From Candidatus Zixiibacteriota bacterium (GTDB lineage Bacteria; Zixibacteria; MSB-5A5; GN15; JAAZOE01): a stretch of DNA of 53,469 bases. Position 1 is the stretch's first letter, and the number at the start of each line of letters is the position of its first letter. The position numbers and the translations under genes are program-made. Shown here one piece after another: positions 1 to 53,469 of this stretch. The DNA lies in the NCBI GenBank assembly GCA_030668485.1, contig DAOUTW010000028.1, positions 1-53,469 on the forward strand. The letters run 5' to 3'. The notes under the pieces were generated by a model, which was not told the origin of the DNA, searched no databases, and saw only the letters and a list, made by a program, of their open reading frames with translations.

Positions 1-57
1 CTGAAGCCTGGTGTCTGTTCATAACTGTATAGAACTTCATGGGCAACAGGATTCAGG

Positions 58-133
58 ACAACTCCGTCAGGAGTTGTAATTGTCGCGAAGCGACTGGCGT
101 AAGCCAATAATAGAACCCCGGCTTTAGCCGGGG
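58..133. repeat. Cluster of four small perfect hairpins (REP-like palindromic element)
   Basis: Four perfect hairpins stand in a row with short loops: ACAACTCC/GGAGTTGT (58-77, loop gtca), GTCGC/GCGAC (82-94, loop gaa), TGGC/GCCA (95-106, loop gtaa) and CCCCGGC/GCCGGGG (116-133, loop ttta). No credible ORF covers them. Closely packed tetraloop hairpins of this kind resemble REP elements mobilised by TnpA_REP (RAYT) transposases in other bacteria, which is inference here because no transposase is in the window. The stretch 1-339 otherwise holds only the promoter at 195-222. Confidence 0.6.
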
Positions 134-194
134 GTATCTATGCCTGACCGGCGCGAGGGGGAGACTCTTGTCTTCATCGGCAGGTATTAGACCC

Positions 195-222
195 TTGACA
201 GCCGGTAAATAACTATTATCTT
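195..222 (+). promoter_or_regulatory. Probable sigma70-type promoter for the M1 peptidase gene
   Basis: TTGACA (195-200), a 16-nt spacer and TATCTT (217-222). The -35 is a consensus match and the -10 matches 4 of 6. It lies about 110 nt before the TTG start at 340, so a long leader is predicted. Confidence 0.45.
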
Positions 223-339
223 AGTGATGTACTTCGCCGTAAACCTCACAACGGAACATATCTTGACTATTTATGTTTTTAGGTTAGGAACCGAAAACTA
301 TAGAAACAACACGTCTTTGACCGATAGAGGAGAACTGTT

Positions 340-2571
340 TTGAGAAAGTGTATACAGCTATTTATTCTGGTCCTGTTTGTTCTGCCGATACTGGTCTTCC
401 ATACCGGTGTAAATGCCGGCGCCGGAGATGATATTGAGCTGGGTTTCGATCCCCAGGATCTGCATAAGCAGATGTGGGAAGACCTCCAGCCGCGCCTGGC
501 TCTGCGGCAGGTGCTGGAAGTGATGTCGGAGGCTAAAACCGTCTCCAACTGGCAGGAATATGATATGGATTACTATAAAATCGACCTGGATATCAATCAT
601 GTCACTGAAATCATCTATGGCAGTGTCGATACCTACGGGACGGTCGTAATTTCCTCGCTGGACAGCGTAAAAATCAATTTGCTCAACAGTATGACTGTGG
701 ATTCGGTTTATAATCTATCCGGGAATCTGGCTTTCAGTCACCTTTCGGATCATCTGACGATTTATCTTGATGCCGCCCATGTACAGGGCGAGCAGTTTTA
801 TTTCACGGTGGTGTATCATGGCCATCCGGCCGGTTCATCCGGTTTTCTCGGTCTGGAGTTTTCCGAGCGAAACTTACTACCGCTGATTACGACTCTGTCG
901 GAACCGATGGGGGCGCGTAGTTGGTGGCCGTGCAACGATATCTCCCGCGATAAAATGGATTCGGTCGATATCATCGTCACCGTCGATACTTCGCTTGTGG
1001 TTTCTTCCAACGGTCTGATCGAATCGGAAGTCGACAATGGCGACGGCACTCATACCGTTCACTGGAAGTCGAAATATCCGATCGCCCCTTACCTGGTCAG
1101 CCTGGGGATTCATCCTTATGCCGTCTGGTACGACTATTACAACTATACTCCGACCGATTCGATGCCGCTCCATTTCTATGTGTATCCCGACCACAATATG
1201 TACTCGCGGACTTATTTCGACGGTATTGTGGCTCATATGATCGAGAATCTATCGGTACCTTTCGGTCAGTATCCGTTTATCGATGAAAAATACGGCTGCA
1301 CCCATTTTGATTGGGGCGGCGCCATGGAGCATCAAACCAATACTTCCACGACATCATCTTCCTTCGGTTACTCCCAGCCGGTGGTGGCTCATGAGCTGGG
1401 TCATCAATGGTGGGGAGATATGGTGACCTGTTCCGACTGGCATCATATCTGGATCAACGAGGGTTTCGCGGTTTATTCGGAGGCGCTCTATTTCGAACCT
1501 GACAGCGGCGTCGATTATTATCATGCCTACATGAACAGTTTTGAGTATACCGGCGGCGGCAGTATTTATATAAATGACACGACCAGCGTCTGGAATATTT
1601 TCGGGGCCATCGTGTATGACAAGGGTGGCTGGACGCTGCATATGCTCCGTCATGTCATCGGCGACGACCTTTTCTTCGAATCACTCGCCGACTACCGCGA
1701 TCAGTATATCTGGACGGCGGCTTCCACCGAAGATTTTCAGGGAGTCGTTGAGACGACCACCGGGATGGATCTCGACTGGTTCTTCCAACAGTGGATTTAC
1801 GGTACCTACCGGCCTTATTACCGGTATTCCTATATATTCGAAGAGGACCCTGCCGGTGGCTGGAATGCATATGTACATATCCGGCAAACGCAGAGTTCCA
1901 ATCCTCAGGTATTCACCATGCCGATTGACCTGGAGATTTCGACCACAGCCGGGGATGAAACCCAGGTGGTTTTCAACAATGCCAGGGAGCAGAACTTTAT
2001 CCTCCATACCGATGATGAACCATCGAGTATGACCCTCGATCCCGATCGCTGGATATCAAGGCAGGTGATGTGGGAAGAATACGGTTTTCATATCGTCTCC
2101 GACGAGCCTGTCGATGGGATACTGGGCGATGCATATGAGGATACAGTCGAGGCCAAAGGTCCGACCGATAATAATGCCTACAATATTGTAGCCGGAGCTT
2201 TACCCGATGGGTTGACTCTGGGTTTGAACAGTGGGATAATATCCGGTCAGCCGACGGCGATGGGCAGTTTCATATTCAGCGTCAAGGCTAATCATCAGGA
2301 TTGGACCTATTTGACCGATTCGGTCGAGTATAATGTTGATATCCTGCCTCCCTCTGTCGACCGGCCCGGCGACGCCAACATGGATGGTGAAGTGAACGTC
2401 GGCGATGTCGTCTTTATTATCAACTATATATTCAATGGCGGTCCGGGGCCGATTCTTCCGAATTGGGCCGATGTCAATGTCGATTGTCAGGTTAATGTCG
2501 GCGATGCCGTTTCCATGATTAATTATATTTTCAGAGGCGGGACAGCTCCGGCTCTGGGATGCGTCGAATAA
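340..2571 (+). CDS. Secreted M1-family metallopeptidase with Ig-like (He_PIG) and dockerin modules
   Basis: This is a zinc aminopeptidase of the M1 (gluzincin) family, 743 residues, predicted to act outside the cell. Residues 1-26 form a hydrophobic signal peptide. The zinc site is HELGH at 351-355 with the third ligand Glu374 in NEGFAVYSE. The exopeptidase motif is GGAMEH with Glu330. Residues about 608-667 match the He_PIG Ig-like pattern (LPDGLTL..NSGIISGQPT). Residues about 678-740 are two dockerin-like calcium loops (GDANMDGEVNVGD and ADVNVDCQVNVGD). The TTG start is supported by AGAGGAG 7 nt upstream. A terminator follows. It shares the dockerin type with the large protein at 28553-33013. 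M1 assignment is secure; the substrate is unknown. Confidence 0.9.
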   Translation: MRKCIQLFILVLFVLPILVFHTGVNAGAGDDIELGFDPQDLHKQMWEDLQPRLALRQVLEVMSEAKTVSNWQEYDMDYYKIDLDINHVTEIIYGSVDTYGTVVISSLDSVKINLLNSMTVDSVYNLSGNLAFSHLSDHLTIYLDAAHVQGEQFYFTVVYHGHPAGSSGFLGLEFSERNLLPLITTLSEPMGARSWWPCNDISRDKMDSVDIIVTVDTSLVVSSNGLIESEVDNGDGTHTVHWKSKYPIAPYLVSLGIHPYAVWYDYYNYTPTDSMPLHFYVYPDHNMYSRTYFDGIVAHMIENLSVPFGQYPFIDEKYGCTHFDWGGAMEHQTNTSTTSSSFGYSQPVVAHELGHQWWGDMVTCSDWHHIWINEGFAVYSEALYFEPDSGVDYYHAYMNSFEYTGGGSIYINDTTSVWNIFGAIVYDKGGWTLHMLRHVIGDDLFFESLADYRDQYIWTAASTEDFQGVVETTTGMDLDWFFQQWIYGTYRPYYRYSYIFEEDPAGGWNAYVHIRQTQSSNPQVFTMPIDLEISTTAGDETQVVFNNAREQNFILHTDDEPSSMTLDPDRWISRQVMWEEYGFHIVSDEPVDGILGDAYEDTVEAKGPTDNNAYNIVAGALPDGLTLGLNSGIISGQPTAMGSFIFSVKANHQDWTYLTDSVEYNVDILPPSVDRPGDANMDGEVNVGDVVFIINYIFNGGPGPILPNWADVNVDCQVNVGDAVSMINYIFRGGTAPALGCVE

Positions 2572-2594
2572 CCGACCGCGAGAAGAAATGATAT

Positions 2595-2628
2595 AAAAAG
2601 CCCCTGACCGGCGTCAGGGGCCTTTTTT
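2595..2628 (+). terminator. Rho-independent terminator after the M1 peptidase gene
   Basis: A 9-bp GC-rich stem GCCCCTGAC/GTCAGGGGC (2600-2621) has a 4-nt loop and is followed by six T (2623-2628). The five A before the stem extend the pairing. Confidence 0.9.
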
Positions 2629-2653
2629 ATTGGCCTTCCGGGCCTGTATTTAG

Positions 2654-2683
2654 TTGACATGGCGCGGAAAATAAGGATATATT
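2654..2683 (+). promoter_or_regulatory. Probable promoter for miaB
   Basis: TTGACA (2654-2659), an 18-nt spacer and TATATT (2678-2683). The predicted transcription start is near 2690, giving a leader of about 57 nt to the ATG at 2747. An in-frame GTG at 2699 lies only about 9 nt from that start. Confidence 0.6.
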
Positions 2684-2746
2684 CATACCCTGAAGAGTGT
2701 GGTCGCTTCGTTTTACTGCAACCGGAATCCGGACGGACGGATAACT

Positions 2747-4051
2747 ATGTTTCGAAAGACCTATTATTTGCATAGCTATGGATGCCAGATGAATATTGCC
2801 GATTCCGGAATTCTTTCTGCGGCTATGGAAAAAGCGGGATATAGTCCGGTGGCCGATCCGGCCGGGGCCGGAGTTATCATCCTCAATACCTGTTCGGTGC
2901 GGGAAAAAGCGGAGGAGAGGGCGCTGGGGCGCCTTTCGGAGCTGGTAAAATACAAGCGGGGCAAGGAAACGTATGTTTGCGCTATCGGCTGTATGGCTCA
3001 ACGGATGGGCCAGGATCTGGCCGATAAGATTCCCGGTGTCGATTTTATCCTCGGCACGGAGCAACTATTTGATTTGCCGACATTGCTGGATCGGCGCAAC
3101 GGTGCGCCGGTGGTTGAGACAGCGATGGGAGTCGATCTCGAATGGGCCGAATTTCCTCCCGAACCGGATAATCCGTACGCCGCTTTTGTGACCATAACGC
3201 GTGGCTGCAATAATTATTGCGCCTATTGCATTGTACCGTATTTGCGAGGGCCGGAACGTCATCGTAAACCGGAAGCGATTATCAAAGATATCAATCATTT
3301 GACCGGTAAAGGGGTGCTTGATATCACTCTGGTAGGCCAGAATGTCAACTCCTATCAGCATGAGGCGGCGACCTTCCCCAAGCTGATAAAGAAAGTAATC
3401 GATGAGACGGGAGTGGAACGGATTCGCTTTATCACCTCGCACCCTAAAGACCTCTCCTATGAGTTGATTGACCTTTTCGCCACTGAGCCACGCCTTATGG
3501 GGCACCTTCATCTCCCGCTGCAAAGCGGTTCCGATCTCATTCTGGAAAAAATGTTTCGCCGCTATACCGCCGCTCACTTTGGCCAACTGGTCGACAAATT
3601 GCGCCAGGCCCGCCCTGGTATTGCCCTGACCACCGACCTGATCGTCGGTTTTCCGGGTGAATCGGAAGATGATTACAAAATGACCCTTGATGCCGTGAAA
3701 GAGGTTCGCTTCGATGCCGCCTTTATGTTTCGTTATTCGGTGCGCAGCGGCACCTGGGCTGCGAAAAATCTGGTTGATGATATCCCGGAAGAGCAAAAGC
3801 TCAAACGATTGCAAAACCTGATCGATCTTCAGAAGGAGATATCGTTCGAGGTCAATCAGAAAGAGGTCGGACGGGTTAGTAAGGTATTGGTGGATGGTAC
3901 CAGTCGTCGCGACGAACAGGTTTGGAAAGGAAAGACCGGCGGGAATAAAACCGTACTTCTGGAAAGCGATCAGGATCTTCTGGGGCAAATCGTACCGGTC
4001 AGGATATTGCGAGCCGATAGCTGGACCCTTCATGGTGAGGTGGCGTCATGA
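2747..4051 (+). CDS. miaB: tRNA-2-methylthio-N6-isopentenyladenosine synthase MiaB
   Basis: This radical-SAM methylthiotransferase adds the 2-methylthio group to i6A37 of tRNAs. The N-terminal UPF0004 domain carries the auxiliary cluster cysteines Cys13 (YGCQMN), Cys49 (NTCSVREKAEERA) and Cys82. The radical-SAM cysteines are Cys154, Cys158 and Cys161 in RGCNNYCAYC. A TRAM domain ends the protein. From ATG 2747 it is 434 residues, close to the family norm. An upstream GTG at 2699 would add 16 residues with no family counterpart, so 2747 is preferred although its Shine-Dalgarno is weak. Its stop overlaps the next start (ATGA at 4048), so the two are translationally coupled. Confidence 0.95.
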   Translation: MFRKTYYLHSYGCQMNIADSGILSAAMEKAGYSPVADPAGAGVIILNTCSVREKAEERALGRLSELVKYKRGKETYVCAIGCMAQRMGQDLADKIPGVDFILGTEQLFDLPTLLDRRNGAPVVETAMGVDLEWAEFPPEPDNPYAAFVTITRGCNNYCAYCIVPYLRGPERHRKPEAIIKDINHLTGKGVLDITLVGQNVNSYQHEAATFPKLIKKVIDETGVERIRFITSHPKDLSYELIDLFATEPRLMGHLHLPLQSGSDLILEKMFRRYTAAHFGQLVDKLRQARPGIALTTDLIVGFPGESEDDYKMTLDAVKEVRFDAAFMFRYSVRSGTWAAKNLVDDIPEEQKLKRLQNLIDLQKEISFEVNQKEVGRVSKVLVDGTSRRDEQVWKGKTGGNKTVLLESDQDLLGQIVPVRILRADSWTLHGEVAS

Positions 4052-7011
4052 CGATAGAGTTGGTCGGGTCGGTATTGTTCTTTATTCTGACGGTATTTGC
4101 CCTGCTGTTCAGCCTGACCAAATTATCTCATATAGATGGGGAGAGTTTTCCCAACCGGGGGCGGTTCTATACCGGCTTGATTATCTGGGTATTTGCCGCG
4201 ATCCTGGCGGTGTTCATGAGTTTTCCCGGATATGCCGAATGGTTTATCCCAATTTTATATCCGATTTTGAAGGTCTCTTTTGCGGTGCTTTTTATTGTCG
4301 GGTTCTTTATGGTCCTGACAACCTTGATCGCCTTTCCGCAGCACATGAGTTATTACCGCCGCGAAATGGATGGACGGTCCGACCGTATTGCCTTGCTGGA
4401 AAATATCCGCCAGATAGCCTCGCAGCCTTTCCCGGTAACCGAATTGTTCACTCTCGTTCTCAAGGAACTGGGGAGTTTTCTGGTCATCAAGAAAGGCGCC
4501 GTTTTTATGACCAATCCTTCCCGGAGGGAAATGTACCTCGTTTCCCAGATCGGGTTGGACAAGGATGAGTTGGGCCGGCTGGAGCATTTCCCGATGGGAC
4601 GCGATATTATATCACAGGCGGCCGCCGAGCAGATGCCGCAGGTCAGCGGGGATCTGGCCTCTTCCGATAGCGCCAGCCGGAAACTTATTCTGGCGGGTCG
4701 TGAACTGACTATGTCAGCGGCAGCCTTGCCGCTTTCTTCGCGTGATCGGTCCCTGGGCGCTTTGCTGGTGATTTCGGACAAACCATATCGATTCGAGAAG
4801 CGTGACCGCATGCTGCTGATGGCTGCCGCCGAGGCGGTGGCCGATGTGGTCGAAGCCAACCGGCTTTCCCGTGAAAATCAGAAGCTGGCCCGGCAGGTGG
4901 AAGAGATAACCGGACGGCTGGAAAGTCTACGAAACACTTTGCAAACGATCGCCGAAAACACCGAATATCAGAAGGCCCTGACCGCCACCTGCCGCAATCT
5001 GGTCGAAAAGTATGATCTTCTGGTCAGCCGGGTTGTGAAAATTGATGACGGGGAACTGAATGATATCGCTCGGCATGAATCGGGACCGGAAGTCGCCAGC
5101 CGGAGCGAATCGTATGTCACGGCCGTAATCGATGCCATCAGACGCAAAAAGATGGTTGTCCTCAATCAAGAGGCCAAGGGCCGTGAGGGTGGCACCTATA
5201 TCAGTCGCTCAGCCCTTCTGTGTCCGATTATGCTGCGGGTACCGGGTGAGTATGCGCTTTTGCTTGAGGCTCCCGGCAACGGTCTGCCGCTCAATGATAG
5301 TTTCCTGTCGGATATCGAAGCGGTGCTTAACATGGTGGCGATTGCGCTGAATACCTCCGAATTCAGAGGCGTCGAAAATCTCAATCAGAATGCCATTAAA
5401 TCGCTGCTCCAGATTCTCAAAATAAAACCGGATGAACCTCGCCATGAGATATTCAAGCACTTTCTCGATGAAATCGGGGGTTTGCTGACAAACGGTTTTT
5501 CGGCTCTCGTTTTCATCCGGGACCGGGAAAATCAATACGGCATTCTCAATGCCGGAACCGATCTTCCCGACGAACTTAATGAGGCGATATTCCTTCCCGG
5601 CGAGGGGCCGGTAGGAAAGGCGGCGACAACGGGAGAGAGCCTGGAGTTTATCGGGCGAGCCCGGATGGAAGAAGGCTGGAGAGGCCTCGATCAGGTGAAT
5701 CAGGATTTCCTGAATTATCTCGGCGGCGAAAATCAACCCCCCGATTATCATTTGAGTATCCCGATTATGGTGCTGGATGAGGTCGTCGCCGTGCTCGCCA
5801 TCTTTGGCCATCTTAATGATTCACGTCCAGCCGGCAGGGAAAAGGCGATGCTGCTTCTGGCGGCGCAGTTGTTGACGATAAGGATGTCGATGGCCAGCAT
5901 GGAGAACCGCTCCGGAGGTGATATCGGCGGGATTGTATTGCCTGAGGCCGGTCATATTATCAACCGGATCAACAATGATCTGGCGACGGTTGTCGGTCAG
6001 GCCGAATTACTCGAACGTCAGTCCGACATCTCGGGACAGACCCGTTTTGTCGCCGGGGAAATCCTTAAGGCGGCGGAACAGGCGGCGACATCGGTCAAGG
6101 TTATTCAGGATGGGCTGGCTGCCGGTGAAAGCGCCCCGGCCATGAAGGAAGATGGGGTCGTCGGCCGACTCGACGACTATCTAAAAAATCATCATGTCAC
6201 CGGCGATGTGTATATGTTCGCCAATAGCCGAACGGTTACGCTTCATAAAGAACTGGGAGAACCATATCCGTCAAAGTCCGGGGACGACCGAATATCATCA
6301 TTCCTCGAATCGGTTCTGGAATATTTTGTCACCTTGCAGGAAGAGGGCGATGAAGTTCTTTTGAGAAGCCAGGTGTTGGACCGGCATTTTTATCTCAGTC
6401 TTGTCCGGGGAACCCATGAGAGGTATCGTGGGTTTGATCCGGCTACGCATGATTTCGGGGCTCCCGATGTGTTGCCGCGGGATATCGCCGATGAAAAGAT
6501 TATGCAGGCCCTCGTAAAAAGTCGCGGCGAGGTATCGTTCGACCGCTTCGGACGACGCCCGACCTATCTGTCGTTCCGTTTCCCATGCTCTGATGAGACA
6601 GGATCAATACCTGAAAAAAGAAGTGGTTCCGAAGTCGCCGGTCTCAGAATATTGGCGATCGACGACCAGCAGATGATTCTTGATTTGCTGGCCGGGATTT
6701 GCCAATCACTGGATTTGGAGTTAACCGCCTTTCGTGATCCGGCGCGCGGGGTTGATGTATTCAAGCAGCAGAATTTCGATATTGTTATGGTAGACCTGGC
6801 TATCGGCCAGGTATCGGGCTGGGACATTGCCCGGGAAATCAAAAGGCATTCGGCCGGAACCCCGATAATAATGATGACCGGCTGGGGAATGAACATTGAT
6901 CCGGAAAAAGCAGCCCGTGGAGGGGTTGATTTCACCCTTTCGAAACCCTTTAAGATTGAACAACTTACAGAAATTATTACAAAAGCCAAAACAAAAATCA
7001 TTTCATCCTGA
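4048..7011 (+). CDS. Membrane multi-GAF protein with degenerate histidine-kinase core and C-terminal receiver domain
   Basis: This 987-residue protein looks like a hybrid sensor kinase but is probably catalytically dead. Three membrane segments lie at about 3-23, 42-63 and 71-91. GAF-like domains follow at about 130-275, 305-445 and 470-625. A DHp-like helix starts at about 632, but the usual phospho-acceptor triplet H-E-I-N-N reads N639-R640-I-N-N. The following 180 residues have the length of an HATPase domain but no recognisable N, G1 or G2 boxes. The receiver domain at 865-985 is intact: Asp872/Asp873, phospho-acceptor Asp916, Thr944 and Lys966. It overlaps miaB by 4 nt and precedes an HDOD gene by 84 nt. 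It likely relays a phosphoryl group made elsewhere. The architecture is seen; the role is inferred. Confidence 0.8.
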   Translation: MTIELVGSVLFFILTVFALLFSLTKLSHIDGESFPNRGRFYTGLIIWVFAAILAVFMSFPGYAEWFIPILYPILKVSFAVLFIVGFFMVLTTLIAFPQHMSYYRREMDGRSDRIALLENIRQIASQPFPVTELFTLVLKELGSFLVIKKGAVFMTNPSRREMYLVSQIGLDKDELGRLEHFPMGRDIISQAAAEQMPQVSGDLASSDSASRKLILAGRELTMSAAALPLSSRDRSLGALLVISDKPYRFEKRDRMLLMAAAEAVADVVEANRLSRENQKLARQVEEITGRLESLRNTLQTIAENTEYQKALTATCRNLVEKYDLLVSRVVKIDDGELNDIARHESGPEVASRSESYVTAVIDAIRRKKMVVLNQEAKGREGGTYISRSALLCPIMLRVPGEYALLLEAPGNGLPLNDSFLSDIEAVLNMVAIALNTSEFRGVENLNQNAIKSLLQILKIKPDEPRHEIFKHFLDEIGGLLTNGFSALVFIRDRENQYGILNAGTDLPDELNEAIFLPGEGPVGKAATTGESLEFIGRARMEEGWRGLDQVNQDFLNYLGGENQPPDYHLSIPIMVLDEVVAVLAIFGHLNDSRPAGREKAMLLLAAQLLTIRMSMASMENRSGGDIGGIVLPEAGHIINRINNDLATVVGQAELLERQSDISGQTRFVAGEILKAAEQAATSVKVIQDGLAAGESAPAMKEDGVVGRLDDYLKNHHVTGDVYMFANSRTVTLHKELGEPYPSKSGDDRISSFLESVLEYFVTLQEEGDEVLLRSQVLDRHFYLSLVRGTHERYRGFDPATHDFGAPDVLPRDIADEKIMQALVKSRGEVSFDRFGRRPTYLSFRFPCSDETGSIPEKRSGSEVAGLRILAIDDQQMILDLLAGICQSLDLELTAFRDPARGVDVFKQQNFDIVMVDLAIGQVSGWDIAREIKRHSAGTPIIMMTGWGMNIDPEKAARGGVDFTLSKPFKIEQLTEIITKAKTKIISS

Positions 7012-7095
7012 TTCTTCCCCTAAATCATTACTTCACTCTGCCGATTTATTAAATAAGACACGTAAAAGAGGACCTCTGGCACTTTAAGGGACACA

Positions 7096-8421
7096 ATGAA
7101 AGAACTAAAGTATATCAATAAGATTCAAAGCGGCGATTCCCTGCTTTCGATGCCTCAGAGCCTGTCGCAAATTTTGTCGATGATCAATGGCGATGATTTC
7201 TCCATGGATGATCTCGCCGATGTAATCATGAAAGACCCCGGCCTGACGAGCAAAGTCCTGAAGATGGCCAATTCTGTTTTCTATCATAAGAGCACGGAGA
7301 TCTCGACGGTCAATAAGGCGGTCATATTGCTTGGCGTTATGCAGGTCAAATGCCTGGCCCTGTCGACTTCGGTTTTCCAGACTGGTATTCTGGAAAAGAA
7401 ATACAATATCGATTTCAAAGAGATGTTCAGCCATTTCATTTCCGTTGCCCTCGGATGCCGGATGCTGGCCGAGGCTGCCGAATTCAAAGATGGCGAAGAA
7501 GCTTTTATCGCCGGGCTGTTGCATGATATCGGGCTGGTTTATTTCATCAATCATTTCCCCGAAGATTACCGGCAGGTTATTGATAAATTCGAAGATTATC
7601 CCGGAATAATCGAAGCGGAACAGGATCTTCTGGGTATCGATCATGCCGCCATCGGCCAGATGCTGGCAGAAAAATGGAATTTCCCCGTGAGGTTGTGTCA
7701 GGCTATCGGTGATCATCATAAAGTTGTCGATACCGTCGAAAAGCTTGAAGTCCGCCACTTCGTTCAATTATCCGAACTGATCAACAAACCGCTATTGGAT
7801 AATCGACCTCAGAATCTGGAGCATCGGCTGAGCGCCATCCAGCATCTGGGTAAGCTGCTAAAAATTGAGCGCAAGACGATCGACGAGATTTCATATTCAC
7901 TCCTCGCCGAAACGATCGCCACCGCCGAGTATCTCGGTATCGATATTGGGGATACCTCGGAAGTAATCACTCGCGCCAATAAGGAACTTTTCAATTCCTA
8001 CCTGACGGTCGAAAAACTTTTTCGCGAGCGTCAGATATTGTCGAAGAGAATAATCGCCGAGGAGCGGCGGGCGGCCATGATGGAAACCAAAACTATCGCC
8101 ATCGCCACGCTGTCCCATTACATCAACAATGCCGCCATGGCTATTTCGGGAAGAGGTCAGTTGATCAAAATGCTGGTCAACAAGGGGACTATCATTGATT
8201 CCGAAAACAAGCTTGACCCGGTCGCCAATGTCATCGATAAATCGGTCAAAAAGATCATGGCTGTCCTCCAGGAACTACGTGAGTTGACCAACCTTGAGGA
8301 TATGGAGAAATATTCCGATTCCAAGGCTATCAATATCGATGACCGAATCAAGGTAAGGTTGCAGCAAATGGAAGAAAACGGCATCGATATGGTGACCGAA
8401 CCGGTGGTTCAAAATAAGTAG
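7096..8421 (+). CDS. HDOD-domain signalling protein with C-terminal DHp-like segment
   Basis: This soluble protein has 441 residues. Residues about 10-205 form an HDOD domain (MPQSLSQILSMI, DPGLTSKVLKMANS, AGLLHDIGLV), a fold used in bacterial signalling, often linked to c-di-GMP or two-component systems. After a helical linker, residues about 325-400 resemble a histidine-kinase DHp helix (LSHYINNAAMAISGRGQLI). His341 is kept, but the adjacent acidic residue is Tyr342, and no ATPase domain follows. The start has AAGGGA just upstream. The gene before it encodes a protein with a complementary degenerate kinase core. A shared signalling complex is inference. Confidence 0.8.
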   Translation: MKELKYINKIQSGDSLLSMPQSLSQILSMINGDDFSMDDLADVIMKDPGLTSKVLKMANSVFYHKSTEISTVNKAVILLGVMQVKCLALSTSVFQTGILEKKYNIDFKEMFSHFISVALGCRMLAEAAEFKDGEEAFIAGLLHDIGLVYFINHFPEDYRQVIDKFEDYPGIIEAEQDLLGIDHAAIGQMLAEKWNFPVRLCQAIGDHHKVVDTVEKLEVRHFVQLSELINKPLLDNRPQNLEHRLSAIQHLGKLLKIERKTIDEISYSLLAETIATAEYLGIDIGDTSEVITRANKELFNSYLTVEKLFRERQILSKRIIAEERRAAMMETKTIAIATLSHYINNAAMAISGRGQLIKMLVNKGTIIDSENKLDPVANVIDKSVKKIMAVLQELRELTNLEDMEKYSDSKAINIDDRIKVRLQQMEENGIDMVTEPVVQNK

Positions 8422-8428
8422 ATAAGTA

Positions 8429-8479
8429 TTGCCAGCCATCCTCCTCCATACTATCTTGGTAGCTGAAACCTGGAGGATG
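8429..8479 (+). promoter_or_regulatory. aroC promoter and an inverted repeat that pairs with the aroC Shine-Dalgarno
   Basis: TTGCCA (8429-8434), a 17-nt spacer and TATCTT (8452-8457) form a good promoter with transcription starting near 8464. Within the spacer, CATCCTCC (8437-8444) is the exact complement of GGAGGATG (8472-8479), which holds the aroC ribosome-binding site. Read-through mRNA from the HDOD gene could hide the site; mRNA from the local promoter could not. Confidence 0.5.
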
Positions 8480-8480
8480 C

Positions 8481-9677
8481 ATGGTACGTTTTCTCACCGC
8501 GGGCGAATCTCATGGCCGGGGAATTATCGGTCTGATCGAATCATTTCCGGCCGGACATGAAATTTCCGTAAAACAAATCAATCGTCAACTGGCTCGTCGA
8601 CAGCTCGGATACGGCCGGGGCAAGCGGATGCAGATCGAAAAAGACCGCGCCACCGTTCTTTCCGGATTGCGTCATGGCCGTTCTCTTGGGTCTCCTATAA
8701 CCTGTTTGATAGAAAATAAGGACTGGCCCAATTGGCGAAAGATCATGGATCCCAAGGCGCCGATATCCGGCCGGTTGAGCCGTCAAGAACGGAGCCGGGC
8801 ATATGATGTCACCGCGCCGCGTCCGGGGCATGCCGATCTGGCCGGAGCGATAAAATACGATACGCATGACCTGCGCAATATTCTGGAGCGGGCTTCGGCG
8901 AGGGAAACCGCCGCCCGGGTTGCCTGCGGAGCGATCGCCCGGCAGCTTCTGGAAAGTTACGATATCGGTATTGCCTCTCATGTCACGTCGATAGGAACGA
9001 TACGTCTCAAGAAAAGAAAAACCAATTTTGATGAGATTTTAAAAAAGGCCGACTCTTCACCGGTCCGATGTATCGATCCGGCGGTGTCGAAAGAAATGGT
9101 GTCTGAAATAAAGCAGGCGATAAAAGAAAAAGATACCCTGGGCGGTATCTTCGAGGTGCGGATATCCAACCTTCCGATAGGATTGGGGTCAACAGCACAA
9201 TGGTATTCTCGCCTGGACGGCGCCCTGGCGGCGGCGATGATGTCGATTCAGTCGGTCAAGGGAGTGGAAATCGGTGATGGTTTTGCTGTCAGTCGCCGAC
9301 GCGGCTCGAAAGCACATGACGAAATCTATTATAATCGCCGGTCCGGTGGTGAACGGAGTAAGAACTTTATTCGCCGGACCAATTATGCCGGAGGGGTTGA
9401 AGGCGGCATGACCAACGGGGCGGAACTGGTAATCAGGGCTGCCTGTAAACCAATCTCGACCTTGCGGCAGCCTCTTGATACGGTCGATGTTAAAACCGGC
9501 GAAAAGACGACCGCGATGGTGGAGCGATCCGATGCCTGCGTCGTCCCCGCGGCGGCCGTTGTGGGTGAGGCTATGGCAGCTATGGTTCTGGCTTCGGCTT
9601 TTACTGATCGTTTCGGAAACGATTGCCGGACCGACATAGACGCCAACTTCAACGCCTGGCTCGACCGGAAGTTCTAA
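8481..9677 (+). CDS. aroC: Chorismate synthase
   Basis: The enzyme converts 5-enolpyruvylshikimate-3-phosphate to chorismate, the last shikimate-pathway step, and uses reduced FMN without net redox change. The 398 residues show the family signatures: GESHGRGIIGLIESFPAG near the N terminus, RPGHADLAGAIKY, ILERASARETAARVA and RRGSKAHDE. The length fits the longer bacterial class. The ATG start has a strong GGAGG 5 nt upstream. No other aromatic biosynthesis gene is nearby. It lies between the signalling genes and pepA. Confidence 0.97.
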   Translation: MVRFLTAGESHGRGIIGLIESFPAGHEISVKQINRQLARRQLGYGRGKRMQIEKDRATVLSGLRHGRSLGSPITCLIENKDWPNWRKIMDPKAPISGRLSRQERSRAYDVTAPRPGHADLAGAIKYDTHDLRNILERASARETAARVACGAIARQLLESYDIGIASHVTSIGTIRLKKRKTNFDEILKKADSSPVRCIDPAVSKEMVSEIKQAIKEKDTLGGIFEVRISNLPIGLGSTAQWYSRLDGALAAAMMSIQSVKGVEIGDGFAVSRRRGSKAHDEIYYNRRSGGERSKNFIRRTNYAGGVEGGMTNGAELVIRAACKPISTLRQPLDTVDVKTGEKTTAMVERSDACVVPAAAVVGEAMAAMVLASAFTDRFGNDCRTDIDANFNAWLDRKF

Positions 9678-9735
9678 GACGATATCGAAATCGATTATTG
9701 GATGATAGGTAAATAAAATAGATAGGGAGAGACTT

Positions 9736-11226
9736 ATGGAGTTTTCATGTTCTGTCTCGAGTTTTTTCGATCTGGGTACCGAGGCGGTGGTTCTTTTTTG
9801 CGAAAAAGGAGAGCAGTCAACCGGTGAGATAATGGGGAAAATCGATCTTTTGACCGATGGCACGATTAGCGAAATGTATCAATCGGGCGAATTTGTCGGT
9901 TCGCTCGGTTCGGAGATTATGCTTCGTCGGGTGCCGGAGATGGCGGCCGGGCGGGTTATTCTGGCCGGGGTCGGGAAAAAAGACAAAATCACGATGGATG
10001 TCTACCGCCGGGTGGCGGGACGAATCGGCAAACTGGCCCGAAGACATAAATTGAAAACGGTTTCATTTTATTATGATGGTCCGGAAACCAATCCGGTGTC
10101 ATCGGCTATAGTCGAAGGGTTCGCCCTGGGAAGTTATCGTTTTCTCGATTACAAAACCGATGAAGATGCCGGTAAGGATGAGATCGAACTGCTTTCGGTG
10201 GTTGTGCCCCAAAAAGGGAAACTGAGGCAGGCTGAGGCAGGTCTTGCCCGTGGAGGAATTATCAGCGATGCCGTGACTCATTGTCGTGACCTGGTCGGGA
10301 CGCCGGGCAACGATCTCTATCCGGAAAGCTTTGCCAAACACGCTCAGACGCTCGCCAAGACGTTTAATTTCGATTGTAAGGTACTGAACCCGTCGGAAAT
10401 CAAGAAAGAGAATATGGGGGCGCTAATCGCCGTCGGCAAGGGATCGGAGAAGACTCCGCGTTTTGTTATTCTGAAATATAATGGTGGCAAACCTAACGCC
10501 AAGCCGGTGGTACTGATCGGGAAGGGGATTACCTTCGATGCCGGTGGTATTTCTCTCAAGCCCGGTTTGAATATGGGTGAAATGAAAGGGGATATGACCG
10601 GCGCCGCCGTAGTCTTGATGACTCTGGTCACAGCCGCCCGACTTCAGGCCAAGGTCAACCTGGTCGCGCTGATGCCGCTGGCCGAAAACATGCCTGCCGG
10701 AAACGCCACCCGGCCGGGGGATATCGTTACCTCACGGGCAGGGCATACTATTGAGGTCATCAACACCGATGCCGAAGGGCGACTGATTCTGGCCGACGCC
10801 CTTGATTACGCCAATACCTTTGACCCTCAGGCGGTGATCGATATCGCCACTCTGACCGGTGCGGCCGTTTATATCCTCGGGTATGAGGGTGCACCTTTTA
10901 TCGGCACCAATCAAAAACTCAATGATAATCTCCGAACTGCGGCCGACAGAACCGGGGAGAGGATCTGGGAATTGCCGCTCTGGGATGAGTTCTGCGATCT
11001 GATGAAATCGCCCATCGCCGATTTGAAGAATTCGGCGGGGAAGACGGCCGGGACTCTGGCGGCGGCAGGATTTTTGAAGAAATTTACCGGCGACTGGCCC
11101 TGGGCACATATCGATATCGCCTATTGCGATGTAGAGCCGAAAGGCAGGCCATATATTCCCGTAGGCCCGACCGGAATCGGGGTGCGTCTTCTGGTTGACC
11201 TGGTCACCAACTGGAAAAAGGTATAG
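9736..11226 (+). CDS. pepA: Cytosol leucyl aminopeptidase (M17)
   Basis: This is a two-metal aminopeptidase of family M17, 496 residues, cytoplasmic, that removes N-terminal residues from peptides. The N-terminal macrodomain-like region covers about 1-170. The catalytic domain has the metal and active-site motifs GKGITFDAGGISLKPG, MKGDMTGAA and NTDAEGRLILADAL, the last being the family signature. The start has GGGAGAG 6 nt upstream. It lies 58 nt after aroC and ends before a bidirectional terminator. Confidence 0.95.
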   Translation: MEFSCSVSSFFDLGTEAVVLFCEKGEQSTGEIMGKIDLLTDGTISEMYQSGEFVGSLGSEIMLRRVPEMAAGRVILAGVGKKDKITMDVYRRVAGRIGKLARRHKLKTVSFYYDGPETNPVSSAIVEGFALGSYRFLDYKTDEDAGKDEIELLSVVVPQKGKLRQAEAGLARGGIISDAVTHCRDLVGTPGNDLYPESFAKHAQTLAKTFNFDCKVLNPSEIKKENMGALIAVGKGSEKTPRFVILKYNGGKPNAKPVVLIGKGITFDAGGISLKPGLNMGEMKGDMTGAAVVLMTLVTAARLQAKVNLVALMPLAENMPAGNATRPGDIVTSRAGHTIEVINTDAEGRLILADALDYANTFDPQAVIDIATLTGAAVYILGYEGAPFIGTNQKLNDNLRTAADRTGERIWELPLWDEFCDLMKSPIADLKNSAGKTAGTLAAAGFLKKFTGDWPWAHIDIAYCDVEPKGRPYIPVGPTGIGVRLLVDLVTNWKKV

Positions 11227-11250
11227 AAAGACTTTCGACTGATGCCACAA

Positions 11251-11280
11251 AAAAAGCCCGCCGGTTTAGGCGGGCTTTTT
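11251..11280. terminator. Bidirectional terminator between convergent genes
   Basis: A 7-bp stem GCCCGCC/GGCGGGC (11256-11275) with a 6-nt loop is flanked by five A on the left and five T on the right. It works for pepA on + and for the propeller gene on -, which converge here. Confidence 0.92.
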
Positions 11281-11299
11281 CTTTGCTATTGGCAATAAT

Positions 11300-12358
11300 C
11301 TATTTTGACCAGGCGGGATTGCTGTGTTTGCCCGGCCCGGTAATCGGAGTCAGTTTGTCACCGTTGATGTCGATCACGTAAATGGTACCGTCCATTGTGG
11401 CAAAAGTGATCCATTTGGAATCGGGCGACCAGCCGACAGGATCGGGGAATACCTGCTGCGTCATCGAAGGTTTAAAAATCAGGCGCTTTTGGCTCAGATC
11501 GGGGGAGGTGATATATATCCCGGGGTTGCGCATATCGTTGCTCACATAGGCCAGCCAGCGGCCATCGGGGGACCATGACGGGGCGACAGCCTGGCTCATG
11601 CCCTTGGCTCCCTTGCGCATTTGTTCTTCAGGGACCATAATATCATCTATGTCGATAATCTTGATACCATGATTGGAGATGACATATCGGGTCGGATCAT
11701 CGCTATAACTGATAACAAAGGCCAGCTTTTTGCCGTCTCGCGATAAGGTCGGCGTAATCATCGAAGTATTCATCGTCTGCCAGTCTTTGCGAAAATAATC
11801 GGCATGGCCGTCGCTAATGCTGACTTTCGCCAGTTGTTGCGAGGGGATAAGATAGTCGACGAAGTTGGCATTGATGTCGTTCTGGTAGTAGATCATGGTG
11901 TCATTGTCGGACCATTCGGGATAATATCCGCCAAGGCCGAAGGTAACCCGTTTCCACCAATTTACATTAGTGAAAGCCGAATCGACATAAGCCAGGAAAA
12001 TGTCATGCAGCAGGTGCATGCCGCCCTCGTCCGAAGGCAGCTTGTTGGCATCTTTTCCCTCGCGCCCAAAGGCGATAATCTTGTTGTCGGGAGAAAAAGA
12101 GACTCGTCCTCGGGCATTGGTGACAGCGCTGACAACTTGTCGGTTTTTGCCGTCGGTATCCATAATCGAGATGCCGCCGTCCTTGACGAAAGCAATTCGA
12201 CCGTTGGGGCGGACGCCGACCTGAATCTTATCGGGATCGGGATTGGCGGTCGGTTTCGAGTTCTCCTGACCGGCCAGGACCAGCCCGGAAGACAGGACCA
12301 GCACACATAAGGCAATCATTCGCAAAAAAGTCATTCCAATATTCATATACTTACGCAA
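11300..12358 (-). CDS. Secreted TolB/WD40-like beta-propeller protein
   Basis: This is a 352-residue exported protein of unknown function. The first 30 residues are a signal peptide (hydrophobic run ending ..LVLAGQ). At least five PD40/TolB-like blades are visible, for example VSFSPDNKIIAFG, YPEWSDNDTMIYY, TPTLSRDGKKLAF, PSWSPDGRWLAYVS and VGWSPDSKWITFA. The start is a TTG with AGGAAGG a few bases upstream; an in-frame ATG lies 12 nt later. It lies 67 nt downstream of an outer-membrane protein gene on the same strand and probably shares its transcript. No Pal or TolA partner is near, so I do not call it tolB. Confidence 0.75.
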   Translation of the reverse strand: MRKYMNIGMTFLRMIALCVLVLSSGLVLAGQENSKPTANPDPDKIQVGVRPNGRIAFVKDGGISIMDTDGKNRQVVSAVTNARGRVSFSPDNKIIAFGREGKDANKLPSDEGGMHLLHDIFLAYVDSAFTNVNWWKRVTFGLGGYYPEWSDNDTMIYYQNDINANFVDYLIPSQQLAKVSISDGHADYFRKDWQTMNTSMITPTLSRDGKKLAFVISYSDDPTRYVISNHGIKIIDIDDIMVPEEQMRKGAKGMSQAVAPSWSPDGRWLAYVSNDMRNPGIYITSPDLSQKRLIFKPSMTQQVFPDPVGWSPDSKWITFATMDGTIYVIDINGDKLTPITGPGKHSNPAWSK

Positions 12359-12425
12359 CCATCCTTCCTATGTTACGGTGCTCAGGAAGCCATAATATAA
12401 TGCCGACACCGCCGTCAAACAAGTC

Positions 12426-13295
12426 TTACCAGCTAAAATATCGTTTAAGACCGAACTGAACGCGGGGACCCGACATATTGAGTTCGACTTGGGCTCCACT
12501 GTTGTTCACGGTGGCAACAGCCTCTTCGTTATTGGAATTATACCAATTCATGCTGGTAAAGTTCAAATATAGGTATCGGGCTTCGCCTTCGATCACCAGA
12601 CCGGCGAAATTGATTGGGTATTCAGCCGATAGCGAAGCGGTAAACCCGGGGGCGCCGCCAGTCAACTGGCCGCTAATGACTTCCGGCTCTCCGGTGCTGA
12701 GGTTATAGCCTGTGAAACCGTCCCTGAGTTCCCAACTGGCAAAATAATAGCCGAGTCCGCCACCGACCTTGAAGGCCAGATTGTTCAAATTTCCATCTTT
12801 ATCGGGCGGTTCCGAGAGATAGTAGTCGACGGAAGCGGAAAAACCGTATATTTGGATTTCCGAATTCAGGTCAAATCCGTAATGATCGTCAGGATCATCG
12901 GAATTGAGCAAAGACAAGTTGAAATCTCCGGTCTGAGCGGAACCCTGTTTTAGCCAATAAGAGAAGCCTAATTCCAGTGATGTTTTGGGCGATGGCATGA
13001 TACCGAAACCGCCAAAGAGTTCGTAGGAAGAGTTGATCTTTTCCACCTCACCGGTGCCGTCACCGATACTGGAGACCAGCGGGGAAACACGGACGGACAT
13101 TTTATTGTAATCATTGTCTCGATTGAGTCGTCCGAACGATCCATTGACAATAAGATAACCTACCTTCTTTTCCTGCTTTTTCTCAGCTTTCTTAAGAAAC
13201 TTGGCAACCAGTTCATCTTCGGTTTGAGCAAAGGTTGGGGTGATCAACAGCAGTGACAACCCGATGACCATGACAATTGCAAAAATGGAGCGCAT
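12426..13295 (-). CDS. Outer-membrane beta-barrel protein, function unknown
   Basis: The 289-residue protein has a clear signal peptide (about residues 1-23, ending TFAQ), a short charged helix rich in Lys and Glu, then alternating amphipathic strands typical of a small outer-membrane barrel. It ends in FGLKRYFSW, with the C-terminal aromatic residue that BAM recognises. The start has a perfect AGGAGG 5 nt upstream. It precedes the propeller gene in the same direction. I cannot assign a substrate or family name. Confidence 0.75.
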   Translation of the reverse strand: MRSIFAIVMVIGLSLLLITPTFAQTEDELVAKFLKKAEKKQEKKVGYLIVNGSFGRLNRDNDYNKMSVRVSPLVSSIGDGTGEVEKINSSYELFGGFGIMPSPKTSLELGFSYWLKQGSAQTGDFNLSLLNSDDPDDHYGFDLNSEIQIYGFSASVDYYLSEPPDKDGNLNNLAFKVGGGLGYYFASWELRDGFTGYNLSTGEPEVISGQLTGGAPGFTASLSAEYPINFAGLVIEGEARYLYLNFTSMNWYNSNNEEAVATVNNSGAQVELNMSGPRVQFGLKRYFSW

Positions 13296-13504
13296 AAGTC
13301 CTCCTGAAAATAATGGCTTTTTGTCTTGTATCGGAAGCAGTTAGCACAAATTTAAGCGAGAGATGAAAATAAATTCCGGAAGAGGACACAAGGTCTGGTG
13401 GTGGGGAATTATTATTTTGAGATATCAGGACCGGTATTGTCTTTTGTATGTTGTTGATTATTAATTAATTGTCGCTATTAGTTAAAGTATAAGATTAGCA
13501 ATAA

Positions 13505-13540
13505 AGAAAAGGCCGCCGGAAAACTCCCGGCGGCCTTGTA
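13505..13540 (-). terminator. Terminator of nifJ
   Basis: A 9-bp stem GGCCGCCGG/CCGGCGGCC (13511-13535) with a 7-nt loop. On the - strand it is followed by TTTTCTTTAT. The gap 13296-13559 holds this terminator and AT-rich DNA upstream of the barrel gene, in which I see no clear promoter. Confidence 0.9.
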
Positions 13541-13559
13541 TAAAAAATCAGAAAGTTTT

Positions 13560-16500
13560 TTACTCTTTCTTGTCCTTATCTTCAGAAGCGAAGCTGAGTT
13601 TGGCCAACTGCTCATAAACATGGAAGCGGAGGCTTGCATCTTTCTGAGCGAGTTCGCCCAGCATCGCGGCGCGTTCAGGATCAATATTGCGAAGTGTCCG
13701 CCAGCGATTTTCGCCCATAGCGTATTCCGAATAATCGAGGGTCGGAGGTTTTGAATCCAGGAGCAGAGGATTTTTGCCCTCCTCGATCAGGGCGGGGTTG
13801 AAGCGGACGAGAGGCCAGTGACCCGATTTTACCGCCTTCACCTGTTCATTGAGGCCATGAGCCATATCGATACCGTGGGCAATACAGTGGCTGTAAGCGA
13901 TGATTATCGAGGGGCCGTCGTATGCTTCGGCTTCCATGAACGCTTTCACGGTTTGGTTCTGGCTGGCGCCCATCGCAATACGGGCGACATAGATGTTGCC
14001 ATAAGTCATGGCGATCATCGCCAGGTCTTTTTTCGGCAGCGGTTTTCCGGCCGCCGCAAACTTGGCGGTGGCGCCGCGCGGGGTCGATTTGGACATCTGA
14101 CCGCCGGTATTGGAATAGACCTCGGTATCAAGTACCAGCAAGTTGATATTCTTGCCGGAGGCGAGAACATGATCCAATCCACCGTAACCGATGTCATAGG
14201 CCCAGCCGTCTCCGCCAACGCCCCAGACCGATTTCTCGACGAGGTAATCGGCGATATTCAACAGGCGTCCGGCCTCGGGTTGGCTTATGCCGGCAAGTTT
14301 TGTCTTGAGCTTTTCGACGCGAGCTCGTTGCTCTTCGATTGCGATCGGATTTGACTGATCGGCATTGGCGATTTCGTCGTACATCTCAGGTGCGACTTTC
14401 TTAAGCATCTCCAAGGCATGTGCTTTGAGTTTATCGACTGTCAGCCGCATACCAAAAGCAAACTCGGCGCAATCTTCAAAAAGAGAATTGGACCAGGCCG
14501 GGCCGCGGCCGTCGGCTCGTTTGGCGAATGGCGTCGTCGGGAGGTTGCCACCGTAGATCGAAGAACATCCGGTGGCGTTGCCGATCAAAGCCCGGTCGCC
14601 GAACAACTGGGTTAACAGTTTGACATAGGGAGTTTCACCGCAGCCGGAGCAGGCGCCGGAGAACTCGAAAAGCGGTTTGACAAACTGGCTGCCTTTGACC
14701 GTGCCGATCTTGTACAACGAAGGATCGGTTTCCGGCAGATTGAGGAAGAAATTGAAATTCTCCCTTTCGTTTTCACGCAGAGGAGCCTGACGATGCATTT
14801 CGATCGCCTTGAGACCCGACTTCTCTTTCTGGTTTTCGTATGCGGGGCAGACGTTGACGCAAATAGTACAACCGGTACAATCCTCGGGAGCCACCTGCAG
14901 GGTATATTTCAGGTCTTTGAATTTCGGCCCGGAGGCATCAACCGACTTGAATGTCTCAGGCGCCCCTTCGAGCTGCTGCGGGTCGTAAGCCTTCTGCAAT
15001 ATGGCTGCATGGGGACATACCAGGACGCACTGTCCGCATTGAATACAGATATTTTCATCCCAGACCGGAATATCGACCGCGATATTCCGCTTTTCGTACT
15101 GGGTCGTCGCCGTCATATAGGTTCCATCTTCGGGGAAGGCCGAAACCGGCAGGTCGTCACCCTTTCCGGCGATGATCGGCGCCGTCACATTTCTGACGAA
15201 TTCCGGAGAATTTTCAGGAACCAGGGGCGGCATGGATAACTTGCTGGTCACCTCTTGCGGGTAATCAACCTTGAAAAGGGCGTCTTTGGAGGCGTCGACA
15301 GCGGAGTAATTCATGTTGACGACTTTCTCACCCTTGCTGCCGTATGTTTTCTTGATAGCTTTCTTGATCTCCCGAATCGATTCTTCAGGAGTCAGGATCT
15401 CCGAGATGAGGAAGAAGGCGGTCTGCATAATCATATTGATCCGGGCGCCCAAACCAAGTTTTTCTCCCAGGGAGAGGGCATCGATGACATAGAAGTTCAG
15501 TTTTTTGTCGATGATCTGTTTCTGGACCTCCTGCGGCATCTTATCCCAGACTTCATCTTTGGAGAAGGGACTATTGAGCAGGAAAGTTCCGCCCTCGACG
15601 ATATTCGACAGCATGTCATATTTTTCCAGGAAGGAGAAGTTATGACAGGCGACCATATTTGGGTTGGAGATCAAGTATGGGCTGCGAATCGGGTTCTTGC
15701 TGAACCGCACATGTGAGATCGTCACCGCGCCGGCCTTTTTGGAATCATAGACAAAATATCCCTGAGCGTAATTGTCGGTATTTTCGCCGATGATTTTGAT
15801 GGTATTCTTATTGGCGCCGACCGTGCCATCCGATCCCAGACCATAGAAGAGAGCCCGATGAACATCATCGCCTTCGATATCGAATCCGCGATCATAGTCG
15901 AGGCTGGTATTGGTGACGTCGTCGACGATCGAAACGGTAAAGTGATTTTTGGGCTGATCCGATTTCAGGTTATCCAGTGCCGCCTTGGCATCGGCCGGGG
16001 TAAAGTCTTTTGAACCGAGCCCATAGCGACCGCCTACGACGATCGGCATCTGGTTCAGCGTAAGAGTTCCCTGCTGCTGGCTTTCGCGCAGAGCGCTCTG
16101 TACATCGGTATAGATCGGCTCACCTATTGCACCCGGTTCTTTGGTGCGATCGAGGACGGCAATCTTCTTGACGGTTTTGGGTAGAGCGTTGATGAAAGCA
16201 TCGGCTGCGAAGGGACGGTAGAGGCGGATCTTGATAATACCGACCTTTTCGCCCTGGGCAACTAGGTAATCGACCGTCGAATGAGCGCATTCGGCGCCGG
16301 AGCCCATAATAACGACGACACGCTCGGCATCGGGAGCGCCGAAGTAATCGAATAATTTGTATTGCCGACCGGTCAGAGCGGCGAATTGATCCATCATCGA
16401 CTGGACGATTCCCGGGGTGGCATCGTAAAAACGATTGACGGTTTCCCGCGACTGGAAAAAGACGTCCGGGTTTTGAGATGTACCGCGGATAACGGGCTGA

Positions 16501-17183
16501 TCAGGGGTGAGGGCACGTGCGCGATGGGCTGCGACCATCTCATCGGTGATCATCTGCTCCATTACATCGAAGGGAAGTTCGGTTATTTTTTGAACTTCAT
16601 GGGAGGTACGGAAGCCGTCGAAAGCTTGAATCATCGGTATCCGGCTTTTCATCGAGGCCGCCTGTGCGATGAGAGCATTATCCATAGATTCCTGAACCGA
16701 TCCGGAAAGGAGTTGGCCGAAACCGGTGGTACGAACAGCCATGATATCGGAATGGTCGCCGAAAATCGAAAGGGCATGCGTCGCGACGGCCCGCGCCGAA
16801 ACGTGGAACACGGTCGGGGTCAGTTCGCCGGCGATTTTGAACATCGTCGGGATCATCAGCAACAATCCCTGCGAGGCGGTAAAAGTGGTCGACAGCGAAC
16901 CGCTGGTAATGGCGCCATGCACTGCCGCGGAAGCTCCGCCTTCCGACTGCATCTCGGTTACCTGGGGAATGCTGCCCCAAATATTGGTTTCACCCCGGGC
17001 GGATTTTTCATCAGCCTCTTCACCCATGCCCGAAGACGGGGTGATCGGATAGATGGCAATGACCTCATTGATAGCATGGGCCGTATGCGTCACGGCGCTG
17101 TTGCCGTCGATGGTAATCGATTTGCCGGTCACGCCCTTCTTGGGGGCGTTTTCTATATTATCAGTAGCCGCTGAGCCTTTCAT
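13560..17183 (-). CDS. nifJ: Pyruvate:ferredoxin (flavodoxin) oxidoreductase, single-chain
   Basis: PFOR oxidises pyruvate with CoA to acetyl-CoA and CO2 and passes electrons to ferredoxin. From ATG 17183 it is about 1,207 residues, the usual size of the fused homodimeric type. The order is pyrimidine-binding domain (YPITPSSGMGE, then FGDHSDIMAVRTTGF), the gamma/CoA domain, a two-cluster ferredoxin insert (CIQCGQCVLVCP and CTGCTICVNVCP), and a thiamine-diphosphate domain (GACSGCGETPYVK, GGDGWAYDIGYGGLDH). ATG 17183 has GGAG 7 nt upstream; an ATG 18 nt earlier lacks this spacing. It lies downstream of dcd and the Rrf2 regulator gene. Reductive carboxylation is possible but not shown. Confidence 0.95.
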   Translation of the reverse strand: MKGSAATDNIENAPKKGVTGKSITIDGNSAVTHTAHAINEVIAIYPITPSSGMGEEADEKSARGETNIWGSIPQVTEMQSEGGASAAVHGAITSGSLSTTFTASQGLLLMIPTMFKIAGELTPTVFHVSARAVATHALSIFGDHSDIMAVRTTGFGQLLSGSVQESMDNALIAQAASMKSRIPMIQAFDGFRTSHEVQKITELPFDVMEQMITDEMVAAHRARALTPDQPVIRGTSQNPDVFFQSRETVNRFYDATPGIVQSMMDQFAALTGRQYKLFDYFGAPDAERVVVIMGSGAECAHSTVDYLVAQGEKVGIIKIRLYRPFAADAFINALPKTVKKIAVLDRTKEPGAIGEPIYTDVQSALRESQQQGTLTLNQMPIVVGGRYGLGSKDFTPADAKAALDNLKSDQPKNHFTVSIVDDVTNTSLDYDRGFDIEGDDVHRALFYGLGSDGTVGANKNTIKIIGENTDNYAQGYFVYDSKKAGAVTISHVRFSKNPIRSPYLISNPNMVACHNFSFLEKYDMLSNIVEGGTFLLNSPFSKDEVWDKMPQEVQKQIIDKKLNFYVIDALSLGEKLGLGARINMIMQTAFFLISEILTPEESIREIKKAIKKTYGSKGEKVVNMNYSAVDASKDALFKVDYPQEVTSKLSMPPLVPENSPEFVRNVTAPIIAGKGDDLPVSAFPEDGTYMTATTQYEKRNIAVDIPVWDENICIQCGQCVLVCPHAAILQKAYDPQQLEGAPETFKSVDASGPKFKDLKYTLQVAPEDCTGCTICVNVCPAYENQKEKSGLKAIEMHRQAPLRENERENFNFFLNLPETDPSLYKIGTVKGSQFVKPLFEFSGACSGCGETPYVKLLTQLFGDRALIGNATGCSSIYGGNLPTTPFAKRADGRGPAWSNSLFEDCAEFAFGMRLTVDKLKAHALEMLKKVAPEMYDEIANADQSNPIAIEEQRARVEKLKTKLAGISQPEAGRLLNIADYLVEKSVWGVGGDGWAYDIGYGGLDHVLASGKNINLLVLDTEVYSNTGGQMSKSTPRGATAKFAAAGKPLPKKDLAMIAMTYGNIYVARIAMGASQNQTVKAFMEAEAYDGPSIIIAYSHCIAHGIDMAHGLNEQVKAVKSGHWPLVRFNPALIEEGKNPLLLDSKPPTLDYSEYAMGENRWRTLRNIDPERAAMLGELAQKDASLRFHVYEQLAKLSFASEDKDKKE

Positions 17184-17208
17184 TCTGTCTCTCCTCTGCA
17201 TCTATTAA

Positions 17209-17240
17209 ACTTCCGCTCAAAACGGGCTAAGACCGGAAGT
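17209..17240 (-). promoter_or_regulatory. Inverted repeat in the nifJ leader
   Basis: ACTTCCG (17209-17215) and CGGAAGT (17234-17240) are perfect 7-bp arms 18 nt apart, ending 26 nt before the nifJ ATG. It may be an operator or a leader hairpin. A TATAAT occurs further upstream on the - strand (17314-17319), but I found no matching -35. Confidence 0.4.
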
Positions 17241-17362
17241 GTATTTATTCCATAAAAAAGTTTTGTCTCTTTGATCCTATCCTTATCCTCTATCCGGTGC
17301 GGTATTATAGATGGGGATACCGATTCTTTTGCCGCCATTATATACCGAATCCGGGGATAAGT

Positions 17363-17914
17363 TTATAGTTTGGCCAGAGTAATTTTCTTCTGAGCCTGAT
17401 ATTTCCCTTTCTTATCGGCATAAGAAACCTCGCACATCTCGTCCGATTCCAGAAAAATCAGCTGTGCGATTCCTTCATTGGCGTAAACTCGCACCGGCAG
17501 GGGAGCGGTATTCGACAGTTCAAGTGTGGCATAACCTTCCCACTCCGGTTCGAACGGGGTGACATTGACTATCAGGCCACATCTGGCATAAGTCGACTTT
17601 CCCATGCAGATAGTCAATACACTTCGGGGGATTTTGAAATATTCAACCGTACGTGCCAGTGCGAAGGAATGGGGAGGGATCAGAATAGAGCGAGCTTTTA
17701 CAGCCGTCAGTGCCTTATCGTGAGGCTTCTTGGGGTCAATCTCGGTGAAATTTATTCCACTGAATATCTGAAATTCATCGGCAACTCGAAAATCGTAGCC
17801 GTATGATGATAAGCCGTATGAAATGCCCTTACGAATTTGGCGGGGAGAGAACGGACGTATCATGTCTTGCTCTCTCACCATTCTCTTTATCCAGGTGTCT
17901 GATTTTACCGCCAT
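17363..17914 (-). CDS. dcd: dCTP deaminase
   Basis: The enzyme makes dUTP from dCTP (or dUMP in the bifunctional type) for thymidylate synthesis. The 183 residues are close to the family length. Signatures are [25 protein letters not shown] near the N terminus, [48 protein letters not shown] with the catalytic Glu region, and [14 protein letters not shown] lies 7 nt before the ATG. It has its own promoter overlapping the end of the Rrf2 gene. Sequence alone does not settle mono- versus bifunctional activity. Confidence 0.93.
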
Positions 17915-17970
17915 CTCAATTCTCCGTATCAGTGTCAGTCCAGGAACAACCGCTGTCTCCGAACCCGTAT

Positions 17971-17999
17971 ATATTAAGACATCACCCGGTACTTGTCAA
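17971..17999 (-). promoter_or_regulatory. Promoter for dcd
   Basis: On the - strand: TTGACA (17999-17994), a 17-nt spacer and TAATAT (17976-17971). The -35 box overlaps the last codons of the Rrf2 gene. The leader to the dcd ATG is about 50 nt. Confidence 0.6.
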
Positions 18000-18433
18000 A
18001 CGCCATAGGACTTTTTAGGTCCTCCTGCTTCCTTTTCCCACTTCAGCAAATCAGCGATGCTATGCTCATCAAATATGTCCATGATGGAAGTTTGAGCTTT
18101 TTCCAGCAGGACCTTGACTGAGCAGTTTTGTCGATCGCAAACTTCATCGACGTTGAAACACTTCGCCAGGAAATAAGGCCCGTGAATTATTTCAATGACC
18201 TCTCTGAAAGAAATTTCATTAGCTGGTCGAGCCAGTGAAAATCCACCCTTGACACCACGGTGGGAACGGATAATTCCCGATTTGGATAAAGATTGAAATA
18301 TCTTGGCCAGGAACTTCTCCGGTACATCCTGAACTTTAGAAATTTCCGACAGGGGTGTGATCTTACCGGCTGGCTGATCTGCGAGATACAGAATGCCGAA
18401 AATACCGTATGCTTCCGCCTTGGTAAATTGCAT
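17996..18433 (-). CDS. Rrf2-family regulator with a three-cysteine (Fe-S type) motif
   Basis: This 145-residue regulator has a winged helix-turn-helix at residues 1-70 (QDVPEKFLAKIFQSLSKSG, HRGVKGGFSLARP). Cys92, Cys99 and Cys104 lie almost exactly where IscR keeps its [2Fe-2S] ligands (92, 98, 104), so a redox or Fe-S-sensing role is likely. AGGTGAT precedes the ATG. It sits upstream of dcd and nifJ and is divergent from an FAD/Fe-S oxidoreductase gene. No isc or suf genes are present here, so I do not call it iscR. Its targets are inferred from position. Confidence 0.88.
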   Translation of the reverse strand: MQFTKAEAYGIFGILYLADQPAGKITPLSEISKVQDVPEKFLAKIFQSLSKSGIIRSHRGVKGGFSLARPANEISFREVIEIIHGPYFLAKCFNVDEVCDRQNCSVKVLLEKAQTSIMDIFDEHSIADLLKWEKEAGGPKKSYGV

Positions 18434-18454
18434 GGATCACCTGCTCCAAATAAT

Positions 18455-18479
18455 TGGTTCATCCAGACGGATTGAACCA
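18455..18479. promoter_or_regulatory. Inverted repeat in the Rrf2 gene leader, candidate operator
   Basis: TGGTTCA (18455-18461) and TGAACCA (18473-18479) are perfect 7-bp arms 11 nt apart. They lie between the predicted Rrf2 transcription start (about 18489) and its ribosome-binding site, a position that suits autorepression. Confidence 0.45.
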
Positions 18480-18495
18480 GTCAATATTTGTCTTG

Positions 18496-18524
18496 AATAT
18501 AGAGATACGCGATGGCTAAGTCAA
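18496..18524 (-). promoter_or_regulatory. Promoter for the Rrf2 gene
   Basis: On the - strand: TTGACT (18524-18519), a 17-nt spacer and TATATT (18501-18496). Divergent from the promoter at 18684-18711. The AT-rich DNA between them has an imperfect inverted repeat at about 18529-18596, whose left part reads TGTGC-N6-TCACG and weakly resembles a CRP-type site. Confidence 0.6.
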
Positions 18525-18683
18525 CTTATTTTGTGCAATTTTTCACGAAATATACAAAAATTGATAGAATAATTTCGCAATAAATTATGCAAAAGGCAGA
18601 CTAATTGGTTAAGGGGTAAGTGATTATAATATCACAAATCGGGCCGATAAGTACATTATGAGAAATTGGTGTTTACCATATAC

Positions 18684-18711
18684 TTGACTTAAACATACTA
18701 ATCGATATATT
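18684..18711 (+). promoter_or_regulatory. Promoter predicted to give a leaderless mRNA for the FAD/Fe-S gene
   Basis: TTGACT (18684-18689), a 16-nt spacer and TATATT (18706-18711). Only 7 nt separate the -10 box from the ATG at 18719, so transcription should begin at the A of the start codon. No Shine-Dalgarno is present. Confidence 0.65.
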
Positions 18712-18718
18712 ACACCTA

Positions 18719-21463
18719 ATGAAAGACAAGAGTAAAACGGTGGGGTCTTTTGGCCCGAGCCGATTGCGGTCACTGGCATCACGAGAAGCATATGCCTCCG
18801 ATGCCTCTATTTACCGCATTCTGCCCAGGCAAGTGCTCTGCCCGTTAAGCGTTGAGGCAACCGTCTCAGTCATTGCCGGAGCACTGAAAGGGGGAATTCC
18901 GGTTACACCGAGGGGAGGTGGCACCGGGTTGGCCGGTGGTGCTCTGGGGACTGGATATGTTATCGATTGTTCGCGTCTGACCGGTATTGAGACGGTATTG
19001 AAAGAAAAGCGATTGGTCAGATGTCAGCCGGGAATCATCTATGGCGATCTGAATCGCGCCCTTAAACCGGCGGGATTGTTTTTTCCACCCGATCCGTCAT
19101 CGGGAGATAGCTGTCAGATCGGTGGGATGCTGGCCAACAACTCCTCAGGTCCGCGCTCGATCAAGTATGGATTGACATCGCGGTATGTCGAGGAGTTGAC
19201 TATTACAGGCAAGGACGGCGTAGCGATTGAAGTGAAAAAATTCGATCTTTCCGATCCCGCATTAGAAGATTTCTTCCATTCTCATCCGGAGTACAGGGAT
19301 ATCCTGCAACTGCTGCAGGATAATCGCGACATCATTTTAGATGGCTGGCCGGCCCTTAAGAAAAACTCCGCCGGATACAACCTACGTCAGGTGGTGGATG
19401 ACCTCGACGGTGGGATTTTCAATCTGCCTGCCCTATATATCGGCTCGGAGGGGACTCTCGGTTTGTTTTTGTCGGTGACGCTCAGTCTTCTGCCGATACC
19501 GGAGGGGAGTCGATCTTTCCGGTTATTTTTTGATTCACTTGAAGGAGCCGGCGAAGCGGTGATGCCGCTTCTCGAAACCCAACCGTCAGCGCTGGAAATA
19601 GTCGATGGTTCTTCACTGAATCTGATCGGTCGGGAAAAGCACAGCATCCCGCCTCAGGCCGAAGCGATGCTGATGGTCGAATTCGATGATGACCTGAATC
19701 GAAGAGAAGAAGAACTGAACAATCTGGCGCCCCGGCTGAGACTTTCGGCGCCACTGGAAAAAGCATCCAATGAAGAAGAGCGGATGGCTCTGTGGTCGGC
19801 CCGCAAGGCGATCGTGCCGACTCTTTATCGTCATCATCCGACCAAACGACCACTTCCGTTTATCGAAGACGCTTCTCTACCACCACATAAATTGACCGAA
19901 TATATCTCATGGGTCAAAAAAAGATTCGAAGAAGAAAATATCGTCTTTGGATTATTCGGCCATATCGGCGATGGTAATCTTCATATCCGACCGCTTCTCG
20001 ATCTTCATGACGAATCCGATTATAAGTTGGCGGAAGCTCTTTATGATGAAGCGTATGATAAAATGATCGAGTTGGGCGGGTCCAGCACTGCCGAACATGC
20101 CGACGGCCGCCTGAGGGCGCCGGTATTGCGCCAATTGTATGGCGACAAAATATATGGTGTCTTCGTAGCGGTCAAAAAAATTCTCGATCCTGAGAACTTG
20201 TTTAATCCCGACGTGATTTTGTCCGAGCGTCGGATGACCGACGATCTCGATCTGACCAAACTGGAATTGACCTGCGCCGCCTGTGGTAAATGCAACGGTT
20301 ACTGCCCCGCTTATGAAATCTTTCGTCGGGAAGATATGTCGCCGCGCGGATGGCTGCGGATGATGAAATTTGAAGGTAAAGGCAAGCCTGTTCTCAATGA
20401 TTTCTACAGATACTGCCTCAACTGCAAAAATTGCACCACGGTTTGCCCGGCCGGAGTCGATATCGCCGGAGAAATTCTGGCGCATAAGGCGGCGCATCCG
20501 CATCGTCAGGCCGAGCGCATCATTTCGATTTTTGATCGTCCGAAAACTTTTGGCCGGCTGCTAAAGACCGGGTCTGTTTTTTATCCTTTGTCGCAAACTG
20601 GTATCGGCAAAAAATTAACAGCCCTGGCTGGTGGCAGGGCATTCGGTTTCGACGACCAGGCTGTTTTTCCACAACCGGCGCGCAAGACACTTCGGGACCG
20701 ATATCCGGAATTATGCGTCGCGAAGGCGGAAGTGGCTTTATTTCATGGCTGCGCCGACAATTATTTTAAATCATTGGCCGGTGATGCTTTGATAAAGGTT
20801 TTCCTGCATTACGGTTGGGCGATTGCTCTTCCGGACCAGAAATGCTGTGGCCTACCGATGGAAGTCTACGGTCATCGCGACAATATGATCGAAAAGGCGA
20901 AAGCCAATATCGATTCCCTGGAATCGTACGAGGCGGTTGTCTTTACCTGTGCCTCATGTTTGCACCGGTTGGCCGATTATCCCGATCTGTTTGAGGAAGG
21001 CTCCGAATATCATCGCAAGGCCTGCAATTTGAAGGATAGACTGTTCGACATCAGTCAGTATCTCCTCGCGCAAAAGGTGGAATTGCCTGTAAATAAATCA
21101 TCGCAAAACGTCAGGTTATCATATCATCATCCCTGTCATCTTCGCGCCGCCAAATTGGAGAAAGAACCGCTGCGGCTATTAGAATCGATCGATGGGATTG
21201 AGATTCTTCATCCGGAACTGGCGGGGCGATGTTGCGGTCAGGCGGGATCATTCGGATTCGTTCATTACCGTGAGGGGATGGCGATGTTTACGGCCAAGAA
21301 AAACGAATATCACGATCTCGACCCGGAAGTAATTGTCAGCAGTTGTCCCTCGTGTATCTCCAAGGTTAAAAAAGAAATGGGCGATGGCGTTCGTGTCTGC
21401 CATCCGGTTGAAATCATCGCCGACATAATCGATGGGAAGCGGATCAATGGAAGAGAGCCATAA
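18719..21463 (+). CDS. FAD-linked 2-hydroxyacid dehydrogenase fused to an Fe-S/CCG electron-transfer domain (GlcD-GlcF/GlpC type)
   Basis: This 914-residue protein probably oxidises D-lactate, glycolate or a similar 2-hydroxyacid and passes electrons to the respiratory chain. Residues about 40-240 are the FAD-binding fold (PRGGGTGLAGGALG, GGMLANNSSGPRS), followed by the FAD-oxidase C-terminal domain to about 500 (FGHIGDGNLHIRP). Two 4Fe-4S motifs follow: Cys519-522-525-529 and Cys566-569-572-576. Two CCG domains carry Cys709 (KCCGLP) and Cys838 (RCCGQAG). It starts the operon with cobO, an NDUFA9-like gene and trxB, and is divergent from the Rrf2 gene. The exact substrate is not readable from sequence. 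Confidence 0.88.
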   Translation: MKDKSKTVGSFGPSRLRSLASREAYASDASIYRILPRQVLCPLSVEATVSVIAGALKGGIPVTPRGGGTGLAGGALGTGYVIDCSRLTGIETVLKEKRLVRCQPGIIYGDLNRALKPAGLFFPPDPSSGDSCQIGGMLANNSSGPRSIKYGLTSRYVEELTITGKDGVAIEVKKFDLSDPALEDFFHSHPEYRDILQLLQDNRDIILDGWPALKKNSAGYNLRQVVDDLDGGIFNLPALYIGSEGTLGLFLSVTLSLLPIPEGSRSFRLFFDSLEGAGEAVMPLLETQPSALEIVDGSSLNLIGREKHSIPPQAEAMLMVEFDDDLNRREEELNNLAPRLRLSAPLEKASNEEERMALWSARKAIVPTLYRHHPTKRPLPFIEDASLPPHKLTEYISWVKKRFEEENIVFGLFGHIGDGNLHIRPLLDLHDESDYKLAEALYDEAYDKMIELGGSSTAEHADGRLRAPVLRQLYGDKIYGVFVAVKKILDPENLFNPDVILSERRMTDDLDLTKLELTCAACGKCNGYCPAYEIFRREDMSPRGWLRMMKFEGKGKPVLNDFYRYCLNCKNCTTVCPAGVDIAGEILAHKAAHPHRQAERIISIFDRPKTFGRLLKTGSVFYPLSQTGIGKKLTALAGGRAFGFDDQAVFPQPARKTLRDRYPELCVAKAEVALFHGCADNYFKSLAGDALIKVFLHYGWAIALPDQKCCGLPMEVYGHRDNMIEKAKANIDSLESYEAVVFTCASCLHRLADYPDLFEEGSEYHRKACNLKDRLFDISQYLLAQKVELPVNKSSQNVRLSYHHPCHLRAAKLEKEPLRLLESIDGIEILHPELAGRCCGQAGSFGFVHYREGMAMFTAKKNEYHDLDPEVIVSSCPSCISKVKKEMGDGVRVCHPVEIIADIIDGKRINGREP

Positions 21464-21989
21464 TCTGGGCATGGTGATTGTCTATACCGGACACGGCAAA
21501 GGCAAAACGACAGCGGCTCTGGGGCTGGCCCTGCGAGCGGCAGGGCATGGGAAGCGCACCATTTTTCTCCAGTTTCTAAAAAGCGATTGGGACTACGGTG
21601 AACTCAAGGGGATCGAACGCCTGACACCGGAGGTGGAAATCAGGCCTTTGGGTGTCGGATGCGTCGGTATCCTGGATGATGACAAGCCGATTGAGGAACA
21701 TCGTGAGGCCGCGCGAAAAGCGCTGGCTATGGCAGAAGAAATAATCAATTCAAAAAAATATGATATAGTAGTCCTTGATGAGATCAGCATTGCCGTTTAT
21801 CTGAAACTTATCGATGTCGACGATGTTATGAGATTGATTGAGATTCGTCCGCCTGAGACGACGTTGGTCGTTACCGGTCGGAATGCCGCTGAACGAGTGA
21901 TCGAGGCGGCCGATCTGGTGACCGAGATGAAAGAGATCAAACATCCGTTTCAGAAAGGAATCAAATCTCAGAAGGGAATCGATTATTGA
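21447..21989 (+). CDS. cobO: Cob(I)yrinic acid a,c-diamide adenosyltransferase (CobA/CobO type)
   Basis: It transfers adenosyl from ATP to the corrinoid cobalt during adenosylcobalamin formation. From ATG 21447 it is 180 residues. The P-loop is YTGHGKGKTTAALG near residue 20, and the family patterns FLQFLKSDWDYGE and VLDEISIAVYLKLIDVDDV follow. The gene overlaps the previous stop by 17 nt and its own stop overlaps the next start, so coupling is tight. A later in-frame ATG at 21471 is possible. No other cobalamin gene is in the window, so the role may be salvage. Confidence 0.9.
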   Translation: MEESHNLGMVIVYTGHGKGKTTAALGLALRAAGHGKRTIFLQFLKSDWDYGELKGIERLTPEVEIRPLGVGCVGILDDDKPIEEHREAARKALAMAEEIINSKKYDIVVLDEISIAVYLKLIDVDDVMRLIEIRPPETTLVVTGRNAAERVIEAADLVTEMKEIKHPFQKGIKSQKGIDY

Positions 21990-22924
21990 TGCCGGGTGAA
22001 ATAGGCGAAAGAAGTATGGGTGATACCGGTCGGCCCAAGGCAGCCGTGCTTGGGGCCGGCGGATTTATCGGCGGTTACCTGACTCTTAACCTGACCCATC
22101 TCGGCTTTCGTCTGAATTTGCTGTCGCATAAAACCGATCCCGGCTTTATCTCTCCGCGCGGTCAAATCGAAACTTTTCGCGGATCTATTGAGGATGAGGA
22201 TTCTTTGGCTCAATGTTTCGATGGTTGCGATACCGTTTTTCATCTGGTCGGTATCATAGCCGAAACGCGAACCAAGACCTTTCAGAAAACCGTTATCGAA
22301 GGAACCGCCCGGCTTGTTGCGGCGGCAAAAAAAACCGGCGTTAAAAAGATTATCTACCTTTCCGCGCTTGGAACCTCTGCCGTAGCTGAATCTGATTATC
22401 ATAAAGCCAAATGGGAGGCGGAACGGCAGATTATCGATTCAGGTCTTGATTACACCATTTTCCGCCCATCAATTGTTTATGGGGTCGGCGATCAATTTAT
22501 AAACAAGATTGCCGGGATAATTCGGATGATGCCGGTGGTTCCGGTTTTGGGAGATGGTTTGTATAAACTCCAGCCGGTGTATGTCGAGGAATTAACAACC
22601 CTGATGGCGCTGTCGGCGGTCAAAGATTACACTTCCCGGAAAATTTATGAAATCGGCGGTCCGGAACAATTGACATATTTGGAGGTTCTTAATATAATCA
22701 AGCGGACCATGAGTCGAAAACGGGCTTCGCTGCACATTCCGCTATTTTTGGCGAGGATGGCTGCGTACCTGATGGAAATGGTTTTAAAGCCGGCTCCGTT
22801 GACGCGCGATCAGCTTAAGATGATCGCGGCAGGGTCAACCTGCGATCATATGATTGCGGAAAATGAGTTTGGCGTGAAATTTTCATCGCTGGAAATACAG
22901 TTGCAGAAATATATGAGGAAATGA
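21989..22924 (+). CDS. NDUFA9-like atypical short-chain dehydrogenase/epimerase
   Basis: The 311-residue protein is an NAD(P)-binding atypical SDR of the complex I NDUFA9-like group. The Rossmann motif is LGAGGFIGGYL near the N terminus. DTVFHLVGIIAE, KKIIYLSALG, the motif YHKAKWEAE with active-site-like Tyr and Lys, and FRPSIVYGVGDQF are typical. The ATG at 21989 overlaps the cobO stop (TGATG). The family is found in mitochondrial complex I assembly and in quinone-related bacterial proteins; the bacterial substrate is not known. An ATG at 22016 is an alternative start. Confidence 0.82.
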   Translation: MPGEIGERSMGDTGRPKAAVLGAGGFIGGYLTLNLTHLGFRLNLLSHKTDPGFISPRGQIETFRGSIEDEDSLAQCFDGCDTVFHLVGIIAETRTKTFQKTVIEGTARLVAAAKKTGVKKIIYLSALGTSAVAESDYHKAKWEAERQIIDSGLDYTIFRPSIVYGVGDQFINKIAGIIRMMPVVPVLGDGLYKLQPVYVEELTTLMALSAVKDYTSRKIYEIGGPEQLTYLEVLNIIKRTMSRKRASLHIPLFLARMAAYLMEMVLKPAPLTRDQLKMIAAGSTCDHMIAENEFGVKFSSLEIQLQKYMRK

Positions 22925-23862
22925 AAATGGCTGAAGAGAAACATTATGATATCGTAATCGTCGGTGGCGGCCCCGGTGGAATAACCGCAGGCATGTACGG
23001 CGCCAGGGCCAATCTGAAAACGGTTATGGTCGAGAAATTCATGCCGGGCGGGCAGATTGCCAACACCGAAGAGGTGGAAGACTATCCCGGATTCGAACAT
23101 ATCTCCGGAGCCGAACTGGCGATGAAAATGGCCAATCATGCCAAAAAATTCGGGCTGGAAGTTATCTCCGATGAAGTTACCGAAGTGATATCGGAGGGAG
23201 AGACCCGAAAAGTCGCCGTCGGCGCCAGCGGTGTCAATTATGTCGGCAAACAGATGGTTGTCGCCACCGGTGGATCGGCCGTGAAACTGGATGTTCCGGG
23301 AGAAGAAGAATTTTCCGGTAAGGGAGTTTCCTATTGCGCTATATGCGACGGCGCTTTCTTCAAGAATGAGATCATTGCGGTTGTCGGTGGGGGAGATGCG
23401 GCGGTCGAAGAAGCTATGTTTCTCACCAAATTCGGATCGAAAGTTATTCTGATTCACCGTCGCGACAAACTGCGGGCGCAGAAAGTCATTCAGGATCGGG
23501 CCTTCAAGAATCCTAAACTCGAATATATTTGGGATTCGGTTGTCGAGGAGATCAAAGGCGACAACAAAGTTCGCTCCCTGGTCTTGAAAAATGTCAAGAC
23601 CGGCGAAACGTCGGATCTGGACGTTGGCGCCGTTTTTGTCTTTATCGGTTTTTACCCCAATACTTACATGCTTCCAGATGATATCAAAAAGAACGAACAG
23701 GGATATTTGATCACCGATTACAAAATGGAAACCTCCGTCCCGGGTATCTATGCCTGCGGCGATGTCCGCGCCCAACTGGTACGCCAGATCACCAACGCTG
23801 TAGGTGACGGTACCACCGCTGCGATGGCCGCGGTTTATCGGTTGGAGGAATTGGAAGGATAG
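22921..23862 (+). CDS. trxB: Thioredoxin reductase
   Basis: This NADPH-dependent flavoenzyme reduces thioredoxin. In 313 residues it shows the FAD motif VGGGPGGITAGMYGARA, MPGGQIANTEEVEDYPG, the redox-active Cys139-Ala-Ile-Cys142, the NAD(P) motif GGGDAAVEEA, HRRDKLRAQ (the basic residues that favour NADPH) and GIYACGDVR. ATGA overlap with the preceding gene shows coupling. It ends the four-gene operon and is followed by a strong terminator. Placement with an Fe-S oxidoreductase suggests a redox-maintenance theme. Confidence 0.96.
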   Translation: MKMAEEKHYDIVIVGGGPGGITAGMYGARANLKTVMVEKFMPGGQIANTEEVEDYPGFEHISGAELAMKMANHAKKFGLEVISDEVTEVISEGETRKVAVGASGVNYVGKQMVVATGGSAVKLDVPGEEEFSGKGVSYCAICDGAFFKNEIIAVVGGGDAAVEEAMFLTKFGSKVILIHRRDKLRAQKVIQDRAFKNPKLEYIWDSVVEEIKGDNKVRSLVLKNVKTGETSDLDVGAVFVFIGFYPNTYMLPDDIKKNEQGYLITDYKMETSVPGIYACGDVRAQLVRQITNAVGDGTTAAMAAVYRLEELEG

Positions 23863-23895
23863 ACGGTCGCCACGAAATACGATATTTAGCTTTTT

Positions 23896-23930
23896 GGGCC
23901 TGCCTGTATACGGCAGGCCCTTTTTGTTTT
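23896..23930 (+). terminator. Terminator after trxB
   Basis: A perfect 9-bp stem GGGCCTGCC/GGCAGGCCC (23896-23920) with a 7-nt loop, followed by TTTTTGTTTT. Confidence 0.95.
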
Positions 23931-24149
23931 TAATGTAGAAAATTGGGATATGAAGTGCAAAAGGGTGCAGACTATCTGATATGGCTTTCGTCTTCCCGAC
24001 GATTTAGTCCCCGGGATATAATATTAAGAATAAACTTTCGCCCTCATAATGGATATATATCGCAACGTTTTGTGGAAAAGCCGGGAGATGCAATAATGAT
24101 AAATTCTCCCTAATCCCCTTTTGGTCTGCCGTTTGCATTGATCAGAACT

Positions 24150-24254
24150 AAGAAACTTTGAGGCCAAAGTTCTTAAATCTGGGAGTGGTGCGCCAAGATT
24201 GTGTCATCTTGATGCATCTCCGGCATTCCCCCCTCCGCCACTCCCTTTTTTTTT
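24150..24254 (+). ncRNA. Candidate structured RNA or attenuator ending in a terminator
   Basis: The gap 23863-24327 has no convincing gene after the trxB terminator. At 24150-24174, AAGAAACTTTG pairs with CAAAGTTCTT (one bulge, loop aggc). At 24181-24188 GGGAGTGG pairs with CCACTCCC (24238-24245), enclosing a small hairpin AAGAT/ATCTT (24195-24210), and is followed by nine T. This looks like the 3' end of a small RNA or a leader terminator 74 nt before the kinase start. TATAAT at 24017-24022 could drive it, but no -35 is clear. It matches no riboswitch I know. Confidence 0.45.
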
Positions 24255-24327
24255 ATCCGCTCAGAAAAACTCCCGGTTTGCCGATATCAATGAAGATAGA
24301 AAGACTGAAGCAAAAACCGAGGATAAA

Positions 24328-26274
24328 ATGGTCAAGCCACCGGGAATACTGTACAGAATATCTTTTTTGGTCGTTTTGAACTCTCTTTTTATATTTGCTG
24401 CGGTTACCTATGTCAATATCGAGAATAATCAGGCCAAGATAAACCGTCTCATAAACTACCGAATCGATGTTATCGGCAGCTATTTCCAGTCGGAACTGGA
24501 TGAATATTGCCACACCGCTGATAAGGCCTCCGAAAGTTTAATTTCGGATGAAAAGGTGCTAGACTCGGTTTTTGATAAAGCGCTCAAATATATGAAGGGT
24601 CTGGGCAGCCTGGCTCTTATGACTCCGACATGGGATCATAAAGGCTATTCCATCCGGGCGGTCTCATATCGAGAATCACTGGAGAAATATGATCCCGGTG
24701 TCTGGGAGAAAATTACAGGTGAAGCCGATCGACAAATTCTGGAGGCCCGCGATATCCAGATCGGCGGGCAGATAGAAACCAAATCCGGCTCGTATAAAAC
24801 CATATATATTCCATGGGATCGCGACGAGATAAGCGCCGTTCTGGCGATTACCTTTATTCCCGAAGAAATTGTAGGCGCCGATTTTGATTACAACTGGACT
24901 CTGATTGTATTGTTCCTGGCGATAACCCTGATCACGCTGTTGATTATAAATTTGCTCTTCCAGAAGTTCGTCCGTCCGCTTCGACATCTGGTTCAGGGGA
25001 TGGAAAAAACGGCACAGGGAGAATTACTGTACAAGATCGAGGATGTCGGCAAAGACGAAATGGGGCGGGCGGCGATTGCCTTCAATACCATGTCGTCATC
25101 TCTCAGGGAGCAGCGTCAGCAACTGACTGATACCTTAGACGAACTTTCCGCCGCCAACAGGTCGATGTCGGAATCAAGAGCATTTCTTGCCAAGCTGATC
25201 GAAAATGCGCCTTTTGCGATCATCGCCGTCGATCCCGATCGGAAGATTCTTGTCTTCAGTAAGGCAGCGACTACCACTTTTGATCTGCGTGTTGACGAGG
25301 CTCTGGGGCGGGATATTGTCGAATTTTTCCCCTTTGCCCCGGAGAAGGTATTCCCCGCCAACGCCGACGATGAGCGTGATGTTTATCAGGAGGAGATGAT
25401 TTGCCGGAAGCTGAATGGGGATAGTTTCCCGGCCCTGGTTTCACGGGTGCCGATCCGCGATAACCAGCCGGAGATCAGCGCTTACCTCTTCATCATTCGT
25501 GACATCTCGGAATCGGCCGGTTTCCAGGAAATGATGATCTCTATCGACCGGATGGCGACCCGGGGCGTTATGGCAGGTGAGATAGCCCATGAAATCAACA
25601 ATTATCTCGCCATTATCCTGGGCAACGTGGAATTGGTGCCGCTGCTTTTGTCCAAGGGAAAAATGGATAAAGTCGATCGGAAGTTGGAAATTCTGAAAAA
25701 CACTGTTACCAAGATTCAGGGATTCTCCGAGGGTCTGATGGGATATGGCAACGAAGCGGCTGTCTTTGAACCGGGCGATCTCAATCAGTTGATAGAAAAC
25801 CTGGTTGCTTTCCTGAAGCCGCAAAATCATTATGATAATATCAAATTCAATATGGTTCTGTCACCGGAACTGCCCCTGGTGGAGTTTGACAGCGCTCAAC
25901 TTCAGCAGCTATTCGTGAATCTCCTCAATAACGCCGCCGATGCTCTAAGAGAAAAATCGTCCGACCGGGAAATCGATATCATTACCAAACCGGAGAAATC
26001 GAGCGGTCAGGTACTGGTAATTATTAAAGACAATGCGTCAGGCCTGCCAGATGATATCGGGGAAGTAATTTTTGTTAAACGGTATACCGGTCAAAGGCGC
26101 GGGCGAGGATTCGGTCTGGTTATTGTCAAACGAATCATCGATCAACACTGTGGGACGATCTCTTATGAGACATCGGACGGGGAAGGGACATCCTTCGCCC
26201 TCAAGCTTCCGATCAAGGTGAATCGCGATGTGCCGGAACCTGCTCCCCAGGATTCGGGCCAAGTTACCACTTGA
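24328..26274 (+). CDS. Membrane sensor histidine kinase (HAMP-PAS-HisKA-HATPase)
   Basis: From ATG 24328 (GAGG 6 nt upstream) the protein has 648 residues. It has one membrane helix at about 7-27, an extracytoplasmic sensor domain at about 30-185, a second helix at about 187-211, HAMP to about 265, a PAS domain at about 286-394, HisKA with phospho-acceptor His421 (HEINNYLAIILGN), and an HATPase with N box QLFVNLLNNAADAL, G1 IIKDNASGLPDD and G2 RGRGFGLVIVKRI. All kinase motifs are present. An open frame extends 43 codons upstream into the structured RNA but has no support as coding. A second kinase follows; no response regulator is adjacent. Confidence 0.9.
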   Translation: MVKPPGILYRISFLVVLNSLFIFAAVTYVNIENNQAKINRLINYRIDVIGSYFQSELDEYCHTADKASESLISDEKVLDSVFDKALKYMKGLGSLALMTPTWDHKGYSIRAVSYRESLEKYDPGVWEKITGEADRQILEARDIQIGGQIETKSGSYKTIYIPWDRDEISAVLAITFIPEEIVGADFDYNWTLIVLFLAITLITLLIINLLFQKFVRPLRHLVQGMEKTAQGELLYKIEDVGKDEMGRAAIAFNTMSSSLREQRQQLTDTLDELSAANRSMSESRAFLAKLIENAPFAIIAVDPDRKILVFSKAATTTFDLRVDEALGRDIVEFFPFAPEKVFPANADDERDVYQEEMICRKLNGDSFPALVSRVPIRDNQPEISAYLFIIRDISESAGFQEMMISIDRMATRGVMAGEIAHEINNYLAIILGNVELVPLLLSKGKMDKVDRKLEILKNTVTKIQGFSEGLMGYGNEAAVFEPGDLNQLIENLVAFLKPQNHYDNIKFNMVLSPELPLVEFDSAQLQQLFVNLLNNAADALREKSSDREIDIITKPEKSSGQVLVIIKDNASGLPDDIGEVIFVKRYTGQRRGRGFGLVIVKRIIDQHCGTISYETSDGEGTSFALKLPIKVNRDVPEPAPQDSGQVTT

Positions 26275-26298
26275 CATAAACGACTCCACTCGCATACT
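26271..26298 (+). promoter_or_regulatory. Internal promoter predicted to give a leaderless mRNA for the second kinase
   Basis: TTGACA (26271-26276) at the end of the first kinase gene, a 16-nt spacer and CATACT (26293-26298, 4 of 6). The ATG at 26307 is 8 nt past the -10 box, and no Shine-Dalgarno is present. Confidence 0.5.
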
Positions 26299-26306
26299 TT
26301 TGACTC

Positions 26307-28337
26307 ATGCGACTCAATCGGCTGTCATCGATCCTGGCTCCCATCCGGCTGCGATATCTTCTGCTGGTTATAATCGCCCTGGGGCTGATCTTCTTTGCCC
26401 TGACTTACCTCGGTATTCATAAAGCCCGTCAATCGCTTTTGAAAATAATGGTCGATGAAGGAAAGGCATTGGCGGAGAGTCTGACTCTGTCCTCCAACAA
26501 TGCCATCCAGGCGGGGCTGCTTCTGGAAAGCCTGGCTGAAGAAAAGTTGAGCGACATAGCTGCGTCCGCCGAGCGACGCTTAATCGACGCCGCCGACCCC
26601 GCAGAATTCCGAAATTTCCGCGATGATAACGGTTTGCTCTCGATCGACTTACTCAATGCCGATCTGGAGGTGATCGGTTCGGACCGATGGGTACAGGGAA
26701 TTACCCCCGATTATCCGGCCGCGGTGCAGGTTGAATTGCATGATATCCAGAAAACCGGCGGCGGATACCGGTCGTTGCTGGTTCCAACCGCCGATACGCT
26801 TATGCCGCTGGCCCAGTATTTCATCTATGCGCTGGCGCCTGATGGCGATTACCTGGTTCTATCAGCCGAGGCGGTCTATTTCGATCAGATCATGCAGGAA
26901 ATCGGCATCGGTTACCTGATTCGCAAGATCTCCGATCAGTCCGGGATCGATTATATCTTCCTCCAGGGCCGCGAGGGGATTGTATTCTCGTCAGGACCGC
27001 TATCTCCCACGCTCAAAATAGAAAGCGATCCTTTTCTCGAAGCGCTGATGCAAACCGATACGGTCGGGTGGCGTCTGCATACGTTTGACGATACCGAGGT
27101 CCTTGAAATAGCTCGCCGTTTTGAATCGGTCTCGTATCCGGCAGGCGTCTATCGGATCGGAATGAACCTCGATGAATTCCGCGAAATATCTCTCGGCTAT
27201 GATCGCCAGATTATTATCATCGCGGTGATCCTGTTCCTGCTTACTCTGCTGGTAGTGGCGGTCGTATCGGTCAACCAGAATTACTTTATCCTGGATCAAT
27301 CGTTCCGGCAGATGAGGTCGATGACCGATACCGTTTTTGACCGGCTGTCGAGCGCGGTGCTGGCTTATAATGCCAAGGGAGAGATAATTGCCATTAATAA
27401 CGCCCTGAATCAACTGACCGGCCTCGACGCCGATATCGTTGGGCGGTCGTTTGAGGATATCGCCGATAAATTGCCGTTTGATCTGCCGGAGAAGGTTAAT
27501 CCGGGTGAACGGCAAATCAGTTTCGAAAAGCGGATCACTGACCCGTCCGGGGAATCGCGGACGATTCTGCTGGGAGTATCGTCTTTGCCCGAGGAGGCAG
27601 GCGGGGGAGCGGTTATCCTGATGCATGATATCAGCGAGCAGAAGCGGCTAGAAAATGAAAGCCGGCGGCGGGAGCGGTTATCCGAGATGGGCGATATGGC
27701 GGCCGGTGCGGCGCATGAGATCAGAAATCCGCTCAATGCCATCGGTATTGCCGCCCAGCGATTGAAGATGGAGTTTGAACCTGAGAAGGATGCGGATGAG
27801 TATAATCGACTCGCCATGAACATCCTTGATGAAACCGGACGATTAAATCAGATCCTGACCAGATTTCTCGATCTTGCCAAAGTTCGCGGAACCGAGGATC
27901 GGCCATCCGATTTGTCCGAGGCGATCAATAAGGCGGTGAGTAGCCTCACCGACGAAGGGCGTAAAAGTTCAATTGAGATCGATTACCAGTCGCATGAGAC
28001 GGTGATGGTCCGGGCGAGTGTCGAAAAGCTTCAACAGGTTTTTATTAATTTGATAAAGAACAGTATTCAGGCGATGCCGGACGGGGGGAAGGTTGCTATT
28101 GCGGTTGATGCGTCGGGTAAAGACGGTGTGATTATCAATGTCTCCGATACCGGGCCGGGATTTCCGCCCGAAGTCTTGTCAAAAATTTTCCAGCCGTATT
28201 TCACCACCAAAGTTGACGGCTCCGGCCTCGGCCTGGCCCTGGCTTATAAGACTATCGCCGACTATGGCGGCACGATCGAGGCGATCAACAATCCCGATTC
28301 CGGCGCGAGTATTCGGATTACCTTGCCTCGGGTTTAA
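26307..28337 (+). CDS. NtrB/AtoS-like membrane sensor histidine kinase (PAS-HisKA-HATPase)
   Basis: The 676-residue protein has a membrane helix at about 17-37, a large extracytoplasmic sensor domain, a second helix at about 300-322, a PAS domain at about 340-455, HisKA with His470 (AAHEIRNPLNAIG) and an HATPase with N box QVFINLIKNSIQAM, G1 VSDTGPGFP, F box IFQPYFTTK and G2 GSGLGLALA. The HEIRNPL form is typical of kinases that pair with sigma54-dependent regulators, a partner that would lie outside this window. The gene starts 32 nt after the first kinase and may also have its own promoter. Confidence 0.92.
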   Translation: MRLNRLSSILAPIRLRYLLLVIIALGLIFFALTYLGIHKARQSLLKIMVDEGKALAESLTLSSNNAIQAGLLLESLAEEKLSDIAASAERRLIDAADPAEFRNFRDDNGLLSIDLLNADLEVIGSDRWVQGITPDYPAAVQVELHDIQKTGGGYRSLLVPTADTLMPLAQYFIYALAPDGDYLVLSAEAVYFDQIMQEIGIGYLIRKISDQSGIDYIFLQGREGIVFSSGPLSPTLKIESDPFLEALMQTDTVGWRLHTFDDTEVLEIARRFESVSYPAGVYRIGMNLDEFREISLGYDRQIIIIAVILFLLTLLVVAVVSVNQNYFILDQSFRQMRSMTDTVFDRLSSAVLAYNAKGEIIAINNALNQLTGLDADIVGRSFEDIADKLPFDLPEKVNPGERQISFEKRITDPSGESRTILLGVSSLPEEAGGGAVILMHDISEQKRLENESRRRERLSEMGDMAAGAAHEIRNPLNAIGIAAQRLKMEFEPEKDADEYNRLAMNILDETGRLNQILTRFLDLAKVRGTEDRPSDLSEAINKAVSSLTDEGRKSSIEIDYQSHETVMVRASVEKLQQVFINLIKNSIQAMPDGGKVAIAVDASGKDGVIINVSDTGPGFPPEVLSKIFQPYFTTKVDGSGLGLALAYKTIADYGGTIEAINNPDSGASIRITLPRV

Positions 28338-28381
28338 GATTATATGAATCGGCCGATGACGTTGACATAAACCGACAGAAA

Positions 28382-28407
28382 GCTGGTGCACGGGGACGTA
28401 CACCAGC
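28382..28407. other. Hairpin downstream of the kinase pair
   Basis: GCTGGTG (28382-28388) pairs with CACCAGC (28401-28407) around a 12-nt loop. There is no T-run on the + strand, so it is not a standard terminator. It may protect the kinase mRNA end. The rest of the gap 28338-28552 holds only the terminator of the opposing gene. Confidence 0.4.
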
Positions 28408-28489
28408 CACATAAATAGGGAAAGAATGAGGCGATGGTCGATCTGATGGGTGATCTGCTATCGGCTATGGCGACCGACGAATCATATAT

Positions 28490-28525
28490 AAAAATGCCCG
28501 CATGTCCTATTAAGGCATGCGGGCA
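28490..28525 (-). terminator. Terminator of the large dockerin protein gene
   Basis: A 10-bp stem TGCCCGCATG/CATGCGGGCA (28495-28525, loop 11 nt). On the - strand it is followed by TTTTTATATATG. Confidence 0.88.
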
Positions 28526-28552
28526 ATGGTTAATATGGGAAAGGCCGTCAGT

Positions 28553-31500
28553 CTATTTCCTCAGCGGCGGGCCGCAATTCGACAGCCATGTAACGCAGTC
28601 ACACGGGGAAGGGCCGCCTTTGAAGACATAGGTAATGACATACACTGCGTCCCCAACATTGCAGTCACAGTCACAGTTTGCGTCTCCGCTGCATATCGGG
28701 TATGGTGTCGGAGGAGGACCGGCCTTGAAGACATAATTGATTAAGTAAACGGCATCGCCGACGTTTACGTTCCCGTCGTCGTTGGCGTCACCCGGCAAAT
28801 CAGTGCAATTCCAGATCAGGCTGGTCGTCAGGCCCGGCTCCATATCTCCGTCGCCGTCAACATCAAAATGCATCACCACCTGATGAACCTCATGCTGTCG
28901 AGCCTCGGTGAAGGCGGTCGAGACGGCGATTATGGCCGAATCACCGATGGCAATGTCAACCGAGTCCTCCACTGCGGTTCCCGGCGGCAGACCGTTCAGG
29001 GTGACGTACGGGTCCGGAGTCATCTCGTCGGGGAACAGGGCCTCGAACTTATAGTGGAAAGGATCGGGCGAACCGTTGTTGAGCACTTTGACATACAAGG
29101 TGGAGTCATACCCTCTTGCTATAGGGAATGGGGGGTAAGTGACCCATGCCGGACACCACCAGGGATTGGCTACAGTCGCCCGTCCGGGAATGCAATAGAT
29201 TTCATTCGTGCATTCGTTGAGGATATAAATCTGATAGCACGCATACCCACCGATCTCCAGGGACGGATTGGTCTTGGAACGGTCGACCGTGTATAATACT
29301 TCGCCAAAGGGAGCACTGGGGTTATTGACGAGCGGGAAGGTCACCGTGCCCGTGTGCGGATCAAGGATCAAATCGCCCGACGTACAGGACGGAGTCGGTT
29401 GCCCTGCAGGATATGCGACCAGCCACCATCGGAATTCATTGCACGATTCCGACCACATGTTGCCGTTAGGTGCCACGACGAAACTGCCGCGGACTGAGTT
29501 GTACGCTTCACATATCGTCACTGTCGTGCCCATGTCAATCCCAATGCAGTCGACGGAACTGATCTGTTTATTGCCGAAACCACATTTATTTGGTATCCCG
29601 CCGATTTCGACTATAACATCACAGTAGGGGGTTTTAGGAGTTGTCTGTATCCACCCGGCCGGATGGTCCTCGATAATCCGGTATGTCCCCGGTCGCACGT
29701 CACGAAAGTAAAACTGTCCGTTAGAAGTCGTGGTGGTGTTGTCGACCTCGACAAACATACCTCCACCGATATCATTAAAGAGCTTCATCGGCCAGCCTGA
29801 AAGGAAATTGTCGATAAAGGGATCACATTGGCCGTTCATGTTCACGTCTTCAAACTTCGAGCCGACGAGCATCTGACAGCAGGCATCATTAAGATGCACA
29901 CAGCAGCAGTTGTTGGTCTCATCGCATTCGGGCAGATGCCCCTTGCCATAGAAATCGTGGTCGACACACACATCAACCCATATTTTTTCATCATAGCAAT
30001 CGACCATGGTAAAGCTGACATATCCTAACTCCCCGGGCAGGATATCATTAATCATACTCAGGCCGCCCAGCATTTCGATCCGCATGCAATCCGGGCCGTT
30101 GCAGCGATAGAGTGTGATGGGAACACCGAACCCCGCGGCGATGGCGCCGTTATTGGCGATGGCGATGGTGATGGTCATATTCCCCGTGAACGGATCGCAT
30201 TCGCTGGTAACCATGTGCACGCATAAATCCGGTAACTTGAAGGGATCTTCATGCCAGAATTGCTGCGCCCGAAAATTGTTAAAACCGGCCGCTCCCCAGT
30301 TGGTCTCACGGAACTGCGGGATTTTACCGTCATCCATGACGTTGGTTATTGAATAGGCATGCTGGTTCCAAATCCGACGGGTGTTCACCCAGCAGTCGTT
30401 GAGATCTTTGAAGACGCGTATGCCGGTTGGGCTTGACGGTGCCAAATAATTGTTGGCGCAAACCACAATTTCTGCCCGCCCGTCATTGTCAACGTCGGCG
30501 ACCACCGGATTTTCATACGCCGTAAATGAGTTATTGGCGATTTGCATTTTGACGACATCGTTTTCCGCATCGAAAATCCAGAGGGTATGTTCATCGTTGT
30601 AGACGATTTCATAAATGCCGTCACCCTCGAAGTCGAAGACGGTCGATCCCGTCGATCCGGAGCTAACATCGGCTGTTGGCCAGGAGCGAACGTCAGTCAG
30701 ATTATTGTTATTGTCCACATCAAGCACGACGTATTTTCCTCCGAAAGCGACGCCGATTTCCGGTCCGGGAAGACTAGTTATGAATTCCCCGATGCATGGC
30801 GGGCCACCTCTGCGGTCGCTGGCGGGCTGAGTATAGACGACCTGAATGGTCTTGACGACCGGATTATTGATATAGTCCACGGCCATGCCGGGAATATAAT
30901 CGACCACGCTGACGTTTCCATCCCAAACAACGACCACCTCTGCGAGGCCGTCGAGATCGAGATCGGCGACGCCGGCGTGGCCGCCGCCCAGCGCATTGTC
31001 CCCGGCAATGGCGGGGGTCAACGACCAGAGAACAGTGCCATCTTCCTTATATACCGTTCGTCCATTGACGATTTCCAGGCCGGGGCTGCTGAGACTGGGA
31101 TCGATGTCGGCGGCAAAGGAGATGGGCCCGCCGATCAGAGGCTCGGCCCCGTTATCGGCGGCAGCTGGAGGCCAGCCAGGATGAAAATAACCGCTAAGGG
31201 CGTCAATGACGTAATTCCCGGCTATTATTTCGGCAGTGCCGTCCTGGTTGACGTCGGCAATGGAAAAACCCCAAAATATCGCCTGAGAAGGCGGCGAATA
31301 GTTGTCAGAAATGGGAAAGGGGATAAATTGTGGCGTGACAACGTAACCCGGACCAACGTCGAGAATGACCAATCCGTCCGGATCTGCCGGATCTGCTGGA
31401 CCATTTGGCTCTGGCTGCCAGGCCGCGACAATGTCCATCCAGCCGTCACCATCAATGTCGGCTACGGCCAACTGTGCGGCAGCCACCGGGCCGCCATTCG

Positions 31501-33013
31501 TCCATGGATCGTTTGGCGGCCACGTTAAAACCTCTACCACTTCGTTGTTTTCTATGACTCGAATCACTCGGATCAAACCCGGCTGGAAGTAAGTTCCCTT
31601 GAAAGCCGTAAAAAATATCTCCGGGTGTCCATCGTTCTCCAGGTCGGCGACGATCGGCGTCATGTGCACTTGATCATAGAATGGATGGACTTCACTGGAT
31701 TCCCATTTCCATTTTTCGACAGGGACAAAACTGGTGCAGGGCTCGGCTTCGCATCCGGGGGTGGGTTCGATCGGACAGCAGATGGAATCGCTTTGCGGGA
31801 GAATGACATGAAAACACCGCGGGCCAGTCCAGTCCGGATAGATAGTACCGCCCGGGTCACCGGCGAATACGAAATTGTCCATTTTATCGATACACAGGGT
31901 GTAGCCGCCGTCACCGTAGATGGAATCAATCGTGAGATGCAGATTCATCATATATTCCGGATCGCCCGCAGGCAGGCCGCCGATCATGGAAACCCCGCCC
32001 ATGGATATGGAATCGGGTGAGAGGCCATCCATGCTTTGCTCGCTCACCACCAGCCCGGTCATGTCCCAGACGGTTTCCGGCGGATCCATCCGTGACCCTT
32101 CGGTGACCGTAACGGCGCCGGATAGGCCGTAGCCGCCGACGTTGTCCCAATTCCATTGGGCGCCCTCGGGAGACGATATTTCGAAGCCGAGATCAATACC
32201 GGACAGATCACTGGAGTTGAAAATGCCGATGCCGATAGTGACCGGTTCCCCCGCCCAGATGGTATCGTTGTGCCCCCCTGACAGAACATCGCTCCACACG
32301 ATATTTTCCGAAGCGCCGCAATTTTCCGAGACCGTTTCGCCGTGGACGGAAAACGATACCGGGTATCCGGCGTATTCGGGCGGGTCCCAGAAATCGTGCC
32401 ATTCCAGCCAGCCGTCCCGGTAGGCCCAGTTGTCGCAATACGGTACGGGATCGGTATTGTCGAAGACCAGCGACGGAAAGGGGCCGTCGCCCATATCAAT
32501 ATACTCAATGCCCATAAAGAACGGCCCCTGGGTGCAGCACGGCGTAGGAAAGGTGACCGTGCCGACGGCAGGGAAGCCGAAGGTGACCTCGTCGCATACC
32601 GCTGTCACCCGGCACAATTCGGTTCCCGGCCCGCCGCACGAGTCGCCGGGCGGGGCCGGTGAAAAGACGACCACATCGACCGTCACCGGCCACTGAACGG
32701 GATCGTAATTCCAGTCGTACAGGTTGAACGAGAAGGAGGTGATTTCGAACGGATAAATCAATCCGCCGCCGCAGGTTTCGGGATCATAGTAGGTGACCAG
32801 GGCATCACCGGCGACAAAATCCGTGAAATACGTCTCCGGCGACCCACCTTTGGAAAGCTGACACTCGGCGCTGGTCGACGCATCGTATGGCTGCTTGTTG
32901 ATGGATACATCCGGCATGGGCGTAAGATGACGATCACGCTCTCCAAATGACATGGCGATCGGCATCATAAGGATAATGCTAATCCCTGTAATGAATACGG
33001 GTTTTAAAAACAT
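28553..33013 (-). CDS. Giant secreted FG-GAP/VCBS-repeat protein with SdrD-like B domain and dockerin
   Basis: This 1,486-residue exported protein has an N-terminal signal peptide (about 1-22). Residues about 25-420 form cysteine-rich Ig-like regions. Six FG-GAP/VCBS-type calcium repeats occur between about 450 and 850 (for example VADLENDGHPEIFF, VADIDGDGWMDIVAA, VADVDNDGRAEIVV) and suggest an integrin-like propeller. A CARDB-like domain follows at about 928-1005, an SdrD/Cna-B-like domain at about 1045-1125 (GSKFEDVNMNGQCDP, PGTYRIIEDHPAGW) and a dockerin-like pair at about 1405-1480. The last calcium loop is cysteine-substituted (GDANCDCDCNVGD). GGGAGG lies 5 nt before the ATG. Adhesion or matrix roles are inference. 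Confidence 0.85.
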   Translation of the reverse strand: MFLKPVFITGISIILMMPIAMSFGERDRHLTPMPDVSINKQPYDASTSAECQLSKGGSPETYFTDFVAGDALVTYYDPETCGGGLIYPFEITSFSFNLYDWNYDPVQWPVTVDVVVFSPAPPGDSCGGPGTELCRVTAVCDEVTFGFPAVGTVTFPTPCCTQGPFFMGIEYIDMGDGPFPSLVFDNTDPVPYCDNWAYRDGWLEWHDFWDPPEYAGYPVSFSVHGETVSENCGASENIVWSDVLSGGHNDTIWAGEPVTIGIGIFNSSDLSGIDLGFEISSPEGAQWNWDNVGGYGLSGAVTVTEGSRMDPPETVWDMTGLVVSEQSMDGLSPDSISMGGVSMIGGLPAGDPEYMMNLHLTIDSIYGDGGYTLCIDKMDNFVFAGDPGGTIYPDWTGPRCFHVILPQSDSICCPIEPTPGCEAEPCTSFVPVEKWKWESSEVHPFYDQVHMTPIVADLENDGHPEIFFTAFKGTYFQPGLIRVIRVIENNEVVEVLTWPPNDPWTNGGPVAAAQLAVADIDGDGWMDIVAAWQPEPNGPADPADPDGLVILDVGPGYVVTPQFIPFPISDNYSPPSQAIFWGFSIADVNQDGTAEIIAGNYVIDALSGYFHPGWPPAAADNGAEPLIGGPISFAADIDPSLSSPGLEIVNGRTVYKEDGTVLWSLTPAIAGDNALGGGHAGVADLDLDGLAEVVVVWDGNVSVVDYIPGMAVDYINNPVVKTIQVVYTQPASDRRGGPPCIGEFITSLPGPEIGVAFGGKYVVLDVDNNNNLTDVRSWPTADVSSGSTGSTVFDFEGDGIYEIVYNDEHTLWIFDAENDVVKMQIANNSFTAYENPVVADVDNDGRAEIVVCANNYLAPSSPTGIRVFKDLNDCWVNTRRIWNQHAYSITNVMDDGKIPQFRETNWGAAGFNNFRAQQFWHEDPFKLPDLCVHMVTSECDPFTGNMTITIAIANNGAIAAGFGVPITLYRCNGPDCMRIEMLGGLSMINDILPGELGYVSFTMVDCYDEKIWVDVCVDHDFYGKGHLPECDETNNCCCVHLNDACCQMLVGSKFEDVNMNGQCDPFIDNFLSGWPMKLFNDIGGGMFVEVDNTTTTSNGQFYFRDVRPGTYRIIEDHPAGWIQTTPKTPYCDVIVEIGGIPNKCGFGNKQISSVDCIGIDMGTTVTICEAYNSVRGSFVVAPNGNMWSESCNEFRWWLVAYPAGQPTPSCTSGDLILDPHTGTVTFPLVNNPSAPFGEVLYTVDRSKTNPSLEIGGYACYQIYILNECTNEIYCIPGRATVANPWWCPAWVTYPPFPIARGYDSTLYVKVLNNGSPDPFHYKFEALFPDEMTPDPYVTLNGLPPGTAVEDSVDIAIGDSAIIAVSTAFTEARQHEVHQVVMHFDVDGDGDMEPGLTTSLIWNCTDLPGDANDDGNVNVGDAVYLINYVFKAGPPPTPYPICSGDANCDCDCNVGDAVYVITYVFKGGPSPCDCVTWLSNCGPPLRK

Positions 33014-33150
33014 AGTTCCTCCCTGATTTTGCGGGCAAAGGCCGCACCTTGATCATAGCCACGGTTCACCAGCTATTCAGTTTTTGTTTTAACGGAGATT
33101 TTCCAATGATGCTTATCTGGTAAAACAAATTCATTTAAAGCTTCATAGAC

Positions 33151-33178
33151 AATATAACCCAAGATAGAATAGTGTCAA
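33151..33178 (-). promoter_or_regulatory. Promoter for the large dockerin protein gene
   Basis: On the - strand: TTGACA (33178-33173), a 16-nt spacer and TATATT (33156-33151). Both boxes are strong. The leader to the ATG is about 130 nt. Confidence 0.7.
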
Positions 33179-33229
33179 GCTTTTTTCATGTCTGGTAAAT
33201 CGTAATGGGGTCCGGTTTTGATATTCGAC

Positions 33230-33364
33230 GGGGCACCCTATCTTTAGCAGATGAATACCCAATAAAAAAAACACGGGTGGCCTGCGTCTTTAACGCAGGG
33301 ATTAAAAGGTTAATAAATACTAAAGTAATCTGAATAATCCCACCTCTAAAGAGGTGGGGCACCC
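33230..33364. repeat. Palindromic cluster bounded by direct GGGGCACCC copies
   Basis: Two copies of GGGGCACCC (33230-33238 and 33356-33364) flank two perfect hairpins: CCTGCGT/ACGCAGG (33281-33299, loop 5) and CCCACCTCT/AGAGGTGGG (33339-33358, loop 2). No ORF is present. It looks like a small non-coding repeat or REP-like element, as at 58-133 but with different arms. The rest of 33014-33497 holds the promoter above and the terminator below. Confidence 0.5.
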
Positions 33365-33430
33365 CATCCAAGTTGCAGAGATCGAAACTGGCCAAGATGG
33401 GCCGGCCACCGAATACCGATATATGGCCAT

Positions 33431-33467
33431 AAAAAAAACGGCCGCTTGACAGATGCGGCCGTTTTTT
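33431..33467. terminator. Terminator of citrate synthase, symmetrical
   Basis: An 8-bp stem ACGGCCGC/GCGGCCGT (33438-33462) with a 9-nt loop, with A and T runs on both sides. On the - strand it ends the citrate synthase transcript. Confidence 0.93.
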
Positions 33468-33497
33468 ATCTCTATAAAATACGAGATGGGGTTTTTC

Positions 33498-34778
33498 TTA
33501 TTTGGCGCCGACTTTGTTTCTCAGCCACTCGATAGTGCTGGATTTCGGACGCTCGATCGGCTCGCCCCAGGCGCGAGAAACGACCAACTGCGAACACATA
33601 CCCATTGCACGTGAAACCGAGAAGAGGACGGTGTAATATTCGAATTCCTCAAGGCCGTACTTGTACAGCAGCGAGCCGGAACCGGCATCGACGTTCGGCC
33701 ATGGATCGGCAATTTTCTTAACTTGCTTCAAAACTCCGGGGACGACGTCAAAGACGCGGGCGACAGTCTGGAAAACCGGATCTTCGGCACAGTGCTCTTT
33801 ACCGAAAGCGAGGAAGGCATCGAAGCGCGGGTCGGTGATACGGAGAACGGCATGGCCGTATCCGGGAACCACTTTACCGGCCTTCAAAGTATCCCAGGCA
33901 AACTTTTCGAGCTGCTCTTTGCTGGGAGCGCCATCGAATTGTTTCATGACTTCGATGACCCACTTGAGGCATTCCTGATTGGCAAGGCCGTGCAGAGGGC
34001 CGGCCAGCCCGTTGAGACCGCCTGAGACGGCGTAGAACGGATCGGACAGGGCCGAACCGATGCAGTGACAGGCGTGAGCCGAAACGTTGCCACCTTCATG
34101 ATCGCAATGCAAGGTCAGGTAGAGGCGCATCAGTTTGGCGAAATTGCCGTCGGGATCGGGCAGACCCAGCATGTGGGCATAGTCCGCACCCCAGTCGAGG
34201 TTCGGATCGGAGGGGATAAGGTCACCCTTTTTGTAGCGAATGCGATAAACACCAGCCGCCAGTTCCGGCAGGACGGCCAGGATACGCATTGAATCTTCAA
34301 GAGTCGGTTCCCAGTAATCTTCCTTGCGCATACCTTCGGCATAACGGGCGCGGAATTTGGACTCGCCTTCCATCGCCAGAATGGCAGTATCGAGCATGCA
34401 CATCGGGTGGGCATCGGCAGGCATCGCTTTGAGAACTTTCCAGACATAATCCGGCACGCCGGCGTATTTTTTATACTCGGCCTGCAAATCCTTGATTTCG
34501 TCTTTGTTGGGAAGCTCGCCGGTGCAAAGCAGCCAGAAAATCTCTTCCGGCCATTTGTCGAAGAGTTCATTCAGCGGAATACCGCGGATAATGAGACCTT
34601 TTTCCGGGGGGACGTTAGAGGTGTCGCACACCATCGCCCGCACCCCGCGCATGCCGCCATAGACCTGTTTGAGTGTCACTTCCGACACGACATCTGCGCC
34701 ATGTTCCTTAATCAGGCTCTTAATATCCTCGCGCATTTTAGGAACCATCGCAGCAAACTTTTCTTTCAGTTTTGACAT
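33498..34778 (-). CDS. gltA: Citrate synthase, mitochondrial-like type
   Basis: It condenses acetyl-CoA with oxaloacetate, entering the TCA cycle. From ATG 34778 (GGAGG 5 nt upstream) it has 426 residues. Catalytic His263 (GPLHGLANQE), His309 (PGYGHAVLR) and Asp364 (NVDAGSG) are in place. GGMRG near the N terminus and the context of these motifs match the eukaryotic/Geobacter-like class rather than the hexameric NADH-sensitive E. coli type. A TTG 12 nt upstream overlaps the Shine-Dalgarno and is not the start. The promoter and a palindromic operator lie at 34840-34898. The neighbours pta and glcD fit acetyl-CoA and 2-hydroxyacid metabolism. Confidence 0.95.
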   Translation of the reverse strand: MSKLKEKFAAMVPKMREDIKSLIKEHGADVVSEVTLKQVYGGMRGVRAMVCDTSNVPPEKGLIIRGIPLNELFDKWPEEIFWLLCTGELPNKDEIKDLQAEYKKYAGVPDYVWKVLKAMPADAHPMCMLDTAILAMEGESKFRARYAEGMRKEDYWEPTLEDSMRILAVLPELAAGVYRIRYKKGDLIPSDPNLDWGADYAHMLGLPDPDGNFAKLMRLYLTLHCDHEGGNVSAHACHCIGSALSDPFYAVSGGLNGLAGPLHGLANQECLKWVIEVMKQFDGAPSKEQLEKFAWDTLKAGKVVPGYGHAVLRITDPRFDAFLAFGKEHCAEDPVFQTVARVFDVVPGVLKQVKKIADPWPNVDAGSGSLLYKYGLEEFEYYTVLFSVSRAMGMCSQLVVSRAWGEPIERPKSSTIEWLRNKVGAK

Positions 34779-34839
34779 GAAAACCTCCAAGAATATATTT
34801 TGGTTTTTCTGTTCTTCAATGAACCAAACCTTTCGCCCT

Positions 34840-34863
34840 CTAATGTGAAAATATTCACATTAG
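34840..34863. promoter_or_regulatory. Perfect 24-bp palindrome with a CRP/FNR-type core at the gltA transcription start
   Basis: Ten-base arms (34840-34849 and 34854-34863) surround a 4-nt centre. The core is TGTGA-AAATAT-TCACA (34844-34859), identical to the E. coli CRP consensus TGTGA-N6-TCACA. It lies just downstream of the predicted -10 box, covering about +1 to +24, a position expected for repression. The regulator is not in the window. Confidence 0.7.
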
Positions 34864-34869
34864 TCGCCT

Positions 34870-34898
34870 AATAAAGGAAAAATTCCTCTATTTGTCAA
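34870..34898 (-). promoter_or_regulatory. Promoter for citrate synthase
   Basis: On the - strand: TTGACA (34898-34893), a 17-nt spacer and TTTATT (34875-34870, 4 of 6). Predicted transcription start near 34863, leaving a leader of about 85 nt. Confidence 0.6.
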
Positions 34899-34936
34899 TA
34901 TATCTCTTGAATTTATGAAAAAAAAGTGGTGTGCGA

Positions 34937-36292
34937 TCAGCGGAATATTTTGCCCGGATTGAGTATACCATCCGAGTCAAGGCATTTTTCGAGACGTCTC
35001 ATGAACCGTATGGTGGCCTTGTCGAATTCATGATGAAGATAGTCTTTTTTTGTTATGCCGATGCCGTGTTCGCCGGAAAGGGTGCCGCCCAGCGCCAGGG
35101 TTTTTTTGAAGAGGCGGTTGATTCCTTCGGCCGTTTCTTTCGATTCCCGATCGCTGCCGGTCTTACCGAGCAAATTGACATGCAGGTTACCATCGCCGGC
35201 GTGCCCGTAGCAATTGACCCGGAGGGATAAGTCGCGCCCCAGTTCCTCCACGAAAGCGACCAGTTGGGGCAGTTTTGACGGTGGCACGCAGACATCCTCG
35301 GATGTTTTAATTTTGGCCGTATTCTTGACGGCGTTTGACAGATTGCGGCGTGTTTTCCAGAGGATTTCTCGCTCTTTTGGCTCGTCCGTGGTGCGAAGCA
35401 TCAGGGGCGAATGGGTTTTGCATACCGACATAATCGCCTCCGCTTCATCTTCGGCGTTGATGCCGTCGGTCTCAAAGAGAAGCATGGCGGCGCCGCCTTC
35501 GATCCGGTTTTCGGGATCATATTGGTTGGAGCAGGCAATTGCATCGCCATCCATGAATTCCATGATACATGGGATAATACCGGCGGCAGTCACTTCAGCC
35601 ACCACCGAGGCGGCATCGACGGCGCGGCCAAAGGTTGCCTGGATGGTTTTACCCGGTTGGGGGAGGCCGATCAGGCGCAGGGTGATTTCGGTGAAGATAA
35701 ACAGGGTGCCTTCCGAGCCGATCATCAGATCGACCAGGCCATAAGGGGAGAGGTGATCGATTTCAACTATATCGCCCCGGGAATTGACGCCTCGGACGGC
35801 GAGGACATAGTCTTTGGTGACGCCGTACTTTTTGCATCTGAGGCCGCCGGCATTTTCGGCCAGGTTACCGCCGATGGTCGATTCTTCATAGCTGGCCGGG
35901 TCGGGCGGATAAAACAGGCCAACCGCCTCGGCTGCTTTCATGATGTCGCCGGTGATGGCGCCGGGCCCGACGACGGTCGCTTTCTTTTTCGAATCGATGG
36001 CGATGGCATTGAGGCGTTCCACCGAAACCAGCAACCCGCCATGAATGGCCAATGCGCCGCCGGAATAGCCGGTTCCGGCTCCTCGTACGATGAGAGGCAG
36101 ATCGAGGTCGCGGCACATTTTTACCGCAGCCACGATATCATTTTCGGATTCGGCGAAGAACAGGGCGTCAGGGTAATAGATAAGCTCGGTGGCGTCGCGA
36201 TTATAGTCAGGATACTTCTCCGGATCAAAAAAGACTCTTCCTTCCGGGAGAGCCTTTTCAATCGTTAACCTTTGAGTTTTTTCGAGCGCCAT
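34937..36292 (-). CDS. FAD-linked 2-hydroxyacid oxidase, GlcD-like
   Basis: This 451-residue flavoprotein belongs to the FAD_binding_4/FAD-oxidase C family (glycolate oxidase GlcD, D-lactate dehydrogenase). The FAD fold shows RGAGTGYSGGALA and TIGGNLAENAGGLRCKKYGVT. The C-terminal domain has CYGHAGDGNLHVNLLG and the ending GEHGIGITKKDYL..PGKIF. It is about the size of E. coli GlcD and lacks the Fe-S tail of the 18719 gene. AGGA lies 9 nt before the ATG, and the start is only 11 nt after the zinc-ribbon gene. Substrate undetermined; the electron partner may be a separate Fe-S protein. Confidence 0.88.
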   Translation of the reverse strand: MALEKTQRLTIEKALPEGRVFFDPEKYPDYNRDATELIYYPDALFFAESENDIVAAVKMCRDLDLPLIVRGAGTGYSGGALAIHGGLLVSVERLNAIAIDSKKKATVVGPGAITGDIMKAAEAVGLFYPPDPASYEESTIGGNLAENAGGLRCKKYGVTKDYVLAVRGVNSRGDIVEIDHLSPYGLVDLMIGSEGTLFIFTEITLRLIGLPQPGKTIQATFGRAVDAASVVAEVTAAGIIPCIMEFMDGDAIACSNQYDPENRIEGGAAMLLFETDGINAEDEAEAIMSVCKTHSPLMLRTTDEPKEREILWKTRRNLSNAVKNTAKIKTSEDVCVPPSKLPQLVAFVEELGRDLSLRVNCYGHAGDGNLHVNLLGKTGSDRESKETAEGINRLFKKTLALGGTLSGEHGIGITKKDYLHHEFDKATIRFMRRLEKCLDSDGILNPGKIFR

Positions 36293-36303
36293 CGCCGCCG
36301 GTC

Positions 36304-36594
36304 CTATGCTTTCGGTTTATCGGTCTTCGGTTTATCCTTTTTGGTCGTATCGGTTTTGGCGGTGGACGAAACCGCCGCGTCGCTGTCCTTTTTGGCGGCT
36401 GCTTTGTATGATTCGGAGCGGTAATCGGTGGTATAGAAACCGGAGCCCTTCAGCAAAAAGCCGGCGCCGCCAGTGATTATACGGCGCGGTTTCTTGCCGC
36501 ATTGGGGGCATTTGTCGATCGGATCTTCGGTAATACTCTGAAACTCCTCGAACTCATTCTCACAATGGGGACATTTATATTGATACGTAGGCAT
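36304..36594 (-). CDS. FmdB-family zinc-ribbon protein
   Basis: From ATG 36594 the protein has 96 residues. It begins MPTYQYKCPHCENEFEEFQ and has a second pair CPQCGK, the two CxxC knuckles of the FmdB/CxxC_CxxC_SSSS zinc ribbon, then GGAGFLLKGSGFYTTDYRS and a low-complexity Lys/Asp/Thr tail. GGAG lies 9 nt before this ATG; the frame opens 20 codons earlier without support. The family is widespread and of unclear function. It lies between pta and glcD on the same strand. Confidence 0.9.
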   Translation of the reverse strand: MPTYQYKCPHCENEFEEFQSITEDPIDKCPQCGKKPRRIITGGAGFLLKGSGFYTTDYRSESYKAAAKKDSDAAVSSTAKTDTTKKDKPKTDKPKA

Positions 36595-36717
36595 AGTAGT
36601 CAACTCCGGTGTCCTATGCCGGCTGAAATTACAACCGGCAAGTTCTTTGTTCATTCATAACCGTTCTACCGGTCGGTCCGTTCCCGATCTGATCGACGGC
36701 AGGATAAAAGAAAGCAA

Positions 36718-37710
36718 TCAGTCCTTCAACAATAGGGCGATGGCCGAGACATCGACGATGTCCTGAGCCGAACACCCGCGCGAGAGGTCGTTGGCCGGTT
36801 TTTCGAGACCCTGGATGATCGGGCCGGTGGCGATGGCTCCGGCCATCCTCTGGACCAGTTTATATCCGATATTACCGGCATCGAGATCGGGGAAAATCAA
36901 CACATTTGCCTCGCCGGCAACCGTCGAGCCGGGCGCCTTCTTGGCGCCGACTTTTGGCATGATGGCGGCATCGAGCTGAAGTTCGCCGTCGGCGGCGATA
37001 TCGGGATTGTTCTTTTTGAAAATTTCCAGCGCCTCCAGAACTTTGTCGACATCTTCGTGCTTGGCCGAGCCCTTGGTTGAAAAAGAGAGGAAGGCAATCT
37101 TTGGTTCGACGCCGGTCAGCTTTTTCATGGTGTCGGCTGAGGAGGCGGCAATCGAGGCCAGTTGCTGCGCATTCGGGTTTGGCATGACGGCACAGTCGGC
37201 AAACATAAAGACTTTGTTTTTTTCTCCGGCGAATTCGGGGAGAGTCATCAAAAACGACGATGAGACAGTGTTAATGCCGGGGGCGAGACCGATGACATGG
37301 AGGGCGGCTCGCAACACTTTGCCGGTAGTATTGGCCGCTCCGGCGACCGAGGCATCGGCCTTGCCGGTTTTGACCAATGCGGCACCGAAGTACAACTCGG
37401 AATTCATCAATTCCGCGGCCTGCTCCATGGTCAGTCCTTTGGCTTTACGGCGCTCGAATAACAGCTCGGAGAAACTTTTATGATCGGACGATTTGGCCGG
37501 GGTGATTATTTCCACTTTGGCCGTATCGAGATTATTTTTTCCGGCCAGGTCGAGGATTGGCTTTTCATCACCGAGAATAATCACTTTGGCAATATTTTTC
37601 TCTACCAGTTGGCGAGCGGCGATAATGGTTCTTTCATCGGCGCCTTCGGGCAGGACCACGGTGCGGTCGAGCGCTCTCGCTTTATCTTTAATTATACTGA
37701 GAATATCCAT
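36718..37710 (-). CDS. pta: Phosphate acetyltransferase
   Basis: It interconverts acetyl-CoA and acetyl phosphate. The 330 residues are the short type without the N-terminal regulatory DRTGG region. Signatures: VVLPEGADERTIIAARQL, GKADASVAGAANTTGKVLRAALHVIG, FADCAVMPNPNAQQLA, FLSFSTKGSAKHE, LQLDAAIMP and NVLIFPDLDAGNIGYKLVQR. GGAG is 7 nt before the ATG. No ackA is adjacent. With PFOR and citrate synthase it links pyruvate oxidation to ATP formation or acetate use. Confidence 0.95.
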   Translation of the reverse strand: MDILSIIKDKARALDRTVVLPEGADERTIIAARQLVEKNIAKVIILGDEKPILDLAGKNNLDTAKVEIITPAKSSDHKSFSELLFERRKAKGLTMEQAAELMNSELYFGAALVKTGKADASVAGAANTTGKVLRAALHVIGLAPGINTVSSSFLMTLPEFAGEKNKVFMFADCAVMPNPNAQQLASIAASSADTMKKLTGVEPKIAFLSFSTKGSAKHEDVDKVLEALEIFKKNNPDIAADGELQLDAAIMPKVGAKKAPGSTVAGEANVLIFPDLDAGNIGYKLVQRMAGAIATGPIIQGLEKPANDLSRGCSAQDIVDVSAIALLLKD

Positions 37711-37748
37711 CCGGGTGCTCCTTGATCTATATGCTAATCTAACCTGAA

Positions 37749-38847
37749 TCAGTTATTATTGTGCCCTTGCGTTAGAAAGGCGTTTATGAACAGTTCCAGA
37801 TCGCCGTTCATGACCCGCTGAATATCGGCGGTGTGGACGTCGGTCCGGTGATCTTTGACCATATTGTATGGGTGGAAGATATAACTGCGAATCTGGCTTC
37901 CCCATTCGATCTTCTTCTTCGTGTCCGAGTATTTTTTCATCTCTTCCCGCTGTTCTTCACGGGCCTGCTGGTAAAGACGCGACCGCAGGACTCTCATGGC
38001 CGAGGCTTTATTCTTGTGCTGGCTCCGTTCCGACTGACACTGGACCACGATTCCGGTGGGGTTGTGGGTGATGCGAACCGCCGACGAAGTCTTATTGACA
38101 TGCTGGCCGCCGGCTCCCGAGGCGCGGTAGGTGTCGATACGGAGATCATCTTCGTTAATTTCGATATCGATATTGTCTTCGACTTCGGGGTAGACATGGA
38201 CGGAAACAAATGAAGTATGGCGGCGGCTGTTGGCATCGAATGGAGAGATGCGAACCAGCCGATGGACGCCCGACTCCGATTTGAGATAGCCGTAAACGTA
38301 TTCGCCGCGGATGGAGATGGTGGCCGATTTCAGCCCCGCCTCTTCGCCGGCCTGGTAGTCGATCAGATTGACTTTGAAACCCCGGATTTCGGCCCAGCGG
38401 TTGTACATTCGGAAAAGCATGTCGGCCCAGTCCTGAGATTCGGTACCGCCTGCGCCGGGATGAATGGTCAGGATGGCATTGCGAGTATCATCTTCGCCGG
38501 AGAGATAAGTGGATAGTTCGAAGTCGTCAAGAGTTTTGGCGAAGTCTTCCAGCCCCGCTTTGACCTCGGCCGCTTCGTCCGGGGTCTCGGCGGTTAATTC
38601 CGCCAGCTCGGTCAGATCATTGAGATCCGATTGAAGTTTCTCAAAATTGCCGACCCAGCGCTTGTGAGCTGACAACCGGCGCATGACTCCCTGAGCGTTT
38701 TCCTGGTCGTCCCAGAATCCGGGTTGAGCACTTTGCGCTTCAAGCTTGTTAATTTTTTCACGACGGGTATCGAGGTCAAAGGAACCTCCCGATTTTGGAA
38801 GTTCTTGTCGTCGATATCTTTATCAATTCTTTAAGATCATTATCCAT
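37749..38847 (-). CDS. prfB: Peptide chain release factor 2, with programmed +1 frameshift
   Basis: RF2 ends translation at UGA and UAA. The gene is in two frames. The first, from ATG 38847 (GAGGTGA upstream), gives 23 residues and meets an in-frame TGA at 38778-38776. A +1 shift at CTT TGA C leads into the main frame, beginning D-L-D-T-R-R at 38777. The total is 365 residues, the same length as E. coli RF2. The stop-recognition motif SPF and the catalytic GGQ (Gln248, in SGAGGQHVNK) are present. The upstream gene on this strand is none; pta follows 38 nt downstream. Reading it as a single frame from the Met at 38684 would lose about 54 residues. Confidence 0.96.
38776..38790 (-). promoter_or_regulatory. 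prfB autoregulatory frameshift site
   Basis: On the - strand the site reads GGGAGG-TTC-CTT-TGA-C. The internal Shine-Dalgarno-like GGGAGG sits 3 nt before the CTT slip codon, the same spacing as in E. coli prfB. Low RF2 leaves UGA unread and raises frameshifting, a feedback known in this family. Confidence 0.93.
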
Positions 38848-38875
38848 TTTTTGTCACCTCTTTAAGACGGCCTAT

Positions 38876-38904
38876 ATACTACACTTTTTGACAGGCCAGG
38901 TCAA
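38876..38904 (-). promoter_or_regulatory. Promoter for prfB
   Basis: On the - strand: TTGACC (38904-38899), a 17-nt spacer and TAGTAT (38881-38876). The leader to the ATG is about 20 nt and contains the GAGGTGA ribosome-binding site. Confidence 0.6.
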
Positions 38905-39086
38905 TACCAAAGAAAAATTTCCGAAAATAATTCGATCTTTTCAAATCAGGTCCGGAAATCGAATCGTAATTCATTATTGTAACATATAACAACCTCAGTG
39001 GTTCGGGCATAAAGATAATTTTTCGTTTGCCTTTTGGCCAGAGAAATATAGTTTAACAAAAAGCGATAGGAAAGTGAGTAATATAA

Positions 39087-39716
39087 ATGAAAATTGCACC
39101 TCTGGTAGTAAGCATGTTCGAGTCCAACTGCTTCCTGGTTTACGCCGAAACCGGGGAGGGGGTCATTATCGACCCGGGTGACGAGGCCGACCGGATTATC
39201 GCCGAAATCGACCGTCTGGGATTTATGCCTCAAATGATCCTGTTGACCCATGGTCACGGCGATCATATCGGCGCCGTCGGGGAATTGAAAGACAAATACG
39301 GTATCGAAGTCCTGGTCGGCAAAGGGGATGAAGAACTAATAGAAATGTCCAATAAGAATTTCGGCGCGATGTACGGTGTGGAGATTTCCTGCCCGCCACC
39401 CGATCGATTTTTGGCCGATGGTGATACCGTGACATTTGGGGATGAGCAGCTAAAAGTTATCGCCACCCCCGGACATTCCCCGGGTGGAGTCTGTTTTTAT
39501 TCAGGCGAGGTCCTTATCTGCGGCGACACTCTTTTTTCTAATTCAATCGGGCGTACCGACCTTCCCGGTGGGAATCATGCGCAGTTGATCGATTCTATCA
39601 AACAGAAACTGCTGATTCTTCCCGATGAGACCATCTGTTATCCGGGGCATGGCCCGGAGACAACCATTGCCCACGAGCGCCAATACAATCCATTCTTGAC
39701 AGGGAAGATGTTTTGA
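39087..39716 (+). CDS. Metallo-beta-lactamase-fold hydrolase, glyoxalase II-like
   Basis: The 209-residue protein has the family metal motifs THGHGDHIG, TPGHSPGGV, GDTLF and PGHGPETT. Short members like this include hydroxyacylglutathione hydrolase-like and thioesterase-like enzymes; the substrate-recognition C-terminal domain of true GloB is absent. AGGAAAGTGAG precedes the ATG. It overlaps the PHP gene by 4 nt (TTGA) and starts a three-gene cluster with the PHP phosphatase and a DNA glycosylase. The substrate is not readable. Confidence 0.9.
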   Translation: MKIAPLVVSMFESNCFLVYAETGEGVIIDPGDEADRIIAEIDRLGFMPQMILLTHGHGDHIGAVGELKDKYGIEVLVGKGDEELIEMSNKNFGAMYGVEISCPPPDRFLADGDTVTFGDEQLKVIATPGHSPGGVCFYSGEVLICGDTLFSNSIGRTDLPGGNHAQLIDSIKQKLLILPDETICYPGHGPETTIAHERQYNPFLTGKMF

Positions 39717-40555
39717 CTAAAATTAAACCACTGCTCAACACCAGCGTCTCAGACCATCATGTCCACCCCGATTATTCCTTCGATGCCGAAGGTTCTTTGG
39801 ACGACTATTGCCGCATGGCGGCCGATCTGGGCCTTAAGGAAATCTGTTTTACACCTCATTATGATGCGGACCCGGAGCGCCGCGATTATGAGGGTTTTCT
39901 GATTATTAACGGCAATAAAGAAGAGCTTTCCGATGAAAGCGTCAGGCATTACCTCGATGATATCAAGCGAGCCGCAGATGAATTTTGGGATATCGGCGTG
40001 ATGGTCAAGGGCGGTTTTGAATTCGGGTATTTCCCCGGATGCGAAAAATTAATCGGCGATTTGAAATCCAGGTTCAAACTTGATCACAGCCTTGGAGCGG
40101 TGCATAGCATTGACGGTTTATGTTTATGCCTAAAGGATGAGGCACAGAAGCTATTCAAAAAATACACGGCGGAACAACTGGCCGATCGTTATTATGAAAC
40201 CCTCGATAATTGTGCTGCAACCGGCCTGTTTGATTGCCTGGCGCATATAGAGATTTACCGACGTCACGGGCTGGAGTATTACGGCGATGAGATTATGACT
40301 GTCCACCGGGGCAGGATTGAAAAGCTGTTTGAGACGATGAACCGCCACGAGGTCGGTTTCGAATTGAATACTTCAGCTATCCGGCATGGTCATACCGAAT
40401 ACTATCCCAATATGGATATTGTCAATATGGCTAGCGCCGCCGGAACGCGGTTGATGGCGCTCGGTTCCGACGCCCATAAACCGGACCAATTGGCACTCGA
40501 TTTTGACGCCGCCACGGCTGTGGCCTATGAGCTCGTTCCCTATGTCGAGGAATGA
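39713..40555 (+). CDS. PHP-family histidinol-phosphatase
   Basis: The 280-residue protein belongs to the PHP phosphoesterases of the HisK/HisJ type, which make histidinol from histidinol phosphate. Metal-binding motifs are DHHVHPDYSFDAEGSLDDYC, TPHYD, GGFEFGYFPG, GAVHSIDG, CLAHIEIYRR and GSDAHKPDQL. The start is TTG, overlapping the previous stop, with AGGGAAG 5 nt upstream. No his operon is nearby, so other phosphoesters remain possible. Confidence 0.85.
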   Translation: MTKIKPLLNTSVSDHHVHPDYSFDAEGSLDDYCRMAADLGLKEICFTPHYDADPERRDYEGFLIINGNKEELSDESVRHYLDDIKRAADEFWDIGVMVKGGFEFGYFPGCEKLIGDLKSRFKLDHSLGAVHSIDGLCLCLKDEAQKLFKKYTAEQLADRYYETLDNCAATGLFDCLAHIEIYRRHGLEYYGDEIMTVHRGRIEKLFETMNRHEVGFELNTSAIRHGHTEYYPNMDIVNMASAAGTRLMALGSDAHKPDQLALDFDAATAVAYELVPYVEE

Positions 40556-41145
40556 TCTCTATGAATCTGAAGGGAAAGAAATTACCACGAAGCTTCTATC
40601 TCCGGCCCACACTCGAAATAGCCGCCGATCTTCTCGGTAAAACCATTGTCTATTGCCGCAAAGATGGAATCGTAGCGGCTGATATTGTCGAGGCCGAGGC
40701 ATATATCGGCGAGGACGATCCGGCCTGCCATGCCGCCGTCGGCCCTACTGAGCGGAATAGGGTGATGTATGGCAAAGGGGGGCACAGCTACCTTTATTTC
40801 ATCTATGGTATGTATAATTGCTTCAATATCGTCACCGAGAAGGCCGGTTTTCCGGCAGCGATTTTGATCCGCGGGGTCGAACCGGTTTATGGTGAGGAAA
40901 TAATGGCCGCCAATTCGCCGGATGGGACGAAACTTCTGACCAACGGTCCCGGCAAATTCTGTCGGGCGTTCGGCCTGACTTGTGAGCAGAACGGAATCGA
41001 CCTGACCGGAAATGAAATCTATCTCCTTGATCGCGGCATTCGCCCGTCTCAAATTGTGACGACTCCACGAATCGGCATTAAAAAAGCGACCGATAAACTT
41101 TGGCGATTTTATGATGCCGCCTCAAAATATGCTTCCCGCAGATAG
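40552..41145 (+). CDS. DNA-3-methyladenine glycosylase (AAG/MPG family)
   Basis: It removes alkylated and deaminated purines at the start of base-excision repair. The 197 residues carry the AAG fold patterns VEAEAYIGEDDPACHA with the catalytic Glu, and MYGKGGHSYLYFIYGMYNCFN, then RGVEP and NGPGKFCRAFGL. The first ATG overlaps the previous stop (ATGA). A second ATG at 40561 sits 9 nt after GAGGA and fits a ribosome-binding site better. The stretch to 41230 holds no gene. Confidence 0.93.
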   Translation: MISMNLKGKKLPRSFYLRPTLEIAADLLGKTIVYCRKDGIVAADIVEAEAYIGEDDPACHAAVGPTERNRVMYGKGGHSYLYFIYGMYNCFNIVTEKAGFPAAILIRGVEPVYGEEIMAANSPDGTKLLTNGPGKFCRAFGLTCEQNGIDLTGNEIYLLDRGIRPSQIVTTPRIGIKKATDKLWRFYDAASKYASRR

Positions 41146-41230
41146 CGGCGCGTTTTGTTATAATGATATTTGAAACCCGAAAAGACCATCGGTGGTACAA
41201 GAGAGAGGTTTGTCTTTGAGGCTTTTTCCT

Positions 41231-41259
41231 TTGACATTCCGCTGATTACTGTGTATTAA
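41231..41259 (+). promoter_or_regulatory. Promoter for the site-2 protease gene
   Basis: TTGACA (41231-41236), a 17-nt spacer and TATTAA (41254-41259). The leader is about 18 nt and includes AGAGGA before the ATG at 41284. Confidence 0.65.
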
Positions 41260-41283
41260 GTAAAGTCTTAGAGGATTGATTTT

Positions 41284-41925
41284 ATGGGATATGATATTCG
41301 CAGCATAGTGATGGCGGTGCCGGTCATATTGTTTGCCCTGACCGTCCATGAGTTTTTTCATGCCTGGACCGCCAACAAGTTCGGCGACCCGACGGCCAAG
41401 ATGCAGGGGCGGTTGTCGCTCAATCCTTTGGCGCATCTGGACCTGATGGGGACGCTGATGCTTTTCCTTTCCGGTTTCCGTTTCGGATGGGCAAAGCCGG
41501 TTCCGGTCAATCCATATAATCTCCGCAATTACCGTCATGATAATTTCTGGATATCAGCCGCCGGTCCGCTGTCGAATCTTGGTATGGCTTTTATAGCCGG
41601 GACGATAATCCGCTTCGTTGGCCTGCCGATGTCGACTGCCTATTTCGGGGCCTTTGACTGGCTTTTGTATTTCGGTCTTTCCATCAATGTCTCGCTGGCG
41701 GTTTTTAATCTTTTGCCGCTGCATCCGCTTGATGGCTCGCATATTCTTGAGAGCATAGTCCCGGAACAATATGGCCATTATGTCGATCAGTTCAGCCGGA
41801 TAGCGCCGATGATCCTGATGGTTTTAATTTTCAGCAGTTTCTTTTTGAAAGTGTCACTGATCTGGATAATTCTGGGACCTTTTGTGAGGGCCATTATGTC
41901 TCTTTTCTCCGGCCTGAATTTCTAA
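41284..41925 (+). CDS. Site-2 protease family membrane metalloprotease (M50)
   Basis: This is an integral membrane protein of 213 residues. The zinc site is His22-Glu-Phe-Phe-His26 within the first helix (LTVHEFFHAWTANKFGD). The third ligand motif appears late as NLLPLHPLDGSHIL, the LDG signature with His in place of the more common hydrophobic residue. WAKPVPVNPYN is the usual surface loop. It resembles the compact YwhC/Rip-like group without a PDZ domain. The substrate is unknown. A lipoprotein gene follows 1 nt after the stop. Confidence 0.92.
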   Translation: MGYDIRSIVMAVPVILFALTVHEFFHAWTANKFGDPTAKMQGRLSLNPLAHLDLMGTLMLFLSGFRFGWAKPVPVNPYNLRNYRHDNFWISAAGPLSNLGMAFIAGTIIRFVGLPMSTAYFGAFDWLLYFGLSINVSLAVFNLLPLHPLDGSHILESIVPEQYGHYVDQFSRIAPMILMVLIFSSFFLKVSLIWIILGPFVRAIMSLFSGLNF

Positions 41926-41926
41926 G

Positions 41927-42691
41927 ATGCGATATGTTGTCGCCATTATAGTCGTCCTTGCGTTTCTTCAGTCCTGCACTCCGCCTCCGTCGTCAGTGCC
42001 ATCACCAACACTCGATAAAGATACCCTGAAAGATTACCGCCTGATATCGAGTATGCGGGGCGAACAATTTCGTTCGGCCGCCTATCTGATCGATCTCCGC
42101 GTTAATGATGCCGGTGAAAAATATAGCATTAATACCGAACTTTACTTTTCCGGCGATTCGGTTGGCTTCTACGGTCGGGGGTACCTTGGCAAGGGAGCTT
42201 TCAAGGGAAATATTATCGACGACGCGGTGACGGTTTATTTCAATCAGCAGGATGAGTATTTCAGCGGACCGCTGGCCGATATCGGCAGTGGCGCCGAATG
42301 TTCCTCGCCCGGTGAGGTTTTGCTGGTGGTGATGTCGCTTTTGACTGGCAAAACCGATTGGGAGAATCCTGACAATTTCAAATATCCGTCGCGAAATGAG
42401 GTTAGTTATCATTCCGGGCGATTCGAGAAAACAGTTGTACTCGATAAAAAAGGCTTTCCCGAATCGGAGAAGATGATCGACCCGATGTGCAAAGACTCGA
42501 TTTTTATCAAATATCAGGATTCAAACCGCAAATTCCCGTTTTACAAGGTTCAGAACGTGTTGTATTACAATGAATTATTCGAATTTCGGGCCAGGGGATT
42601 CGTTCGTGAGCAGAAATATAATATCGACATCGGCAGCCGCAAATTTGACGTCAACATCCCTGCCTCGGCTTCTCGGATTGATTCGATCTAA
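41927..42691 (+). CDS. Lipoprotein of unknown function, possibly LolA/LolB-like
   Basis: The 254-residue protein has a lipoprotein signal ending LQSC with lipidated Cys17. The rest is mainly beta-rich (SAAYLIDLRVN, NTELYFSGDSVGFYGRGYLGKGAFKG, DAVTVYFNQQDEYFSG), which suggests a half-barrel like LolA/LolB or DUF4292, but I see no diagnostic motif. It follows the protease with a 1-nt gap and has no Shine-Dalgarno of its own, so it is coupled. It precedes the exporter and glycosyltransferase cluster. Confidence 0.7.
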   Translation: MRYVVAIIVVLAFLQSCTPPPSSVPSPTLDKDTLKDYRLISSMRGEQFRSAAYLIDLRVNDAGEKYSINTELYFSGDSVGFYGRGYLGKGAFKGNIIDDAVTVYFNQQDEYFSGPLADIGSGAECSSPGEVLLVVMSLLTGKTDWENPDNFKYPSRNEVSYHSGRFEKTVVLDKKGFPESEKMIDPMCKDSIFIKYQDSNRKFPFYKVQNVLYYNELFEFRARGFVREQKYNIDIGSRKFDVNIPASASRIDSI

Positions 42692-42731
42692 TTCGACCTG
42701 AAATACTCCCGTTAAAATCAAATCCAGCCCG

Positions 42732-42760
42732 TTGACCACCGGCGGTCAATGTATTATCTT
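42732..42760 (+). promoter_or_regulatory. Promoter predicted to give a leaderless mRNA for the ABC exporter
   Basis: TTGACC (42732-42737), a 17-nt spacer and TATCTT (42755-42760). The ATG at 42769 is 8 nt past the -10 box. No Shine-Dalgarno is present. Confidence 0.6.
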
Positions 42761-42768
42761 CTCTGCTC

Positions 42769-44688
42769 ATGAGTAACCTGTACGCTAAAACTTTCCGGCT
42801 GATCCGGCCATACTGGATGAGGCTGGTTATTTCGTCGCTTTCAGCGATGATGTACGCTGTCCTTTCCGGCGCCCTGATCTGGATGATCGGGCCGCTTCTG
42901 GGAACTCTGTTTTCCACCGGTGAAGGGGGGCTGTCAGATCTGGCCCGCCTGGCGGAACCGACCGCACAGGTTGAAACCATTGCCGATCCTGATGCCGCGA
43001 AAACGTTGCTGCAGACAATCCTCGATACTCCGGAAAAGATCAAAATCTGGATCAAGGAGCAGGTCAACAGTCTTATTGTCCGGGAAACGAAGCCGGATAC
43101 CCTGCTGCGTATTTGCTGGGCGACGCTGATTATCGCCTTTTTCAAGAACATATTTCTCTATGTTCAGGGATTTTTTATGGCGTTTGTCCAGCAATCGTTT
43201 ATTCGAGATATTCGCAACCGATTGTTTGAACAATATCAGCGGCTGTCGCTGGCCTATTTTCATAAAACCCGCACCGGGCAACTTATTTCACGAGTTACCA
43301 ACGATGTCGTCGTCCTCAACGAGACCATCGATATCGGTTTCAACCATCTCGTTGCCGATTCGCTGGCGGTCCTGATTTTCTCCTCGTTCCTGATAATTAT
43401 AAGCTGGAAGTTGACCCTTCTGGCGGCTCTGATACTACCGGTGATCTTTTTCTTCATCTACAAAGTGGGGCGCAAGCTACGGAAGTATTCGGCCCGTTCG
43501 CAGGAACGGATGGCCGATGTCAATGCCGTGCTGGAAGAAACGGTTTCGAATATCCGAATCGTCAAGGCCTTCGCGATGGACCGGTTTGAAATCGACAAAT
43601 TCTTTGTCGCCACCAAACGGTTCTTCTCGGCTCTCCTGAAAATGACCCGGGTCAGGATGTTGGCGACGCCGATCAATGATATGATGGCTACCTCGGCCGG
43701 GATATTTATACTGTGGTATGCCGGTTCCCGGATATTGTCGGAACAGTCGACCCTGCAGGCGGAGGATTTCATCCTCTTCATTTTCTCCATGTTCTCCCTG
43801 ATCAAGCCGGTCAAATCGCTGTCGAATATTCATATCAAAGTTCAGGAAGGTATGGCGGCGGCCGGGAGGATTTTCGAAGTCCTTGATACGCCGCCGCGTG
43901 TTACCGAACCGTCGCAACCTCAGAAAATGAACGATTTTCAGGAAAAGGTCAAATTCGACGATATCGTTTTCGCTTATGATACCGGTGAGCGGGTGATCGA
44001 TCATATTTCATTCGAGGTAAAAAAAGGCGAAATCATGGCCCTGGTCGGCCCCAGCGGCGCTGGTAAATCGACCTTATTTGATCTGCTGCCGCGATTCTAT
44101 GACCCCCAGGAAGGGCGGATCGAAATCGATGGCATCGATATAAAAAAAGTTGCTTCTCGCGACCTGCGGTCCCTGATGGGGATTGTCACGCAGGAGACCT
44201 ATCTGTTTAACGACACCGTCCGGCATAATGTCGCTTATGGTATGAATGATATGCCCGATGAGGAGTTGATCGCGGCGACCCGGATGGCCAATGCTCATGA
44301 TTTTATTACACAGCTCCCGGAAGGTTACGATACCGGGATAGGAAACCGGGGCGTGATGCTATCGGGCGGGCAGCGGCAACGGCTGGCGATTGCCCGGGCG
44401 CTTTTGAAAAATCCGAAAATTCTGATCTTCGATGAGGCGACCTCGTCGCTGGACACCGAATCGGAAATGCAGGTACAGGAGGCAATCAATCGCCTCGTGA
44501 AGGGGCGCACGACACTGGTTATCGCCCATCGGCTCTCGACGATCACCTCGGCCGATAAAATTCTGGTGATGGATAAGGGACGTATTGTCCAGCAGGGTAC
44601 GCATCAGGCGCTTCTGGATCAGGGCGGCCTGTATGCCCGGCTGTATCAGATGCAATTCGAAAATAATCATGACCCGCACAACTCATAA
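42769..44688 (+). CDS. MsbA-like ABC exporter (fused membrane and ATPase domains)
   Basis: This 639-residue half-transporter works as a homodimer and, by family and context, probably flips a lipid-linked glycan or lipid A-like molecule. The N-terminal transmembrane region covers about 1-360, with an insertion of roughly 60 residues between the first two helices. The ATPase has Walker A GPSGAGKS (Lys433), the signature LSGGQ (531-535) and Walker B ILIFDE with catalytic Glu556, then the H-loop IAHRLST. Four glycosyltransferase genes follow immediately, the first overlapping it by 20 nt. I do not name it msbA because the substrate is not known. Confidence 0.9.
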   Translation: MSNLYAKTFRLIRPYWMRLVISSLSAMMYAVLSGALIWMIGPLLGTLFSTGEGGLSDLARLAEPTAQVETIADPDAAKTLLQTILDTPEKIKIWIKEQVNSLIVRETKPDTLLRICWATLIIAFFKNIFLYVQGFFMAFVQQSFIRDIRNRLFEQYQRLSLAYFHKTRTGQLISRVTNDVVVLNETIDIGFNHLVADSLAVLIFSSFLIIISWKLTLLAALILPVIFFFIYKVGRKLRKYSARSQERMADVNAVLEETVSNIRIVKAFAMDRFEIDKFFVATKRFFSALLKMTRVRMLATPINDMMATSAGIFILWYAGSRILSEQSTLQAEDFILFIFSMFSLIKPVKSLSNIHIKVQEGMAAAGRIFEVLDTPPRVTEPSQPQKMNDFQEKVKFDDIVFAYDTGERVIDHISFEVKKGEIMALVGPSGAGKSTLFDLLPRFYDPQEGRIEIDGIDIKKVASRDLRSLMGIVTQETYLFNDTVRHNVAYGMNDMPDEELIAATRMANAHDFITQLPEGYDTGIGNRGVMLSGGQRQRLAIARALLKNPKILIFDEATSSLDTESEMQVQEAINRLVKGRTTLVIAHRLSTITSADKILVMDKGRIVQQGTHQALLDQGGLYARLYQMQFENNHDPHNS

Positions 44689-45787
44689 TATTCTGTTTCT
44701 GAATTCGATCGAGGATACCGTCTGGGGCGGTCTCGAGAACTGGATGGAAATGACCGGATTGGGACTGGCCCGGCGAGGGCATAATATCTGGTTTTCCGGT
44801 CGCGGTGGATCGAAGTTTCTGAAACGGTCTGCGGTTCATTCGGAAATTGGGATTGTCCCGATCGATATTTCCGGGGACTTCAATCCGATCACAATCAAGG
44901 CGCTTGTCGATATCGTAGCGGAAAATAAGATCGATCTGTTGTTGTGCAATTTTGTCAAGGATGTCCGTCTGGCAGGGATGGCTCGCCGGATGGCGCAAAA
45001 GTATAAAATTATCTGGACACCGGGTGTGAATCTGGCCAAAAAGTCATTCTCCCATAAGTTTCTTTTCTCATCTTTCGTCGATCATGTCATTGTCCCTTCG
45101 GCTTATTTGCGTGACCAGATTGTCTCATCCGGATATATCGAATCGTCCCGGTTCGACGTTATTCCGATCGGGATCGATGATTCTGTCTGGCGGGGAAACC
45201 GGGAAGAGGGGCGGCGTTTTTTGCAGGAAAGATTTAATCTTCCCGAAGACGCCTTTATTTGTCTGACCTCCGGCCGTTTTGTGCGGCAAAAAGGGCATTG
45301 TTATTTGATCGAGGCCGCCACCGCGCTCGCCGAACGTCACGATAATATCTTTTTTGTACTTCTCGGCAATGGTCCTCTGGAGAAAAAGATTTTACAGCAG
45401 ATAAAAGAATCTCGCCTCACCGACCGTTTTGTCCTGTGTGGATTGCTCGACAATCATCACCGCGCCGTATTCGGCGCCGACCTTTATGTTCATCCGGCGG
45501 TTATCGAACCGTTCGGAATTGTCCTGGTGGAGGCGATGGCGGCCCGGTTGCCGATTGTGGCGACAAGGGTGGGGGGGATTCCCGAGGTCGTAGCTGAAAA
45601 TGAAACCGCGATGCTGGTCGAACCGGCCGATCCGAAGCAGTTGACAAATGCCATAGACCTCTTATATAATGATTCAACCAAGTGTGAATCTTTCGGCAAG
45701 GCCGGGTTTGAACGATTCCACCGGCATTTTCGGATGGAGACGATGATCGACAGGGTAGAAAAAACATTGATCGAGGCGGCGCTATGA
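44669..45787 (+). CDS. Glycosyltransferase family 4
   Basis: From ATG 44669 it has 372 residues of the GT-B type. The acceptor domain begins ILFLNSIEDTVWGGLENWM. The donor domain has TSGRFVRQKGHCYLIEAA and the GT4 nucleotide-sugar motif HPAVIEPFGIVLVEAMAARLPIVATRVGGIPEV with the E-x7-E pattern. The start lies inside the exporter gene, so translation is coupled. The frame is open 28 codons further upstream, but that part reads as shadow. It probably adds a sugar to an LPS core or related glycan. Confidence 0.88.
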   Translation: MTRTTHNILFLNSIEDTVWGGLENWMEMTGLGLARRGHNIWFSGRGGSKFLKRSAVHSEIGIVPIDISGDFNPITIKALVDIVAENKIDLLLCNFVKDVRLAGMARRMAQKYKIIWTPGVNLAKKSFSHKFLFSSFVDHVIVPSAYLRDQIVSSGYIESSRFDVIPIGIDDSVWRGNREEGRRFLQERFNLPEDAFICLTSGRFVRQKGHCYLIEAATALAERHDNIFFVLLGNGPLEKKILQQIKESRLTDRFVLCGLLDNHHRAVFGADLYVHPAVIEPFGIVLVEAMAARLPIVATRVGGIPEVVAENETAMLVEPADPKQLTNAIDLLYNDSTKCESFGKAGFERFHRHFRMETMIDRVEKTLIEAAL

Positions 45788-46893
45788 GAAAACCGCTTTT
45801 GAAATCGCTGGAGCATGGCTTCAAACGGTTCTTCTTTGCAGTTTCGCAAATATACCTGAAAAAAGGGCGGCGCGGTTTCCACACGATTGATCCGATGACG
45901 ATCAAGCGGGTGCTTTTTATCAGGCCGGAAAAGCTGGGGGATATGATTATTTCCCTGCCGGTCTTTCATAACCTGAAAAAATTGTATCCTCACCTCGAGA
46001 TATATACCATCTGTTCGCCGCGCAATATCGCCGTTGTGCGCGATAATGAAAATATTGCCGGGAATTTCCTGTATACCAAAAAGATATTTAGAGATATTAA
46101 AGACGTACGCAAAGTCCGGAAGCTTGATGTCGATGCCGTGGTCGATATGGTGTGTGACGATTCGGTGACCTCTTTGTTTCTAACGCAATACAGTTCGCCG
46201 CGGGCATGGCGTATCGGGCTGGGAAAAAACCATCATCAGGCGTATTATGATTTCAATTACGGCTACCGAACCGAGGATGAGGCGCATGTGGTCGATAATA
46301 CCATGAAGCTCCTGACCGCTTTCGGTATCGATGTCTCCCGGGCGGAAACTCATATCCCGCCGACGGTGGACGAGAAATTCTACCGGGCGGCTGATAATTA
46401 TCTGACCTCGCTCAATGGCGGCGGGCAGGGCAATGTCATCGGCGTCAATATTTCCGCCGGTCGCCCGACCAGAGTCTGGCCCGAAGAAAAAAATATAGAA
46501 TTGATCGGCCGTCTTCTTGACAAATACCAATCTTGCCATATTGTGATTTCCTCCGATCCGTCAGAAAGAGAGCGTGCGGTAGATATGGCCGGAAAGTTCT
46601 CATCGAGGGTTGATTCGTTACCGGAGGGTCTCAATTTACTCGAAGTTTCAGCCGTAATCAGCCGGATGAAAATGCTGATCACGCCCGATACGTCGCTGGT
46701 GCATATCGCGCGGGCCTTCAAAGTCCCGGTGGTCGGTCTCTATACCCGTTTCGATAAGAACTTTAAACTCTGGCGGCCGTATAATCAGGAAAGCGGCGCC
46801 GTGATTTCGAATAACGATTACAATATCTTCGATATTGAGGTCGGTGCCGTTTATCAAGCCGTTTTGGCTCTGATGCCTCCGGGAGATGATTGA
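45784..46893 (+). CDS. Glycosyltransferase family 9 (heptosyltransferase-like)
   Basis: The 369-residue protein resembles ADP-heptose:LPS heptosyltransferases. Features: IKRVLFIRPEKLGDMIISLPVFHNLKKLYP near residue 40, NVIGVNISAGRPTRVWPEE for the donor domain and ISRMKMLITPDTSLVHIARAFKVPVVGLY. The ATGA overlap with the previous gene and the GT2 gene after it place it in an LPS inner-core or lipid-linked glycan operon. The exact sugar is unknown. Confidence 0.88.
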   Translation: MRKPLLKSLEHGFKRFFFAVSQIYLKKGRRGFHTIDPMTIKRVLFIRPEKLGDMIISLPVFHNLKKLYPHLEIYTICSPRNIAVVRDNENIAGNFLYTKKIFRDIKDVRKVRKLDVDAVVDMVCDDSVTSLFLTQYSSPRAWRIGLGKNHHQAYYDFNYGYRTEDEAHVVDNTMKLLTAFGIDVSRAETHIPPTVDEKFYRAADNYLTSLNGGGQGNVIGVNISAGRPTRVWPEEKNIELIGRLLDKYQSCHIVISSDPSERERAVDMAGKFSSRVDSLPEGLNLLEVSAVISRMKMLITPDTSLVHIARAFKVPVVGLYTRFDKNFKLWRPYNQESGAVISNNDYNIFDIEVGAVYQAVLALMPPGDD

Positions 46894-47666
46894 TGAAACT
46901 GTCGGCGATTCTGATCACCAAGAACGAAGAAGCGAATATGGAACGATGTCTCCGCTCGGTTTCATGGGTGGATGAAATTATTGTGGTCGATTCGGAATCG
47001 ACCGACAAAACGGTGGAGATCGCCACAAGTTTCGGCGCCAAAGTTTTCAGTCCGACCTGGAAGGGGTTCGGACCGGCGAAGCAGTATGCGCTGGATCAGG
47101 CAACCGGCGACTGGATTTTATCGATCGATGCCGATGAAGAAGTATCGTTCACTCTTAAAAATGAAATACTGCAACTTCTGGAAAATGATCCTCCTCTGGA
47201 TGGCTATAATCTTCCGCGCAAGACCCAATTCCTCGGCCGCTGGATTTTGCACTCGGGCTGGTATCCCGACTATGTTCTGCGGCTGTTCCGGCGCAGTACC
47301 GGGCGTTTCACTTCGGCGCTGGTCCATGAAAAAGTCGAGGTCGACTCTAAAACCGGGAGGCTGCATAACCCGCTGATGCATTACTCCTATCCGTCGCTCG
47401 AGGATTACACCCGCAAACTCGATCATTATTCAACATTGGGAGCCGAAGAGATGTTCAAGGCGGGCAGGAAATCGTCTTCTTATTGTCTGGCCATCAAGCC
47501 GTTCATCTCGTTTTGGCGCAAGCTCATCCTTCAGAAGGGATGGCGCGACGGCTGGGAGGGATTCCTGATCGCCTACCTGACCTCAACCGGCACCCTTCTT
47601 AAATATGCCAAACTTCGGCTGCTACGTATTGACGCCGAAAAAACCGGTAATCCTCCCGGGTCCTGA
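46893..47666 (+). CDS. Glycosyltransferase family 2 (LPS core WaaE/KdtX-like)
   Basis: From ATG 46893 it has 257 residues of the GT-A type. The N terminus reads LSAILITKNEEANMERCLRSV. The donor-binding sequence is DEIIVVDSESTDKTVEIA and the metal-binding DxD region is SIDADEE. The later QFLGRWILHSGWYPDYVLRLF matches core glycosyltransferases such as WaaE. GGGAG lies about 7 nt before the ATG, which overlaps the preceding stop (TGATG). Part of the five-gene exporter and glycosyltransferase run. Confidence 0.9.
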   Translation: MKLSAILITKNEEANMERCLRSVSWVDEIIVVDSESTDKTVEIATSFGAKVFSPTWKGFGPAKQYALDQATGDWILSIDADEEVSFTLKNEILQLLENDPPLDGYNLPRKTQFLGRWILHSGWYPDYVLRLFRRSTGRFTSALVHEKVEVDSKTGRLHNPLMHYSYPSLEDYTRKLDHYSTLGAEEMFKAGRKSSSYCLAIKPFISFWRKLILQKGWRDGWEGFLIAYLTSTGTLLKYAKLRLLRIDAEKTGNPPGS

Positions 47667-47668
47667 AA

Positions 47669-48760
47669 ATGGCATTTCCTTCGATCCTTCATATCGACAG
47701 CGGCAAGACTTTTCGTGGCGGTCAGCGTCAACTCCTGCTTTTGGCCGAGCGATTGCAGGCCATGGATATCAAGCAGGTCATCGCCTGTCCGTCGGGCAGC
47801 GAATTGATCCGGAGAATAGAAGGAATACCGACGATTGGATTGTCGACCAGTTCGCTGAGCAGGAAACTGTTTCGCAGGCCCCTTCGCGAAGCAATTGGCG
47901 ATCATGGAATTAACATTATTCATGCCCATGACTCGGAGTCGCACTCACTCGGTATTTTGCTGAAAAAGAAATTCCCCGAATCAAAGCTGATGGTAACGAG
48001 GCGAGTCATTTTCCCACCGTCCGGTCCGCTCAGTCGGAGATTAAAGTATCGTAAATATGTCGATCAATATATAGCGATCAGCCGGGCAGTGGCCGAATCG
48101 TTGATCGAAAGCGGAGTCGATGAAAGAAAAATAGCCGTCATTTATTCCGCGCTTGATATTGATAAAATTCAACAGACAGAGCGAGATGAGGCGATCCGAT
48201 CTGAACTTCCTGACAATTACCGTTTTCTAATTGTCTCCGCCGGCGCGCTGACAGCCGAAAAAGATTTTGCCACAGCCATCAAGGCTGTCAAAGCCGTCTC
48301 ACAGAAAATAGACGGCGTCGGCCTGGTTATTCTCGGTGAGGGACCGGAAATATCCGGGCTGGAAGAGATGATTTCCAGAGAAAAGCTCGATAATATCAAA
48401 TTGCTGGGGCACCGTGAACCGATGGCGCCGATTTTCAAGGCCTGCGACCTGTTTATAATGACATCCATTAGCGAAGGACTCAACAGCTCCGCTATCGAAG
48501 CGGCCGCTTGCGGCCTGCCGCTGGTGGTTTCCAATGTGGGGGGACTGCCGGAAATTGCCGAAAAAGAATATAATGGGATACTCTGCGGAGCCGGGCATCC
48601 TGAGGAATTCGCCGAGGCGATAAGGGCCCTTATTGATAATGATAAAACCAGAATAAGGATGGGAGAGAACTCAGTCAGCAAATCACGGCAGTTTAATATT
48701 GACCAATCCGCGCAAAAAACAGCGGAACTTTATAATAGAATTCTTGCCGAGCAGACTTGA
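47669..48760 (+). CDS. Glycosyltransferase family 4
   Basis: The 363-residue GT-B enzyme begins ILHIDSGKTFRGGQRQLLLLAERL. HAHDSESHSLG and YIAISRAVAESLIESGV are typical of the acceptor half. The donor half has SAGALTAEKDF and the pattern MTSISEGLNSSAIEAAACGLPLVVSNVGGLPE. In the last motif the first position of the usual E-x7-E is kept as Glu in SEGLNSSAIEAA. It starts 2 nt after the GT2 gene and has no own Shine-Dalgarno. Its sugar and acceptor are unknown. Confidence 0.88.
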   Translation: MAFPSILHIDSGKTFRGGQRQLLLLAERLQAMDIKQVIACPSGSELIRRIEGIPTIGLSTSSLSRKLFRRPLREAIGDHGINIIHAHDSESHSLGILLKKKFPESKLMVTRRVIFPPSGPLSRRLKYRKYVDQYIAISRAVAESLIESGVDERKIAVIYSALDIDKIQQTERDEAIRSELPDNYRFLIVSAGALTAEKDFATAIKAVKAVSQKIDGVGLVILGEGPEISGLEEMISREKLDNIKLLGHREPMAPIFKACDLFIMTSISEGLNSSAIEAAACGLPLVVSNVGGLPEIAEKEYNGILCGAGHPEEFAEAIRALIDNDKTRIRMGENSVSKSRQFNIDQSAQKTAELYNRILAEQT

Positions 48761-48772
48761 GCCGTATATAAT
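48744..48772 (+). promoter_or_regulatory. Promoter predicted to give a leaderless rel mRNA
   Basis: TTGCCG (48744-48749), a 17-nt spacer and a consensus TATAAT (48767-48772), all near the end of the GT4 gene. The ATG at 48779 is 6 nt past the -10 box. No Shine-Dalgarno is present. Confidence 0.6.
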
Positions 48773-48778
48773 CATATT

Positions 48779-50956
48779 ATGATTAACCTGGCCCAGTTTA
48801 TCATTCAGATCGAATCGTTCAACGCCAATGTCAATATTCCGTTGATTCGCAAGGCGTACGAATTTTCCGACCGGTCCCATGCGGGCCAGAAACGGGAATC
48901 GGGCGAACCCTACGTCACCCATTGCCTCGAAGTCGCCTTCATCCTTGCCGAACAGCACCTTGATTCGACTACCATCGCAGCCGGATTGATTCATGATGTG
49001 GTCGAGGACACGCCGGTTACGATTGAAGATATCCGAAAAGAATTCGACGATGAAGTCGCGCTACTGGTCGATGGTGTCACCAAACTGGGAAAGGTGGAAT
49101 TCAAATCGCGTGAGGAAGAGCAGGTCGAATATTTCCGCAAAATGCTGCTCTCGATGGCGCGCGATATCCGGGTAATCCTGATCAAGCTGGCCGATCGTCT
49201 CCATAATATGCGGACGCTGCAATTTGTCAGGCAGGAAAAGCGAATTCGGGTTGCCACCGAAACCAAAGACGTTTATGCTCCGCTGGCGCATCGCTTCGGT
49301 ATCGCCCGGATGAAAACCGAACTGGAAGATCTGTCTTTCAAATATCTCCATCCCGAAGAATACCAGGAGTTGTCTCGCAAGGTAGAGATGACCCGGCAGG
49401 AGCGGGAAGAGTATATAGACCAGATCACCAAGCCGATCAAGAAAACCCTGGTGGACAAAGGTATAAAAATATCGATATCGGGACGGGCCAAGCATCTTGA
49501 CAGCATCCATCGGAAAATGGAATTGCGCAACCTGCCGATTGAGGAGATATACGATCTGCTGGCGGTAAGAATTCTGGTTTCCAGCAAAATGGAATGTTAC
49601 GAGGTTCTGGGCGTTATTCATGAACTATGGCGGCCGGTGCCGAACCGTTTTCACGATTATATTGCTACCCCGAAGCCGAACGGGTATCAGTCCCTTCATA
49701 CCACGGTTTTCGGCCCCGGCAACCGGATGCTCGAAATTCAGATCCGGACTCAGGCGATGCATCATGTCTCCGAATACGGCATTGCGGCTCACTGGCTTTA
49801 CAAAGAAGGGCGCCAGCAGATGGATGAGGCCGACCGGCAGATGAGCTGGTTGCGCGAAGTTCTCGAATGGCAGAAGGATATGACCAATCCTTCGGAGTTT
49901 CTGGAATATCTCAAGATCGACTTGCTGCAAGAAGATGCGTATGTGTATACGCCCCGAGGCGACCTGATTCATCTGATTGCCGGCTCATCGACTCTCGATT
50001 TTGCTTTTGCCGTCCATACCGATGTTGGCCTGCATACCACGGGTGCGAAAATAAACGGCAAGATGGTGCCTCTGGGGACAAAACTTAAATCGGGCGATGA
50101 GGTTGAGGTGATGACCTCATCGAACCAGACACCGTCTTATAACTGGCTTCGGTTGGTGCGCACCTCGAAAGCCCGTTCCAAAATAAAACGATGGCTCAAC
50201 CAGCAGGGATATGAGCAGTCGGTAAGCCTGGGTAAGGAAATTCTCGATCGGGAACTGAAAAAGGTTCGGCTGAAGATGCCTGCGGAACAGGACCTCAATG
50301 ATATCGCTCAGGGGATGGGCTTTGTAGCATCGGAGGCTTTGATCGCCGGTATTGGAGCCGGCACGGTTTCGGCCCAGCAGATTATTACCAAGATCAGCCC
50401 GGAACAGGTGCCGGAGGTCAAGAAATCGCTGGTGAAACGCTTCATCGATACCGCCCGCGGAGGCAAGGGTATTAAGATTCAGGGCATGGGGAATATGATG
50501 TTCCGTTTTGCCGGGTGTTGTCAGCCGGTGCCCGGAGAGAGGATTATCGGGTTTATAACTCGCGGCCGAGGGATTACCATTCACCGAGCCGATTGCGCGA
50601 CCGCCCTGGAACTGTCGCAGACTCCGGAAAGGATGATCGAGGTGGAATGGGACGTCGACCGGGATCAGGCCTTTATTGTACGGCTCGATATTCTTCTGGA
50701 AGATCGGAAGAACGCCTTGCGTGATATCACCGAGGCTATTTCCGAGGCCGATGCCAATGCCCGGGGGGCTGAAATTTCCGGGAAGGGCGGTCCGGTAATG
50801 GGTGCCTTTGTTATCGAAGTGAAAAACCTGACTCATCTCAACCGGGTGATTCAAAAAGTGAAAAAGGTGCGGGGAGTTATCTCAATCGAAAGGGCCAAAG
50901 GGGGCGATATCGATCCTTTCTTCGATGATTCCGGCAATTCCGACGTATATCAATAA
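48779..50956 (+). CDS. Bifunctional (p)ppGpp synthetase/hydrolase (Rel/SpoT family)
   Basis: This 725-residue enzyme makes and degrades the stringent-response alarmone. The HD hydrolase domain (about 45-145) keeps His72-Asp73 and Glu76-Asp77 (HDVVED). The synthetase domain (about 240-345) has KPNGYQSLHTTVFG and EIQIRTQAMHHVSEYGIAAHW. The class motif reads Arg290-Phe-His292-Asp293, the RXKD form of bifunctional enzymes with His for Lys. TGS (about 384-445), a Cys-containing region FAGCCQPVPG (about 577-615) and an ACT domain (about 632-715) follow. It has an unusual promoter, and its product could affect many neighbouring operons. Both activities are inferred from motifs. Confidence 0.95.
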   Translation: MINLAQFIIQIESFNANVNIPLIRKAYEFSDRSHAGQKRESGEPYVTHCLEVAFILAEQHLDSTTIAAGLIHDVVEDTPVTIEDIRKEFDDEVALLVDGVTKLGKVEFKSREEEQVEYFRKMLLSMARDIRVILIKLADRLHNMRTLQFVRQEKRIRVATETKDVYAPLAHRFGIARMKTELEDLSFKYLHPEEYQELSRKVEMTRQEREEYIDQITKPIKKTLVDKGIKISISGRAKHLDSIHRKMELRNLPIEEIYDLLAVRILVSSKMECYEVLGVIHELWRPVPNRFHDYIATPKPNGYQSLHTTVFGPGNRMLEIQIRTQAMHHVSEYGIAAHWLYKEGRQQMDEADRQMSWLREVLEWQKDMTNPSEFLEYLKIDLLQEDAYVYTPRGDLIHLIAGSSTLDFAFAVHTDVGLHTTGAKINGKMVPLGTKLKSGDEVEVMTSSNQTPSYNWLRLVRTSKARSKIKRWLNQQGYEQSVSLGKEILDRELKKVRLKMPAEQDLNDIAQGMGFVASEALIAGIGAGTVSAQQIITKISPEQVPEVKKSLVKRFIDTARGGKGIKIQGMGNMMFRFAGCCQPVPGERIIGFITRGRGITIHRADCATALELSQTPERMIEVEWDVDRDQAFIVRLDILLEDRKNALRDITEAISEADANARGAEISGKGGPVMGAFVIEVKNLTHLNRVIQKVKKVRGVISIERAKGGDIDPFFDDSGNSDVYQ

Positions 50957-50968
50957 AGGATTTTTAGG

Positions 50969-51625
50969 ATGGCGGAGAAGATGTCTGACAAAAAATGTCT
51001 AAAGTGTGGAAAACAGATCAAAACCGATGATAAATTCTGCCCGTCCTGCGGTCAACCGGTCGGGCAAAAGGCTGGGCAGGTAAAAGAGTCGCGGGGTGAT
51101 CACTATATCATTCTGGGAATTCTGGCTGCCGTAGTTTTGATATACGTCGGCTATCTCGCTTTTTCACCCGATGAAACGACGCAGCAATCGATACCCCAGG
51201 CGCAGCAGCAGCCGGCCAGAATGCCGGTTGATATTGAGACGTTTGTGGAGAATCTCCCGGAGGAGTTTTCCTCGTTGGTATCGATGGGTAACGCCCTGAT
51301 GGATCAGGGGCAGTTCGAGTTGGCGATCGAGTGTTATAGCCGCGCTGTGGAACAAAAGCCGGAGGATACCGATGTTCGGGTCGACCTCGGCACCTGCCAG
51401 CATTCAATCGGGCAAAGTCTGGAGGCGGTCGAGAATTTTAAAAAGACTCTTGAATACGATCCACACCATACGGTTGCGAAATTTAATCTGGGTATCGTTT
51501 ACTACGCGCTTCAGGATGACAACCAGGCGGTTGAATGGTTGACCAAACTCCTGAGCGAAAATCCGCCTCAGGATATGAAAGATCGAGCGCAACAACTTAT
51601 CAAGCAGATTAAAGAAAATTATTGA
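50969..51625 (+). CDS. Zinc-ribbon, single-helix membrane protein with TPR repeats
   Basis: The 218-residue protein has an N-terminal zinc ribbon (Cys10-x2-Cys13, Cys24-x2-Cys27), a membrane helix at about 46-65, a Gln/Pro-rich linker and at least two or three TPR repeats at about 105-200 (ALMDQGQFELAIECYSRAVEQKP, DLGTCQHSIGQSLEAVENFKKTLEYDP, NLGIVYYALQDDNQAVEWL). It lies 12 nt after rel and 1 nt before the permease gene. It is probably a scaffold; no partner is known. Confidence 0.85.
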   Translation: MAEKMSDKKCLKCGKQIKTDDKFCPSCGQPVGQKAGQVKESRGDHYIILGILAAVVLIYVGYLAFSPDETTQQSIPQAQQQPARMPVDIETFVENLPEEFSSLVSMGNALMDQGQFELAIECYSRAVEQKPEDTDVRVDLGTCQHSIGQSLEAVENFKKTLEYDPHHTVAKFNLGIVYYALQDDNQAVEWLTKLLSENPPQDMKDRAQQLIKQIKENY

Positions 51626-51626
51626 A

Positions 51627-52667
51627 ATGCCGGAATTCCTGACCGACTGGGCCCGCCTGACATGGAATATGATCTATGAATCGTCTTTGCTGCTTCTGCT
51701 TGGATTCATGCTGGCCGGGATCATTCGCGCTCTGATAACTCCTTCAGCTCTAAATTCATTTTTTGGAAGGGGACGGTTCACTCAAATTTTTACCGCCTCT
51801 CTGATCGGTGTGCCGCTGCCGTTGTGCAGTTGTTCGGTGCTTCCGGTGGCGGCTCAGTTGCGCCGTTCCGGATTGTCACGGGAAGGAACCGTTTCATTCC
51901 TGATTTCGACACCGGAAACCGGCGTCGATTCCATCGCCCTCAGCTACCGGTTGTTGGGGCCGGTATTTGCGATTATTAGGCCGCTGGCAGCCCTTTTTAC
52001 GGCTCTTGTCAGTGGTATGGTGACCCGGGTGCTTATGCCCGAAGACACCTCTCATTCGGAACTTCCCCTGATGCCGCAATCGTCCGAAACCGGTCCGAAA
52101 CTCCATACGCGTTTGTGGGAGGGGCAGGTCTATGTCGCGACCGATATGCTGCCGGAACTTTCGTATTACCTGTTCTGGGGTTATCTACTGGCCGGTTTAG
52201 CTGCTGCCGCGATTCCTGCCGATTTGCTGCAAAGCGGGTTGGCGTCATGGATGCAATATGCGGGAGTAATTCTGGTCAGCCTTCCGGTCTATGTCTGCGC
52301 CACCTCATCGACACCTCTGGCGGCAGTTCTGCTTTCGCTGGGAATAATGCCGGGAGCGGTCCTGACCTTTATGCTCGTCGGGCCGGCTACCAATCTGACT
52401 TCGCTGATGGTTCAGAAAAAAATACTGGGGCTGAAAGGGACGGTGATCATGACCGCCTCGATTATTTTCTGTGCTGTTGTTTGCGGGCTGTTAGTCGATA
52501 ATTTTCTGGCCGGTTCGATCAAATGGTTCAATACCGATGCGGTTGATTCCGGAGAGGGAACGCTGGTCTGGTATGATCTGGCGGCCGGAATTGTGTTTGC
52601 CTTTATGATGGCATATTTCACGCTCAGGCATTATTATAGAAAGGCTAAGAGAAAATTTAAGGGCTAG
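51627..52667 (+). CDS. UPF0718/DUF318-type permease (SO_0444/ArsP-like)
   Basis: The 346-residue protein has about eight membrane segments in two halves separated by a hydrophilic loop near residues 130-165. The half-motif GVPLPLCSCSVLPVAAQLRRSGLSREGTVSFLISTPETGVDS is the hallmark of the family, in which the PLCSC cysteines are linked to metal or arsenic export. The second half repeats it as VCATSSTPLAAVLLSLGIMPGAVL..GPATNL. It follows the zinc-ribbon/TPR gene by 1 nt. Substrate unproven. Confidence 0.88.
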   Translation: MPEFLTDWARLTWNMIYESSLLLLLGFMLAGIIRALITPSALNSFFGRGRFTQIFTASLIGVPLPLCSCSVLPVAAQLRRSGLSREGTVSFLISTPETGVDSIALSYRLLGPVFAIIRPLAALFTALVSGMVTRVLMPEDTSHSELPLMPQSSETGPKLHTRLWEGQVYVATDMLPELSYYLFWGYLLAGLAAAAIPADLLQSGLASWMQYAGVILVSLPVYVCATSSTPLAAVLLSLGIMPGAVLTFMLVGPATNLTSLMVQKKILGLKGTVIMTASIIFCAVVCGLLVDNFLAGSIKWFNTDAVDSGEGTLVWYDLAAGIVFAFMMAYFTLRHYYRKAKRKFKG

Positions 52668-52710
52668 TAATTCGCCGGGGGGCGATATCTTTTCCAAAAG
52701 TGTACATTTT

Positions 52711-53411
52711 ATCAGGAGTCAGTTCGACGATTTTCTCGATGTCCTTTTTCCGCCGGTTTGCGGGATATGCGGACAACCTGCCGATTCAGCCGACCATTTA
52801 ATTTGCATCCGATGCTGGGAGGCAATCAGGGGACTCGAGGCTCCGTATTGTTCCGGCTGCAAGCAACTGCTATATGATTCGCTAAAATGCCCCGGCTGCC
52901 GTCCGACCCCGATGATCGTCTTTTCACTTGGATTTTTCGATTCCCATTTGCAGTCGATTCTGCATGATCTTAAATACAACAGTTTAAAACCACTGGCGGC
53001 AACGATCGCTGAAAAGATGGCAGATCTTATCGCTCCCCATCTGGATAGTCTTGGAATCGACATGATTCTCCCGGTGCCGCTTCACGAATCACGGCTTTGT
53101 CACCGGGGTTTTAATCAATCCGAAGAGATCGCCAAAGCTCTCGGACGCCGACTTGCAATTCCTGTTCATCCTGAGATTATTTACGCCGCTCGCAAGACCA
53201 AACAACAGGCCCGGCTTCCGGCCGATCAGCGGGAGGCGAATGTCCGGGGAGCTTATGGAATCGATGACCCGACCGGGTTGATCCGGGGCAAGTCGATTCT
53301 GCTTATTGATGATGTCCCACTACGGGGGCTACTTTGCGCGAGAACAAACGAATCCTGAAAGAGGCCGCGGCCGGTAAAATAGTCGTGGCGGTGGCGGCCA
53401 CGGCGACATGA
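52711..53411 (+). pseudogene. ComF-family phosphoribosyltransferase-like protein, frame-shifted and without a standard start
   Basis: The ComF zinc ribbon LFPPVCGICG begins at 52741, with LICIRCWEAI, PYCSGCK and CPGCR following, then VLPVPLHESRLCHRGFNQSEEIAKAL and the PRPP-loop start ILLIDDV. At 53317 one base is missing. The original frame ends at 53358, but the next frame continues the family ending T-T-G-A-T-L-R-E-N-K-R to a TGA at 53409-53411. The frame is open from 52609, yet holds no ATG, GTG or TTG before 52912, which lies after the ribbon; 52711 (ATC) is a guess. A GTG at 52700 is out of frame. Sequence after 53411 shows nothing. Confidence 0.75.
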
Positions 53412-53469
53412 AAATGGTTGCGCTAAGGGTAAAAGAGGCGCATTTTTGATTTCATGCAAGCCGGGACAG

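Follow-up and report, generated by a model that had tools for sequence, protein, structure and literature searches.

A candidate Rex operator on the citrate synthase promoter of a Zixibacteriota genome, previously read as a CRP/FNR site

Rex proteins combine a winged helix with an NAD(H)-sensing domain of Rossmann type and are no relatives of the CRP/FNR superfamily. Characterised Rex proteins are bound to DNA at a low NADH/NAD+ ratio and released at high NADH (PMC5355995). The consensus of their operators (ROP) is given as TTGTGAANNNNTTCACAA, that is TTGTGAA-N4-TTCACAA (PMC5317091, PMC5355995), or in the form TTGTGAAW4TTCACAA (PMC2883068). In Staphylococcus, Streptomyces and others the targets include rex itself and genes of the nuo/hppA type, and both nuo and hppA are reported for Streptomyces avermitilis (PMC5355995). 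In Desulfovibrio vulgaris, Rex represses sat via a promoter site (mutant strain IR1and2; PMC7531388), and many sulfate-reduction genes of Desulfovibrio are coregulated by Rex (PMC4215793). In Caldithrix abyssi (Calditrichaeota) rex is the first gene of a [FeFe]-hydrogenase operon, and a candidate site, cTGTGAATCAATTCACAt, lies 38 bp before it; no link to gltA was found in the accessible part of that source (PMC5317091). Our literature search yielded no report of Rex in the phylum Zixibacteriota, and citrate synthase (gltA) was not found as a Rex target in the portions of text available. Somewhere in the 2012 work of Ravcheev, gltA could well figure as a Rex target.

The window analysed here, 53,469 nucleotides long, is one contig (C100) of a Candidatus Zixiibacteriota assembly of 4.5 Mb in 139 contigs. 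The features that concern the citrate synthase promoter are the following:

33498..34778, minus strand: gltA, citrate (Si)-synthase, likely starting at ATG 34778 (mechanical reading-frame start, TTG 34790)
34784..34788, minus strand: GGAGG ribosome-binding site of gltA, read from the sequence
34840..34863, no strand assigned: Rex-type operator, a candidate from sequence that is kept in 35 of 55 genomes; core 16-mer at 34844-34859
34870..34875, minus strand: -10 hexamer TTTATT of the gltA promoter, with +1 at about 34863 from spacing
34893..34898, minus strand: -35 hexamer TTGACA of the gltA promoter, read from the sequence; the best promoter has this -35 in each of the 35 genomes with an exact site

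The gene product matches PF00285 (E 7.2e-91) and the NCBIfam citrate (Si)-synthase model NF007128 (519.7 bits, cut-off 344), and its relatives on the nearest named contigs, with 76–84% identity, belong to Candidatus Zixiibacteriota or to a "FCB group bacterium". The ATG at 34778, served by the GGAGG, is likelier to be its start than the TTG at 34790. Upstream on the same strand lies a gene resembling glycolate oxidase subunit GlcD (34937-36292).

The plus strand at 34840-34863 reads CTAATGTGAA-AATA-TTCACATTAG, and is, as the initial annotation had described it, a 24-bp repeat with 10-bp arms that contains TGTGA-N6-TCACA. Its designation as a perfect palindrome holds for the arms, which are exactly complementary over 10 bp, and fails for the 4-nt centre AATA, which is not self-palindromic. 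TGTGA-N6-TCACA is matched exactly at 34844-34859, the sole match in the window at up to one mismatch. Shuffled windows gave a mean of 0.81 matches at this threshold and at least one match in 53 of 100 shuffles, and a single match is unremarkable alone; the one at gltA is, however, exact. The same bases, TGTGAA-AATA-TTCACA with flanking A/T, form an exact Rex-operator inverted repeat. The 12-base core TGTGAA-N4-TTCACA is that of the Rex consensus in the literature (PMC5317091, PMC5355995), from which the gltA site departs only in the outermost bases, A...T in place of T...A; the two also share the 4-bp centre and the overlap with a promoter. Read on the minus strand, TTGACA (34898-34893) is followed by a 17-nt spacer, TTTATT (34875-34870) and 6 nt before the repeat begins, with 10 nt between the -10 hexamer and the 12-base core. 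The transcription start expected from this spacing, at about 34863, would be the first base of the repeat, which fits the earlier placement of the palindrome at +1 to +24 just downstream of TTGACA-N17-TTTATT. With +1 so placed, the site overlaps the predicted gltA promoter, as expected of a repressor operator. Farther along the window, a Rex-like site with two mismatches (TTGTTAATTTTTTCACGA, 38746-38763) lies between genes for a release factor and a metallo-beta-lactamase-fold protein.

A profile search of the same genome identified a single rex gene (C113:3112-3765). Its product combines the DNA-binding and NAD-binding domains of the family (PF06971, E 1.2e-19; PF02629), matches Rex structures in the PDB with E values down to 2.2e-48 and scores 263.7 bits against NCBIfam NF003995 (cut-off 126). 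The palindrome found at gltA recurs 36 bp before the rex start (TTGTGAAACAATTCACAT), compared with the 38 bp noted above for Caldithrix. As in an autoregulatory site, the core at rex is exact in this genome and, over the 30 of 57 rex upstream regions that were read, in 28, the other two having one and three mismatches, respectively. We consider it very likely, with a probability of about 0.9, that the gltA palindrome is an operator for this Rex, encoded elsewhere in the genome, which would repress gltA until NADH rises. As the initial annotation had stated, no such regulator is encoded in the window; the only Rex lies on C113 and the only CRP/FNR-type helix-turn-helix match on C54.

Conservation was assessed in 60 genomes comprising this genome and its order, of which 57 contain gltA and 57 Rex. 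Two of the 57 gltA upstream regions were dropped, one for a missing 5' end of the gene (G035) and one for a contig edge (G058). In the remaining 55, the 12-base core is exact in 35, has one mismatch in four, two in two and three or more in 14; the 39 regions with at most one mismatch compare with 0.06 in shuffles, which gave 0 exact cores and 0.64 at two mismatches. Conservation varies within the organism's own family, where the core is exact in two genomes (G000, G003), has one mismatch in G004, two in G001 and three or more in G002, G005 and G006. TTGACA is the -35 hexamer of the best promoter in each of the 35 exact-site regions; this promoter lies 7–16 bp upstream of the core in 34 of them and combines that gap with a 17-nt spacer in 33, the exceptions being G012 and G037 with spacers of 16 and, in G037, a gap of 24. 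The palindrome is conserved upstream of gltA in related genomes, and the repeat is, by sequence criteria, a real and conserved predicted operator. Among 80 named gltA loci (79 usable, overlapping with the 60 genomes) the exact core occurs in only 14, all of them from Zixiibacteriota or from records filed under FCB group, GN15, Ignavibacterium or "bacterium", and therefore the gltA link looks lineage-specific.

The initial annotation had attributed the site to a CRP/FNR-superfamily protein. TGTGAA-N4-TTCACA contains TGTGA-N6-TCACA, and the gltA site thus includes the outer half-sites of a CRP operator; it illustrates how a Rex site can pass for a CRP site. A homologue of this superfamily, for which a search had been suggested, is indeed encoded in the genome (C54:25131-25799), with cNMP-binding and HTH_Crp_2 domains, the latter over its cut-off, and might be supposed to repress gltA through TGTGA-N6-TCACA. 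Given this homologue and the conservation at gltA, neither of the two findings by which the initial annotation would have stood refuted has turned up. The closest named model for this protein is FtrB, at 88 bits and far under the cut-off of 211. A CRP/FNR operator would have a centre that is free or T...A, the E. coli CRP consensus carrying T...A at the inner positions, whereas all 35 exact TGTGA-N6-TCACA matches upstream of gltA have A...T there beside their half-sites, even though the six centre bases were left free in the search. The pattern under constraint is the longer TGTGAA-N4-TTCACA, and the same site stands at rex. Moreover, the site is kept where such a protein is not detected: HTH_Crp_2 over the Pfam cut-off is absent from 14 of the 60 genomes. 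Thirteen of the 14 have a gltA upstream region, and in these the site is exact in five (G041, G044, G050, G055 and G059) and has one mismatch in two. G044 and G055 are single-contig assemblies, 96 and 95% complete. The distribution across genomes favours the CRP/FNR protein, if anything, since the exact gltA site is commoner with a CRP-type helix-turn-helix (30/42 versus 5/13; Fisher p 0.048, uncorrected for kinship), also under a stricter reading that leaves out weak matches in short frames (29/38 versus 6/17; p 0.006, likewise uncorrected). Nor does the gltA site closely follow Rex: 18 of 52 Rex-bearing genomes are without the exact site, which is present in one (G037, 66% complete) of the three genomes where no Rex was detected; another of the three has a single mismatch. 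Co-occurrence over the 55 genomes does not separate Rex from CRP and, uncorrected for kinship, leans if anything to CRP; we infer that the association reflects shared ancestry, for which no correction was applied. On account of the fixed inner A...T, the site at rex and its retention without a CRP-type helix-turn-helix, the CRP/FNR assignment was rejected, and control of gltA by the C54 product is highly improbable.

A compromise would have Rex as the main repressor and an HcpR-like CRP/FNR protein competing for the overlapping TGTGA half-sites. The HcpR of Desulfovibrio recognises a TTGTGA-N6-TCACAA-like motif, and in several genomes some sites near sat retain TGTGA and TCACA with one inner T lost (TTGTGAAAAAAGTCACAT); as no exact gltA site shows a relaxed inner base, such sharing appears rather unlikely at gltA. 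The repeat also lies at the predicted 5' end of the mRNA, where its 10-bp stem and 4-nt loop could form an RNA hairpin acting in stability or attenuation with no DNA operator involved. This is scarcely credible: the core is invariant and shows no covariation, just outside it A occupies position 0 in 32 of 35 regions and position 17 in 11 of 35, which often makes pairing of these two bases impossible, and the same sequence precedes rex and other genes. The hairpin was rejected for want of pairing outside the core.

Rex is therefore retained as the predicted regulator, that is, a known kind of switch re-assigned from CRP/FNR, and its interest lies mainly in the lineage and in the sign of control. 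The earlier idea that entry to the TCA cycle is tied to a global signal, by way of a repressor-type operator at the start of gltA, is supported. Besides the computed features, namely the site, its promoter position and conservation, the rex gene with its own site and a wider set of redox genes with the motif, we infer binding, repression and release by NADH from the characterised Rex proteins. At low NADH/NAD+ a Rex dimer on 34840-34863, over the transcription start, would block sigma-70-type transcription of gltA; at rising NADH, the repressor would bind it and leave the operator, and citrate synthase would be made. Through the same sequence rex would control itself, so that both genes would be kept down until NADH accumulates. 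For an uncultured phylum, this is a concrete predicted redox switch in which one NADH sensor would link entry to the TCA cycle with rex itself. It seems backwards, however, that high NADH should release gltA if the enzyme serves an oxidative TCA cycle that yields NADH, and this unexpected sign poses a physiological question. Conceivably, though we regard it as doubtful, citrate synthase of Zixibacteriota belongs to an electron-sink branch that Rex releases together with sulfate reduction and hydrogenase at high NADH, because the enzyme would feed a reductive or biosynthetic route, or even a citrate-cleaving one (reversed oxidative TCA), and not NADH-yielding respiration.

In the own genome, TGTGA-N6-TCACA occurs exactly 13 times (0 in the reversed control), with A...T inside in four of the 13. 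The extended pattern WTGTGAAN4TTCACAW has three exact matches (reversed control, 0), at gltA, before rex and at C115:8034, and 77 with up to two mismatches (control, 12); over the 60 genomes there are 200 exact sites versus one in the control. The C115 site heads an operon (L271:3535-7999) like that of a NAD(P)-linked NiFe hydrogenase or sulfhydrogenase, with likeness to the beta, gamma and alpha subunits, all under the NCBIfam cut-offs. Sites with one or two mismatches adjoin sat, qmoC, dsrA, an HdrA-like pair, nuoA and the gene for H+-pyrophosphatase, as well as those for indolepyruvate oxidoreductase, aldehyde dehydrogenase, malic enzyme and thiolase. Together with the hydrogenase, the predicted sites at nuoA, H+-pyrophosphatase, sat, dsrA and qmoC are thus next to genes typical of Rex, and the occurrence of rex and nuo/hppA-type genes agrees with the targets listed for ROP. 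A few near-sites lie by non-obvious targets (a chloride channel, ArsR, glutathione peroxidase, carbamoyltransferase), and some of these are surely due to chance, because the control at up to two mismatches gives 12 against 77. In a partial survey of exact sites in relatives (50 loci, 10 proteins typed, many loci without a reading frame near the site), some typed neighbours are likewise non-obvious: an ABC transporter, RlmN and DUF1015.

Sat was found in 25 of the 60 genomes and dsrA in 26. Five genomes were dropped for sat, most with partial genes, and four for dsrA. In the 20 sat upstream regions that were read, a site within one mismatch is present in 14 and one within two mismatches in 19 (shuffles, 0.05 and 0.45), and 20 of 22 dsrA regions carry one within two mismatches (shuffles, 0.41); the genomes are related, and these counts are not independent. 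Most of the dsrA sites are a single imperfect repeat that recurs about 200 bp before the gene, and sat often has two Rex-type sites. The latter parallel the control of sat by Rex in D. vulgaris, a member of another phylum (PMC7531388); here dsrA, qmoC and gltA have sites too. On contig C57 of the own genome (L269:3122-6324, L270:2122-8747), sat, qmoC, dsrA-dsrB and two HdrA/Qmo-like genes lie within about 26 kb, a stretch that also holds seven Rex-type sites, each with one or two mismatches. The organism is a predicted sulfate reducer, and this pathway may be a Rex regulon; in members that have the pathway, the same NADH sensor would also link sat, qmoC and dsrA. On C54 of the own genome, an octaheme-type cytochrome c gene is closely preceded by a one-mismatch site (L272:1580-3517). 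In one relative (G032, contig C3, L268:1201-1678), four exact Rex-type palindromes, three of them identical, are found within about 480 bp.
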